A stretch of DNA of 36,356 bases from Candidatus Roizmanbacteria bacterium RIFCSPLOWO2_02_FULL_40_13 (GTDB lineage: Bacteria; Patescibacteriota; Microgenomatia; UBA1406; GWC2-37-13): the NCBI GenBank assembly GCA_001789965.1, contig MGBA01000023.1, forward strand, positions 1-36,356, written 5' to 3'. The notes under the pieces were generated by a model. It worked only from the letters and a program-made list of their open reading frames with translations, searched no databases and was not told the origin of the DNA. Shown in pieces: positions 1-36,356 of the stretch. Every line of letters starts with the position of its first letter. Positions within the stretch are counted from its first letter, which is position 1. The translations under genes were made by a program, and so were the position numbers.

Positions 1-2069
1 AGATAATCTGTCTTTACATATGTTGATTCATTGAGTCTTTCGTATATTGAAAAATAGTCCTGAATATCTATCCACCTGTCGAAAAGCTTGTCATACTGGG
101 GCAGGTCAAAAAGATAATCGAGTTCGTAGTCGCCTAGTTTGGGATCTAGTTTGTAGGCCATATCCGAAATCGTACCGTGAAGTCCTGTTTCCAAACAGTC
201 ATTAAAAAATTCATTATCATAATCGTTGTCTCCATTAATGTCTGATTCCAAAGTGCCTCTTTTTGCAGAGTCTATAAGACGATCAAAGATCTCTTTGTGC
301 TGGGGTTTCACTTTATCCCGCAATCTATTGAGTAATCCGGGAAATGTATTGAAAGCGGTTTCAGTGGCGTCATGTGCAGTATTACGGACCGCTGTACAAG
401 CCTCTGACAGCTGTTGTAGTTCGACGGGTGAAATCTCTGCATCCGTGGCGAATGCACTCCTGGTGAGTGCATGTACGTTTTCGTGAACAAGCGTTGCCCT
501 CAACTGACTCACGCTTGTTGAATCGTCTTGAGGAAGAACCATGTGTATCTCGCGAATATTTCCTACGTAGTAGGGACCATGGTCTTTTTCATCGATGATA
601 AATCTGACGCTCGCCAAGTCACCGTTTGCAAATGCTGCAAGGAGCAGAGGCTCAACATCGGCAACGATCTCTTTTATTTGATCCTTGGCTTTTCCACCTA
701 TATTGCTCCCTTCCTCAAATGTTAGAGTTAATGTCCCGTCGGAAGCAGAAATCTCTGCAAACTGCGCGAGTACTTTTGGATTGTCCTCACCGGGTTCCAA
801 TTTGCGAAGTAGATTGTGAATTTCTTTTGAACCCTCAACGCCGCTCAGATCGATCGACTCACCCGGATTAGTGAGACGATCTATTTCGACTGGCTTTGTT
901 GGGTCAATCCGGATAGCGTTATACTCCTGTACCCATTTTGCTATTTGAGCATCTATGTCATCAATAACTCGTTTAGACTCTTGCTCTAATTCGTTGGAGA
1001 TATCATAGGCTTCAAGATTGTACTGAGAGTATTTGAGAGATTCTTCAGTCTTTCTCCTCCATGCTTCCAGTTCGCCCTTATCAACAAAATCTCTCAGTCT
1101 ACTCCACGGAATTGAGCCGTAGTCCGCATATCCGGTTTTAATTCTATCCTCTATTGCATCCAGCGCGACTTTTCTAATTGCCGGGTCAGAAATTGAAAGC
1201 GCTTGTTGTTGAGCTTTTTGCAAATCTTCATCATATGGATTTAAATTTCTTTCGACTATCGCCGCTGTTATGAGAGTTTCGATTCGTGCTTTGGCAGCAG
1301 GATCTTGGATTAAGTCAAGTAGTTTTAGGGCTCCTTCCTGATCATTTCCGAACTCGATTTTCCCGAGTGCTTGATCTTCTATAAAGATATCTACCGATTT
1401 TTTTGCCTGTCCTTGAATCAGGGGATCCTGAATATCTTCAATCTTTGTAAGAGCGTCTTTCGGCTCCAGTTGTGAAATATTTAGTTCGGATACGACCTCT
1501 GAAACAAGATAAAGATCGACAGATCTCGCAACTCTTTCTTTTAATACAGAATCTGGAATTTTTTCAAGTTGTTTTCGTACTTCTTGCGGCTCGATTGACC
1601 CTACATTGAGATCTTTTAGCGCTTCGTCCAGTGTAGTCAGGCGAACTGCAGTCTTTAAGTCTTCGCGCCACGGCAGGTCCTTATCGATATCATCTACGTG
1701 TTTCTTTATCTCCTCTAAGTCGCCGTAATATATGTCATCTAATACCAAAGATGTTGTGGCCATATCTTCGGATAATTCCTCCGACGTAGGTCTTTGGGGA
1801 CCGGTAGCTGCTGCAACTTCTGGTGAAAGAATTCCTGCTGGAACCACGGTCGAGGCGGCGATAACTACGGGTGCAATTGCTCTATGGATTCTGGATCTTC
1901 GTCTGTGGGAATGTGTGGGTAATGGGTTATCATCTCCATTTGCAAGGGAAGACAACTTGTCTAAAGTTGGTTGAAGAGCTCTTCGAGAACTTAGGTGCTC
2001 CCGGATCTTATGGTGTATGGTGGTAAAATTTCTTCTTCTTGGAGCAAGCTCTGCAGGGCTTTCAGCCAT
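1..2069 (-). CDS. Secreted/membrane-anchored HExxH metallopeptidase-like protein (3' end outside window)
   Basis: An uninterrupted reading frame runs from ATG at 2069 to the window edge, giving 689 residues with no stop, so the C-terminus is missing. Residues 1-60 are basic and probably cytoplasmic. A hydrophobic stretch at about 64-88 (IAPVVIAASTVVPAG, ending in an Ala-rich AAA) could be an anchor or an unusual signal peptide. Residues about 100-330 look all-helical, with degenerate units of about 50 residues ending in an I-x-DP motif. Residues 529-533 read HENVH inside a hydrophobic helix (TLVHENVHALTR), the HExxH signature of zinc peptidases; the third zinc ligand is not obvious. The start is fixed by a consensus promoter 6 nt upstream. 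I do not recognise the family. The peptidase reading is inference from the motif and context. Confidence 0.75.
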   Translation of the reverse strand, partial: MAESPAELAPRRRNFTTIHHKIREHLSSRRALQPTLDKLSSLANGDDNPLPTHSHRRRSRIHRAIAPVVIAASTVVPAGILSPEVAAATGPQRPTSEELSEDMATTSLVLDDIYYGDLEEIKKHVDDIDKDLPWREDLKTAVRLTTLDEALKDLNVGSIEPQEVRKQLEKIPDSVLKERVARSVDLYLVSEVVSELNISQLEPKDALTKIEDIQDPLIQGQAKKSVDIFIEDQALGKIEFGNDQEGALKLLDLIQDPAAKARIETLITAAIVERNLNPYDEDLQKAQQQALSISDPAIRKVALDAIEDRIKTGYADYGSIPWSRLRDFVDKGELEAWRRKTEESLKYSQYNLEAYDISNELEQESKRVIDDIDAQIAKWVQEYNAIRIDPTKPVEIDRLTNPGESIDLSGVEGSKEIHNLLRKLEPGEDNPKVLAQFAEISASDGTLTLTFEEGSNIGGKAKDQIKEIVADVEPLLLAAFANGDLASVRFIIDEKDHGPYYVGNIREIHMVLPQDDSTSVSQLRATLVHENVHALTRSAFATDAEISPVELQQLSEACTAVRNTAHDATETAFNTFPGLLNRLRDKVKPQHKEIFDRLIDSAKRGTLESDINGDNDYDNEFFNDCLETGLHGTISDMAYKLDPKLGDYELDYLFDLPQYDKLFDRWIDIQDYFSIYERLNESTYVKTDY

Positions 2070-2075
2070 ACTATG

Positions 2076-2104
2076 AATATAGTGAAGAAGTCAGATGTAG
2101 TCAA
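2076..2104 (-). promoter_or_regulatory. Sigma70-type promoter, leaderless start for the HENVH gene
   Basis: On the minus strand TTGACT (2104-2099) is followed by a 17-nt spacer and TATATT (2081-2076). Only 6 nt separate the -10 from the ATG, so the transcript should begin at or next to the A of the start codon. Confidence 0.75.
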
Positions 2105-2255
2105 CTAATTACAATGATTTATTTTTGAAGTGAGGAGCTGGGCTATACGAAGACCTTCTACTGCCGTTGGCGCTAATTCTCTTCCGCTCATAGAACTGGA
2201 TTGAAGGAGAATGTCATATACTAATTATCTTGTCAACCAAAATAATAAGCTAACT
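2105..2255. other. Intergenic, no confident gene
   Basis: About 150 bp between purD and the promoter of the HENVH gene. The minus strand holds a possible 28-codon reading frame (2191 to 2105) without a near promoter, and a TTGACA-like hexamer at about 2233. Nothing here is supported well enough to call a gene. Confidence 0.3.
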
Positions 2256-3638
2256 TTAGGCAGACTCGCGTAATCTTTGAACATCTCGCCAACCTATATC
2301 AGTGCGGAAGTGAAGATTGTTTCCTTCTATAGAGACCAGGGACATAGCCTCATAGGCTCTTGCTCGAGCCTCAATCACGTCTTTTCCTTCTCCTACGATA
2401 CCGAAAAGCCGACCACCCTTTGCGTAATGTTTTCCTGTCTCTTCGTCTACAGCAACACCATAAGGATAAAGTCGCACTCCTCCTCCCATTTCAGCTACTT
2501 CATCTAGTCCATGAATCTCTTTATTTTTAACGTCATCATAATTGTCCGGATATCCTCTTGAGGCTCCAATAACAATCACGCGCACAACATCATCTGTCGC
2601 AATATTGAGGCGGGAAATGTCTCCGTCAGCTACCGCCATCCCCATCTCAAACAGATCAATTTGTAATCGAGGAACAACTACCTCAGCCTCAGGCGCACCC
2701 CATCTTGCGTTCCACTCTACAATTTTTCCTCTCCTTCTTCCTCGTTCCCTTACAGCCATTCCACCTAGGTAAAGCATTCCTTTGTATTCGATACCGTCTT
2801 TAGCAAAACCGTGTTGTACGGGCTGCCAAATTTCTCGGTCATTTGACTGAGCCAATTCCGCGTCCATCATAAGTGGTGGTGATACGCAACCCATCCCACC
2901 GGTTTGATTGCCCATATCAAAAGTGCTAACCAGTTTGTGATCCTGTGCAGATCCCACTATCTTGTACATTTTCCCATCAAATACTGCGAATTCGGAAAAT
3001 TCTTCTCCGGGCTCACCATCATCACCTGTTATCCAGCTTTCAATAAGGAATCTTTTACCTGCTTCTCCGAAGTCTTTCATTTCGCGCACTCGTTCTATCG
3101 CTATTCCTCTATTTTGTCCTGGAAGAGCGCCCTTGCCTAGCGCCCCCCCATCAGCCTTTACAAACCACGATTTTTCTTCGGGTTGAGAGTTTAGGAATTT
3201 AACAGCGTCGTCTTCATCGTCAAAGATATAGAATTCGTCGGGTTGCGGTAAACCCCATTTCCTACCCTTCTCTCGACCGAAAGATTTTTTATACTCCATT
3301 TGCCCTGCCTCGCTTGTAGGACCCATTACCTTTGCTCTTCCATCTTCCAAAACTCCATCTGTAATCCCAACTTCCACTGCACCATCCTCAGCTACATCCA
3401 CAAGATCGACTCCTTCTTCCCGTACGATATCAACGATTTCTTTTCTACTTTTGGTCGTGAGCCCAGGATATGTCTTAACTTCTTTTCCGTGAGTGTTTAC
3501 GTGTTCCATGAGGTCGTTTCCGGGAACGACGAGAACTCTGTCTACGTGAGGGCTTTTGGCATAATGATCAGCGAGTACGGCACCCCTACCAGAGCCGTCA
3601 ACCACCATTACTGTGTTTCCGCCTCGTTCTACTGCCAT
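2256..3638 (-). CDS. purD: Phosphoribosylamine-glycine ligase (GAR synthetase)
   Basis: ATP-grasp enzyme that joins phosphoribosylamine and glycine with ATP, the second step of purine synthesis; cytoplasmic. The 460 residues are near the usual 420-430. Visible hallmarks are an N-terminal nucleotide-binding fold (VMVVDGSGRG), the phosphate/active-site stretch QDHKLVSTFDMGNQTGGMG (family consensus QDHKR...GPNTGGMG), the ATP-grasp segment VEWNARWGAPEAEVV, and the C-terminal GRLFGIVGEGKDVIEARARAY plus FRTDIG. The family's usual NxRFGDPExQ is NARWGAPEAE here, a noticeable change at the metal/ATP site. No other pur gene is in the window, so it is an orphan here. A promoter (TTGCAA-17-TATTAT) lies 11 nt before the ATG. 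Confidence 0.9.
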   Translation of the reverse strand: MAVERGGNTVMVVDGSGRGAVLADHYAKSPHVDRVLVVPGNDLMEHVNTHGKEVKTYPGLTTKSRKEIVDIVREEGVDLVDVAEDGAVEVGITDGVLEDGRAKVMGPTSEAGQMEYKKSFGREKGRKWGLPQPDEFYIFDDEDDAVKFLNSQPEEKSWFVKADGGALGKGALPGQNRGIAIERVREMKDFGEAGKRFLIESWITGDDGEPGEEFSEFAVFDGKMYKIVGSAQDHKLVSTFDMGNQTGGMGCVSPPLMMDAELAQSNDREIWQPVQHGFAKDGIEYKGMLYLGGMAVRERGRRRGKIVEWNARWGAPEAEVVVPRLQIDLFEMGMAVADGDISRLNIATDDVVRVIVIGASRGYPDNYDDVKNKEIHGLDEVAEMGGGVRLYPYGVAVDEETGKHYAKGGRLFGIVGEGKDVIEARARAYEAMSLVSIEGNNLHFRTDIGWRDVQRLRESA

Positions 3639-3649
3639 GAATGTGAAGA

Positions 3650-3678
3650 ATAATACTTGCCTCTTTTTATTTTTGCAA
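3650..3678 (-). promoter_or_regulatory. Promoter of purD
   Basis: Minus-strand TTGCAA (3678-3673), 17-nt spacer, TATTAT (3655-3650), then 11 nt to the ATG at 3638. This gives a leader of only about 4 nt and no room for a Shine-Dalgarno sequence. Confidence 0.5.
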
Positions 3679-3684
3679 GCGAAG

Positions 3685-3876
3685 TTATTGAAGTAGGTGT
3701 GGAGCGTAGAGTTCTATATTCTGTACAATAGCCGACCGAATAAATGTCATATTTTTTCTTTCTTCTAAGAAATCTCTTGCTTGCTCTACAAATCTTTTGA
3801 TCACGTCTGCAACCGAAAAGTCAGGAAGAGGAATTAAACAGGTCCTGTTGCAGATCCTGCTTTTTTGTCTCTCCAT
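3685..3876 (-). CDS. Possible small protein or frame-shifted tail of the 330-aa gene
   Basis: An open frame of up to 63 codons that overlaps the last 43 nt of the upstream gene in another frame. The part after the upstream stop, roughly from IPLPDFSVADVIKRFVEQAR to the end, looks protein-like (amphipathic helix, then FLEERKNMTFIRSAIVQNIEL). No start codon with a promoter or ribosome binding site is visible. It may be a coupled small gene with a poor start, or the remnant of a longer C-terminus after a frameshift. Low certainty. Confidence 0.3.
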   Translation of the reverse strand: MERQKSRICNRTCLIPLPDFSVADVIKRFVEQARDFLEERKNMTFIRSAIVQNIELYAPHLLQ

Positions 3877-4826
3877 GAGGGATCGTCGGCTTGTCTTTCA
3901 GAATAACCTTTAGCGTCATTATAATTCAAGCTCCTCCATTCCTTCCCAGATGTATCTATAAACGCATTTGTTCCCGGTCGTCTTGGCGCGCTTCCTCCAT
4001 TTGCTTCATTCCTGGATTGCTCGATTTGATCCCATCTTTGATCTTTTGCCAAACCTTGCAGGATCTCGAGGATTTCTTTTGGATCTTTTGCATATAAAAC
4101 GATCCGTGGATGTTCAGGTTTCAAATTATCATAACCACCAATGTCTTGCAACATCGCCTCTTCGCTCGTTGCCCGGGCAATCATCTCCCTTATTTCTGAA
4201 CTTAAAAGCCATTTAAACATTGTGGTTTTTCCGGTTTGCAGCCTATCGTGTGCTATTTTTGCAAGCGCATCCAGAGCCTGTGGGAAATCCTGAGGTTCTG
4301 CCATAAGATATCCTCTATAAAGATCTGCGTCATGCTCTCCAAGGTCTTCACCATATCTAACCTGCTGCCAATATGCGTTTCCCTTAACGTCAACGAGGGC
4401 TTCTTGCGATAAATCTTGCTCCTTTGCCTTAGTAAACTTATCTCTTAGCTTGATTGTTTGTTCCTGTAAATCATCCTCGGGCGACCTTTGCAGATCTCTA
4501 AATTCATCAATGCTTATCTTTTTTTTCAATGTCCTACCTTCTGCATCCGTTTTAACCACTTTCACTTTTCCATCTTCGGCGCTAATTAGAGTCCAATCAT
4601 CTTCAACTTCGCCACTTGTTCGTCTTATTGTTATCTTGTCACCTACCTTATACCCTTCTAAGCCTTCTGCCAGATCTTTGAGCTGGACTCTTGGATCTCC
4701 GGAGGGATGAAGTGTAATTTTAATATCATCGTCTTCCCTTGTTAAATCAATTCGTTTTTCTTTTGGAGGAGGAGTAGGTTTTTTTTCACGACGCAATATC
4801 TTAGGTAGTTCTTTAAGAAGATTCAT
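3834..4826 (-). CDS. Hypothetical protein, SH3-like N-domain plus helical C-domain
   Basis: 330 residues, soluble, no signal peptide or membrane segment. After a basic, Pro-rich N-terminus (KPTPPPKEKRIDL), residues about 50-115 form a likely beta-barrel with the pattern GYKVGDKITIRRTSGEVEDD and a following K/V-alternating stretch. Residues about 160-270 are helical and include FPQALDALAKIAHDRL and RIVLYAKDPKEILEILQGLA. The C-terminal 60 residues are polar and probably disordered. I do not recognise a named family. A TATAAT lies only 2 nt before the ATG, too close for a leaderless start at that codon; TTGACA at 4863-4858 with a 17-nt spacer to a weak CATTCT would place the start near the ATG. 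Confidence 0.7.
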   Translation of the reverse strand: MNLLKELPKILRREKKPTPPPKEKRIDLTREDDDIKITLHPSGDPRVQLKDLAEGLEGYKVGDKITIRRTSGEVEDDWTLISAEDGKVKVVKTDAEGRTLKKKISIDEFRDLQRSPEDDLQEQTIKLRDKFTKAKEQDLSQEALVDVKGNAYWQQVRYGEDLGEHDADLYRGYLMAEPQDFPQALDALAKIAHDRLQTGKTTMFKWLLSSEIREMIARATSEEAMLQDIGGYDNLKPEHPRIVLYAKDPKEILEILQGLAKDQRWDQIEQSRNEANGGSAPRRPGTNAFIDTSGKEWRSLNYNDAKGYSERQADDPSWRDKKAGSATGPV

Positions 4827-5075
4827 TAATTATAAGAATGGAATAGAAATCTCTATTTGTCAATAGACTGCCGTAATGGTCTCTGGCTAATCTTTCTGTG
4901 GGAATCGTCAGTCCACAATCCTGCCTTTTGAACTGAACCTAATGCTTCCTTCTCCACGATGCAATAGAGTGATTTCAGAAAGAGACAACTTAGGAAGAAT
5001 CATTCGTTCGGAAGCCCCGACACGTTAGAAAATCGGCTCCCAGGGATAAATGATGTTAGAACTTTTTATTAAGAA
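4827..5075. other. Intergenic region holding repeat copy 1
   Basis: 249 bp between two minus-strand genes. The only clear structure is copy 1 of the 110-bp repeat (4885 to about 5000). Further right there is GC-rich sequence with short self-complementary stretches (around 5010-5043) but no gene-like signal. Confidence 0.5.
4885..5000 (+). repeat. 110-bp dispersed repeat, copy 1 (possible small RNA)
   Basis: It aligns over its whole length with 8517-8630. The core 4897-4936 matches 8529-8568 at 39 of 40 positions, including TGTGGGAATCGTCAG and CCTGCCTTTTGAACTGA. The core contains a short hairpin (TGTGG / CCACA). The flanking 60 nt to the right are also conserved but looser. Neither copy holds a long reading frame. 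Conservation of a non-coding block points to a small RNA or a mobile repeat; I cannot tell which. Confidence 0.6.
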
Positions 5076-5924
5076 CTACCTCAAAAGGATTACTCCTAAT
5101 GTTACCAAAACAGCAGCTATAAATTTACGTCCCAAATAATCTTTTTCTTTTAAAAATATTGCAGCTAGTATTACCGTGACTACAACTGAAGCCTGTCGTA
5201 TCGTCCCTACTTGAGAACTACTTCCTCCATTCGCTAAAGCAAGCATATAGGCTAACCCCTGAACTGTAGCAAAAATCCCAATTGGCAACATCCTTTTTAG
5301 AAAGCTTGCTTCAATTAATTGTTTCCATTGTTTAAATACTTTTGGATAAAAAAATAGAAGTATCAAAAAAATTAAAAAATTTACCGTCACATTATATGAA
5401 ATTGGATCAGTGCTTTTTACATTAAATCCATCTACGACTATTGCCAATCCAGAAAATACAGCTGTTGCAAATGCATACTCTACTCCTTTGCTAAATTTAA
5501 TCCCTTTTTTGAGTCTAGATACTAGAAAGATTGAAACTATGATAAAAACTGCTCCTAGTATTTTTTGGATATTAAAGACTTCATGTAAGAAAACAGTTGC
5601 AGCTAAGATAGTAACAATTACTCTTGAAGAAGATATTATCATGATTTCTGATGCCTCAATTAACTGTATCGCTTTAAAAAAGAACAAGCTTCCTCCTGCC
5701 CATAAAATTGCGGCTACAATCCAGTATGGAAACTTCTCAGAAAGTGTTGGAATCTGAGAACCAAGACCGATAGCAATGAGAAGATTTAAAATTGCAATAA
5801 TTAATTGGAAAACTATGGCGTAGGAATAAGGATTGCTTCTATCACCCTTCATTAAAACTCTTTGAAGAATTACAGCAAAAGAAACACCAAAAACGCTTAC
5901 GAGTGTTAACAGTAACCAATTCAT
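5076..5924 (-). CDS. EamA/DMT-superfamily membrane transporter
   Basis: 282 residues with about ten hydrophobic segments arranged as two homologous halves, each ending in the EamA-type pattern (FLHEVFNIQKILGAVFIIVSI in the first half, FLKEKDYLGRKFIAAVLVTLG in the second). This is the drug/metabolite transporter fold used for export of small metabolites or drugs across the inner membrane. The substrate cannot be read from the sequence. It sits downstream of an aminoglycoside-type phosphotransferase and an ABC-F gene on the same strand, which makes a protective or export role plausible. TATACT lies 6 nt before the ATG, so the start is probably leaderless. Confidence 0.85.
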   Translation of the reverse strand: MNWLLLTLVSVFGVSFAVILQRVLMKGDRSNPYSYAIVFQLIIAILNLLIAIGLGSQIPTLSEKFPYWIVAAILWAGGSLFFFKAIQLIEASEIMIISSSRVIVTILAATVFLHEVFNIQKILGAVFIIVSIFLVSRLKKGIKFSKGVEYAFATAVFSGLAIVVDGFNVKSTDPISYNVTVNFLIFLILLFFYPKVFKQWKQLIEASFLKRMLPIGIFATVQGLAYMLALANGGSSSQVGTIRQASVVVTVILAAIFLKEKDYLGRKFIAAVLVTLGVILLR

Positions 5925-5930
5925 AGTTTA

Positions 5931-5936
5931 AGTATA
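5931..5936 (-). promoter_or_regulatory. -10 box of the DMT transporter gene
   Basis: TATACT on the minus strand, then 6 nt (TAAACT) and the ATG at 5924. It lies in the 28-bp gap after the phosphotransferase gene, giving the transporter its own leaderless promoter. No good -35 is seen. Confidence 0.55.
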
Positions 5937-5952
5937 GTGAGCGGTGCTAGAA

Positions 5953-6846
5953 CTATCTATCTTCTTCAAGTATTTCATTAATAACATGTCGGGCGTTAGA
6001 AGCGAGTTCCTTATTCGTATCCTTGTAGTATGGGAGTTGGATGAGAGCAATAGACAAAGCCCATCCGCGCCCACGTGCCCAGGTCTCCTTGTCATACTGG
6101 AGTTCCCTACGAAAAGTTTCTCGTGTTTCTGCAGATAAAAGATTCCATGCTGCAATCGAATCTACCGCAGGATCTCCAACGCCCAATCCTCCAAAATCAA
6201 GAATGGCACTGAGCTTACCATTAACGAGCAATATGTTCCCCGGTGAGAGATCGCCGTGAATCCAGACTGGTTTGCCGGAATACTTCGGAACTTTTAAAGC
6301 TTTCTCCCATATGTCGATTACTGCATCTGTATCAACTAGTCCATGTGATTCTTTAAGTGCCACGCGCATCTGATCATCTTGTACTTCCAATGGGGCTCCT
6401 CGTCGTGCAAGTGGTCCGTCTTTTAAATTTATTTGGTGCAATATATTAATAAATTTTGCTACGTCCTTTGCGAGCGAACTAGGATCGTTTAGATGGTCGA
6501 CAATCGGGTTTTCTCCTTTAAGCCACTTATAGATAGACCATGGATAAGGAAACTCTTTAGTCGGTTTCCCCTTTCCGAGTGGTATTGGGATGGCAATCGG
6601 AAATAACGGAGCAAGTTTTGGTAACCACTTCTGCTCTTTATCTATGGGTTTTGTTGCTCCCGGGCGTCGAGGTAAGCGCACAATCATCTCATCTCCCAGT
6701 CGGTATAGTGCGTTTTCTGTTCCACTAGAGGGAACTCTCCTGATTGGAAGATTTGTCCACTTCGGAAACTGTTCTTCCAATAAATGTTGGACGAGATTTT
6801 CATCGCTAAGTATTTCGTCTCTGTGCATTTTATCGTTTTGTTTCAT
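5953..6846 (-). CDS. Aminoglycoside phosphotransferase (APH)-family kinase
   Basis: 297 residues with the APH/choline-kinase fold: N-lobe with MIVRLPR and an AIPIP hinge region, catalytic loop HGDLSPGN at 197-204 (Asp199 as base, Asn204 as metal ligand), and DFG at 217-219 followed by GLGVGDPAVD, typical of the antibiotic-kinase branch. It transfers a phosphate from a nucleotide to a small hydroxylated molecule. The substrate could be an antibiotic or a metabolite, and the sequence alone does not decide. It sits between ABC-F and DMT genes of the same orientation. The start is set by an extended -10 6 nt upstream. Confidence 0.85.
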   Translation of the reverse strand: MKQNDKMHRDEILSDENLVQHLLEEQFPKWTNLPIRRVPSSGTENALYRLGDEMIVRLPRRPGATKPIDKEQKWLPKLAPLFPIAIPIPLGKGKPTKEFPYPWSIYKWLKGENPIVDHLNDPSSLAKDVAKFINILHQINLKDGPLARRGAPLEVQDDQMRVALKESHGLVDTDAVIDIWEKALKVPKYSGKPVWIHGDLSPGNILLVNGKLSAILDFGGLGVGDPAVDSIAAWNLLSAETRETFRRELQYDKETWARGRGWALSIALIQLPYYKDTNKELASNARHVINEILEEDR

Positions 6847-6852
6847 CTGAAA

Positions 6853-6861
6853 ATTATATCA
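6853..6861 (-). promoter_or_regulatory. Extended -10 promoter of the APH gene
   Basis: TGATATAAT on the minus strand (6861-6853), 6 nt (TTTCAG), then ATG at 6846. A textbook extended -10 and a leaderless start. Confidence 0.75.
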
Positions 6862-6883
6862 AGTAGTCCTCTTCCTAATTTTT

Positions 6884-8359
6884 TTAGAGTCTATATTCTT
6901 TATCAATTCCTATATTTTTTAAGAAATACCTATCGTGTGAGGCAACGATGATGGCTCCTTGATATTCTCTTAGAGCCCTCTCGATTTGTTCTCTTGTGTC
7001 AATCTCCAGATGATTTGTCGGCTCGTCAAGAATTAAAAGATCATTGTCTTCCATAAGTAGTTTAATAAACTCCAGTTTTGTTCTTTGCCCACGGGAAAGC
7101 TCGTTCACTTTTCTCCTTAGGTCTTCAGGATTAATCTTCATGTACGCTCCGTAGCGAAAAGCTTCTGTCGTAGACGCTCCAAGCTTTTGTAAATAACTCA
7201 GCACTGTTTCGTCTGAGACGCTCTCGTTTAACTCTTGTGAAAAATATCCAACATTAATAGTGGCTCCGAGCTCGACCTTTCCAGAGTCTGGGACAATGTT
7301 TCCTGTCATGATTTTTAACAACGTACTCTTCCCGGAACCATTCTTTCCGGATACCCAAAGATGTTCTTTTCCTTGAACCGTAAATGACACATCTGTAAAG
7401 ACTTGAAAGCTGTCATACTTCTTAGTAATCTTTTTTGCCTCAATCATAAACTTTGTACTGCGAGCCTCGCCTTTGAAAGAAAAAGGATATATGACTCTTT
7501 CCTCAGGTTTTTCTAGTTCTATTGTTTTCGACAGACGTGTTTCTAAAGCTTTTTGCGATGCTACGGTCTTCTTAAGCGCTTTTGCCTGCAAAAAGTCTCG
7601 TCCCATCTTGTCACCATCTTTAGGCTTTCTCTTCTTGGTTAGATCACGAGCCTTATCTTGCTTATTCTTTATAGCGTTCTTAAACTTTGAAATCTCTTTT
7701 CTATTATTCTGGAACTGTTTCAGGGCGTTTTCTCGCGCGACCTCTTTTTGCGCTTTAAAAAAGGAGTAATTTCCTCCAAAGCGTGATAGCTCTCCCTTTT
7801 CTACCTCCACAATGCTGTCGACAGAATTATCTAAAAATGTTCTGTCGTGCGAAGTCAATAAAATCCCTCCCTTAAATCTTTTAATAAATGATTCTAACCA
7901 TAAGAGGCCTTCCAAATCGAGATTGTTTGTAGGCTCATCAAGTAGTAAGATGGTCGGGTCCTTTAGTAATATTGAAGCAAGATGTAGCTTGGTTCTTTCC
8001 CCGCCACTTAAAGAACGGGCTAGTCGCTGCTTTGATATATGACCTAATCCAACCTCTTCCAAGACAACGTCTAGTCTATATTCCTCCTCAAGAGCAAGTC
8101 CACCTTTTTTTAAATATTCTTGTATTGTTTCGTTTTGAAATTCGAAATGTTGCGGAAGATACCCGATAATTTCATTGACCGATTCTATAGTACCGCTATC
8201 AATCTCCATCTCTCTATTAATGATTCTTAATAGTGTAGTTTTTCCTGCCCCATTTCGGCCCACAAGACCAACTACCTCTGTATTTTCAATACTGAGGTTA
8301 ATATTGCGCAGAATTTTTTTGTCCTGGAATGTCTTAGAGACATTTTTTATTATCAACAT
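6884..8359 (-). CDS. ABC-F family ribosome-associated ATPase
   Basis: 491 residues with two ABC domains on one chain and no membrane segments. Domain 1 has Walker A GRNGAGKTT at 34-42, signature LSGGERTK near 117-124 and Walker B LLLDEPTNN near 138-146. A charged linker of about 80 residues (about 210-290, Lys-rich) is the P-site tether region. Domain 2 has GKNGSGKST at 338-346, LSRGQRTK, and LLILDEPTNHLE. The chain ends soon after the second H-loop, so there is no C-terminal extension. ABC-F proteins act on the ribosomal E site; some rescue stalled ribosomes and others give resistance to ribosome-targeting drugs. The attenuator-like leader immediately upstream favours the antibiotic-responsive kind. 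Confidence 0.92.
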   Translation of the reverse strand: MLIIKNVSKTFQDKKILRNINLSIENTEVVGLVGRNGAGKTTLLRIINREMEIDSGTIESVNEIIGYLPQHFEFQNETIQEYLKKGGLALEEEYRLDVVLEEVGLGHISKQRLARSLSGGERTKLHLASILLKDPTILLLDEPTNNLDLEGLLWLESFIKRFKGGILLTSHDRTFLDNSVDSIVEVEKGELSRFGGNYSFFKAQKEVARENALKQFQNNRKEISKFKNAIKNKQDKARDLTKKRKPKDGDKMGRDFLQAKALKKTVASQKALETRLSKTIELEKPEERVIYPFSFKGEARSTKFMIEAKKITKKYDSFQVFTDVSFTVQGKEHLWVSGKNGSGKSTLLKIMTGNIVPDSGKVELGATINVGYFSQELNESVSDETVLSYLQKLGASTTEAFRYGAYMKINPEDLRRKVNELSRGQRTKLEFIKLLMEDNDLLILDEPTNHLEIDTREQIERALREYQGAIIVASHDRYFLKNIGIDKEYRL

Positions 8360-8363
8360 AGGC

Positions 8364-8393
8364 GTAAAAAAAACCAGCCTTCTCTGGCTGGTT
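8364..8393 (-). terminator. Intrinsic terminator in the ABC-F leader
   Basis: Minus strand: AACCAGCC (8393-8386), loop AGAGAA, GGCTGGTT (8379-8372), with a run of T from 8373 to 8366. The perfect 8-bp stem plus T run ends only about 6 nt before the ABC-F ATG, so it can only act as a leader attenuator for that gene. Confidence 0.85.
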
Positions 8394-8413
8394 ATAAATT
8401 GTAGACACGAAAA

Positions 8414-8457
8414 TAACTAACAAATAACCCGCCGAGGGGCTTAAAAATTGTTAGTTA
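8414..8457 (-). promoter_or_regulatory. Anti-antiterminator stem of the ABC-F leader
   Basis: Arms 8457-8448 and 8423-8414 form a perfect 10-bp stem (TAACTAACAA with TTGTTAGTTA) closing an inner CCC/GGG helix. The inner 3' strand GGCGGGTT (minus strand, plus 8433-8426) can instead pair at 7 of 8 positions with AACCAGCC, the 5' arm of the terminator. That gives the two mutually exclusive folds expected of an attenuator. Confidence 0.7.
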
Positions 8458-8465
8458 ATCTTCAT
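8451..8465 (-). CDS. Leader peptide MKIN (upstream ORF of the ABC-F attenuator)
   Basis: ATG AAG ATT AAC TAA, four codons. The ATG is 7 nt after an extended -10, the same spacing as the leaderless genes here. Its last sense codon and stop lie within the 5' arm of the 10-bp stem, so a ribosome on the uORF would block that stem. Very short uORFs of this kind control known antibiotic-resistance ABC-F genes through drug-stalled ribosomes; the role here is inferred. Confidence 0.6.
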   Translation of the reverse strand: MKIN

Positions 8466-8472
8466 TAAGGTT

Positions 8473-8481
8473 ATTATATCA
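8473..8481 (-). promoter_or_regulatory. Extended -10 promoter of the ABC-F leader transcript
   Basis: TGATATAAT (8481-8473) on the minus strand, 7 nt before the MKIN start codon. It diverges from TGCTATAAT on the plus strand at 8498-8506. Confidence 0.75.
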
Positions 8482-8497
8482 AATAAACCAGTTAAAT

Positions 8498-8506
8498 TGC
8501 TATAAT
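8498..8506 (+). promoter_or_regulatory. Extended -10 promoter upstream of the ychF-like head
   Basis: TGCTATAAT followed by 8 nt and an ATG at 8515. Transcription from here would produce the truncated ychF-like reading frame and then repeat copy 2. Confidence 0.6.
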
Positions 8507-8514
8507 TTGTCCTT

Positions 8515-8568
8515 ATGGCTAATTTGAGTGTGGGAATCGTCAGCCCACAATCCTGCCTTTTGAACTGA
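8515..8568 (+). pseudogene. Truncated duplicate of the ychF 5' end
   Basis: The first 27 nt (8515-8541) match the start of ychF (9403-9429) at 25 positions, and both differences are silent third-position changes (MANLSVGIV in both). The frame then leaves ychF, continues as SPQSCLLN and stops at 8568. With its own promoter this is an intact 17-codon reading frame, but it is best read as a remnant of ychF or as the head of the 110-bp repeat. Confidence 0.65.
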
Positions 8569-8630
8569 GCATAATACTCCCTCCTCCGAGGTATGCTAGA
8601 GTCATTTTAGAAAGAGATTCGTTGGGTAAA
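8517..8630 (+). repeat. 110-bp dispersed repeat, copy 2 (possible small RNA)
   Basis: Partner of 4885-5000; the core 8529-8568 is 39/40 identical to copy 1. In this copy the hairpin TGTGGG / CCCACA is complete. The left end coincides with the ychF-like head and a plus-strand extended -10, so transcription rightward is likely. It lies between the ABC-F leader and the stop of the next minus-strand gene. Confidence 0.6.
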
Positions 8631-8646
8631 ATAGTTTCTTCAAAGC

Positions 8647-9339
8647 CTATTGATCAGGTTGATCAATAGCCCTTTCAATCTCTTCTCGTTCATAGTGAAC
8701 TCTGAAGAAATGGTGTAATTCCATCATGGCGGTAGTCATAGCATTGAATTCTTCGCCGGGGTTTTCCTCACGAAATTCCCTCACAATTTTTGCGAGAGCA
8801 GGTTCATCTCGGACAAACGACCTGAGCCGTTCTTCTACTCGAGTTTTTTCCGCTTCATTAAAAAAGTCAATTGAGGATTCACTTACAGTCGATAGGTCTC
8901 CTTTATCAAAAATATTAATAACTTCTTGCACAGTCAGCCCTTCTTTTTTTGCTATTTCAGCGAATGTAAACATCGTATCATCACTCACAGCTCTGTCACG
9001 ATCAAACACCTGAGCATCAACTTCGGTTATTACTGGAATTTGAGTATTTTTGCGTCGTGCTTCCTCTCTGAGTGCGCGATAAAATAGAACCTCGCCTATT
9101 TGGTATGTCATAACATGTACATCTCCAAAGGTCTGTTGGAGTCTTAGCATATCAACTGCCATGAAGCCTGAGATTATTGGATTTTCTTTTTTTATCAGTG
9201 CCCTTTCTTTATCTAACTTATCGTTTAGATCACCACCCGTCAAAATATCTTGAAACGCAAATTCTACTGCCTCTTCACTGAGTGGAATGAGAGTTGGATT
9301 AGGTTGTTGTGGTTCTTTTCTAGGATTCTCAGTAGCCAT
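8647..9339 (-). CDS. Hypothetical protein, 230 aa, helical
   Basis: A soluble, acidic, mostly helical protein. The start at 9339 (MATENPRKEP) is preferred over an upstream in-frame start because TATAAT lies exactly 7 nt before it. The central block (NPIISGFMAVDMLRLQQTFG, then HVMTYQIGEVLFYRALREEA) looks like a conserved core. The segment FAEIAKKEGLTVQEVINIF could be a helix-turn-helix-like or UBA-like helical pair. No enzyme motif is seen and I do not recognise the family. It is divergent from ychF, with a 63-bp shared promoter region. Confidence 0.75.
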   Translation of the reverse strand: MATENPRKEPQQPNPTLIPLSEEAVEFAFQDILTGGDLNDKLDKERALIKKENPIISGFMAVDMLRLQQTFGDVHVMTYQIGEVLFYRALREEARRKNTQIPVITEVDAQVFDRDRAVSDDTMFTFAEIAKKEGLTVQEVINIFDKGDLSTVSESSIDFFNEAEKTRVEERLRSFVRDEPALAKIVREFREENPGEEFNAMTTAMMELHHFFRVHYEREEIERAIDQPDQ

Positions 9340-9346
9340 AGGGTTA

Positions 9347-9352
9347 ATTATA
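9347..9352 (-). promoter_or_regulatory. -10 box of the 230-aa gene
   Basis: TATAAT on the minus strand, 7 nt (TAACCCT) before ATG 9339. It decides the start codon. Confidence 0.7.
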
Positions 9353-9388
9353 CTATCGTAACAGGCTAAACTCAATTTATAAGATAAC

Positions 9389-9397
9389 TGTTATAAT
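9389..9397 (+). promoter_or_regulatory. Extended -10 promoter of ychF
   Basis: TGTTATAAT with only 5 nt to the ATG at 9403, so leaderless. Confidence 0.75.
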
Positions 9398-9402
9398 AAT
9401 CT

Positions 9403-10461
9403 ATGGCTAATTTGAGTGTGGGAATTGTGGGACTTCCGAATGTTGGGAAATCTACATTGTTTAACGCTCTTCTTAAGAAACAGGTTGCACTTGAGGCAAA
9501 CTATCCGTTTGCGACGATTGAACCAAACGTCGGAGTTATTGAAGTACCTGATGCACGGCTTCCGGTCCTCGCAGAGATTGTAAAAACCCAGAAAATCGTA
9601 CCGGCGATCGTTGAGTTCTATGATATTGCAGGACTGGTAAAAGGCGCTTCAAAAGGAGAAGGCCTCGGCAATAAATTCCTCTCTCATATCCGTGAGGTTG
9701 CGGCGATAATTCATGTTGTCCGGCTTTTTGAGGATAAAAATGTATCACATATTTCCGACCAGATTAATCCTGCGCAAGACCTGCAGATTATTGAAGAGGA
9801 ACTTATGTTTGCGGATCTGGGGACCTTAGACAAGCAAAAAGAACCTCGCAACAATGCCTCCAAAGAAGAAACTGCCATGTATCAGCTGGTCCAAAGAGTT
9901 AAGACTAGACTCAACGAAGGTGTTCCCGTCCGCAATCAAGGACTGTCATCTGAGGATTTAGTGATGATCAGACAACTCAATCTTTTGACCATAAAACCTG
10001 TTATCTATTGCGTAAACTGCTCGCTTGAACAGATTGAGAACGCGGAGGAAACAGAACGACAGGTCCGCGTCATTCTGGGGAGTTTAAACGACACCAGAAT
10101 CGATTCTGGACAAGCCAGAATGACTGAAAATTTCATGCTTTTTAATCCTCTTGTGGAAACGACCTTAGATGTCATGATCAAGAAGGCATATGAAACCCTA
10201 AATCTTATTTCATTTCTCACCGGAGGCGAAAAAGAAGTACGGGCTTGGACTATCACAAAAGGCACTCTCGCTCCCCAAGCTGCAGGAGTTATTCATACTG
10301 ATTTTGAGAAGAAATTTATAAAAGCAGACATCGTTACCTACGAAGACTTCAAACAAGCTCCGGGTTGGTTGAAAGCGCGAGAGTCAGGACTGGTGCAGAT
10401 AGTTGGAAAAGATTATGAAATGAGAGAAGGCGATATCGTCGAATTCAAAATAGGTGCGTAA
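9403..10461 (+). CDS. ychF: Obg-like ribosome-binding ATPase/GTPase YchF
   Basis: 352 residues, close to the usual 363. P-loop GLPNVGKST at 10-18, switch region YPFATIEPNVG, DIAGLVKGAS, and a C-terminal TGS domain starting near EVRAWTITKGTLAPQAAGVIHTDFEKKF. YchF binds the ribosome and hydrolyses ATP in preference to GTP. The segment usually reading like CAAVEADIAELDDEER before the final helix is missing. In its place residues about 222-241 (ILGSLNDTRIDSGQARMT) are encoded by a palindromic repeat (10069-10124) that is shared with the GIY-YIG element. KPxxY to LNL is about 9 residues shorter than in E. coli by my manual count. The 3' end is duplicated just downstream. Probably still functional, since the frame and all nucleotide-binding motifs are intact. 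Confidence 0.95.
   Translation: MANLSVGIVGLPNVGKSTLFNALLKKQVALEANYPFATIEPNVGVIEVPDARLPVLAEIVKTQKIVPAIVEFYDIAGLVKGASKGEGLGNKFLSHIREVAAIIHVVRLFEDKNVSHISDQINPAQDLQIIEEELMFADLGTLDKQKEPRNNASKEETAMYQLVQRVKTRLNEGVPVRNQGLSSEDLVMIRQLNLLTIKPVIYCVNCSLEQIENAEETERQVRVILGSLNDTRIDSGQARMTENFMLFNPLVETTLDVMIKKAYETLNLISFLTGGEKEVRAWTITKGTLAPQAAGVIHTDFEKKFIKADIVTYEDFKQAPGWLKARESGLVQIVGKDYEMREGDIVEFKIGA
10069..10124. repeat. ORF-less palindromic element inside ychF
   Basis: Ends are GTCATTCTGG (10069-10078) and CCAGAATGAC (10115-10124), a perfect 10-bp inverted pair. Inside are two adjacent hairpins: 10071-10100, and 10103-10121 (ATTCTGG, loop, CCAGAAT). The left part 10069-10101 matches 21130-21162 at 30/33, and the right part 10102-10126 matches 21443-21467 at 25/25. 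Those two blocks frame the GIY-YIG gene, so this looks like the same unit without the gene, read through in frame. Confidence 0.8.
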
Positions 10462-10533
10462 GAAGGCGACCTGCCCGCAATGCTAGCGCAAGCGTTGCAG
10501 GGGGGCATAGTTGAATTCAAGATCGGCTCCTAA
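10462..10533 (+). pseudogene. Duplicated ychF 3' end with an in-frame palindrome
   Basis: Directly after the ychF stop, in the same frame, 24 codons read EGD-LPAMLAQALQGG-IVEFKIGS-stop, against EGD-IVEFKIGA-stop for the real end. The 27 nt at 10507-10533 match 10435-10461; apart from the last sense codon all differences are silent third positions. The 12 extra codons are a 36-nt palindrome. This looks like the tail of a second, divergent ychF allele left beside the present gene. Confidence 0.7.
10470..10505. repeat. 36-bp palindrome in the duplicated ychF tail
   Basis: Arms 10470-10487 and 10488-10505 pair at about 15 of 18 positions counting G-U pairs (inner part GCAATGC with GCGTTGC). Its length is a multiple of three and it keeps the frame. 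It could also act as a weak terminator for ychF, though it is followed by G and not T residues. Confidence 0.6.
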
Positions 10534-11284
10534 GCCGCAAGTATTCGATGTAGATTCTCCAGAAGCGGATTGAGGACATGAACGCAAATACAAACCCCTG
10601 CCATCCATCTAAAAATCCCTTATGTCTTCCGTAAGCAGAAAAAAACCATCCGATTGGTTTGAAAAAAATATACGATAAAAAATCAGGTTTTTCTTTATTT
10701 TCTTTAAGAAGCTTCGCATCCAGTGTCGTATACCGTTTCCACCGCTTGAGATATCGGTCAAAGGAAGGATCCGCATAATGAAGAAGGTCGTTTTTTAAAT
10801 ATCCTGTTGCTCCGTCAACCTCCACATTTTCATGAACTGATTTGCAGGGAAAATGAGCTACTCCTTTCTTGTATAGACGAACGGTATAGTCCGGATATAC
10901 TCCTCCTTTGGTAAGAAACCTGCCTAAAAAATAGTTTTTACGTGGTATCCAGTACGCGACCGTTTTTCTGTCTCCTCCTCCGCTTATGACATCTAGTATT
11001 TCCCCTTTCAACTCCGGCGTCACTTCTTCATCTGCATCAAGTTGAAGGATCCATTCACCCGTTGCTTTTGAAATCGCCCGTTGCTTGTTGATATGAAACA
11101 TCGGCGGATTGTTTTCCACGAATACTTTTACCTTATCACCGTATGATTTTGCCTTTTCGACAGTCCGGTCGGTAGAAGATCCGTCAACGACAATCACCTC
11201 GTCCACAAAGTCATAGGAAGAATCAAGAGGATAGTGAATGAAACTTTCCTCGTTGTAAGTAGCAATACACAATGAAAGTTTCAT
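10517..11284 (-). CDS. Family 2 glycosyltransferase
   Basis: 255 residues. A GT-A fold is shown by the N-terminal LSLCIATYNEE, the nucleotide-sugar motif VDEVIVVDGSSTDRT near 27-41 and the DxD-type metal site LQLDADEE near 80-87, followed by a C-terminal half with FLGRFLTKGGVYPDYTVRLY and SVHENVEVDG. This is the pattern of the LPS-core/WaaE-like branch of GT2, which adds sugars to a glycolipid or glycan at the cytoplasmic membrane face. The acceptor is unknown. Its last few codons (LRSRS) overlap, antisense, the duplicated ychF tail, so this 3' end may have been reshaped by that event. TGCTAAATT lies 6 nt before the ATG (leaderless). Confidence 0.88.
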   Translation of the reverse strand: MKLSLCIATYNEESFIHYPLDSSYDFVDEVIVVDGSSTDRTVEKAKSYGDKVKVFVENNPPMFHINKQRAISKATGEWILQLDADEEVTPELKGEILDVISGGGDRKTVAYWIPRKNYFLGRFLTKGGVYPDYTVRLYKKGVAHFPCKSVHENVEVDGATGYLKNDLLHYADPSFDRYLKRWKRYTTLDAKLLKENKEKPDFLSYIFFKPIGWFFSAYGRHKGFLDGWQGFVFAFMSSIRFWRIYIEYLRLRSRS

Positions 11285-11289
11285 ATAAA

Positions 11290-11351
11290 GAATTTAGCAT
11301 TAAGCATTTGACATATAGGTCCTAAATACTGAATGCTAACTACTAAATGCT
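11290..11351. repeat. Intergenic palindromic repeat, copy 1
   Basis: A 62-nt imperfect palindrome centred near AGGTCCT, rich in the word AAATGCT/AGCATTT. It is similar to 13523-13580. It contains the -10 of the glycosyltransferase gene at its left end and abuts the -10 of the dsbB-like gene on the right, so here it cannot be a terminator. Confidence 0.6.
11291..11299 (-). promoter_or_regulatory. Extended -10 of the glycosyltransferase gene
   Basis: TGCTAAATT (11299-11291), 6 nt before ATG 11284, located inside the palindromic repeat. Confidence 0.5.
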
Positions 11352-11355
11352 ATTA

Positions 11356-11361
11356 TATAAT
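11356..11361 (+). promoter_or_regulatory. -10 box of the dsbB-like gene
   Basis: TATAAT, then 7 nt (ATCCCTC) and ATG at 11369. It fixes the start downstream of another in-frame ATG at 11333. Confidence 0.7.
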
Positions 11362-11368
11362 ATCCCTC

Positions 11369-11914
11369 ATGGCAAAAGCCGGCATACAAATCATTGCAAC
11401 GCTCGCATTTTTAGGACATACAGCCCTTGTTGTGCTGTTTGTCCTTTTTCTCGCCCAGACTTTTTTCAAAAACAAACTTCTAAAAAAACTCCGCTCACAT
11501 CTCGCACCAAAAAGCTACTATCTGGTTTTTTTTCTCTCTTTCATTGCGACCTTGTCTAGTCTTTTTTTATCAGAGGTCATGAAATTTCCACCCTGTGTCC
11601 TGTGCTGGTACCAGAGAATCGCTATGTATCCTCAACCCATTCTTTTATATCTGGCAGTGGTCAGAAATGAGAGAGTTTTGACTCCGTACCTTGTTGTTTT
11701 AAATGCTCTAGGAGCTTGCATAGCTCTGTATCACTACTCTCTCCACCTCTTTCCAAATGTCCTTCCGGCAGGATGTGATCCTTCAATCGTGGGGGTCTCC
11801 TGTATTAAAGGCTACAGTTTTTACTACGGCTTTATGACCTTCCCTTATATGGCATTTGTTGTGTTTGCGCTCAATATCATTCTCCTCTCATTCTCAGTAA
11901 AGAAAGGAAAATAA
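11369..11914 (+). CDS. DsbB/BdbC-like thiol oxidoreductase
   Basis: 181 residues with about five membrane segments. The quinone-linked CxxC pair is in PPCVLCWYQRIAMYPQP (Cys76, Cys79) and the second periplasmic-loop pair is Cys136/Cys145 (AGCDP...VSCIKG). DsbB-type proteins reoxidise a secreted DsbA-like thioredoxin and pass electrons to quinone. The Cys-rich secreted proteins encoded at 15571-16998 and 25477-26943 would be natural clients. A DsbA partner is not in the window. An upstream in-frame ATG at 11333 is rejected because a TATAAT sits between it and 11369. Confidence 0.88.
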   Translation: MAKAGIQIIATLAFLGHTALVVLFVLFLAQTFFKNKLLKKLRSHLAPKSYYLVFFLSFIATLSSLFLSEVMKFPPCVLCWYQRIAMYPQPILLYLAVVRNERVLTPYLVVLNALGACIALYHYSLHLFPNVLPAGCDPSIVGVSCIKGYSFYYGFMTFPYMAFVVFALNIILLSFSVKKGK

Positions 11915-11918
11915 TCAT

Positions 11919-12461
11919 ATGCTAAAAATTCTGACCGCACCCCATCCTGTTTTGACAACTCCGGCAACGCCGATTGAGAAGATTGATCGGAAAATAAAAA
12001 GATTAGTAGTCGATATGGAAGAGGCTCTGGTAAATCACCGCGATCCGCAGGGAGTAGGTCTTGCAGCCCCTCAGGTGGGAGTAAGCCTTGCTCTTTTTAT
12101 AATAAAACCCAACCCTTCAGTAGAAACCAAGGTATTTATTAATCCAAAAGTAAGAAGTATTACAGGCGATCCTCAGAAAAAAACAAAAAAGAATGTAAAG
12201 GCACCGGATGAGGAAAAGATGGAAGGGTGTCTTTCGGTTCCACGGATCTGGGCAGCATTAAAAAGACCTCGGAAAGCGCAGGTCGAATATCAGGATCTTG
12301 CGGGAGAGAAAAAAATCGAGTGGTTTTCAGGACTAGAGGCGGTTATTGTCCAGCATGAAGTGGATCATCTGCAGGGAATTCTGTTTACTCAAAAATGTCT
12401 CGAGCAAAAGGTACCGTTGTACGAAGAGCATGGGGACAAGCTGGAAAGAGTTAAAGCGTAG
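11919..12461 (+). CDS. def: Peptide deformylase
   Basis: 180 residues. All three catalytic motifs are present: GVGLAAPQVG at 45-54, EGCLSVP at 102-108 (Cys104 metal ligand) and QHEVDHLQGILF at 145-156 (His146, Glu147, His150). It removes the formyl group from nascent N-termini, using Fe or Zn. A Lys-rich insert (about 84-100, KKTKKNVKAPDEEK) before the second motif is longer than in E. coli. It follows the dsbB-like gene by 4 nt with a weak AAAGGA upstream, so it is likely co-transcribed. Its 3' end overlaps the convergent rpmB by 11 nt. Confidence 0.95.
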   Translation: MLKILTAPHPVLTTPATPIEKIDRKIKRLVVDMEEALVNHRDPQGVGLAAPQVGVSLALFIIKPNPSVETKVFINPKVRSITGDPQKKTKKNVKAPDEEKMEGCLSVPRIWAALKRPRKAQVEYQDLAGEKKIEWFSGLEAVIVQHEVDHLQGILFTQKCLEQKVPLYEEHGDKLERVKA

Positions 12462-12762
12462 CTATAGGCTGCTCCTTCTGAGCGGCTTCTTGCCGTACTT
12501 TAAGATTTTGAAGAGTAACCAGTGTCAGGAATGGTCTTGCTCCGTCTCTTATATCTTTCTTCACTCTTTTTATGCATTTTGAGCAGACCTTCACGGTTAG
12601 TTTTTTACCGTTTTCAAGGATCTGAACCTTCTGAAGATTTGGCCGGAATAAACGCTGGGTTTTTGGCGCTCTTTTTTTCCATCGGCCTCCCGCTACACCC
12701 CGGTGATGGGTGTGTGATCGTCCCAAAAGAATTCCTTTTCCACAGTGATAACAGACTGACAT
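12451..12762 (-). CDS. rpmB: Ribosomal protein L28, zinc-binding form
   Basis: 103 residues. The L28 signature GRSHTHHRGVAGGRWKKR is followed by TQRLFRPNLQKV and NGKKLTVKVCSKCIKRVKK. Cys4/Cys7 (CYHCGKG) and Cys60/Cys63 make a four-Cys zinc ribbon, the ancestral form of L28. A C-terminal tail of about 30 residues goes beyond the usual 60-75 aa. Located in the 50S subunit near the E site. Monocistronic, with an AT-rich TATATT-type promoter directly before the start (12763-12780) whose exact -10 is unclear. Confidence 0.93.
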   Translation of the reverse strand: MSVCYHCGKGILLGRSHTHHRGVAGGRWKKRAPKTQRLFRPNLQKVQILENGKKLTVKVCSKCIKRVKKDIRDGARPFLTLVTLQNLKVRQEAAQKEQPIATL

Positions 12763-12851
12763 GATAATATAATTTAGACTTTTAACAGAAGTGCTTTTAT
12801 GATACCATAAACTAGCCTTAAGATCAATCTTAATCGGTTTTCAACAGTCAT

Positions 12852-13511
12852 ATGCTATCGCTTTTAAGCACCAATCCACTGCTTTTTTTGATCTATATCG
12901 CGGCTCTTTTAATTGCTGTTGCCATACATGAATTTTCTCATGCATATGTCGCGGATCAACTTGGTGATCCTACTCCGCGCGTGCAGGGACGGGTAACTCT
13001 TAACCCACTTGTTCACATAGACCTTACCGGAATTCTCTTTCTCCTGTTCTTTGGTTTTGGTTGGGGTAAGCCTGTCATGTTTGACCCGTACAATCTCCGA
13101 AATCCACGGCGGGATGCTGCGATCATTTCCCTTGCAGGACCATTTTCCAACTTTGTTCTTGCCGGAGCTTTATCTCTCGTCCTCCGTCTAATTCTTTCTT
13201 CAGGAGCATCAGAACAGTCTCTTTTTATAATAATGCTCTTGGTTCCTGTCATTACTCTGAATGTAATACTGGGAATCTTCAATCTCTTGCCGATTCATCC
13301 ACTGGATGGTTTTAAGGTGGTCGGTGGACTCTTGTCAGATGACAAAGCGCGAGAATGGTATCAACTGGAGCGGTATGGTCTGATATTTCTTCTTATCCTT
13401 ATACTGCCGCTTGGTGGACAAAGCATGCTAAGCTCGGTCATCTCCCCTGCAATAAACTTCTTTCTTAATCTTCTTATACCTAATGAGCTTTTAGGCTCCG
13501 GAATAATCTAA
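12852..13511 (+). CDS. Site-2-type zinc membrane protease (M50 family)
   Basis: 219 residues, about six hydrophobic segments. HEFSH at 26-30 in the first membrane segment (His26, Glu27, His30) and NLLPIHPLDG at 144-153 (third ligand Asp152) are the M50 hallmarks; GPFSN at 96-100 is the conserved loop. There is no PDZ domain, as in the short M50B group. It cleaves substrates within the membrane. Possible targets are anti-sigma factors or leftover signal peptides; none is identified. No close -10 box is seen; the best is TATGAT at about 12797, which would leave a leader of about 45 nt. Confidence 0.9.
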   Translation: MLSLLSTNPLLFLIYIAALLIAVAIHEFSHAYVADQLGDPTPRVQGRVTLNPLVHIDLTGILFLLFFGFGWGKPVMFDPYNLRNPRRDAAIISLAGPFSNFVLAGALSLVLRLILSSGASEQSLFIIMLLVPVITLNVILGIFNLLPIHPLDGFKVVGGLLSDDKAREWYQLERYGLIFLLILILPLGGQSMLSSVISPAINFFLNLLIPNELLGSGII

Positions 13512-13522
13512 ATTAGCGTTTA

Positions 13523-13580
13523 GAATTTAGTATTTGGCATATAGGGATCCCTAAATACTGAGTGCTAGTTCCTAAATGCT
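13523..13580. repeat. Intergenic palindromic repeat, copy 2
   Basis: A 58-nt palindrome centred on GGGATCCC, homologous to 11290-11351. Here it lies between the convergent ends of the M50 and FN3 genes, where it could serve as a bidirectional terminator. Related AAATGCT words also occur at 21789-21817. Confidence 0.55.
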
Positions 13581-13584
13581 GTTT

Positions 13585-14193
13585 TTATGGGGTGGGGGTA
13601 GCAGTGAGTTTTCGGACACATTTAAAGTAGTCTTGAGTGTCGCAGCCTTTTCCAAGTTTGGATTTGATTGCTTCACAGTTGGTTCCGCTTGCTTCTGCAC
13701 AGACTTGAGGAGCAACAGAAGGCGCAGGTGTAGCTTGTAGGACGCTCGTTGGCACGACTGTAGGGCTTAAAAGGACTGGTCCTTGTCCTGCAACGCTGTC
13801 TTTCTTCTCAAGTGTTGAAAAGGTCCATGGCACTCCTCCGTTGTCGAAGGTTTTTCCGCCTGCCAAGATCTGGAAATAGTACGTGGTTGCCGGTGATAAA
13901 AGAGTTAAAGTCACCGAATGAGTAGAGCTTTTTTGCGTTTCAGGCTGTCCCACCGAGTTTAGTGATGTCGGTGACAAGCCATATTGTACGACTCCTTCTG
14001 TCTCCTGTCCGGTAGTCCATGTAATTTTCGCACTGTTTTCTGTCTTTTCGGTGACGAGAACATCGCGGGGTTCTACATCAGAAGCACTGGTGAAGACATT
14101 TTGAATAAGGTTGAAACCGACAATGACGACGAGAATTGAAAGAATTACCCCAACGATTATCGAGGCGGTTTTAATCAGTTTTTTATTCTCCAT
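13585..14193 (-). CDS. Membrane-anchored fibronectin type III protein
   Basis: 202 residues. N-terminal membrane anchor at about 10-30 with a short cytoplasmic tail (MENKKLIK), then one FN3 domain at about 41-128 (PRDVLVTEKTENSAKITWTT to TTYYFQILAGG and VPWTFSTLE). A Pro/Thr/Val linker leads to a small Cys-containing end (QVCAEASGTNCEAIKSKLG, CDTQDYFKC) with four cysteines, enough for two disulfides. Probably displayed outside the membrane. It follows two cohesin-like genes and a dockerin gene on the same strand and likely belongs to the same surface cluster. Confidence 0.75.
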   Translation of the reverse strand: MENKKLIKTASIIVGVILSILVVIVGFNLIQNVFTSASDVEPRDVLVTEKTENSAKITWTTGQETEGVVQYGLSPTSLNSVGQPETQKSSTHSVTLTLLSPATTYYFQILAGGKTFDNGGVPWTFSTLEKKDSVAGQGPVLLSPTVVPTSVLQATPAPSVAPQVCAEASGTNCEAIKSKLGKGCDTQDYFKCVRKLTATPTP

Positions 14194-14237
14194 AAATTAG
14201 GTAAACAAGTTTATAGTTCGGTTTTCTAAATTACAAC

Positions 14238-14885
14238 TCAAAATCTAAGTAAAAATTTCAGTGCTCCACCCACTAATACCAAAAGTATTCCGGGCAGCGC
14301 AACCTTGATGATATTGTCTAAAATTCCTGTTTGGGGAAGTTCATCCGGTACCGCAGATGGCGTAGATGTCGGTAATATCGCGCTTCCGCCAACCGTTACG
14401 GCTGCCGTACCATTAGAACTACAGGTAATCACATTAGTAGCATTAATATCGTTTTTTATAACCTGCGAATTCTCGGTGCTTTCGTCACAGCTATAACTCA
14501 GGGTTACTGTTCCTGCTTTAAGCGCAGTAAAACTGATCGTGCCAACGGTGCCTGATCCGGTTTTTGAGGTTGCCGGATCGTCTACAAGACCTGCCACGTA
14601 TACCCGTTGAGAATTTATATCATTTAGAACTGTCGGAAAGTACGTACCTTCAGATACGGTTCCCGCCTCAAGAACATCTGAATCGTACAGAACGTATGCA
14701 TCAATGGAAGTAATGGAGTCTGAACCGGCATCCACGACAACCCCGATATCAAAACTCTCTCCTGCGTTTACGTTGACGGTGGTTTGGTCAAATTTGAGCG
14801 ATGCTGCTTGTGCGCTGGATGCAGAAACAACGAGGAAAAAAAGAAGACTTAGAACTACAGAAAGATACGATGCGTACTTTTTCAT
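14238..14885 (-). CDS. LPQTG-anchored cohesin-domain surface protein
   Basis: 215 residues. Signal peptide 1-27 (hydrophobic core, cleavage after AQA). Residues 29-165 form a cohesin-like beta sandwich (FDQTTVNVNAGESFDIGVVV, then AYVLYDSDVL, GTVGTISFTALKAGTVTLSY). The end is a sortase-type signal: LPQTG at 183-187, hydrophobic segment, and a basic end (KFLLRF). Cohesins bind dockerins, and the neighbouring gene 15571-16998 carries a dockerin. No sortase gene is in the window. GATAAT lies 8 nt before the ATG. Confidence 0.85.
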   Translation of the reverse strand: MKKYASYLSVVLSLLFFLVVSASSAQAASLKFDQTTVNVNAGESFDIGVVVDAGSDSITSIDAYVLYDSDVLEAGTVSEGTYFPTVLNDINSQRVYVAGLVDDPATSKTGSGTVGTISFTALKAGTVTLSYSCDESTENSQVIKNDINATNVITCSSNGTAAVTVGGSAILPTSTPSAVPDELPQTGILDNIIKVALPGILLVLVGGALKFLLRF

Positions 14886-14934
14886 CTCTCTTGATTATCT
14901 ATAAAAACTCATTAAATTTCAACATGAGTTGTTT

Positions 14935-15534
14935 CTAGTTTATTCCGACTTTTATAGATGATGTCCGTGGATTGATTTTAAGAAGATTTGCGTCAACCAT
15001 GCGGGTTTTCTGGTTTCCAAAAGAAGGTAATACGGTAAAGGTAGCTCCTCCTTTTTTCTTTGCAGTAAACGTAACTCTTACCACATCGGTATTAGAGAAA
15101 ACGGTTGGTGTGTTTACTTGAGGCGATTTGCTTGCAGTCATTGAGATTAATCCGCCTCTCACTACGGGGACCAACGTAAACGATGGAATAAGAGATGTTG
15201 CGCTGTTATAGGTCCATGCGCTTTCGTCAAATTTGAGAAGTACGTCGTATCCAACTACATCTTTTTTGTCCGAGTTAGCGGTTACGGTAAGTTCAAAGGG
15301 CTGTCCCACCTGAGGATTTGCACGCTGTTGAGCAAGCTCTATAGCGCCTTTAGTGATAGCCGTGGTTGGCGCCGGCGGTAAGACTTCTGCGACCGGAACT
15401 GCCGGAATGTCTTCCCTGTCTTGTTTAAGCCGGTAGAGATAAACCGATACCAACCAAATGCCAATTGCGAGTAGTGCAATTATTGAGATGAACAGTCGAT
15501 AGTTTGGGTGGGGTGGCTGGTTCTGTGAATCCAT
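14935..15534 (-). CDS. Membrane-anchored cohesin-like protein
   Basis: 199 residues from ATG 15534 (MDSQNQPPHPN); a TTG three codons upstream is less likely. One membrane segment at about 13-33, then a Pro-rich linker (VAEVLPPAPTT) and a cohesin-like beta domain from about 60 to the end (ANPQVGQPFELTVTANS, VGYDVLLKFDESAWTY, VVRVTFTAKKKGGATFTVLP). Unlike the LPQTG neighbour it is held by an N-terminal anchor. It lies 36 nt after the dockerin gene, likely in one transcript. Confidence 0.75.
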   Translation of the reverse strand: MDSQNQPPHPNYRLFISIIALLAIGIWLVSVYLYRLKQDREDIPAVPVAEVLPPAPTTAITKGAIELAQQRANPQVGQPFELTVTANSDKKDVVGYDVLLKFDESAWTYNSATSLIPSFTLVPVVRGGLISMTASKSPQVNTPTVFSNTDVVRVTFTAKKKGGATFTVLPSFGNQKTRMVDANLLKINPRTSSIKVGIN

Positions 15535-15570
15535 ATTATTCAATACTGGTACTTAATAAATAATTGTAGT

Positions 15571-16998
15571 TTATTTTAATGGGTCATCGGTTTTAATTGA
15601 CAACGCTGCTATCACTAATGAGAAATCCTGAGAATCTATGATGCCGTTGAGATTTACATCGCCAATTTTTAGATCGTCTGCGTCTGTACTGGTTAAGTTT
15701 TGTCGGATAAACGAAACGTCATTGGAATCAACGACTCCGTCCTGCTCGGGTAGATCACCGACGAGAAGAAGAATCTTTGAAAAATCTAGAGTGTTTTCTC
15801 CTGCCTTAAGGGTGATCGCAGCGTTTTGACAACTAAATATCCCTCCCTGTGTTTCTGTCGGAGAAGCCACGCAGATTTTCTTTTGAATATGTTTTGGGCC
15901 TTTCACAAATACTGAGACTGGTGTCCCGATCGGTGCCTTTGCAAGAGTAACTTTTCCTGTCCACGCTCCTTCGGCATCAGAAGTAAAATCACCAGTTCCG
16001 GATACAGACTCTGACAGACTGACTTTTACTTTCAGATTGTTAAATTGACTCGATGGTTGTTTTACTACACCTTGGAATTTTAATTTTAAGTTCAGCGTTA
16101 CGCTACCTGTCTGTCCGCCTGTTGCCGGTGCTGCGGTTGGAGCTTTTGCCGTGGGCGCTGGTGCCGCAGGTGCGCCACCGCCAGTCGTTCCTCCACCTCC
16201 ACCAGTTCCCCCACCTCCAGTAGTTCCGCCTGTGCTCCCAGCGGGTTTTACACAACACGATTTTCCACCCCAACATAGGCCCCCACCAGTTTTAACCTTT
16301 CCAGTTGGCGCACAATCATTAAGACATGTCCCTCCTGCATTTTTACATGCTGAAGATTGAACTAACTTACAGCAAGTAGACCCGCCTCCGCAGTTCTGAT
16401 TTCCTGCACTCTCTTTCCCATCAGGACATCTTCCGGAATAACATGCTGACTCGCCTAAGTTCTTACATGCATCTGATGTCTTAGGAGCAGGAACAGGATC
16501 CCTCTGATTTCCGCTCTTATCCGTTCCCTCTTTACCTTCAGGCTGACAACAAATCAAGCCGGATGCACAATTGCCATTACCGATACTTTGTCCTGAACAT
16601 TTTTTAGTTTTCGAAAGACAAACTCCACTCAGACCTCCTGCCGAACACCCAGACCCTTCTGTATTTTTTGGCACGATACATGAAGTAAATGATGAATTAT
16701 ATGTTGTTCCGGCTGGACAACCGCAGTAGTGATTAGTTCCAACTTTTTTACCTAGAATATAAACATCTCTTACAACATTGCAATTATATTTAGCGCCGCA
16801 CGATTCTTGGAAAATTGTTACTCCTCCTCGTACTTGTTTACACAGATCCTTTATCGAAGCGGCATGAGTTTTATACACTTGTTGTTGTTGGACTACTGCA
16901 ACGGATGACAAAAGAAGCGCGAGGAAAAGAAAGCTGAAAATTATGGTGAAGATTTTGTGTCTTTTGAAAAGACTTTGTGATGGATCGTTATTGGCCAT
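15571..16998 (-). CDS. Secreted Cys-rich protein with C-terminal dockerin
   Basis: 475 residues. N-terminal signal/anchor at about 15-37, then about 200 residues of Cys-rich repeats, several ending in a CC pair (GLICCQPEG, STCCKLV, KSCCVKP) at intervals of about 50. A low-complexity Gly/Thr then Ala/Pro/Thr linker follows, then a beta-sandwich of the carboxypeptidase-regulatory type (SVTLNLKLKFQG, GAWTGKVTLAKAPIGT). The end has two dockerin-I repeats, GDLPEQDGVVDSNDVSF (from 414) and GDVNLNGIIDSQDFSL (from 446), with Asp/Asn calcium ligands. Probably exported and bound to the neighbouring cohesins. The Cys content fits with the dsbB-like gene. Confidence 0.8.
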   Translation of the reverse strand: MANNDPSQSLFKRHKIFTIIFSFLFLALLLSSVAVVQQQQVYKTHAASIKDLCKQVRGGVTIFQESCGAKYNCNVVRDVYILGKKVGTNHYCGCPAGTTYNSSFTSCIVPKNTEGSGCSAGGLSGVCLSKTKKCSGQSIGNGNCASGLICCQPEGKEGTDKSGNQRDPVPAPKTSDACKNLGESACYSGRCPDGKESAGNQNCGGGSTCCKLVQSSACKNAGGTCLNDCAPTGKVKTGGGLCWGGKSCCVKPAGSTGGTTGGGGTGGGGGTTGGGAPAAPAPTAKAPTAAPATGGQTGSVTLNLKLKFQGVVKQPSSQFNNLKVKVSLSESVSGTGDFTSDAEGAWTGKVTLAKAPIGTPVSVFVKGPKHIQKKICVASPTETQGGIFSCQNAAITLKAGENTLDFSKILLLVGDLPEQDGVVDSNDVSFIRQNLTSTDADDLKIGDVNLNGIIDSQDFSLVIAALSIKTDDPLK

Positions 16999-17026
16999 TA
17001 AAAAATGATGGTCTTAATATACATAT

Positions 17027-17055
17027 ACAATATAGCAATCGCATTCTCTTGTCAA
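17027..17055 (-). promoter_or_regulatory. Promoter of the surface-protein cluster
   Basis: Minus strand TTGACA (17055-17050) with TATTGT (17032-17027) at 17-nt spacing, or TATATT (17034-17029) at 15. A leader of roughly 20 nt follows. It diverges from the HTH gene promoter at 17110-17137. Confidence 0.5.
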
Positions 17056-17109
17056 TACGGATCAATAAAAAAATTCTTTTTACAATTACAAACTCATGAA
17101 CAGCTCGTG

Positions 17110-17137
17110 TTGACAATTCAATTTTAACTTTTATAAT
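17110..17137 (+). promoter_or_regulatory. Consensus promoter of the HTH gene
   Basis: TTGACA (17110-17115), 16-nt spacer, TATAAT (17132-17137), then 7 nt to ATG 17145. Both hexamers are perfect. The strongest promoter match in the window, and leaderless. Confidence 0.85.
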
Positions 17138-17144
17138 ACTTTCT

Positions 17145-17366
17145 ATGGCAAATGTAAACAAACCCTCAAAGAATGTATCACTTTCTGATCTTCCAGATCT
17201 GCTAACCATCCGAGAAGTTGCCAACCTTTTAAGAGTTTCCCCCTTAACGATTAAGCGCTGGGGTAAAAAAGGAAAACTTCCTGCGATACGAATTAACTCC
17301 CGTGGTGACCGACGGTATAAAAAGGATGTTGTTACCAGACTTCTTGGTGTAGAGTCCGAAGAATAA
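17145..17366 (+). CDS. MerR/excisionase-type helix-turn-helix protein
   Basis: 73 residues. Residues about 18-60 (LLTIREVANLLRVSPLTIKRW, then GKLPAIRINSRGDRRYKKDVV) match the short winged-HTH of the excisionase/BldC kind. There is no effector domain. It probably binds DNA; its divergent position next to the cohesin/dockerin cluster suggests that cluster, or itself, as target. The ATG is fixed by the consensus promoter. Confidence 0.85.
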   Translation: MANVNKPSKNVSLSDLPDLLTIREVANLLRVSPLTIKRWGKKGKLPAIRINSRGDRRYKKDVVTRLLGVESEE

Positions 17367-17374
17367 GAAAATAA

Positions 17375-18277
17375 TTACGCGGCCATCTGCTGTCCACCGC
17401 CACCCGCAACGCTCTTCATGTCTGTATAGAGTACGAAAAGCATAAGTAGTCCGCTCATACCCGCGTATTTTCCGGAGGTTTTCGCGATTTGTTTGACATG
17501 TTCTTTTTGACAAAACTCACTGAAAGGCCCCAAAGAGTCTTCTGAGATTCCGAGCTGTTTAGCGAGCTTTCCTCCAAATTCTGTTCTGAAATTTTTATCT
17601 TTTATTGCTTGTTTCACGAGCTCCACCGCTACTTCAAGCTCAAGATGAAACCCGCTTTTTGGATTTTCAAGTAAGCGCTGGACATCTTTTGAATCATATT
17701 TAAAATCTTTAACCTCGCTTGTCTCCCCATTTTTTACCGTTAACGGGATTTCTTTATTTCCAGCTACACCCAAATCAGTAAGAAATCTATCCATTAATTC
17801 TACTGTTTCAAATTTTATTCTTACCTCTGTTTCTCCTACCTTTACTTTTCCCACAGCTCTTTGCTCATCCATACTTTTCTGCTCGTCCTTTAGTTTTGCT
17901 ATTTCGATATCGTCGCTAACATTTCCTTTTCCTCTTCTTATTCTTTTTTCTTCGAGTTCTTTTAATCTGGTGCGGATACCGAAACGTTTTATATCGAATC
18001 CCCGCTCTACTTCTTTTTTGTTTTTCGGATCAGCGTACATCGCCTCTTCTCCTTTTTGTATGAACGCTTCTCCTTGTCCCCTTGCGACAAGACGAAGAAG
18101 ATCGCGCGAAGCACGCTTTTCTAATTCCGCGGCGTCTGCCACAGTTTTGGCATCATTTTTTGTATCAGAGTCTGCTTTTTTTCCTCCGGAAATAGGAGCT
18201 TTTTCCGGCGCTTTTGACTGACCGGGATTTTCTACAAGTTTTAGTTTGGGTCTTGGGGGTCGCGGTGCTTCCGGCAT
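17375..18277 (-). CDS. Hypothetical tail-anchored protein
   Basis: 300 residues. A Pro/Lys-rich, probably disordered N-terminus (PEAPRPPRPKLKLVENPGQ) is followed by charged helices (DIKRFGIRTRLKELEEKRIRR), a mixed region around 140-200 and helices to about 270. The only hydrophobic segment is near the C-terminus (YAGMSGLLMLFVLYTDM, about 268-288), so it is likely tail-anchored. It starts 1 nt after the stop of the upstream small gene, so the two are co-translated. No family recognised. Confidence 0.7.
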   Translation of the reverse strand: MPEAPRPPRPKLKLVENPGQSKAPEKAPISGGKKADSDTKNDAKTVADAAELEKRASRDLLRLVARGQGEAFIQKGEEAMYADPKNKKEVERGFDIKRFGIRTRLKELEEKRIRRGKGNVSDDIEIAKLKDEQKSMDEQRAVGKVKVGETEVRIKFETVELMDRFLTDLGVAGNKEIPLTVKNGETSEVKDFKYDSKDVQRLLENPKSGFHLELEVAVELVKQAIKDKNFRTEFGGKLAKQLGISEDSLGPFSEFCQKEHVKQIAKTSGKYAGMSGLLMLFVLYTDMKSVAGGGGQQMAA

Positions 18278-18278
18278 A

Positions 18279-18632
18279 TTATCCGCTCATTTTAAATGAT
18301 AAAACCTTTTTTACCATGTTGTGTGCGTCGTCATAGTTACCCGACTTTATAAGACTCGAGACCTGATCTATTGCTTTGTGCTCAAAATGCGTCTCATACG
18401 CTTCCATGATGGCGTGTACAACCGGTGCAAGTTCGGGGTGGAGGTCATCAAGTTTTACGGCGTTGGTATAGAGTTCTTCGATACCCATTCCCGGTTTTAC
18501 CAAATCTAATGTGAGTTGAGAGAGTTCTTGCACTTTTTCCTCAGTAATATCTGTAGTTTCTGAGAGCCGCTGAATGATCTTAAGGACTTCTACCTCAATA
18601 AACTGGCGGAATTGGTCTGCCTGTTTAGCCAT
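18279..18632 (-). CDS. Small helical hypothetical protein
   Basis: 117 residues from ATG 18632 (MAKQADQFRQF); a longer frame to 18701 is less likely because its start lies in repeat-like DNA and TATCGT lies 6 nt before 18632. All-helical (FRQFIEVEVLKIIQRLSE, EEKVQELSQLTLDLV, VVHAIMEAYETHFEHKAID), no membrane segment. Immediately followed by the tail-anchored gene. The same order, short helical protein then large hypothetical, recurs at 36318-34550. Confidence 0.7.
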   Translation of the reverse strand: MAKQADQFRQFIEVEVLKIIQRLSETTDITEEKVQELSQLTLDLVKPGMGIEELYTNAVKLDDLHPELAPVVHAIMEAYETHFEHKAIDQVSSLIKSGNYDDAHNMVKKVLSFKMSG

Positions 18633-18709
18633 ACCATAACGATACTCTGTTGAAATCCAAATGTCAAAATCCAAAGAATCAAAAACAAGCTCAAAACCCA
18701 AAATACTAA

Positions 18710-18761
18710 GTCATCCCGAACTTGGTTCAGGATCTAGATGCTGAAATAAATTCAGCATGAC
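18710..18761. repeat. REP-like double-hairpin repeat
   Basis: GTCATCCCGAACTTGGTTC... then ...TGAAATAAATTCAGCATGAC: two hairpins back to back, starting with GTCAT and ending with ATGAC. The layout is the same as the element in ychF, with different stems. It is nested in a wider inverted repeat (CAAATGTCA at 18658-18666, TGACATTTG at 18794-18802). Confidence 0.75.
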
Positions 18762-18813
18762 AGATATTGGTTATTCGGGCTTTAGATTTGATTTGACATT
18801 TGAACTTTGAAAT

Positions 18814-18843
18814 TTGATATTAGTTATTAGAAATTGATATACT
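18814..18843 (+). promoter_or_regulatory. Promoter of the zinc-ribbon gene
   Basis: TTGATA (18814-18819), 18-nt spacer, TATACT (18838-18843) with TG one base upstream, then 6 nt to ATG 18850. Leaderless. Confidence 0.65.
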
Positions 18844-18849
18844 CTCTCT

Positions 18850-19593
18850 ATGCTCTGCCCCAACTGTTCGGAGTCCATGAAATCCAGCTCCTATGACAGT
18901 CAAAACGTACTCCATTGCTCAAGCTGTGGTGCAAGTTTTTTCGAGGAAAACGGAATTAATAGAATTACCTTTGACAGTGCGCTTAAACTCTCCCAGGAAA
19001 AATATCGTTCCTTTGTGTCTCCGAAAGAAAAAGTGTGTCCTAAGGATTTTATTCCACTTACGCCTATTTCTAATTCCGAAGCCATTCCCTCTCACGTAAT
19101 TTTATTCTTCTGTAACGGCTGTGACGGCGTTTTTGTGTATCCCGACGACCTGCTCAAATTCAAAAAGGCTCAAGGAGCAAAAATAGATTATTACAAATCG
19201 TGGAGTATGCCTTTCGCTTCCCTAAAATCTGTACTTATAGTATTTCTCATAGTAGTGCTCTCAACAGGCACCTTTCTTACAATAAATACTATACAGAATA
19301 GGGCTCTATACCGGTCTGAAGCTGAAGATTTGTTCAAATCTTTAAGTATAACTCGGTCAGGACGCTATATACTACTTGGATTCCGTACATCTCTCCCTCT
19401 TAAATCACAAATTACTTTGTTAAATACCCGTACGGGAAAACGAATAATCCGGACTATCTCTTCAGAACCTAAAACCATACATCAAATAGTTCTTACTGAT
19501 ATTGATAAATCCGAAGATATGCGTTATAGAATTTCCTTATCTGATGAGAGTGGTAGAATGGTTGAAACAGTCTATAAAAGCTTGTCGCAATAA
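18850..19593 (+). CDS. Membrane protein with two N-terminal zinc ribbons
   Basis: 247 residues. CPNC...CSSCG (Cys3, Cys6, then about Cys23, Cys26) and CPKD...CNGCDGVFV make two TFIIB-type zinc ribbons of the zf-TFIIB family. A single membrane segment follows (about 125-147, LKSVLIVFLIVVLSTGTFL). The last 95 residues are beta-rich and lie on the other side (SGRYILLGFRTSLPLKSQITL). Function unknown; the topology resembles sensor or scaffold proteins. pth follows by 14 nt in the same direction. Confidence 0.8.
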   Translation: MLCPNCSESMKSSSYDSQNVLHCSSCGASFFEENGINRITFDSALKLSQEKYRSFVSPKEKVCPKDFIPLTPISNSEAIPSHVILFFCNGCDGVFVYPDDLLKFKKAQGAKIDYYKSWSMPFASLKSVLIVFLIVVLSTGTFLTINTIQNRALYRSEAEDLFKSLSITRSGRYILLGFRTSLPLKSQITLLNTRTGKRIIRTISSEPKTIHQIVLTDIDKSEDMRYRISLSDESGRMVETVYKSLSQ

Positions 19594-19607
19594 TATAAAC
19601 TAAACAT

Positions 19608-20156
19608 ATGAAACTGATCGCAGGACTCGGAAATCCCGGAAAAAAGTATGAGAAAAACAGACATAATGCTGGCTTTATGCTGTGCGACTATATACTCGAG
19701 CAGCTTGAACTTTCGCCAGATAACTTAAAATTTAACGAAAAGTTGAAGAGTGCTCTATTTAAATTCGGAGGAAATAAAAAGGATTATCTTTTCATAGAGC
19801 CTCAAACCTATATGAACAGGTCCGGTGACGCTGTGAAGGCTGTCCTCGACTACTATAAAAGCCCGATTGGAGATCTGCTCGTCCTCTATGACGACCTAGA
19901 TATTCGCCTTGGCGACTTTAAAATTCAGGTAGGCACCGGTCCACAGCTGCACAACGGCGTCATTTCTCTGGAACAGGCTCTTGGAAGCCGGAACTTTACC
20001 CATGTACGTATTGGGGTTGATAACCGAGTCAAGAATCCACCAGTTGGCGGACAAATCGATGGAGAGACGTATGTACTTCAAGACTTTACCTCTAAAGAAA
20101 AGGAAGAGCTGATGGGCAAAGTGTTTCCTCGTATCTTTGAATCACTCTCCTTTTAA
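19608..20156 (+). CDS. pth: Peptidyl-tRNA hydrolase
   Basis: 182 residues. It releases peptides from prematurely dropped peptidyl-tRNA. Asn9 in AGLGNPGKKY, catalytic His19 in NRHNAGF, EPQTYMNRSG, and the YDDLDIRLG motif with the supporting Asp are all present. The glycine-rich loop usually reading GGSAGHNGLKS is GTGPQLHNGVIS, keeping HNG but losing some glycines. Probably co-transcribed with the upstream zinc-ribbon gene. Confidence 0.93.
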   Translation: MKLIAGLGNPGKKYEKNRHNAGFMLCDYILEQLELSPDNLKFNEKLKSALFKFGGNKKDYLFIEPQTYMNRSGDAVKAVLDYYKSPIGDLLVLYDDLDIRLGDFKIQVGTGPQLHNGVISLEQALGSRNFTHVRIGVDNRVKNPPVGGQIDGETYVLQDFTSKEKEELMGKVFPRIFESLSF

Positions 20157-20175
20157 GCTTTTTTTAAAGAATCCC

Positions 20176-20204
20176 TTGACAAAGAACCCTGCGTTGTTCA
20201 TAAT
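20176..20204 (+). promoter_or_regulatory. Promoter of the glutaredoxin-fusion gene
   Basis: TTGACA (20176-20181), 17-nt spacer, CATAAT (20199-20204), then 12 nt to ATG 20217, so a leader of about 5 nt without a Shine-Dalgarno sequence. Confidence 0.6.
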
Positions 20205-20216
20205 GAAATGTAACGT

Positions 20217-21059
20217 ATGAAAGTGACGATGTACACGATCAATAACTGCCCATTCTGCGACCAAGAGAAAGCCTACCTCCAATCAAAAGGGATCGCGTTT
20301 GAAGAAAAAAACCTCGATCAAAACCGTGAATTTTTAACTGAAATGTTGGCGCTTGGAAATAACTTTAAGGGCGTTCCTGTAACAAAAATTGAAAAGGACG
20401 ACGGTCAAAGCGTTGTCCTAAAAGGATTTACGCAAGAAGAGTTTGATCAAGCGTTCACCGGAAATGCAGCCGCAGCGGTTCCACCCGTAGTTGCCGCGTC
20501 AGATCAACCCAACCCCACTCCTCCATCTCAACCTGATCCAGTAACTCCACCACCAGTGGTAGAACCGCCAGTCGTAGAACCTCCCGCACCAACACCCGAA
20601 CCTACACCTCCGCCAGTAGTAGAACCACCGGCAACACCGACAGAACCACAGGTCCCTACTCCTGAAGCACCAAGCGACACAGCAGTCAAAGCAGATGATG
20701 CTCAAACACCAACCCCACCGGTCAATGAACCGGCAACGCCTGAGCCGACTGTTCCACCTGTAGCAGAACCGGAAGCGCCTCCTGTAGTTGAACCGCCAAC
20801 ACCCCCAGCGCCAGCACCCTCTGACCAACCCCCATCGGTCCAGTCAACCCCTGCCAATGATCCACTTGCTGCGATCTTAGCGGATCTGCAAAATAAATCA
20901 TCTGATGTCCCTCCAGGCCCGGTCGTTCCTCCAGTAGGAAGCGATATGCCGGCAGAACATGTCCCAACCGACCAGCCAACTCAAGCACCGGTTTCTGAAC
21001 CGCCAGCACAAACACCAGACGCTCCAACACCTCCTCCAATTCCAGATTTTCCAAAATAA
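20217..21059 (+). CDS. Glutaredoxin domain fused to a long Pro-rich tail
   Basis: 280 residues. Residues 1-80 are a glutaredoxin-like thiol oxidoreductase: CPFC active site at 11-14, KGVPVTKI with the cis-Pro, and a KGFTQEEFDQAF C-terminal helix. From about 85 to the end the chain is Pro/Glu/Val/Thr-rich, made of imperfect PPVVEPP and PTPEP-type units, and ends in PPPIPDFPK. There is no signal peptide or membrane segment. The tail may be a flexible spacer or a binding surface for SH3-like or other partners; this is a guess. Stand-alone glutaredoxins are normally 75-90 residues. Confidence 0.85.
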   Translation: MKVTMYTINNCPFCDQEKAYLQSKGIAFEEKNLDQNREFLTEMLALGNNFKGVPVTKIEKDDGQSVVLKGFTQEEFDQAFTGNAAAAVPPVVAASDQPNPTPPSQPDPVTPPPVVEPPVVEPPAPTPEPTPPPVVEPPATPTEPQVPTPEAPSDTAVKADDAQTPTPPVNEPATPEPTVPPVAEPEAPPVVEPPTPPAPAPSDQPPSVQSTPANDPLAAILADLQNKSSDVPPGPVVPPVGSDMPAEHVPTDQPTQAPVSEPPAQTPDAPTPPPIPDFPK

Positions 21060-21129
21060 GCAGTATCTAGAAATCAGAATTTATTGTTGATCATAGTCCG
21101 TAGAAAATCTCATCATTTTACCCTATTGT

Positions 21130-21465
21130 GTCATTCTGGGGAGTAAAAACGACTCCAGAATCTTTCTATGAAAAATGGCTATGTTTACATCATGGCGAAC
21201 AATAGACCAACTCTTTATACAGGAGTAACGAACAATCTAATTCGTAGAGTTTACGAACATAGGAATAACTTCGTGAGTGGTTTTTCTTCAAGGTACAATC
21301 TTCATAAGTTGGTTTATTTTGAAATCCTAGAAACTATTGAGGCAGCAATTATTCGAGAGAAGCAAATCAAAGACATGGACAGAGTAGATAAAATTAACAT
21401 GATTATGAAATCCAATTCAACGCTAAGAGATTTGTATGGCCAGATTCTGGACAAGCCAGAATGAC
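21130..21465 (+). mobile_element. Palindrome-framed GIY-YIG unit (candidate mobile element)
   Basis: The unit begins GTCATTCTGG (21130-21139) and ends CCAGAATGAC (21456-21465), a perfect 10-bp terminal inverted repeat. The left hairpin (21132-21161: ATTCT, GGAGT, loop, ACTCC, AGAAT) lies just before the start codon. The right hairpin (ATTCTGG acaag CCAGAAT, 21444-21462) codes for the last residues QILDKPE and overlaps the stop. The same two hairpins, joined without the gene, lie in ychF at 10069-10124. A target duplication is not clearly visible. Confidence 0.65.
21168..21464 (+). CDS. Single-domain GIY-YIG endonuclease-like protein
   Basis: 98 residues, the whole chain being one GIY-YIG domain of the UvrC/YhbQ-like short type. 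GYVYIM (Tyr5, Tyr7), LYTGVTNNLIRRVYEHR (Tyr17, Gly19, Arg27, Glu30-His31) and the metal-binding Glu64 in EAAIIREKQIKDM are all present, so it should be active as a nickase or nuclease. The protein's last seven residues are encoded by the right-hand hairpin of the surrounding palindromic unit. No clear -10 lies close to the ATG; TATTGT at 21124-21129 would start the RNA inside the left hairpin. Confidence 0.9.
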   Translation: MKNGYVYIMANNRPTLYTGVTNNLIRRVYEHRNNFVSGFSSRYNLHKLVYFEILETIEAAIIREKQIKDMDRVDKINMIMKSNSTLRDLYGQILDKPE

Positions 21466-21497
21466 TGGATTGCTATTCTTCTGTATTCTGAATTCTG

Positions 21498-21503
21498 TAT
21501 ACT
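21498..21503 (+). promoter_or_regulatory. -10 box of the 93-aa gene
   Basis: TATACT, 7 nt (ATTCCTC), ATG 21511. It fixes the start inside a longer open frame that begins in the GIY-YIG gene. Confidence 0.65.
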
Positions 21504-21510
21504 ATTCCTC

Positions 21511-21792
21511 ATGAAATCTATACGGGACATCCTCAATAAGTTTGATCCTCTGGAAGACCGGTATGTTTCGCGGGAATTTCAGGCCTACGGAGTTCATCTG
21601 GCTGAAAAACTTGGAGACGGAAAGCACAAAAGCATGTACATCAAGTTTGCTAAAACCATTCCAAGACCAATATTGGATAAAGCTTATAGATTTGTGTCGG
21701 ATGCGAACGCAAAAAACAAAGCCGCTCTCTTTATGTGGAAACTGAAAGAACTCGGTGCCTTTAAGAAGGGCGCAAAAGATAAGAAAGCCTAA
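21511..21792 (+). CDS. Small basic hypothetical protein
   Basis: 93 residues, helical and Lys-rich (SIRDILNKFDPLEDRYVSREF, ending KKGAKDKKA). No membrane segment or catalytic motif. FAKTIPRPILDKAYRFVSDA looks like a conserved core. The basic tail could bind nucleic acid. The start at 21511 is supported by the -10 box 7 nt upstream. Confidence 0.7.
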   Translation: MKSIRDILNKFDPLEDRYVSREFQAYGVHLAEKLGDGKHKSMYIKFAKTIPRPILDKAYRFVSDANAKNKAALFMWKLKELGAFKKGAKDKKA

Positions 21793-21822
21793 ATGCTACA
21801 TGCTATATGCTTTATGCTCCGC

Positions 21823-22896
21823 TCAGAAATAGCCAAAGGCCCAGAAGCCAATAGAGCCGATACCGTTTTCTTTTAAAAACTCCGTTTTCTGTCGGACGGA
21901 TTCCTCATCTTCAAACCAGATGATGTGATATACATCATTTTCGACGTAATTAATCTCGTTTTCCGTTGATTCTTTGTCACGAAACGGAACACAGTTTGTC
22001 TTTCCGCATTTATCAAGATATGTATTTTTTATCTGATTGAGACTTAGAGCTTTGGCCTGTCGTATCGGTCTTTTTTTCTCATCCACGATCCAGTCGTATC
22101 CATACATACCAAACAGAACCGTTAATTTTTCGGGCTCTATAAACTTCTTGTAGTCGCCTATCATGCTCGCAAAATCGTAGCCGAATTTTTTCCCTCCAGA
22201 AAGAGGAAAATTAGGTCCCGGCTCCCCGATACTTTTGTGAAGATCGTATGCCATAACCATAATTTCATCTGTATGCTTTCCCAGAAAATCCAGATCATAC
22301 GGTCGCTGTCGGAAATATACATCTCCATATATGGTCATTGCAAAATGAAGGTTGTTGTTTTTTGCCTCACTGTAGAAATTCTCTACGAAGATATTGATAT
22401 TTCCCGGGACAGAGTCGTCGAAAAGACTAAAAAGTTCAAAATCAAATACGATTCCGTTGAAACCGTTTTCAGTTGCTATCGAGATTGAATCCTTGATGAT
22501 ACTCTGCTGGGCTTCTTTATTTTTCAGTATGCCGAGGTTCGCCGAAGAGTTGGTCATCTTTACTGTCAGAAGTTTTTTTGCACTTGGAGGAACACTTTCT
22601 ATAAAATTCTCAATGTTGTTATAGGCTTCGTCATCGGTAACTATCCCCCCGCTGCCACCCGTTACCCCAAAGTAAATAAAGCGGTCGTACTGCGCAGAGG
22701 ATAGCGACTCATCAAGTGTCCACGATGGTACGAATATTGATCTTTGGGAAATCTGAACGGGACTTCCTGCTATTTGAACGGACGGCTTTTTGAGCGGTAA
22801 TAGTGTCGGAGATTTTTCCTTTTGGACCTGAAGAAGAAGATATCCAAAGCCGGCGCAGAACAGAATAAAAGCAATAAGAAGTCTCAACTTCCTCAT
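21823..22896 (-). CDS. Membrane-anchored GH18-like glycosidase
   Basis: 357 residues. N-terminal membrane anchor at about 5-23, Pro-rich linker, then a GH18-type (beta/alpha)8 domain: FIYFGVTG, NGFNGIVFDFELF with DFE at 152-154 (Glu154 as the general acid), HTDEIMVMAYDLHK, and the final strand IGSIGFWAFGYF. In the family signature DGxDxDxE the first Asp is replaced (NGIVFDFE), as in some spore-germination-type and inactive members. It likely cuts or binds a GlcNAc-containing surface glycan. It starts 7 nt after the aspartokinase stop and is likely co-transcribed. Confidence 0.8.
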   Translation of the reverse strand: MRKLRLLIAFILFCAGFGYLLLQVQKEKSPTLLPLKKPSVQIAGSPVQISQRSIFVPSWTLDESLSSAQYDRFIYFGVTGGSGGIVTDDEAYNNIENFIESVPPSAKKLLTVKMTNSSANLGILKNKEAQQSIIKDSISIATENGFNGIVFDFELFSLFDDSVPGNINIFVENFYSEAKNNNLHFAMTIYGDVYFRQRPYDLDFLGKHTDEIMVMAYDLHKSIGEPGPNFPLSGGKKFGYDFASMIGDYKKFIEPEKLTVLFGMYGYDWIVDEKKRPIRQAKALSLNQIKNTYLDKCGKTNCVPFRDKESTENEINYVENDVYHIIWFEDEESVRQKTEFLKENGIGSIGFWAFGYF

Positions 22897-22903
22897 CGTT
22901 CTA

Positions 22904-24223
22904 TTATAAAGAATTTGCTATAAAAAGATCGTACAAAAGCTCTACAGTATCTACATATTTGGCAGTGTCGACGCCAAAAATGACATTGTTTCCCGAACGC
23001 GACATAACCTCAAACTCATGATTTATTCCATCCGCATCAAGCGCGGCATATAACTGACCCTTTACTTTGGATGCGCGGGCTTGTATTCCTTGTCCCACAA
23101 CGCAGATTACCGACATGTCTTTTTTTTGTAGTTCGAGTCTGGTTGGCTCCACTGCTCTTTCAATCCCGTCAAGAACCTTCGCGCCCTTCTCCCCGATTTC
23201 ATCTCTATGAACTATTATTGACTGATGATCAAGACTCGCAGGACTCTCTTCATAGGAAACTCCCTCTGCCTCAAGTACGTCAAAAATGGGCTTGGTTGCT
23301 CCTTTTTTTCTGTTTAATCCGGGTTTTTCTATCTCGATCGACCAGAAACCGCTTTTGCCGGCTATTCCGATTACCGTCTCTCCTTCGGGCGAATCTCTTT
23401 CCTGTGTTATTAATGAACCCGGCTCTTCTTGACGGTAACTATCTCTTACATGAATGGGTACCCATAAAGCTGCTCTTGCATCATCAAGGTATGGAATCGT
23501 GTCAGGATGAACTACTTTTGCTCCTGTATAAGCAAGCTCCCGGGCTTCTTGATGGGTAAGATTGTAAATGACAGATGCATCTGTAATGATCTCGGGATTT
23601 GCAGCCCGCATCCCCGGCTGATTGGTCCAGATCTCATATAATCTATTTCCTACTCCGCGGGTAACTATTGCCCCTGATACATCGGATGCATTCCGTCCGA
23701 TTAGTACTAAATTTTCAGGATTTCCATCAGTGGATGCATAAAAACCCGGATATACTACTACTCCGTGAGTAGGTAATCTGTCGGTAATAAGTTCGAAGCC
23801 GTCTTTTTCATCGCGGCGCATTACTTCGGCGGTGTCCACAAAAGGTACTCCAAGACGTTCTGCCATAAGCTTGGCGCTCAGATTTTCACCGCGCGACATC
23901 ACCCAAGCGCGGGGCTTTTTAGTATTTATGCCGTCGTGAATTTCACGCAACCATGCTCTTACAGTTCTGCTCCGAAAACCTTCTGCGATTTTCTCAAATT
24001 GCTCTGCAATGGTCCGGAATGCTCTGTCAAAACCCCCTCCTTCTCCAATGGAAATACTACATTTTTCTAAAAGATCTGTCACTCCTTCCGGGGCGGAAGT
24101 TACCACATCCTGCCGCTCGGGCTCAGCTTCTACAATTTGGGCAGCTACTTCGAATCGCTCTGCATTTTTTAAAGAAGTTCCGCCGAATTTTGCCGTAACA
24201 TAACCACGTTCTGTCCTACTCAT
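22904..24223 (-). CDS. Aspartate kinase-like protein (copy 1)
   Basis: 439 residues from ATG 24223 (a TTG four codons upstream is less likely). Amino-acid-kinase domain: AKFGGTSL (Lys12), MSRGENLSAKLMAERL, GRNASDVSGAIV, YEIWTNQPGMRAANP, TGAKVVHPDTIPYL. A C-terminal pair of ACT domains follows (SVICVVGQGIQA near 370). It would phosphorylate aspartate, the first step toward lysine, threonine and methionine. The nucleotide-site motif GRGGSD is changed to GRNASD. No other gene of that pathway is nearby. A second, more divergent copy lies at 31789-33162. Confidence 0.85.
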   Translation of the reverse strand: MSRTERGYVTAKFGGTSLKNAERFEVAAQIVEAEPERQDVVTSAPEGVTDLLEKCSISIGEGGGFDRAFRTIAEQFEKIAEGFRSRTVRAWLREIHDGINTKKPRAWVMSRGENLSAKLMAERLGVPFVDTAEVMRRDEKDGFELITDRLPTHGVVVYPGFYASTDGNPENLVLIGRNASDVSGAIVTRGVGNRLYEIWTNQPGMRAANPEIITDASVIYNLTHQEARELAYTGAKVVHPDTIPYLDDARAALWVPIHVRDSYRQEEPGSLITQERDSPEGETVIGIAGKSGFWSIEIEKPGLNRKKGATKPIFDVLEAEGVSYEESPASLDHQSIIVHRDEIGEKGAKVLDGIERAVEPTRLELQKKDMSVICVVGQGIQARASKVKGQLYAALDADGINHEFEVMSRSGNNVIFGVDTAKYVDTVELLYDLFIANSL

Positions 24224-24234
24224 AGAAAAAAGCA

Positions 24235-24240
24235 ATTGTA
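24235..24240 (-). promoter_or_regulatory. -10 box of aspartokinase copy 1
   Basis: TACAAT on the minus strand, 11 nt before ATG 24223; TATACA two bases further upstream is the alternative. Confidence 0.4.
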
Positions 24241-24274
24241 TAGGAAACAGCGCGGTAATGCAATCTTTGGACTG

Positions 24275-25447
24275 TTAGGACGTCCTCAATTTGGGAGCTT
24301 GAGAAGCAACAATGCCAAGAAGTATCCAGAAGATTAGCTCTTCACTTATTGAAATAATATTGGTCTGAGAGTGAATGACAAAAAGAAGCAGGGAAAGAAA
24401 TGCATAATACGACACGGTGTTTTCACGTAAGAAACGAAGGAAAAATCTGATAAGAATCGCCAGATAAGCAAGAAGTCCAAAGATTCCGGTTGTAACCAAA
24501 AACTCCAACAGTACTCCGTGGGCTTTATCTACATATATATCATGCTCGTACCGTATAGGCCAGTCTACCGATCTAAATGCGTAGTCGAAATTGGCCCATC
24601 CCCAACCGGTAAAAGGTTTTTGCGTGAACGCATTCACTCCTCTCATTAGGATTCTTTCACGGGATTCAAAGGTAAACGGCCCACTGATCTTTATAAAGAA
24701 AAATGTCGCTCCCAAAAGAATTCCGGAAAATAACAAAGTGTAAAAAATTTGTCTTTTTGATAATGCGGTATTTTTTAGAAAGATTCCGGCGATCAAAAGA
24801 AGAATTCCTATGATCCCACCAAGCGATTTGCTTAAAAGCACGACGAAAACATTGATTACGAGTGCGCAGAACCATATAAGTTCTGAGAATTTATTACGGG
24901 AGTTTTCATAGGCCTGTACGATAAACGGCGTAGTTACTAAAATATACCCCGCAAGAAAACTATTTTGCCCGAAGGTTCCGGTAAACGGCGCCTTGAAAAC
25001 CAACCCGAGAACGATCGTAAGGATGGCGTTGAGAAATGAGGAAAGAGCAATCACGGTCACAAATTCTTTTTCCCAAGTCTTTTCCCAAAAGAGCGCCAGA
25101 AAGAAAAAGAGTCCGATAAGATGCATAAAGGTAAAGATTCCGTTGTCGCGGAACGCGTTGCCGAAAAAGCTCTGTAGACTGTCAATACCTACAAAACTAG
25201 CAAAGAAACTTATCGCGCAAAGAATCAATACCAAGCCTATCAATAGACCGTCATGGTGTTTTTTCTTGAGATGGGGAAGTCCGAAAAAGAGCCCGAAAAG
25301 AAGGAGTGCTTCGATCCAGATTCTGACAAACCAGATTCGCGGGAGTTCATAAATAAAAGAGGACCATGGCCAGATAAGAAAACTCGATATGAAAAATCCC
25401 CATAGGAAAGTCTGTTTGAGAATTTCTCGCTTGACTTCAGTTTTCAT
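24275..25447 (-). CDS. O-antigen ligase / Wzy-type membrane protein
   Basis: 390 residues with ten to eleven hydrophobic segments. The Wzy_C signature lies in the long outer loop: SRERILMRGVNAFTQKPFTG, WGWANFDYAF, then DKAHGVLLEFLVTTGIFGLL with the conserved His. These proteins polymerise or ligate lipid-linked glycans on the outer face of the membrane. With the glycosyltransferase (10517-11284) and the GH18-like protein it points to a surface polysaccharide or glycoprotein coat. It diverges from the surface-protein gene at 25477 with only 29 bp between start codons. Confidence 0.85.
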   Translation of the reverse strand: MKTEVKREILKQTFLWGFFISSFLIWPWSSFIYELPRIWFVRIWIEALLLFGLFFGLPHLKKKHHDGLLIGLVLILCAISFFASFVGIDSLQSFFGNAFRDNGIFTFMHLIGLFFFLALFWEKTWEKEFVTVIALSSFLNAILTIVLGLVFKAPFTGTFGQNSFLAGYILVTTPFIVQAYENSRNKFSELIWFCALVINVFVVLLSKSLGGIIGILLLIAGIFLKNTALSKRQIFYTLLFSGILLGATFFFIKISGPFTFESRERILMRGVNAFTQKPFTGWGWANFDYAFRSVDWPIRYEHDIYVDKAHGVLLEFLVTTGIFGLLAYLAILIRFFLRFLRENTVSYYAFLSLLLFVIHSQTNIISISEELIFWILLGIVASQAPKLRTS

Positions 25448-25476
25448 TTTTAGTTAGATTTATATATACATCATAC
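25448..25476. promoter_or_regulatory. Shared 29-bp divergent promoter region
   Basis: The run TTTATATATACAT serves both strands: plus-strand TATATA or TATACA lies about 8-10 nt before ATG 25477, and minus-strand TATAAA lies about 11 nt before ATG 25447. The -35 of each would lie inside the opposite gene. Confidence 0.5.
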
Positions 25477-26943
25477 ATGAGTAGCTCCGCGACAAGTGTA
25501 AAAGAATTCTTTAAACAGGTAAAAACTTCCTGGAATAGTCTCTCCCTCCACCAACGCACCTCGACTCTGGCAACCGTCTTTGTACTTTTACTCGTCCCCG
25601 CAGCCTATCTCGTAGCTCAGTCTCCTATCAAACTCCGCAACCAAGCAATGGAAGTGCCTATTACTCTTCCGGGAGATATTACCCCGACTCTCCCTTCAAC
25701 GCCAGCTCCGATAATTCCCATTAATCCGGCTGAATACAAAACCTTGTCATTTAATCAAACTCTTGAGGCTGAATTAAAACCAACTGATCCGGTTTTGCAA
25801 GGAGGAACCGTCAACTTCTATAAGGTAGTCCTTCCTGAAAATCCATATGGCAGCACCTATAACGATATCGAAGTGTTTATCCGGTCTTGTGGTGAAGCAT
25901 ATGACAACTGTCAGGCATTCAAAGGATTTACAGAACGGTCGCAAATTTTCGATTCAGGCTTCCAACCTATGCAGCCACAAAGTGGTTACGATACGCGCCT
26001 TGATTTTGACGCTATTAAAATTACCGGTGACAAAACATACTATATAACGGTTGGCTCTACTGCACCGGTAACAACAAATAAGAAATACTTAATCTCATTC
26101 TGGTACGAACAGGATAAGATTCCACCCGATCTAATCACTCCTACACCTATTCCTGAACCACGTTACAGTGTCATTGGAAATCCTACGTATACCAATGTTC
26201 AGTATGATTTAACCACCGGCTTAAGTCCTTCTTCATTATTTCTCATGCTTCTCTACAAAGACGGAATATCATTGTTTGCTCAGGAACAGTCTGAGTTTAA
26301 ATACGCATGGGCGCTCAGCGACTCGTCACTTGCCAAGTTGGAAACTACCCCATACTGCCCTTCTTCTGCTACTAAAGACTGTCCGATCGGTGCAAAAGTT
26401 ACACCGCTTCAAGCCGGGACCGTAATCCTAAACGGACAAATTAGAAAAAAAGATAACGATGAAGTGCTTGGTGGAATAAGCTACAACATCAAAATTATAG
26501 GCTCGCTTAGTCCGACTCCGACCGCAAGTCCTTCACCTACTCTTGTTCCAACTGCACCCGCTTCAAAAGCTCCGACTGCCGTACCTGCCGCAAAAGGCAA
26601 GACAAATAATCCACCGGCTCCACGCAAACCAGCTCCAAAATCCTGTGCGCCTAATAGAGTGTCGAAGTTTAATACTGTTTACAATGGAACGTGCTGTTCT
26701 GGCTACAATAATTTCGTTGGGTACTGCGATACCCGTCCGCCAACAACACCTCCTTTGAATTTTTCTTGGATTAGCAGTCTCCTTAAAGGGCCTGTTTCGA
26801 ATCCTAAACCAGCGCCGAAATCTCAGCCTAAAAAACCAGCATGTCGCTATGAGCGATATTATGCTGGAAGACAGTGCTACTTTTTTATCTGTACGAATGT
26901 CTATAGAACCCGCATTGTCCCTCAGAATTGTGAATGGCGATAG
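25477..26943 (+). CDS. Cell-surface protein with Pro/Thr linkers and Cys-rich end
   Basis: 488 residues. One membrane segment at about 28-47 (TSTLATVFVLLLVPAAYLVA) after a cytoplasmic N-terminus. A Pro-rich spacer leads to a beta domain at about 88-210 (FNQTLEAELKPTDPVLQGG, DTRLDFDAIKITGDKTYYIT), which resembles pre-peptidase or bacterial pre-C-terminal folds. A second beta domain runs from about 230 to 345, then a Thr/Pro/Ala linker and a Cys-rich tail (SCAPN, NGTCCSGYNN, ACRYERYY, CYFFICTN). Architecture parallels the dockerin protein, without a dockerin. Function unknown; likely displayed on the surface. Confidence 0.75.
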   Translation: MSSSATSVKEFFKQVKTSWNSLSLHQRTSTLATVFVLLLVPAAYLVAQSPIKLRNQAMEVPITLPGDITPTLPSTPAPIIPINPAEYKTLSFNQTLEAELKPTDPVLQGGTVNFYKVVLPENPYGSTYNDIEVFIRSCGEAYDNCQAFKGFTERSQIFDSGFQPMQPQSGYDTRLDFDAIKITGDKTYYITVGSTAPVTTNKKYLISFWYEQDKIPPDLITPTPIPEPRYSVIGNPTYTNVQYDLTTGLSPSSLFLMLLYKDGISLFAQEQSEFKYAWALSDSSLAKLETTPYCPSSATKDCPIGAKVTPLQAGTVILNGQIRKKDNDEVLGGISYNIKIIGSLSPTPTASPSPTLVPTAPASKAPTAVPAAKGKTNNPPAPRKPAPKSCAPNRVSKFNTVYNGTCCSGYNNFVGYCDTRPPTTPPLNFSWISSLLKGPVSNPKPAPKSQPKKPACRYERYYAGRQCYFFICTNVYRTRIVPQNCEWR

Positions 26944-26948
26944 AAGAA

Positions 26949-27737
26949 TTACCTCTCGCGTTCGTTGCGAACAAAAAGAAACGTTCCTAAAGATAGGAAG
27001 ACTGTAAAGATTACGGAGATAATCAGAAGTCCTGTTGCGGGGTTAAAGAGTACGATCTTCGAGTATTCGGGTGTACCGTAATAATAAATACTTCGTATAA
27101 AATCGACCGAGTAAGTCATGGGCGCAATTCTTGAAAGAACCAAAAGTACCGGTGGAAGATCCTTTATGGGGGCAAAGACTCCGGATAAGAAAAACTGAGG
27201 GAAAATAATAAACGGAAATATCTGTTGAACCGATACTTGCGACCCCAAATTGGCAAGTACCAAGACTCCAAACGCCCCTCCCAACAAACAGGGAATAATC
27301 ATAAACGGTATAAGTCTTGCCATGTGTCCCCAATCGATAGGAACTTGAATAATAAGTCCAAAAAGGATTATTCCCACAACCTGCGCCAGTGCAACCATTG
27401 ACTCTCCAAAGATCTTTCCCAAGACGATTGAAAAGCGTGAGACAGGTGCAACAAACATTTCCTGCGCGAAATCCTCTTCACGGTCTCGTACCAGTGAAAT
27501 AATACCGGAAGCGGTTGACTGAAATAACGTCTGACCGATCGACCCGATAAAAACAAAGGTAAGAAAGTTAAACCCTACTGATTTTCCAAGATTTGACTGT
27601 AATGATCCGCCTAAAATTCCGATAAAGATCATCGGAAAAATAAATGTCGCCAGTATTCGAAATCTGTCGCGTATAAACTTGATAAAGTCTCTGGATCCGA
27701 TGGTTATAATGGCGTTTATTTCTTTTTTTAGTCTCAT
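26949..27737 (-). CDS. ABC-2 type exporter permease
   Basis: 262 residues, six membrane segments of the ABC-2 family (DrrB/NodJ-like). It has the cytoplasmic stretch VRDREEDFAQEMFVAPVSRF between segments 2 and 3 and the conserved MTYSVDFIRSIYYYG near the end. It pairs with the ATPase encoded directly upstream; the genes overlap by 4 nt (ATGA), showing translational coupling. Substrate unknown: a lipid, glycolipid or drug. Confidence 0.9.
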   Translation of the reverse strand: MRLKKEINAIITIGSRDFIKFIRDRFRILATFIFPMIFIGILGGSLQSNLGKSVGFNFLTFVFIGSIGQTLFQSTASGIISLVRDREEDFAQEMFVAPVSRFSIVLGKIFGESMVALAQVVGIILFGLIIQVPIDWGHMARLIPFMIIPCLLGGAFGVLVLANLGSQVSVQQIFPFIIFPQFFLSGVFAPIKDLPPVLLVLSRIAPMTYSVDFIRSIYYYGTPEYSKIVLFNPATGLLIISVIFTVFLSLGTFLFVRNERER

Positions 27738-28684
27738 GATTTGTCTTTTTCCATGGAATTTGCAATGATCTCAACATATGCTTCCTCCAGGGTTGGCGCA
27801 TGAATCTGCATGACAGAAAGCTCTGTGTCAATCTTTTTAATCACTTCCTGCGCTTTGAATTTTGTAAGAGGAACTTTGATCTGACCGTTTTCCAAGAACT
27901 TAATTTTCTTTTCCTGCAATTCTTTTTTGAGCTTGTTTCTATCGGGACTGTCAATAAGCAGGTAGTTTTCGACAAGCGTCTGTTTGATTTTTTCGGGTGT
28001 GCCGTAGCTTATAATCTTTCCGTTATTGACGATTGCGACATGATCGGTCCCCTCTGCCTCATCAAGATAATGAGTTGTGAGAAAAATGGTGGTGTTCTGC
28101 TCTTTTCGCACTTGCTGCAGGTAATCCCACAGGCTTTTGCGGCTGATCGGATCAAGTCCTGAAGTCGGCTCATCTAAAAAAAGCACTTTTGGCTTATGTA
28201 TCAGGCTTCGTACGATCTCCAGCTTCCTCTTCATTCCGCCTGAAAATGTCTTTATCGGGCGGAAAAGATCTTTTTCAATGGTCAGGATTTCTGCAAGTTC
28301 ATACACTCTTTTTTTGTATGAGTCCGGCATCATACTAAAGGCCGGTCTAAAAGTATAAAGTCCGTAGAGAACCGCGTGAAAGCGGATGTTTTCCTCTGCG
28401 GTAAGATTTAGGTCGAGACTTGGATTTTGAAAGATGACGCCGATGTGCCCCCGAACTTTATTTGGCTCCCGGTCCATATCAAATCCTCCGATCTTCACTT
28501 CTCCTGAAGTTTTGGCTAAGGTTGTGGTAAGTATGGAAATGGTTGTGGTTTTTCCTGCACCGTTTGGCCCTAAAAATGAGAAGAACTCTCCTTCTGATAT
28601 GGAAAAAGAAATCCCGTCGACCGCATTTTTGTCTGCTTTCTTATACCTTTTTTTTAGATTCTTTACCTCAATTACTTTTGCCAT
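27734..28684 (-). CDS. ABC transporter ATP-binding protein (DrrA-like)
   Basis: 316 residues. Walker A GPNGAGKTT at 39-47, Q-loop IFQNPSLD, signature FSGGMKRKLEI, Walker B VLFLDEPTSGLDP and H-loop TTHYLDEAE. The C-terminal 80 residues are the DrrA-type extension (LTKFKAQEVIKKIDTELSV). It powers the ABC-2 permease downstream. Minus-strand TGCTAGACT lies 6 nt before the ATG, a leaderless start. Confidence 0.92.
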   Translation of the reverse strand: MAKVIEVKNLKKRYKKADKNAVDGISFSISEGEFFSFLGPNGAGKTTTISILTTTLAKTSGEVKIGGFDMDREPNKVRGHIGVIFQNPSLDLNLTAEENIRFHAVLYGLYTFRPAFSMMPDSYKKRVYELAEILTIEKDLFRPIKTFSGGMKRKLEIVRSLIHKPKVLFLDEPTSGLDPISRKSLWDYLQQVRKEQNTTIFLTTHYLDEAEGTDHVAIVNNGKIISYGTPEKIKQTLVENYLLIDSPDRNKLKKELQEKKIKFLENGQIKVPLTKFKAQEVIKKIDTELSVMQIHAPTLEEAYVEIIANSMEKDKS

Positions 28685-28690
28685 TTGAAC

Positions 28691-28699
28691 AGTCTAGCA
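28691..28699 (-). promoter_or_regulatory. Extended -10 of the ABC exporter operon
   Basis: TGCTAGACT (28699-28691), 6 nt (GTTCAA), ATG 28684. It lies in the 18-bp gap after the hydrolase gene. Confidence 0.5.
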
Positions 28700-28702
28700 A
28701 AT

Positions 28703-29434
28703 TTATACGTTTTCTTTTATTATGTTTGCAATTTCTTTTTCGTATCCAAACATAGAGTGATCCATCTGCGGAATTAAATATGATTTAAAGCCCGCAAGAA
28801 GGCTCTTATCGACAAGGTCCTCATGCTCCCCCACGATAATGACCGCCTTATCCTTAAGTTTTTTTAACTCCATCGGGTTATTTTTGATGATGTAATCCTG
28901 CATGGTCGACAACGCAGATTGATAAGTATGCTCAAACCATCCCCGTATCGCATATCGGTACCGGCGTCTGAAAAGATTCACATAAAGTATGACAAGCCAG
29001 CGGTATAACCAATGACAACTGCAGAGTAATTTTCCCCAGATTGTTTTGTCAACATAATGACGTCCTAGCCGTCTACTTTGCATCGCTTTTTTCAGCGCTT
29101 GTTCTGATTTTTGCAGGGGATATGAGATAAGAAATGCTTTTTCGACAAGGTCGGGATATAGAATTGCAAAATCCTTTACCACAAGAGCGCCCATTGAAAA
29201 TCCGATAAGGACTGATTTTTTAGTGACTTTTTTTCTGAGAAATGAGACAAAAAGATTTTTGTCGTATATAGTTTCGAGCTTTTCCTCTGCTCCAAAGCCG
29301 GGCAGATCGTATGCGATTCCATCTGGAAAATACTGCCGCAATAGGGTAAAGCTATCTTTGGTGTCGCAATAGCCGTGAATATAAACGATAGGTTTTCCCT
29401 TATAACCGGATCTTGCTTCCTTTATGTTTTTCAT
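28703..29434 (-). CDS. Alpha/beta hydrolase
   Basis: 243 residues. Oxyanion loop YIHGYCD near 18-24, nucleophile elbow IGFSMGALV (Ser80), acid in GEHEDLVD, and His226 in QMDHSMFG complete the triad. The helical cap (about 110-170) is basic and aromatic-rich (CHWLYRWLVILYVNLFRRRY) and may touch the membrane. Substrate unknown, perhaps a lipid ester given the neighbouring CDP-alcohol phosphatidyltransferase, whose 3' end it overlaps by 35 nt. Confidence 0.85.
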   Translation of the reverse strand: MKNIKEARSGYKGKPIVYIHGYCDTKDSFTLLRQYFPDGIAYDLPGFGAEEKLETIYDKNLFVSFLRKKVTKKSVLIGFSMGALVVKDFAILYPDLVEKAFLISYPLQKSEQALKKAMQSRRLGRHYVDKTIWGKLLCSCHWLYRWLVILYVNLFRRRYRYAIRGWFEHTYQSALSTMQDYIIKNNPMELKKLKDKAVIIVGEHEDLVDKSLLAGFKSYLIPQMDHSMFGYEKEIANIIKENV

Positions 29435-30074
29435 CGAGTTTATATATGAGTTTTTGAGTGTTGTACACGACGAGACACAATCCTAAAATCGAGAGCACGA
29501 CAACATACGGCAACGCGGTCCGCACATGTACCTTACCAAATATCGCAACCAGCGTGTTTATGATAATCATAACAATCCGGATTTCGGTCGGACCAATCCG
29601 GAAATAAGAAATTCGGAACTCATTGGTTACGGCAAACTGTAAAAAAGAGTTAACCATGTAGGAGCCGTAAATTGCGAGCGCAAAAAACAACAGATACTTA
29701 AGATCGTCGGGTATGATGAATGAGTACGCGATGAGGAAGCAACATAAAAATACAAAGTCTAAGAAGTGATCCATGTAATAACCCCAGCGGATAAGGCCGG
29801 TTTTCCGGTAAACTCCTACTGATCCGTCAACAGTGTCCGTAAACCAGTGAAGTACGATGATAAGAGAGAGGGCCCAAAGCCAATTAATGTCAAACTGAGC
29901 CAAGTATCCAAAGACAATCATTAAAAAACTCCAAAGAATGGTAAAAAGCGTGAGATTGTAACCGTTTAAAAATTTCGGGAGTCGCGGGACTGCCCACTTG
30001 ATCATTTTTTTGTCAAGAAAGTAAAACAGCGATTCATTTACCTTTGTATGTGTTGCGAAGTCTTTTTTAAGCAT
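29400..30074 (-). CDS. CDP-alcohol phosphatidyltransferase-like membrane protein
   Basis: 224 residues from ATG 30074, chosen because TGCTATAAT lies 12 nt upstream; an upstream open frame is ignored. Several membrane segments. The catalytic signature is recognisable: DTVDG (Asp80, Asp83), Arg90, Gly98, Asp102, Asp106. The usual Ala-Arg after DGxx is replaced by GVYR, shifting the Arg by two positions and the later Asp residues by one. The family joins CDP-activated lipid or alcohol to a second alcohol to make phospholipids. Whether this variant is active is open. Confidence 0.8.
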   Translation of the reverse strand: MLKKDFATHTKVNESLFYFLDKKMIKWAVPRLPKFLNGYNLTLFTILWSFLMIVFGYLAQFDINWLWALSLIIVLHWFTDTVDGSVGVYRKTGLIRWGYYMDHFLDFVFLCCFLIAYSFIIPDDLKYLLFFALAIYGSYMVNSFLQFAVTNEFRISYFRIGPTEIRIVMIIINTLVAIFGKVHVRTALPYVVVLSILGLCLVVYNTQKLIYKLDEKHKGSKIRL

Positions 30075-30086
30075 CAGTACCAGTCC

Positions 30087-30095
30087 ATTATAGCA
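30087..30095 (-). promoter_or_regulatory. Extended -10 of the phosphatidyltransferase gene
   Basis: TGCTATAAT (30095-30087), then 12 nt to ATG 30074; a leader of about 5 nt. Confidence 0.65.
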
Positions 30096-30115
30096 GATAA
30101 GAACAATGCGAAGAA

Positions 30116-30241
30116 TTATGGACTCTTGAGATCTTCCTGAGAGGTCGGAGATGATTGTTGGTCCGTTTCCCGCTGATAAAGCCAACCCAGCCCTAGAATA
30201 ATGAGAAGGATGAGGGAGATTATAAAAACCTTGTCTTTCAT
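30116..30241 (-). CDS. 41-aa single-pass membrane protein
   Basis: ATG at 30241 overlaps the stop of the upstream gene as ATGA (TGA at 30240-30238), so translation is coupled. The product has a short basic N-terminus (MKDKV), one hydrophobic helix (FIISLILLIILGLGWLY) and a polar tail rich in Gln, Ser and Asp. Likely a small partner of the sensor-like membrane protein encoded just before it. Confidence 0.65.
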   Translation of the reverse strand: MKDKVFIISLILLIILGLGWLYQRETDQQSSPTSQEDLKSP

Positions 30242-30780
30242 ACCATAAGAAGAGCCGCAGCAAAGGTTACGATGAGAGTCGTAACCCAGACAAAGAGCGC
30301 CATAAATTTGATTTTATCTACTCTATCTTCCACTTCACGGAGAGATTTTCCGGCAACAACAAAGCCGTCTCCACTTCCTTTAAACGGAACGATCACGACG
30401 GCGCTTCTTACGTCGGGACGCGGCTGCCAAGTGACCCGGTGCTGTCCGTTTTCTTTTGCATGTCCAAAAACCCCGACCGGTAAAGTTGGCGGTTTTCCAT
30501 CAAGTGTCGCGGAAGATGCCAGATAGTTTCCTTTTGAGTCAAAAACAATTACGTACGGAGCAAGGCTTCGTGAGATTTCTACCTGATCTGATGGGAGCAC
30601 GTGAGACGGGGGGAAACCCTTTTCGATCTTGTAGGCTCCGTCTTCCGCAAGCTGTATCTGAGGGTCATTTGCCGATTGTCTCAAATCCTGCTGGACTGCA
30701 GAAAAGACAAGGCTGCAGATAAGGGTCGTACCGATTGCTATCGGAAACCAGATCTTAAAGGTCTGCTTCAGATGTCTCAT
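30238..30780 (-). CDS. Membrane protein with an outside sensor-like domain
   Basis: 180 residues, two membrane segments (about 10-30 and 158-179) that flank an outside domain of about 125 residues. The domain has a PAS/Cache-like run (LAPYVIVFDSKGNYLASSATL, then RSAVVIVPFKGSGDGFVVAGKSLREVEDR). It looks like the input half of a chemoreceptor or histidine kinase without any output domain. The chain stops right after the second helix, so it either signals through the 41-aa partner or another protein, or is a truncated receptor. Confidence 0.75.
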   Translation of the reverse strand: MRHLKQTFKIWFPIAIGTTLICSLVFSAVQQDLRQSANDPQIQLAEDGAYKIEKGFPPSHVLPSDQVEISRSLAPYVIVFDSKGNYLASSATLDGKPPTLPVGVFGHAKENGQHRVTWQPRPDVRSAVVIVPFKGSGDGFVVAGKSLREVEDRVDKIKFMALFVWVTTLIVTFAAALLMV

Positions 30781-30786
30781 ATTCTG

Positions 30787-30795
30787 AGTATAACA
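30787..30795 (-). promoter_or_regulatory. Extended -10 of the sensor-like gene
   Basis: TGTTATACT (30795-30787), 6 nt (CAGAAT), ATG 30780. Leaderless. Confidence 0.7.
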
Positions 30796-30807
30796 GAAGA
30801 AAATTGA

Positions 30808-31662
30808 TTAGATTAGTCCTCGAACATTAGCAGCTGCCCAGACCATTAAAAGTCCTCCGTCTCTCATGGATACTTTTTCGTCACCAAAGGAAACTTCTCT
30901 GGTTAGGATTGCATCTTTGACTTCGTCTAGTGTGAGAAAGACTCTGTCGGCGATTCCTTCCTCAACGTCAAGGTCTCCGTCAACTTCTAAAGGTTCAACG
31001 GGTACGTACCATAAATGATTCTCAAGATGGGCTAGACCCGAGTCCACTAGTCCTGTCCCCAGATCTACAATGTCGCCTACTATTTCGCATTTGGTCTCCT
31101 CCATCAGTTCTCTTTGGCGCGTCTCTGAAACCTCTTCAATTGCGTCCTGTGAAAATCGAGGGATTTCTGCTTCCCAAGTACCAGTTGGTCTTCGGAAGAT
31201 CTTGACCAAACATACTCTTTTTACTCCATCTTCATCTGTCCATACAGGAAAGGCTGCATGTCCGCTATTGTTTCGTCTTTCAAAATTCCACACGACTTCC
31301 TGAAATACACCGTATGAAAATCCTCTTTCCTTATCTTCATCGTCCCTTCGCTTAACTACGTGCTGAATAAATGTTGAGTATCCTCCGGTAACCACAAACG
31401 CTTCAAGTACTGAATCCGGTCGCGTGCCCAATGGCGCCTTTACTTCCTTCATCTCGCCTTCTGCATCTACTATCTCGAGAGGATCTGTGACGATCTCAAT
31501 TTCCCCGTTTGTCCAGTCTCCGATGTGATGAATAATAAGGTCGTGTTCTGAGGTGATGACGTTTAAATAATTCCTTATTCGTTCTCTTGAGTCTGAAGGA
31601 ATATATTTAAAATCGGTTTCGCGAGTATCTAGTCTACCTCTTGCACCACGCTGTTCAGCCAT
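30808..31662 (-). CDS. Nudix hydrolase-like protein
   Basis: 284 residues. The Nudix box is at about 165-192: EAEIPRF upstream, then RELMEET at 184-190 (consensus REUxEExG, with the final Gly replaced). The glutamates that bind Mg are present. The preceding YGVFQEVVWNFERRNNSGH and RRPTGTWEAEIPRF resemble ADP-ribose/NDP-sugar pyrophosphatases. The 130-residue N-terminal part is lineage-specific. TTGACA-16-TAAACT lies 6 nt before the ATG. Confidence 0.75.
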   Translation of the reverse strand: MAEQRGARGRLDTRETDFKYIPSDSRERIRNYLNVITSEHDLIIHHIGDWTNGEIEIVTDPLEIVDAEGEMKEVKAPLGTRPDSVLEAFVVTGGYSTFIQHVVKRRDDEDKERGFSYGVFQEVVWNFERRNNSGHAAFPVWTDEDGVKRVCLVKIFRRPTGTWEAEIPRFSQDAIEEVSETRQRELMEETKCEIVGDIVDLGTGLVDSGLAHLENHLWYVPVEPLEVDGDLDVEEGIADRVFLTLDEVKDAILTREVSFGDEKVSMRDGGLLMVWAAANVRGLI

Positions 31663-31668
31663 GTATGT

Positions 31669-31696
31669 AGTTTAACATCTGTCCTGAATTTGTCAA
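31669..31696 (-). promoter_or_regulatory. Promoter of the Nudix gene
   Basis: TTGACA (31696-31691), 16-nt spacer, TAAACT (31674-31669), 6 nt (ACATAC), ATG 31662. Leaderless. Confidence 0.65.
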
Positions 31697-31747
31697 CTAT
31701 AGGATAGTTTTCACGATAAGAATGGAGGTTGTTGCCCTCCTATAGTA

Positions 31748-31776
31748 TTGTATTCCAAAGCCCCATTTAGTATAAT
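31748..31776 (+). promoter_or_regulatory. Promoter of aspartokinase-like copy 2
   Basis: TTGTAT (31748-31753), 17-nt spacer, TATAAT (31771-31776), 12 nt to ATG 31789. Confidence 0.6.
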
Positions 31777-31788
31777 GCCAGTAACTTT

Positions 31789-33162
31789 ATGGTAGAACTC
31801 GAACCCGGCCGCTGCGCCTTTAAAACTGGCGGCACAACAGGGGCATCTTCAATACAAATAAAAGAAGGGGTTATCGGACAGATCGCAAGAGGTGATTTTC
31901 CGAGACCTAGAATTTTAACTCCTTCAGCACCTGGCAAAATAGCCGGAGATCCGACTTCAGAAAAATTAACACATCATGCACAGTGGGCAGAAGAAGCGCT
32001 CAAAGCTGGAAATCCTGATCTTTTCGACTGGCATACCGCGGTGATAGCAGCAAGATTTCTCGGGATAGTTGCCGACTTGAATTTGAATCCAGCAAAATAC
32101 GAAAGACTTCTTGAGCAATATAGAGGGTCACTTGAGCTTCATGTCGGTCATGAAGGACTTCTGGAAATAATTCAGGGCAATATTATGGCTGACTTTATAC
32201 CTAATGCGGAGTTTGTATGGCCAGACGAACTTGTAGCTGTAGATCAGTATGGAAGGATTATGGGAGAACAAACTAAAGCAATGACTCGAACTTATTTAAG
32301 AAACGCAAAGGATGAGGATAAAGTTCTTATCGTGGTTCCTCATAATGGTAGGGACAAACGTGGTCATATGCTTGAACTAACTCGGAACTGTGGCGATGCA
32401 GTCGGTGCCAACATGGCGCGGGCTATTAAAGCTCCGTATGTAATTTTTGGTTCTACAGACGGGATTTATTCAATTGATCCTGAACGATATGCCGATGTTT
32501 CCCCTCGCAAACGAGAAAAATTAACGTTTAAAGAATTGCATACAGCAACTCAGGGAGGCGCCTATGTGGTTCATATAGAAGGAATAGTTCCTATAGAGGA
32601 AATGGAAGACGGCCACCTGGAAGTTCGCCACAACGTAGAAACAGACAAGCAAGGCACTGATGTTGAACATGAAAGAGATGATATGAAAACCGGACAGGCT
32701 CCCAGATTGTTAGCAGGAGACGTTGGAAATCGTTCCTTAAACTTTGTGAGAAAAGGACGACTACCGGAAGAGTACTTTGAACAGCTTGTTACCGCAGTCT
32801 TGAGAGAAATGGAGATCCCTGCGAAAAGAATTACTACTGATGCTCATGGCGCTACTGCTATTATCGATAGATCTAATGGTTTCACGAGGGAAGAAAGAAC
32901 AAAATTGCGAAAAGATACTGGTGCAGAAAGTGTAGAAATAGAAAGAGGAGTAGGAATGATAACTATAGTCGGAGAAGATTTCGTTGGAAGTTACGAGGCA
33001 ACCGGTCTAATAGGAAAAGTGTTAAGCGATTCCAAAATTAAGCACGACATATTCGATACAGGAAGAGGAAGTGGTAAACTCGTCATAGTTAAAAAGCCTG
33101 AAGATTTCGAGCGCGCCATGAAAAATCTACATACTGAATTAATTGAGGGTGAAGCTGCTTAA
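31789..33162 (+). CDS. Divergent aspartokinase-like protein (copy 2)
   Basis: 457 residues. The overall order matches aspartokinase: FKTGGTTG (Lys12) for KFGGTS, a helical middle, VPHNGRDKRGHMLELTRNCGD where the family has GRGGSD, YVIFGSTDGIYSIDPERYAD (family: TDVDGVYTxDPR), FKELHTATQGGAYVVHIEG (family: GAKVLHP), and two ACT domains, the second being GVGMITIVGEDFVGSYEATG. Key nucleotide and aspartate contacts are altered, so it may be regulatory, act on another substrate, or be inactive. The two ACT domains are well kept, suggesting ligand sensing persists. Confidence 0.75.
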   Translation: MVELEPGRCAFKTGGTTGASSIQIKEGVIGQIARGDFPRPRILTPSAPGKIAGDPTSEKLTHHAQWAEEALKAGNPDLFDWHTAVIAARFLGIVADLNLNPAKYERLLEQYRGSLELHVGHEGLLEIIQGNIMADFIPNAEFVWPDELVAVDQYGRIMGEQTKAMTRTYLRNAKDEDKVLIVVPHNGRDKRGHMLELTRNCGDAVGANMARAIKAPYVIFGSTDGIYSIDPERYADVSPRKREKLTFKELHTATQGGAYVVHIEGIVPIEEMEDGHLEVRHNVETDKQGTDVEHERDDMKTGQAPRLLAGDVGNRSLNFVRKGRLPEEYFEQLVTAVLREMEIPAKRITTDAHGATAIIDRSNGFTREERTKLRKDTGAESVEIERGVGMITIVGEDFVGSYEATGLIGKVLSDSKIKHDIFDTGRGSGKLVIVKKPEDFERAMKNLHTELIEGEAA

Positions 33163-33167
33163 TTTCC

Positions 33168-33356
33168 TCAGGGAGAAACGCTTGCGATAAAGACAATACT
33201 TGCGAGTATGAAGATCAAGGCCCCCGCAATGATTCTCTGCCAGACCACAGGGACAGGAATCTTCGTCTGACGATGAGCTCTATTTGCTGCAAAAATAATG
33301 AGTCCATAAAACACAAGCATCATGACCAGAGTGGTAATAAAAATAAATTGAATCAT
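33168..33356 (-). CDS. Small two-helix membrane protein
   Basis: 62 residues: hydrophobic helix at about 3-24, basic loop NRAHRQTKIPVP, second helix at about 41-59. It starts 2 nt after the stop of the bPH2-like gene and so is co-translated with it. The two may form a membrane complex. Function unknown. Confidence 0.65.
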   Translation of the reverse strand: MIQFIFITTLVMMLVFYGLIIFAANRAHRQTKIPVPVVWQRIIAGALIFILASIVFIASVSP

Positions 33357-33358
33357 AA

Positions 33359-33952
33359 TTATTTATCTACGTACGTCCCTTTACGGGCAGCAATTACTAA
33401 ATCGTGGATAATGTCTTCGATTTCCTGTGCATCCTCCGGAGTCTTAAAAATAAACGGATCCTCGCGGTCAAGCTTTCGAAAGTGAACGTGTACGTCCTCT
33501 ATCTTAAGAAAGTCGCAGATCAAATTTGGAGGACTCCGGTCTATATCTCTGATATGCATCCTCTCTGCGTAGACTATTTCAGAAAAGGGACCGGCAATAC
33601 GAAAACAGTATCTGTGAATAATGGATTTGTTGGTAACTATGTAGAACTGATAATACCACGTAAGAAAAGTGAAGATGATAGATACTGAAAATATTGACAC
33701 TATGACGAGTGCAATATCGACAAGCACTATCCCGTTGTTAAAAGGCTGAAGATCAGAGAGGAAAAATGCGATAAAAAAAAGGGCCGCTAAAAGGAATAGA
33801 GCGATAACTCCCTGAAGAATTGCCGCGGTGACAAAGACAATAGGATGCTGTCTTTGAATACAAAGTACATGTTCTGCGATTCCGGGTTTTATAATGGGAA
33901 AGTCAACCAACCGTTGTTTTTCTTTCCTTTTTTTATGATGTCCTTCTGACAT
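33359..33952 (-). CDS. Membrane protein with bacterial PH-like (bPH2) domain
   Basis: 197 residues from ATG 33952. A basic N-terminus (HHKKRKEKQRL), two membrane helices at about 39-65 and 75-100, then a bPH2-type domain: WYYQFYIVTNKSIIHRYC, FSEIVYAERMHIRDIDRS, FLKIEDVHVHFRK. The domain is known from YdbS/YdbT-like membrane proteins and its ligand is unclear. Unlike most genes here it has a real leader and a strong ribosome binding site. Confidence 0.8.
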   Translation of the reverse strand: MSEGHHKKRKEKQRLVDFPIIKPGIAEHVLCIQRQHPIVFVTAAILQGVIALFLLAALFFIAFFLSDLQPFNNGIVLVDIALVIVSIFSVSIIFTFLTWYYQFYIVTNKSIIHRYCFRIAGPFSEIVYAERMHIRDIDRSPPNLICDFLKIEDVHVHFRKLDREDPFIFKTPEDAQEIEDIIHDLVIAARKGTYVDK

Positions 33953-33962
33953 GAATTTCAAG

Positions 33963-33992
33963 CCTCCTTGAGACTTAACCTTGTCTATTATA
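33963..33992 (-). promoter_or_regulatory. Promoter and canonical Shine-Dalgarno of the bPH2 gene
   Basis: TATAAT (33992-33987) on the minus strand, then a leader with AAGGAGG (33969-33963) 10 nt before ATG 33952. The clearest Shine-Dalgarno sequence in the window; it decides the start over an upstream TTG. Confidence 0.7.
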
Positions 33993-34105
33993 AGCTACTA
34001 AACGCAATTATACCAGAAGGCCACTCCAGCCTCTCATAATAGGCTAAATTAGCCTCGAAGATCTTGATTTCGGCCCATATATGAGGTATACTGTTTGTCT
34101 GAAAT

Positions 34106-34483
34106 ATGGCAACAAACGAGCTACCCAAACCCCGTCTTTCCGCACAGCAACAGCTGGTTCTTAGGGACCGCGCCTTAACCATGAGTCGGGTCGGTTTTAG
34201 TGCATTGGTGCCCAGTGTTACTGCTGAAGTCGCGTTTATTGCAAATGACGAATCCGCGGGATGGATCATAGGTGGAGCTGTTGCAATACTAGGTTTCCTT
34301 GGTTTTACGGTTGACCGCTTTGCTGCCTATAGAAGGAGAGAGCGAGCCCAAAAGAGAGCCCTTGATAGCAATGCTCGAGACATAGAAAAATATGAATCGA
34401 AACGTGTTCAAAAAATCCCACGAGAAGAGTCAACTCTTCCTCTTCATGTTGTCCGTGATGTAGAACAAATACAAGCCTCCTAA
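34106..34483 (+). CDS. Small membrane protein, 125 aa
   Basis: Two hydrophobic stretches at about 26-46 (MSRVGFSALVPSVTAEVAFIA) and 51-69 (GWIIGGAVAILGFLGFTV), followed by a very basic helix (AAYRRRERAQKRALDSNARD) that may lie along the membrane or form a coiled coil. No family recognised. TATACT lies 13 nt before the ATG. Confidence 0.6.
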   Translation: MATNELPKPRLSAQQQLVLRDRALTMSRVGFSALVPSVTAEVAFIANDESAGWIIGGAVAILGFLGFTVDRFAAYRRRERAQKRALDSNARDIEKYESKRVQKIPREESTLPLHVVRDVEQIQAS

Positions 34484-34549
34484 AATTTTCTAAATTATCT
34501 TCGATTCAAGCGTTTTTTCAATAAGGCAGTGGGGCTCGTGTAAGAGAGC

Positions 34550-36001
34550 CTATAGAGGACTGGAAGTAAGGTCTCTTACTACTTCGCTGGGTAAAGTAGG
34601 ACTTTCAAGAAATGCAGTCTTTGATTTTAGCGCAACGGTATTTGCAAGCGCTGTTGTCAAAACAGAGACCCCCCGAAAAATTCCTCTCTTCAATTTCCCC
34701 CGCACTAATTCATCTTTCATAGTTGTTAGATCCTCTATCAATATTAAGGAAGACAGATCGTAAAACGCCCTTTCAGGATCAGAACTTGTCATAATTCCCC
34801 TAACCTTATCCATGTGTTTGAGGTAGAGTCTTTCACAATAAGCCAGCATGTTTTCGCTCTTATATGGGATTCCCCCGGGTGCATTCTGAAGATCATTGTA
34901 ATCGGACTGAATATTGCGGAATCTTTGTAGGTTTTCTCTTGGATTATCTGTCCCAGAGCGGTCGGGAGGCCGGGATTCTATCTCATTATATGCTGTCTTT
35001 AAAGTAAGATCGGTGAGCTCTATACTTGCCGCCAACTCTTCCTGAGCTTGTTTACGTTTTATCTTTCTCACAAGACCTGTCACTCCTTCGTAAGTCCCGT
35101 TTAAGAGTTCCTGTGACGCCACATATCCGGCAAGCAATCTCAATCCGTCATCTGCTATGTCGGATATTGGTTGCAGGCTATGAGGCAACATACCTTCTCC
35201 AAACCATAAAGCAGAACCGGTGAAAACTGACCCTGCAACCGCAGCTCGTACAAACCGGTTTCTCGTAAGCGCTTTAACCACTTTCCGAACGCCTCGGTCG
35301 GAGAATTCTTTGGCTAGGCCGGTCCGAGCGATCTCTTCTCTTAAAAGAAGATCTGCCAACACATGGAGATGATTGGCAGCAAGATCTTCAACTGAATGAC
35401 TGATAGTCGGACCAAAACTCAAACGTTCAACTACCTGTGGAAGGTATTCGACTTCTTCAAGTGCCGCCTGGGGGGGCGTGCCGGAAATCTGCCGGAGTTT
35501 ATTTAATACCGCAAGGGTGTAATCTTCCTTCGCTTTTTCTTCGGCTACTTTTGCCTCTTTTCTGTTTTTAATCCCTTTTTTTGCAAAAACAGACTCCGTA
35601 TAAGTTCTTCTTGCTTTCATTAATGCCCTATCAACATCAGTGATCTTCGGACCTTCATATATGGCTTTTGCCGGATACTCAGCAAGCTCTTCGATAAGCT
35701 CTGCGGGTGATCTTCCGCTTCGTAAAAAGTCGACTGCTTGATCCGATAACAGTGCTCCGGGTTCATACCAAAACAGTTCATATGCAATGCCTGCTTTTGT
35801 TACCATCCGCTCTGCTTCTTCCTTGATCTCCCTTGCTCTTTCGGATTCACGGTGAAGTCCAACCTCATCATTAAACTTGTTAAGATAAACAGTTGTCCCT
35901 TTTTCTTCAACTGCATTTATAACATCTAACGCTTGGTCCCTAGTACGTTCAGGCTTTTTTGGAGGTGGTTTAACCGGGAGCTCTGCTATAACGTCTCTCA
36001 T
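34550..36001 (-). CDS. Large helical hypothetical protein
   Basis: 483 residues, almost entirely helical. N-terminal 100 residues are charged, with a Pro/Lys-rich start (AELPVKPPPKKPERTRDQ). A possible coiled coil lies around 125-165 (KKGIKNRKEAKVAEEKAKED). Weakly hydrophobic helices near 253-270 (VRAAVAGSVFTGSALWFG) and 418-440 could insert in the membrane. No catalytic motif found. The start overlaps the stop of the upstream gene as ATGA, so the two are co-translated. Confidence 0.65.
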   Translation of the reverse strand: MRDVIAELPVKPPPKKPERTRDQALDVINAVEEKGTTVYLNKFNDEVGLHRESERAREIKEEAERMVTKAGIAYELFWYEPGALLSDQAVDFLRSGRSPAELIEELAEYPAKAIYEGPKITDVDRALMKARRTYTESVFAKKGIKNRKEAKVAEEKAKEDYTLAVLNKLRQISGTPPQAALEEVEYLPQVVERLSFGPTISHSVEDLAANHLHVLADLLLREEIARTGLAKEFSDRGVRKVVKALTRNRFVRAAVAGSVFTGSALWFGEGMLPHSLQPISDIADDGLRLLAGYVASQELLNGTYEGVTGLVRKIKRKQAQEELAASIELTDLTLKTAYNEIESRPPDRSGTDNPRENLQRFRNIQSDYNDLQNAPGGIPYKSENMLAYCERLYLKHMDKVRGIMTSSDPERAFYDLSSLILIEDLTTMKDELVRGKLKRGIFRGVSVLTTALANTVALKSKTAFLESPTLPSEVVRDLTSSPL

Positions 36002-36318
36002 GGTTGGTCTTTATGAATTAATTCAAGAAGCTGTTTGAGCTTTTCGTCGAGTTGAATGCGTTCTTTTGCAGCAATCTGCTCAGCCCGTGCTTCAAGATCG
36101 GGAAATTTTGTTTTGAGAAAATCAAATATTTCTTTTTCAGAAGCTTGTCTGTCGATCATTCCTTCGAGTTCTAATTGATCGGTGGAACTGAGTTTTTCGG
36201 TAAGTTGTTCGACGAGCTTGAGAAGTACCAACTGTGTCATGCCGGCGATGATCGTAGATCGTTGGGGCTCGGGAAGATCCTGCACTTTCGTGTTAAGCAT
36301 ATCTTGTACGCTGGTCAT
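35998..36318 (-). CDS. Small helical protein (DUF5663-like)
   Basis: 106 residues, three to four helices (MTSVQDMLNTKVQDLPEPQR, LVLLKLVEQLTEKLSSTDQ, EIFDFLKTKFPDLEARAEQI). The order of a short helix, PE/PD turns and repeated Leu heptads resembles small CPR proteins annotated as DUF5663; I cannot confirm this without a profile search. TGTTACAAT lies 6 nt before the ATG. Confidence 0.6.
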   Translation of the reverse strand: MTSVQDMLNTKVQDLPEPQRSTIIAGMTQLVLLKLVEQLTEKLSSTDQLELEGMIDRQASEKEIFDFLKTKFPDLEARAEQIAAKERIQLDEKLKQLLELIHKDQP

Positions 36319-36324
36319 ACTTTG

Positions 36325-36333
36325 ATTGTAACA
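36325..36333 (-). promoter_or_regulatory. Extended -10 of the 106-aa gene
   Basis: TGTTACAAT (36333-36325), 6 nt (CAAAGT), ATG 36318. Leaderless. Confidence 0.6.
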
Positions 36334-36341
36334 AAGTCCAG

Positions 36342-36356
36342 TATAATTTCGATATG
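36342..36356 (+). promoter_or_regulatory. Promoter and start codon of a divergent gene beyond the edge
   Basis: TATAAT (36342-36347), 6 nt (TTCGAT), then ATG as the last three bases of the window. By the rule seen elsewhere this should be the leaderless start of a plus-strand gene. Confidence 0.5.

Follow-up and report, generated by a model that had tools for sequence, protein, structure and literature searches.

The window analysed here, a stretch of 36,356 bases, is contig C23 of a Candidatus Roizmanbacteria genome of 925,264 bases in 25 contigs. Its low end is occupied by a minus-strand open frame (3-2069; 689 aa), which starts with an ATG at 2069 and is still open where the window ends. 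ORF analysis bears out the long open frame described in the initial annotation, with 689 codons, and the C-terminus that was missing there was recovered on contig C12 by means of an exact 71-base overlap. The overlapping bases are found at both contig ends on opposite strands, and the genome has just these two copies. On C12 the frame extends by 81 residues up to a stop, which yields a protein of 770 aa. In the window the gene is preceded by purD, and an SPFH/Band 7 protein is encoded next on C12. Two genes upstream, a 330-aa protein without a Pfam match is encoded (3834-4826, minus strand). The features of the gene, here called the orphan gene, and of its upstream region are the following.

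1..71, minus strand: contig end identical to G000:C12:1-71 (exact 71-base overlap), linking the gene to its C-terminus
3..2069, minus strand: orphan ORF, coding for residues 1-689 of 770; the remaining 81 are encoded at G000:C12:72-315
195..398, minus strand: span between C558 (396-398) and C625 (195-197), the sole cysteines and both after HENVH; possible disulfide
207..242, minus strand: acidic loop DINGDNDYDNEF, residues 610-621; possible Ca2+ site
402..404, minus strand: E556, within LSEACTA; a candidate for the third ligand, located 22 residues past H533; in helix 548-562 of the full-frame model
471..485, minus strand: HENVH, residues 529-533, putative zinc-binding/catalytic motif; inside a helix in both low-confidence models
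534..578, minus strand: GPYYVGNIREIHMVL, residues 498-512; possible zincin edge strand
591..608, minus strand: VRFIID, residues 488-493; putative strand-like segment ahead of HENVH
1110..1718, minus strand: about five 42-residue helix-hairpin repeats, residues about 118-320; from self-match, with helices in the low-confidence model
1806..1880, minus strand: hydrophobic segment ending VAAA, residues 64-88, probable signal peptide or anchor; from hydropathy, with a putative cleavage site
1884..2069, minus strand: basic N-terminal tail, residues 1-62 (12 R/K, 6 H, 6 D/E)
2076..2081, minus strand: -10-like hexamer TATATT, 17-base spacer, 6 bases before the ATG, leaderless geometry; from a promoter scan
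2099..2104, minus strand: -35-like hexamer TTGACT; from a promoter scan

The promoter arrangement TTGACT-17-TATATT-6-ATG (2104..2076) is, taken alone, within chance, as the region holds 3 promoter-like sites compared to 5.2 expected. With its -10 box 6 bases before the start codon and no Shine-Dalgarno sequence, the orphan gene has the layout of a leaderless gene, and owing to this position of the -10 box a transcript would start at or beside the A of the ATG. The same geometry was counted in 49 ORFs that span 150 or more codons when measured from their first ATG, taken from the window (1-36356) and from 20 kb of C12 (L023:1-20000). Hereby, a -10-like hexamer stands exactly 6 bases before the ATG in 9 of the 49 ORFs, whereas the 53 other offsets average 0.70 (binomial P of 3e-8, or 1.6e-6 when corrected for 54 offsets), and a Shine-Dalgarno-like word is present in 3 of the 49 only. 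Judged by these counts, the genome seems to use leaderless starts frequently. Loss of the anti-Shine-Dalgarno sequence as their cause is ruled out, since the 3' end of the 16S rRNA reads CACCTCCTTT and is intact. The leaderless consensus promoter proposed in the initial annotation is thus real as a sequence, but it is a habit of the genome and not special to the orphan gene; because the 6-base geometry recurs far above chance in the ORFs examined, the promoter is uninformative about this gene specifically. A -10 box 6 bases before the ATG is useful for gene-start calling in this genome. Leaderless starts are given for 21.6% of bacterial species in the accessible part of a published paper (PMC9581028). 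In the literature searched, as far as its text was accessible, we found no report of leaderless genes in Patescibacteria, which is not proof of their absence.

At the N-terminus, the hydrophobic segment described earlier is confirmed at residues 64-88, with a best 19-residue Kyte-Doolittle mean of 1.96 at residue 64. Its end, EVAAATG, is a plausible signal-peptidase site by the general rule for such sites. The N-region ahead of the segment comprises 62 residues and is unusually long for exported proteins. We infer that the orphan protein is exported and perhaps anchored, whereby the basic tail and the hydrophobic segment would direct it out of the cell. The residues after 88 are highly acidic, with a net charge of -54. 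Within this region, the proposed helical repeats with I-x-DP endings hold up as repeats: at a period of 42 the best ungapped 24-residue self-match scores 47 compared to a shuffle maximum of 37, and 0 of 100 shuffles are as good. The endings, however, occur in proper form in three copies only (IQDP at 213, IQDP at 254 and ISDP at 293), the fourth being IPDS at 171. Together with a coiled linker (about residues 330-390), the about five helical hairpins of 42 residues each may serve as a scaffold or stalk.

Searches of family and structure collections returned no peptidase. In Pfam, at E up to 10, no peptidase family was found for the 689 aa, the 366-aa domain or the 104-aa C-terminal piece, the matches being just two non-peptidase names with E 0.12 and 0.15. 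NCBIfam gave 0 families for the 689 aa, PHROGs one unknown family only (E 0.48), and the PDB sequences one chance-level match (E 0.28), with none for the catalytic part. The earlier statement that no known peptidase family is evident is therefore upheld by Pfam, NCBIfam and PHROGs (E up to 10) and by the PDB sequences, and in the suggested HMM search none of the gluzincin families matched in Pfam.

Searches of genomes gave a corresponding picture. Among 96 genomes the 689-aa frame matched in its own genome only. The 366-aa catalytic part was searched in 372 genomes of the class and 379 of the phylum, and the genome searches jointly cover 745 other sampled genomes of the phylum. Both searches with the 366-aa part returned the gene itself plus weak matches only, in 6 other genomes at class level (E 0.012-0.113) and in 10 at phylum level (E 0.011-0.086). 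Three of the class-level matches (L007, L008, L009) were rejected as relatives, two of them resembling polynucleotide phosphorylase and one lying in a glycosyltransferase-like frame. Likewise rejected were five phylum-level matches (L014, L016, L017, L019, L022), none of which resembles such a peptidase, and four further weak matches (L010, L011, L013, L015) contain stops within the match. Genome contigs (two scans), viral contigs, plasmids and phages contained no relative. At the level of the order, 83 genomes were scanned with a DNA pattern modelled on the glutamate helix of the C-terminus. Four of them matched: in the gene itself, in two places with in-frame stops and in one other, presumably a glycyl-tRNA synthetase. 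The neighbouring SPFH gene was matched in 21 of 56 genomes, its own included. Of the SPFH orthologues in the 20 other genomes, the four closest among those examined are not flanked by a large HExxH frame. In its own genome no paralogue of the orphan N-terminus or of the repeats was found, the one match (E 0.08) being a chance match with stops. Nearby on contig C12, another protein of 773 aa (L023:3062-5383, plus strand) has a proline-rich N-terminus, MVDIAPELRPRPP, which loosely resembles the MAESPAELAPRRR of the orphan; it is absent from the results of the own-genome searches with the orphan protein.

In everything searched, the gene is an orphan. According to the accessible part of the AGNOSTOS study, orphan status is common in Patescibacteria, for which 45,788 species-level lineage-specific unknown clusters are given (PMC9132574). 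Like the species-restricted unknowns described there, the orphan gene is confined to one genome, but unlike them, as far as that text describes them, it has a recognisable active-site motif. A precedent for a new protease among hypothetical proteins of the Candidate Phyla Radiation (CPR) is CPR-C4, which the available text reports as highly conserved in CPR and remotely vasohibin-like (PMC9108980). In contrast to CPR-C4 as presented there, the gene analysed here is an orphan and carries an HExxH.

This motif, HENVH at residues 529-533, is confirmed as originally annotated (window 471-485). Taken by itself, an HExxH carries little weight, as 117 of 5000 shuffled versions of the 770-aa protein contain one. 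When hydrophobic residues must precede the HExxH and a small or hydrophobic residue must follow it, 8 of 5000 shuffles qualify. Among the 35 other ORFs of the window, an HExxH is present in two, which both encode true metalloenzymes, namely an M50 peptidase and a peptide deformylase. Ahead of HENVH, VRFIID and GPYYVGNIREIHMVL resemble the strand-turn-strand preceding the active-site helix of zincins. Alternatively, HENVH may have arisen by chance in an unrelated exported orphan that consists mainly of helices. While the frequency of HExxH in the composition shuffles, the lack of relatives and the helix-dominated low-confidence models are in line with this reading, it is countered by the rarity of the hydrophobic framing and by the strand-like segments before and the E-A-x-[ST]/E-x-x-A stretches after HENVH, which suit a zincin. 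We consider a chance motif rather unlikely.

Structure models were obtained with AlphaFold2, with no alignment, for a 285-residue domain piece and for the 689-aa frame; neither model has residues 690-770. Hereby, the domain piece reached a mean pLDDT of 42.3 and a pTM of 0.30 and the 689-aa frame 41.6 and 0.22, so that both are unusable for the fold. A low-confidence helix surrounds HENVH in each (518-541 in the full model, 115-137 in the domain model), and the strand-like segments ahead of it appear as strand only at residues 489-491 in the domain model and not in the full model. The models, with a mean pLDDT of ~42, are helix-dominated and too poor to position E556, E701 and E704. The fold prediction suggested for finding a third zinc ligand thus returned HENVH as helical in both models but placed no ligand; because of the mean pLDDT of ~42, a model without a third ligand was neither obtained nor excluded.

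Candidates for this ligand are found in two places of the protein. Besides E556, these are E701/E704 in SRDEAGELVAS, located 167-170 residues past H533 in the part derived from C12. The candidate glutamates stand in E-A-x-[ST] or E-x-x-A contexts, at +22 and +167/+170. In the short-spaced gluzincins (thermolysin-like M4, M1, M2, M3) a helical HExxH is followed about 18-24 residues on by a Glu within E-[GA]-x-[AST], and gluzincins usually have a short HExxH-to-Glu distance. The orphan is like these families in its HExxH in a predicted helix with E556 at 22 residues, but unlike them it has no Pfam match and no family motif beyond HExxH, and its N-terminal repeats are unrelated. MtfA (M90), in turn, is a gluzincin in which the third ligand lies further downstream. 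With MtfA the orphan would share an HExxH and a later glutamate helix of the E-x-x-E/A type (E701/E704). It differs from MtfA in that it has no Pfam match and in that its spacing would be 167-170 residues, which to our knowledge is longer than in any gluzincin. Since the short spacing is usual for gluzincins, we lean slightly towards E556 over E701/E704 as third ligand.

If the distant glutamates were used instead, the protein could found a separate zincin family. Its HExxH would be split from E701 or E704 by a helical insert of ~165 residues that includes a disulfide pair as well as an acidic loop with a possible calcium-binding role. Carried by a stalk of helical repeats on the outside of an epibiotic bacterium, the protein would cut host surface proteins. 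We regard this elaborate picture as unlikely. The acidic loop DINGDNDYDNEF is ruled out as a dockerin, since its loop position 12 is F.

Elsewhere in the window, a Pfam cohesin domain (E 1.2e-5) is encoded at 14238-14885 (minus strand), and two ORFs from it, at 15571-16998 (minus strand), a protein that has 26 cysteines and a dockerin type I domain (E 2.9e-6). By their domain assignments, the two proteins may possibly form a cohesin-dockerin pair on the cell surface. At 21823-22896 (minus strand), a glycosyl hydrolase family 18 domain follows a hydrophobic N-terminus.

The initial annotation had proposed a surface zinc peptidase or a structural relative. An exported zinc peptidase is plausible in view of the HExxH in a predicted helix, the strand-like segments before it and the two Glu stretches. 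Action on host or own surface proteins, also suggested there, is conjectural. Structural relatives enter here as a second alternative, according to which the orphan serves as a surface or adhesion protein, exported and built on helical repeats, and retains a zincin-like fold but not the activity. Inactive zincin relatives often lose the catalytic-type glutamate. In the orphan the HExxH is complete, with this glutamate included, which argues against a non-peptidase even though the long acidic repeat region, the lack of a family match and the fact that both third-ligand options remain candidates would suit one; we consider it decidedly improbable. Our preferred reading, to which we assign a probability of about 0.6, is that the orphan is a lineage-specific exported metallopeptidase of the zincin, most likely gluzincin, type on a helical-repeat scaffold. 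In its favour are the hydrophobic framing of HENVH, the two true metalloenzymes as the only other HExxH proteins among the 35 ORFs, the low-confidence helix with strand-like segments ahead, the candidate glutamates, the hydrophobic export segment, the recovered C-terminus and the acidic mature part with both cysteines behind HENVH. Against it stand the lack of a peptidase-family match (E up to 10), of a PDB sequence relative and of any homologue in the searches, the unusable models and the frequency of a bare HExxH in shuffles. In such a metallopeptidase, the C-terminal half (about residues 405-770) would bind one Zn2+ via H529, H533 and a glutamate of a later helix (E556, or E701/E704). E530 would then activate a water molecule, leading to peptide-bond cleavage in extracellular proteins or in proteins of the cell's own surface.

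As it stands, the orphan joins a very large number of unknown genes that are each confined to a single genome of such bacteria, and the gain is modest. Should it prove active as a peptidase, it would be the seed of a new zincin family and a testable candidate for how a bacterium with a reduced genome acts on proteins outside its cell.

Follow-up and report, generated by a model that had tools for sequence, protein, structure and literature searches.

A candidate leaderless transcription attenuator upstream of an ABC-F gene in a Roizmanbacteria genome

An ABC-F gene in a genome with leaderless initiation

The stretch of DNA analyzed, hereafter the window, comprises 36,356 nt of contig MGBA01000023.1 from Candidatus Roizmanbacteria bacterium RIFCSPLOWO2_02_FULL_40_13. 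It encodes, on the minus strand, a 491-aa ABC-F ATPase (6884-8359) that belongs by sequence to the ribosomal-protection ABC-F group (NCBIfam NF000355, 444.8 bits for a cut-off of 380) and scores under the cut-offs of the named Vga, Msr, Lsa, Sal, CplR, and OptrA models. Its best match among solved structures was ExpZ 8buu, which we take to be the structure of VmlR2. Its downstream neighbors, two more minus-strand genes, encode an APH-family phosphotransferase with an aminoglycoside/macrolide kinase fold (5953-6846; PF01636, 126.7 bits) and an EamA-family transporter (5076-5924; PF00892, 88.6 bits). Each has its own leaderless promoter, with TGATATAAT located 6 nt before the kinase ATG and the -10 of the transporter gene also 6 nt before its ATG. 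A single operon of the ABC-F, kinase, and transporter genes was therefore rejected as the sole reading of the locus. Given the position of these -10 boxes, the ABC-F gene stands apart from its neighbors in having a leader. Sequence matching the 5' end of ychF is directly repeated at 4883-4985, 8515-8617, and 9403-9429 (plus strand). These repeats flank the EamA, APH, and ABC-F genes together with an orphan ORF (8647-9375), an arrangement resembling cassette insertion at the start of ychF; a portion of the repeat is also present elsewhere in G027 and G012.

Initiation signals were analyzed over ~904 kb, about 98% of the genome. A -10 element was located 5-9 nt before the start in 202 of 679 ATG ORFs, versus 24 in a control window, whereas Shine-Dalgarno-like motifs were not enriched (42 versus 48 in the control). 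Exact TATAAT motifs peaked 6 nt before start codons, and this peak was shared with other CPR-type loci and absent from loci of other bacteria. With a strong leaderless signal and no Shine-Dalgarno signal, a leaderless uORF is thus the local norm. CPR bacteria are not known to have ribosomal protein L30. The CPR-type origin suggested by a sequence-only reading of the window, made before this analysis, fits a genome of 0.93 Mb in which L30 is absent while being present in 13 of 14 control genomes.

Leader elements and switching computed with a ribosome footprint

The leader of the ABC-F gene is ~106 nt long and lies on the minus strand. An extended -10 (TGATATAAT, 8481-8473) places the predicted transcription start at, or within ~1-2 nt of, the ATG of a four-codon uORF, MKIN (ATGAAGATTAACTAA; ATG AAG ATT AAC TAA; 8465-8451), at the 5' end of the leader. 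This short uORF, situated between promoter and ABC-F gene as in vmlR-type leaders, begins 7 nt downstream of the -10, a spacing too short for a ribosome-binding site or a 5' untranslated region. The promoter, the spacing, and the uORF were all confirmed as the sequence-only reading had described them. Its leaderless start, predicted from the -10 spacing, is supported by this distance and by genome-wide practice. A Shine-Dalgarno-led uORF of the vmlR type was not found here, as there is no 5' untranslated region and the genome has no Shine-Dalgarno enrichment. A search of Rfam at gathering thresholds returned zero matches in the window.

The first stem, acting as a predicted anti-antiterminator, is a perfect 10-bp helix between TAACTAACAA (8457-8448) and TTGTTAGTTA (8423-8414) that includes the end of the uORF. 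It was present as previously claimed and can run longer, across the entire uORF including the start codon, by pairing 8465-8449 with 8422-8407 around one bulge. Perfect stems of at least 10 bp arose in 3 of 1000 shuffles. The 3' arm of this stem is overlapped by the 5' strand of the antiterminator (CTCGGCGGGTTATTTGT, 8436-8420), whose partner strand (ACAATTTATAACCAGCCAGAG, 8402-8382) includes the 5' arm of the terminator. Together these strands form a helix of ~16 pairs (duplex, -14.5 kcal/mol), of which the alternative pairing noted in the sequence-only reading, GGCGGGTT (8433-8426) with AACCAGCC (8393-8386) at 7 of 8 positions, is a part.

An intrinsic terminator (8393-8366) with an 8-bp stem, a 6-nt loop, and a T-run ends 6 nt 5' of the ABC-F start. 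Its sequence is AACCAGCC-AGAGAA-GGCTGGTT (8393-8372), followed by Ts to 8366, and the hairpin has a computed energy of -12.9 kcal/mol. An 8-bp terminator just before the ABC-F start had thus been described correctly, with one correction to its T8: two of the Ts are inside the stem and six follow it. Upon folding of the leader, the first stem and the terminator both formed, and the fold was more stable than those of shuffled sequences (z = -4.46; 0 of 200 shuffles equally stable). The terminator is separated from the ABC-F ATG by 6 nt that contain no promoter, and the gene must therefore be transcribed by read-through. There is also no ribosome-binding site before this ATG, so translation from the read-through RNA requires Shine-Dalgarno-free initiation.

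Ensemble folding was performed with increasing lengths of the 5' end of the leader hidden, mimicking cover by a ribosome. Following the toeprint distance reported for the vmlR uORF (PMC9226507), the edge of the footprint was placed 16 nt from the P-site codon, measured from its first base. With 0-9 nt hidden, the first stem and the terminator persisted; with 15-25 nt hidden, the antiterminator displaced the terminator; and with ~30 or more nt hidden, the terminator re-formed. The computed probability of the terminator was 0.96 without a ribosome and 0.18, 0.19, 0.19, and 0.28 with P-site codons 1, 2, 3, and 4, respectively. It rose to 0.68 with the P site at the stop codon and was at least 0.88 from codon 6 onward. 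Because the terminator is lost at codons 1 to 4 and returns beyond them, the opening interval corresponds to the MKIN uORF. The masking computation thereby reproduced the mechanism proposed earlier, in which the first stem is opened by a ribosome on MKIN, leaving the antiterminator free to form and RNA polymerase able to reach the ABC-F gene. As in vmlR-type leaders, the anti-antiterminator includes the uORF, antiterminator and terminator are mutually exclusive in the masked ensembles, and the intrinsic terminator lies 5' of the gene.

As a control, the stretch separating the uORF from the terminator was shuffled 1500 times, and the same on/off masking pattern appeared in four of the shuffles. 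When the 3' arm of the terminator was kept wholly unpaired, the terminated state remained favored over the antiterminated one by at least 0.7 kcal/mol, indicating that opening needs the antiterminator to form first and additional pairing of the terminator 3' arm. A similar dependence on the antiterminator forming first applies to other attenuators.

Recurrence in relatives and elsewhere in the genome

The ABC-F gene is sporadic: among 373 genomes in the class, 19 contained a match at 1e-60. The window protein grouped in a clade of 21 when a tree was built for 114 ABC-F proteins of the phylum. No further clade members came from order-wide searches centered on the window genome, G055, G275, and G078, and when the named genome collection was scanned with the ABC-F protein, general ABC-F matches dominated and no close relative was found. 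Two loci of the same clade, L012 and L054, have leaders with an extended -10, 6-7 nt of spacing, an ATG uORF, an alternative pairing, and a terminator. Their uORFs are MTDLTDTYRPKA in L012 and MKRFGYLDIYDRRPFMPAALLEGRAIMLAFLHKNL in L054, the latter with 35 codons beginning MKRFGY. The L012 layout equals that of the window leader, the uORF pairing with the stretch after the antiterminator strand; the ABC-F frame of L012 is broken in the assembly. The window leader and those of L012 and L054 were the only ones returned by a blind architecture scan of 495 kb of CPR loci. Arrest at a macrolide +X+ motif was considered for L012 (RPK) and L054 and rejected, as their open intervals are not at their basic-residue motifs.

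Other relatives differed. The ABC-F gene of L043, which also has an APH-family kinase neighbor, is preceded by a leaderless GTG uORF (MNS) and only a weak hairpin. The nearest ABC-F relatives, in L039, L010, and L011 (44-48% identity) and L040 (40%), have no leader, and in L039 a plain promoter adjoins the ABC-F start. The leader is absent from the closest relatives and has thus been gained or lost repeatedly. As judged from sequence, the support from relatives is a recurrence of architecture and not of aligned compensatory changes, since the relatives are too divergent. An apparent MKINV uORF in L120 was rejected because of its position upstream of the promoter.

Some leaders showed other arrangements. 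In L039, a terminator-like hairpin (ATATCACACCCCAAGGGTGTGATAT) lies upstream of the ABC-F gene, and the 5' arm of this hairpin is duplicated a short distance further upstream; the gene seems to have its own leaderless promoter. A more distantly related ABC-F clade within the phylum (L111, L114, L116, L118, L122, L137, and L139) often shows the order promoter, close hairpin with T-run, and ABC-F start. These leaders are without a uORF and are possibly another kind of attenuator.

A strict architecture scan of the ~904 kb of the same genome gave four matches, two of which, the window leader and a leader upstream of a racemase gene, had both an extended -10 and a clear switch. The racemase leader (L276, ~3549-3420, minus strand; G000:C1, ~63.5 kb) carries the uORF MSNTITSQGWSHHYSPSRADGICMNR; its terminator disappears while the P site is at codons 1-13 and re-forms from codon 14 on, and His and Trp codons are present within this open interval. 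Leaderless leaders containing His or Trp codons, with terminators, also precede amino-acid racemase genes in three relatives (L286, L290, and L291). The racemase leader and its recurrence support leaderless attenuation as a working device of the lineage.

Also observed was L258 8395-8490, where a promoter, a leaderless uORF (MIFSPQRKIHT), and a hairpin with a T-run precede a ribosomal protein L3-like gene; masking gave no clear switch for this leader.

Proposed mechanism and relation to known attenuators

We propose that the ABC-F leader is a ribosome-mediated transcription attenuator, open while a ribosome is held on MKIN, with a drug as the likeliest cause, and we consider this interpretation probable. 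Transcription would start at the ATG of the uORF. With no ribosome present, or after a ribosome has finished and gone, the uORF would pair downstream in the first stem and block the antiterminator, and in the cell RNA polymerase would then halt at the terminator, immediately ahead of the ABC-F gene. A ribosome loaded on the 5' ATG and held on any of the four codons would instead mask the first stem's 5' arm. The segment released in this way could then be first to pair with the 5' arm of the terminator, and polymerase would continue into the ABC-F gene. The likeliest hold is an antibiotic halting ribosomes at or just after initiation, of the kind that such ABC-F proteins counter. Drugs holding ribosomes right after initiation would suit MKIN because the uORF is so short. 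The ABC-F protein is thus probably made only when a drug blocks ribosomes.

The hold might have another cause, such as a shortage of charged tRNA or generally slow translation, with any slow codon of MKIN (Lys, Ile, or Asn) detaining the ribosome. The open interval treats all four codons alike, so that any slow step would suffice, and the racemase leader of the same genome, with its His and Trp codons, provides a parallel. We nevertheless regard this sensing of amino-acid supply or translation rate as unlikely, since no single amino acid predominates in MKIN, the downstream gene encodes a ribosome-protection ATPase rather than an amino-acid enzyme, and the ABC-F attenuators described so far are drug-responsive (PMC9226507, PMC10314930). 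Less probable still is a plain terminator with fixed partial read-through, giving constitutive low expression, in which the alternative pairing would be due to chance. Single pairings at 7 of 8 positions are not rare, and hiding the 5' end (masks of 15-24 nt) broke the terminator in 24 of the 1500 shuffles, but the full on/off pattern was rare, its agreement with the uORF extends to each codon, and two other ABC-F genes are preceded by similar layouts. It is very improbable that the terminator, although downstream of a co-directional ORF (8647-9375), serves that upstream gene while an unrecognised promoter downstream of it drives the ABC-F gene, because the T-run is only 6 nt from the ABC-F ATG, the bases upstream are a T-tract rather than a -10, and the extended -10 and uORF sit between the upstream ORF and the terminator.

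The drug-responsive attenuator proposed here most resembles the vmlR leader of Bacillus subtilis (PMC9226507). Both have a very short uORF (MIN in vmlR) inside an anti-antiterminator stem, a mutually exclusive antiterminator and intrinsic terminator, and a downstream ABC-F ribosome-protection gene, and both open when a ribosome is held at the uORF start, in the window leader by computation. The vmlR leader, however, is 219 nt long; its uORF and its gene have Shine-Dalgarno sites, and it contains a pause hairpin as well as another hairpin that occludes the ribosome-binding site of the gene (PMC9226507). The window leader, unlike vmlR, has its uORF at the 5' end of ~106 nt and contains no Shine-Dalgarno sites. 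It is thus not a plain member of the vmlR type, because a Shine-Dalgarno-led uORF is absent, though it would work like the vmlR attenuator.

Published uORFs of ARE-ABCF attenuators include MIN (VmlR), MK[L/Q] (VmlR2), MR[I/M] (CplR), and MAGN (LsaA) (PMC9226507, PMC10201436). The 3-4-codon uORFs before cplR, vmlR2, and lsaA are similar to MKIN in size and make-up, but their hosts are Gram-positive bacteria with ribosome-binding sites, and cplR is also subject to translational attenuation (PMC10201436). The msrDL/msrD and mefAL systems likewise combine a uORF and a ribosome hold with read-through of an intrinsic terminator upstream of an ABC-F gene. Their peptides, however, are longer (MYLIFM and MTASMRLR) and arrest in the exit tunnel in a drug-specific manner, and their ribosome-binding site is strong (PMC10314930).

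Leader peptides beginning at the RNA 5' end, as predicted for MKIN, are found in trpL of Sinorhizobium meliloti (PMC7298713) and the ilvBNC leader of Corynebacterium glutamicum (PMC11857589). Those leaders respond to the supply of amino acids, and the genes under their control serve biosynthesis rather than ribosome protection (PMC7298713, PMC11857589). Codons matching an amino acid made by the operon, as in trpL and ilvBNC, were not found in MKIN, which precedes an ABC-F ATPase gene. The components, ABC-F attenuators and leaderless leader peptides, are already known, and it is their combination that is new. A literature search, with most subscription journals outside its scope, returned no paper linking CPR bacteria to attenuators, or leaderless uORFs to ABC-F genes.

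ABC-F attenuators were previously known from Gram-positive bacteria with ribosome-binding sites. In the window leader, leaderless initiation becomes a component of the sensor, and the leader is a small RNA suited to in vitro testing. The architecture search recipe yielded a further leaderless attenuator in the same genome. Tentatively, and at somewhat less than even odds, compact attenuators with a sensor uORF at the first RNA base may be a general class in CPR bacteria, where no Shine-Dalgarno signal was seen here, serving both the response to ribosome-targeting drugs (ABC-F) and amino-acid genes (racemases, with His/Trp leaders). Loading of a ribosome at the bare 5' end would have to precede closure of the hairpin, and such a switch would therefore also gauge free initiating ribosomes. 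The window leader suggests that uncultivated CPR bacteria are exposed to drugs acting on the ribosome and control a defense against them.

Follow-up and report, generated by a model that had tools for sequence, protein, structure and literature searches.

Why should an intact, single-copy gene be followed directly by a second copy of its own end, and why should that copy be split by a palindrome? The question arises in the window analyzed here, the whole 36,356-nt stretch of Candidatus Roizmanbacteria DNA, where ychF (9403..10461, + strand) encodes a YchF/OLA1-type GTPase of 352 aa with the Pfam domains YchF-GTPase_C and MMR_HSR1. The 3' end of the gene (10426..10461, + strand) reads GAA GGC GAT ATC GTC GAA TTC AAA ATA GGT GCG TAA, and positions 10462-10533, immediately 3' of the stop codon, read GAA GGC GA[CCTGCCCGCAATGCTAGCGCAAGCGTTGCAGGGGGG]C ATA GTT GAA TTC AAG ATC GGC TCC TAA. 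Without its 36-nt insert (10470-10505), the second copy specifies EGDIVEFKIGS*, and the live gene ends EGDIVEFKIGA*; the two tails differ in 7 of 11 codons, six of them silently and one by a change of Ala to Ser. The downstream copy is laid out as GAAGGCGA-[36-nt palindrome]-CATAGTTGAATTCAAGATCGGCTCCTAA, all on the + strand, with its first 8 nt (GAAGGCGA) at 10462..10469, the palindrome in frame as LPAMLAQALQGG at 10470..10505, and the remainder (..IVEFKIGS*) at 10506..10533. The sequence agrees with the original prediction that the last 11 codons recur in frame after the stop, with mostly silent changes and a 36-nt palindrome inside.

The tail repeat has a score of 50, compared to a 99.5th percentile of 33-39 in controls in which tails were paired with the downstream DNA of other ORFs. 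In a first set of 523 ORFs, only four had a clearly repeated downstream tail, ychF among them, and three of the four lie at this palindrome, hereafter PAL. A repeat search over 9900-10900 did not pick up the ychF duplication because the PAL insert interrupts the repeat, and an Rfam search of 10000-10700 gave no match at E<=1. The new stop codon and the old tail copy are separated by 0 nt, with no ORF between the two ends. A second, unrelated palindrome (GTCATTCTGG..CCAGAATCGATTCTGG..CCAGAATGAC) lies within the live gene at 10069..10124 (+ strand), in a length-variable loop of YchF. It has a predicted hairpin (z -4.4) and two further copies in this genome, three in all, and represents another dispersed family. 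As a description, the earlier claim that one gene has been targeted by two different palindromes is correct, each coming from a dispersed family. Other hairpins have struck ychF again in two relatives: in G062 (L076, 2541-2711) a second copy of the tail adjoins a different hairpin, and in G037 (L064, 1299-1609) the head of the gene is doubled, the two copies being separated by a hairpin element of ~67 nt.

Which of the two ends is the resident one? A glycosyltransferase gene convergent with ychF lies at 10517..11284 (- strand), and a homologue, likewise convergent, adjoins ychF in most of the relatives that have yielded one. In five of these relatives the stop codons of the two genes overlap by exactly 17 nt; elsewhere the overlap is 4 or 11 nt, or the genes lie apart. 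Here, the stop codon of the PAL-bearing copy overlaps that of the glycosyltransferase gene by exactly 17 nt, while the first ychF stop lies 55 nt off (a gap of +55 nt versus the ancestral -17). Because it is the PAL-bearing copy that has kept the 17-nt overlap, this copy is the resident, original end, and the end in use is the newcomer. The core of the original prediction, that the downstream copy derives from a second ychF allele whose tail stayed behind after recombination had replaced a damaged end, stands; what changes is its direction, now sharpened, since the palindrome-bearing tail belongs to the resident gene and the current end came from elsewhere. Three observations count against such a graft, however. 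GC3 is 0.42 in the new tail and 0.37 in the gene body, and because composition does not stand out, it is divergence that marks the new end as foreign. No donor allele was found for the new tail, and the genus is represented by one genome, with no sister showing ychF before the event.

PAL itself is widespread. DNA searches recovered four copies in this genome, the three besides the ychF copy with E values of 3e-10 to 7e-6. PAL was found in 11 of 72 genomes of the family, one of them with about 16 copies, and class-wide in 53 of 372 genomes (45 of 279 genera), and the reversed pattern, searched as a control, had no match across the 372 class genomes. The consensus, CCTGCCCGCAATGCTACGCATAGCGTTGCAGGCGGG, is predicted to fold at -23.5 kcal/mol (z -5.2). 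Among the matches listed, the named genomes with PAL belong to Roizman-, Davies-, Woese-, Nomura- and Moranbacteria, and these matches also include Verrucomicrobiota (Kiritimatiellae, Lentisphaerae and others). The presence of a near-identical 36-nt palindrome in Patescibacteria and Verrucomicrobiota (L312-L421) is hard to account for without inter-phylum transfer. IMG/VR holds only four contigs containing PAL, and hence carriage by phages is not indicated. In the papers searched, neither the PAL DNA string nor the peptide string occurs.

By eye, no target site duplication, as would be expected at each insertion of a MITE, was seen at the PAL insertions in tRNA-Gln, GAPDH, ychF and acs, for which there were no empty sites in close relatives to compare. 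The idea that PAL generally targets hairpin loops was rejected, as complementarity between flanks is barely above that of shuffled pairs (6 of 245 at a score of at least 9, versus 0.7% expected). Nesting occurs in single cases (L034, L043), and at L034 (genome G001) one PAL sits in the center of another. In genome G002, PAL forms the center of a larger composite repeat that is present nine times (L011, L022, L028, L032, L036, L038, L041, L044).

Many PAL copies are part of coding sequence. Among 202 copies in AT-rich loci, 53 sit in ORFs whose frame continues for 60 codons or more to either side. One of the six phases (PARNATHSVAGG) is used by 46 of the 53, and a phase containing a stop codon by none. 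In this behavior PAL matches the protein-coding palindromes known as Rickettsia palindromic elements (RPE). It is in frame within the seemingly intact conserved genes GAPDH (L037), a XerC/D-like gene (L266) and rplL (L295). The phase seen in the ychF tail, LPAMLAQALQGG, is hydrophobic and is shared by just 2 of the 53 long ORFs that carry PAL.

The ychF locus is not the only one of its kind. The acs gene of this genome likewise has its tail repeated downstream, again with PAL inside the repeat; in this case the old end is frameshifted and PAL puts a stop codon in frame. With acs counted alongside ychF, displaced protein ends hold two of the genome's four PAL copies. Tails with the same anatomy are found in other genomes (L024; L268; prfA at L203, with a larger composite; L286/L416), and the mirror image is seen at gene heads, in alaS (L217) and an HD-domain gene (L291); gene names at these loci were assigned by eye, the L286 gene resembling a beta-propeller protein. 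The strongest displaced-end case is L286, whose structure recurs in a separately assembled sister species (Woesebacteria Gw_Eff_bin_546, L416). In the graft, which is 63 nt long, GC3 is 0.24/0.19 (L286/L416), compared to 0.57-0.72 in the gene body and 0.85/0.55 in the old tail, and this graft is foreign by composition. Three relatives that lack PAL (G410, G411 and G412) end like the displaced L286 tail and a fourth (G356) ends like the graft, so that only the short end has been replaced in L286. In another genome, G253, the rplL tail (L231) and the rplK head (L202) are duplicated and displaced, and a palindromic sequence other than PAL is present.

Transfer RNA genes show a related pattern. 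PAL-carrying 5' fragments of tRNAs lie beside intact tRNAs at L012, L042, L040, L263-L265, L212 and others. At three of these (L040 and L042 in G002, L012 in G006), the intact tRNA, flanked by inverted repeats, is enclosed by a second, broken copy of its own sequence, which also carries PAL. Small GIY-YIG ORFs of about 78-100 aa occur in 67 of 72 family genomes, with 14 matches in the genome studied here. In a survey of 100 family loci (L003, L004, L014, L018, L081-L167), 73 tRNAs lay within 300 nt of such ORFs, all on the same strand and 0 on the opposite one; 31 tRNAs start right after the ORF stop codon (-20..+10 nt), and the other flank often holds a displaced tRNA fragment. These ORFs resemble homing-like elements that are free-standing, occupy tRNA D-loops and leave the tRNA restored. 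One contig end (L089, G008 C2:1-4400) has at least 12 tandem copies of one GIY-YIG ORF at 357-nt spacing. A GIY-YIG ORF, PAL and a displaced tRNA fragment are adjacent in L003, L004, L014, L018, L199, L257 and L281, and at GIY-YIG loci tRNA fragments are displaced both with and without PAL. Such elements displace tRNA fragments elsewhere in this genome, too. As the direct cause at ychF, a GIY-YIG homing element was rejected, there being no ORF between the two ends. Among the papers searched, none combines GIY-YIG, tRNA genes and the Candidate Phyla Radiation.

Is the coincidence of PAL and displaced ends more than anecdotal? We compared ORF ends across loci chosen for PAL, ychF or GIY-YIG genes; in this non-random sample, displaced tails, curated by eye to take out spurious and tRNA cases, occurred at 5 of the 119 ORF ends close to PAL and at 3 of the 1660 that lack it (p 6e-5). 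The larger, uncurated set of repeated tails, with scores of at least 43, gives 7/119 near PAL versus 13/1660 elsewhere (p 2e-4). High-scoring 'duplications' at L340, L423, L272 and L235 were discarded as spurious, these loci being GC-rich or of low complexity. PAL is statistically associated with displaced gene ends. Moreover, its position is regular. In 19 hand-read cases, the distance from PAL to the junction, measured by eye, is 7-30 nt (median 9), short and rather constant, and lies on the side of the gene interior. PAL is outside its favored phase in 5 of 7 displaced protein ends versus 7 of 53 intact genes (p 0.002). One caveat is that this bias would be equally expected had PAL landed in fragments that were already dead, which counts against an order of events with PAL first.

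We consider it probable that the resident ychF originally ended with 10462-10533, that PAL interrupted this end, and that it has been out of use since the live gene gained the end of a diverged allele. PAL would have inserted into the live tail in a poorly tolerated phase. To judge from the spacing, the hairpin, or a nuclease acting there, may then have caused a break a few nucleotides away from PAL, toward the gene body. The gene-body end could have been repaired by one-sided homologous copying of a foreign allele up to its stop codon. An end-to-end join between the copied end and the broken old tail would follow, on the model of homology-facilitated illegitimate recombination. Selection would have kept the restored gene, and the PAL-bearing resident end remains as a scar. 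The same process may have acted at acs and, in related genomes, at other gene ends and at tRNA 5' fragments. Both the order of events and the involvement of a nuclease are what we infer. Two observations are not accounted for by this scheme. One is the short, rather constant spacing between PAL and the junction; the other is that, in the simple tail cases, the graft stops 0-3 nt from its own stop codon, which random copying does not predict. A graft that ends at the stop codon fits a whole moving unit better, and therefore a homing-like rival stays alive.

In that rival, PAL and a gene-specific replacement end would form one homing unit, perhaps once accompanied by a GIY-YIG type endonuclease ORF that was later lost. 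Such a compact unit would finish at the stop codon as the grafts do, its layout would be that of the mobile-ORF gene hybrids of fungal mitochondria (PMC3630166), and it has a counterpart in the seven loci where GIY-YIG ORFs adjoin PAL and a displaced tRNA fragment. Yet no endonuclease ORF is found at ychF, acs or any other protein-gene case, PAL stands alone at many other sites, in frame in intact genes, and tRNA fragments are displaced at GIY-YIG loci without PAL; we regard this explanation as unlikely. Somewhat better placed, although still improbable in our judgment, is the reverse order of events, in which ordinary recombination with a diverged allele displaced the ychF end and PAL later landed harmlessly in the useless tail. 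That displaced ends without PAL exist (ychF in G062, rplL in G253), that GIY-YIG loci displace tRNA fragments whether or not PAL is there, and that the phases in displaced ends look near random all fit this order. It has to explain, however, why displaced protein ends, so scarce as targets (about 3 of 1660 PAL-free ORF ends), hold half of the PAL copies in this genome (2/4), and why PAL lies about 7-14 nt from the junction in most cases rather than anywhere in the fragment.

An in-place tandem duplication of the ychF tail followed by divergence would account for the direct repetition of the gene end and for the presence of GAAGGCGA in both copies, but nearly all-silent changes in an unused copy need a long separation with both evolving as coding sequence, the new tail of L286/L416 is foreign in composition, and either tail type is found in separate lineages of relatives, all of which makes it very improbable. 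We give still less weight to an assembly artefact, i.e. the joining of two strain variants' ends in a metagenome assembly. The genome is indeed a 25-contig draft and the sole one of its genus, but the same anatomy recurs at acs and in several other genomes, one case is common to two sister species assembled separately, and the old tail retains its conserved overlap with the glycosyltransferase gene. It is just as hard to believe that the second tail is functional, either through readthrough of the first stop into the extended YchF raised in the original prediction or through a hairpin that acts as a terminator between the convergent genes. The frame is open through PAL to the second stop and the hairpin is stable; against this, the hydrophobic PAL phase used here is a rarity (2/53), the old acs end is frameshifted with a stop in PAL, and no T run follows the hairpin.

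If the resident ychF end was indeed lost to PAL and replaced, the implications reach beyond this locus. A single palindrome family is found in two bacterial phyla, and its insertions show a statistical link with replaced ends of essential genes, a tangible record of cross-lineage repair in bacteria that depend on hosts and have few genes. The pattern also yields a testable proposal: a hairpin, then a break, then one-sided repair may be how conserved genes acquire very short foreign segments. Its recurrence points to a general route for patching damaged genes in such bacteria. It further calls for caution with the annotation of these genomes, where a gene end or a tRNA fragment can be a scar. 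More speculatively, and on balance doubtfully, mobile palindromes might drive gene mosaicism in Patescibacteria: near-end insertions would be break hot spots mended by short grafts from other species, essential genes (ychF, prfA, alaS, rplL, acs, tRNAs) would be patched repeatedly with the old end as a dated scar, and palindrome and GIY-YIG nuclease might possibly constitute one homing system.

How does this compare with known systems? When phages or islands integrate at the 3' ends of genes, the end is restored with silent changes and the old end is left on the distal side; at ychF, by contrast, nothing is integrated between the two ends, with 0 nt from the new stop to the old copy. PAL shares with REP/BIME elements, which go with RAYT (Y1_Tnp) transposases, the form of dispersed GC-rich hairpins, but many PAL copies are in frame inside genes. 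A RAYT-driven REP is not supported: Y1_Tnp has 0 matches in the genome studied here (G000) and in G134, both PAL carriers, and is present in most others. Homology-facilitated illegitimate recombination, in which one end is joined by homology and the other illegitimately, is known from transformation and conjugation (PMC3240628); that work concerns laboratory integration of linear DNA, whereas here the process would operate at natural palindromes and yield very short grafts. In fungal mitochondria, mobile ORFs graft a foreign gene end and leave the native end downstream, as in Allomyces atp6 and Glomus atp6/atp9/cox2/nad3, with an endonuclease ORF, one of them GIY-YIG, between the grafted and native ends (PMC3630166). 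The ychF locus is similar in that the graft is upstream and the native end, identified by the 17-nt overlap, is displaced downstream; it differs in that no endonuclease ORF separates the ends (0 nt), there being just a palindrome in the native end, and in that the hosts are bacteria, not mitochondria.

The nearest parallel is with RPE, summarized in PMC10969869 (citing Ogata 2000, 2002) as short dispersed palindromes that occupy unrelated protein genes in frame and whose presence the product tolerates. PAL is likewise a dispersed stable stem-loop, often in frame within protein genes that are unrelated. Its length of 36 nt does not fit the figure of about 150 bp in that summary of RPE. PAL also differs in occurring in Patescibacteria and Verrucomicrobiota and in its link to displaced gene ends. 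To our knowledge, gene-end displacement has not been described for RPE, and coding palindromes of this sort have been treated chiefly as a peculiarity of Rickettsia. The ychF locus itself is a scar, and its interest lies in the recurrent pattern to which it belongs. That pattern is one of an RPE-like coding palindrome tied to the displacement and cross-lineage replacement of gene ends.
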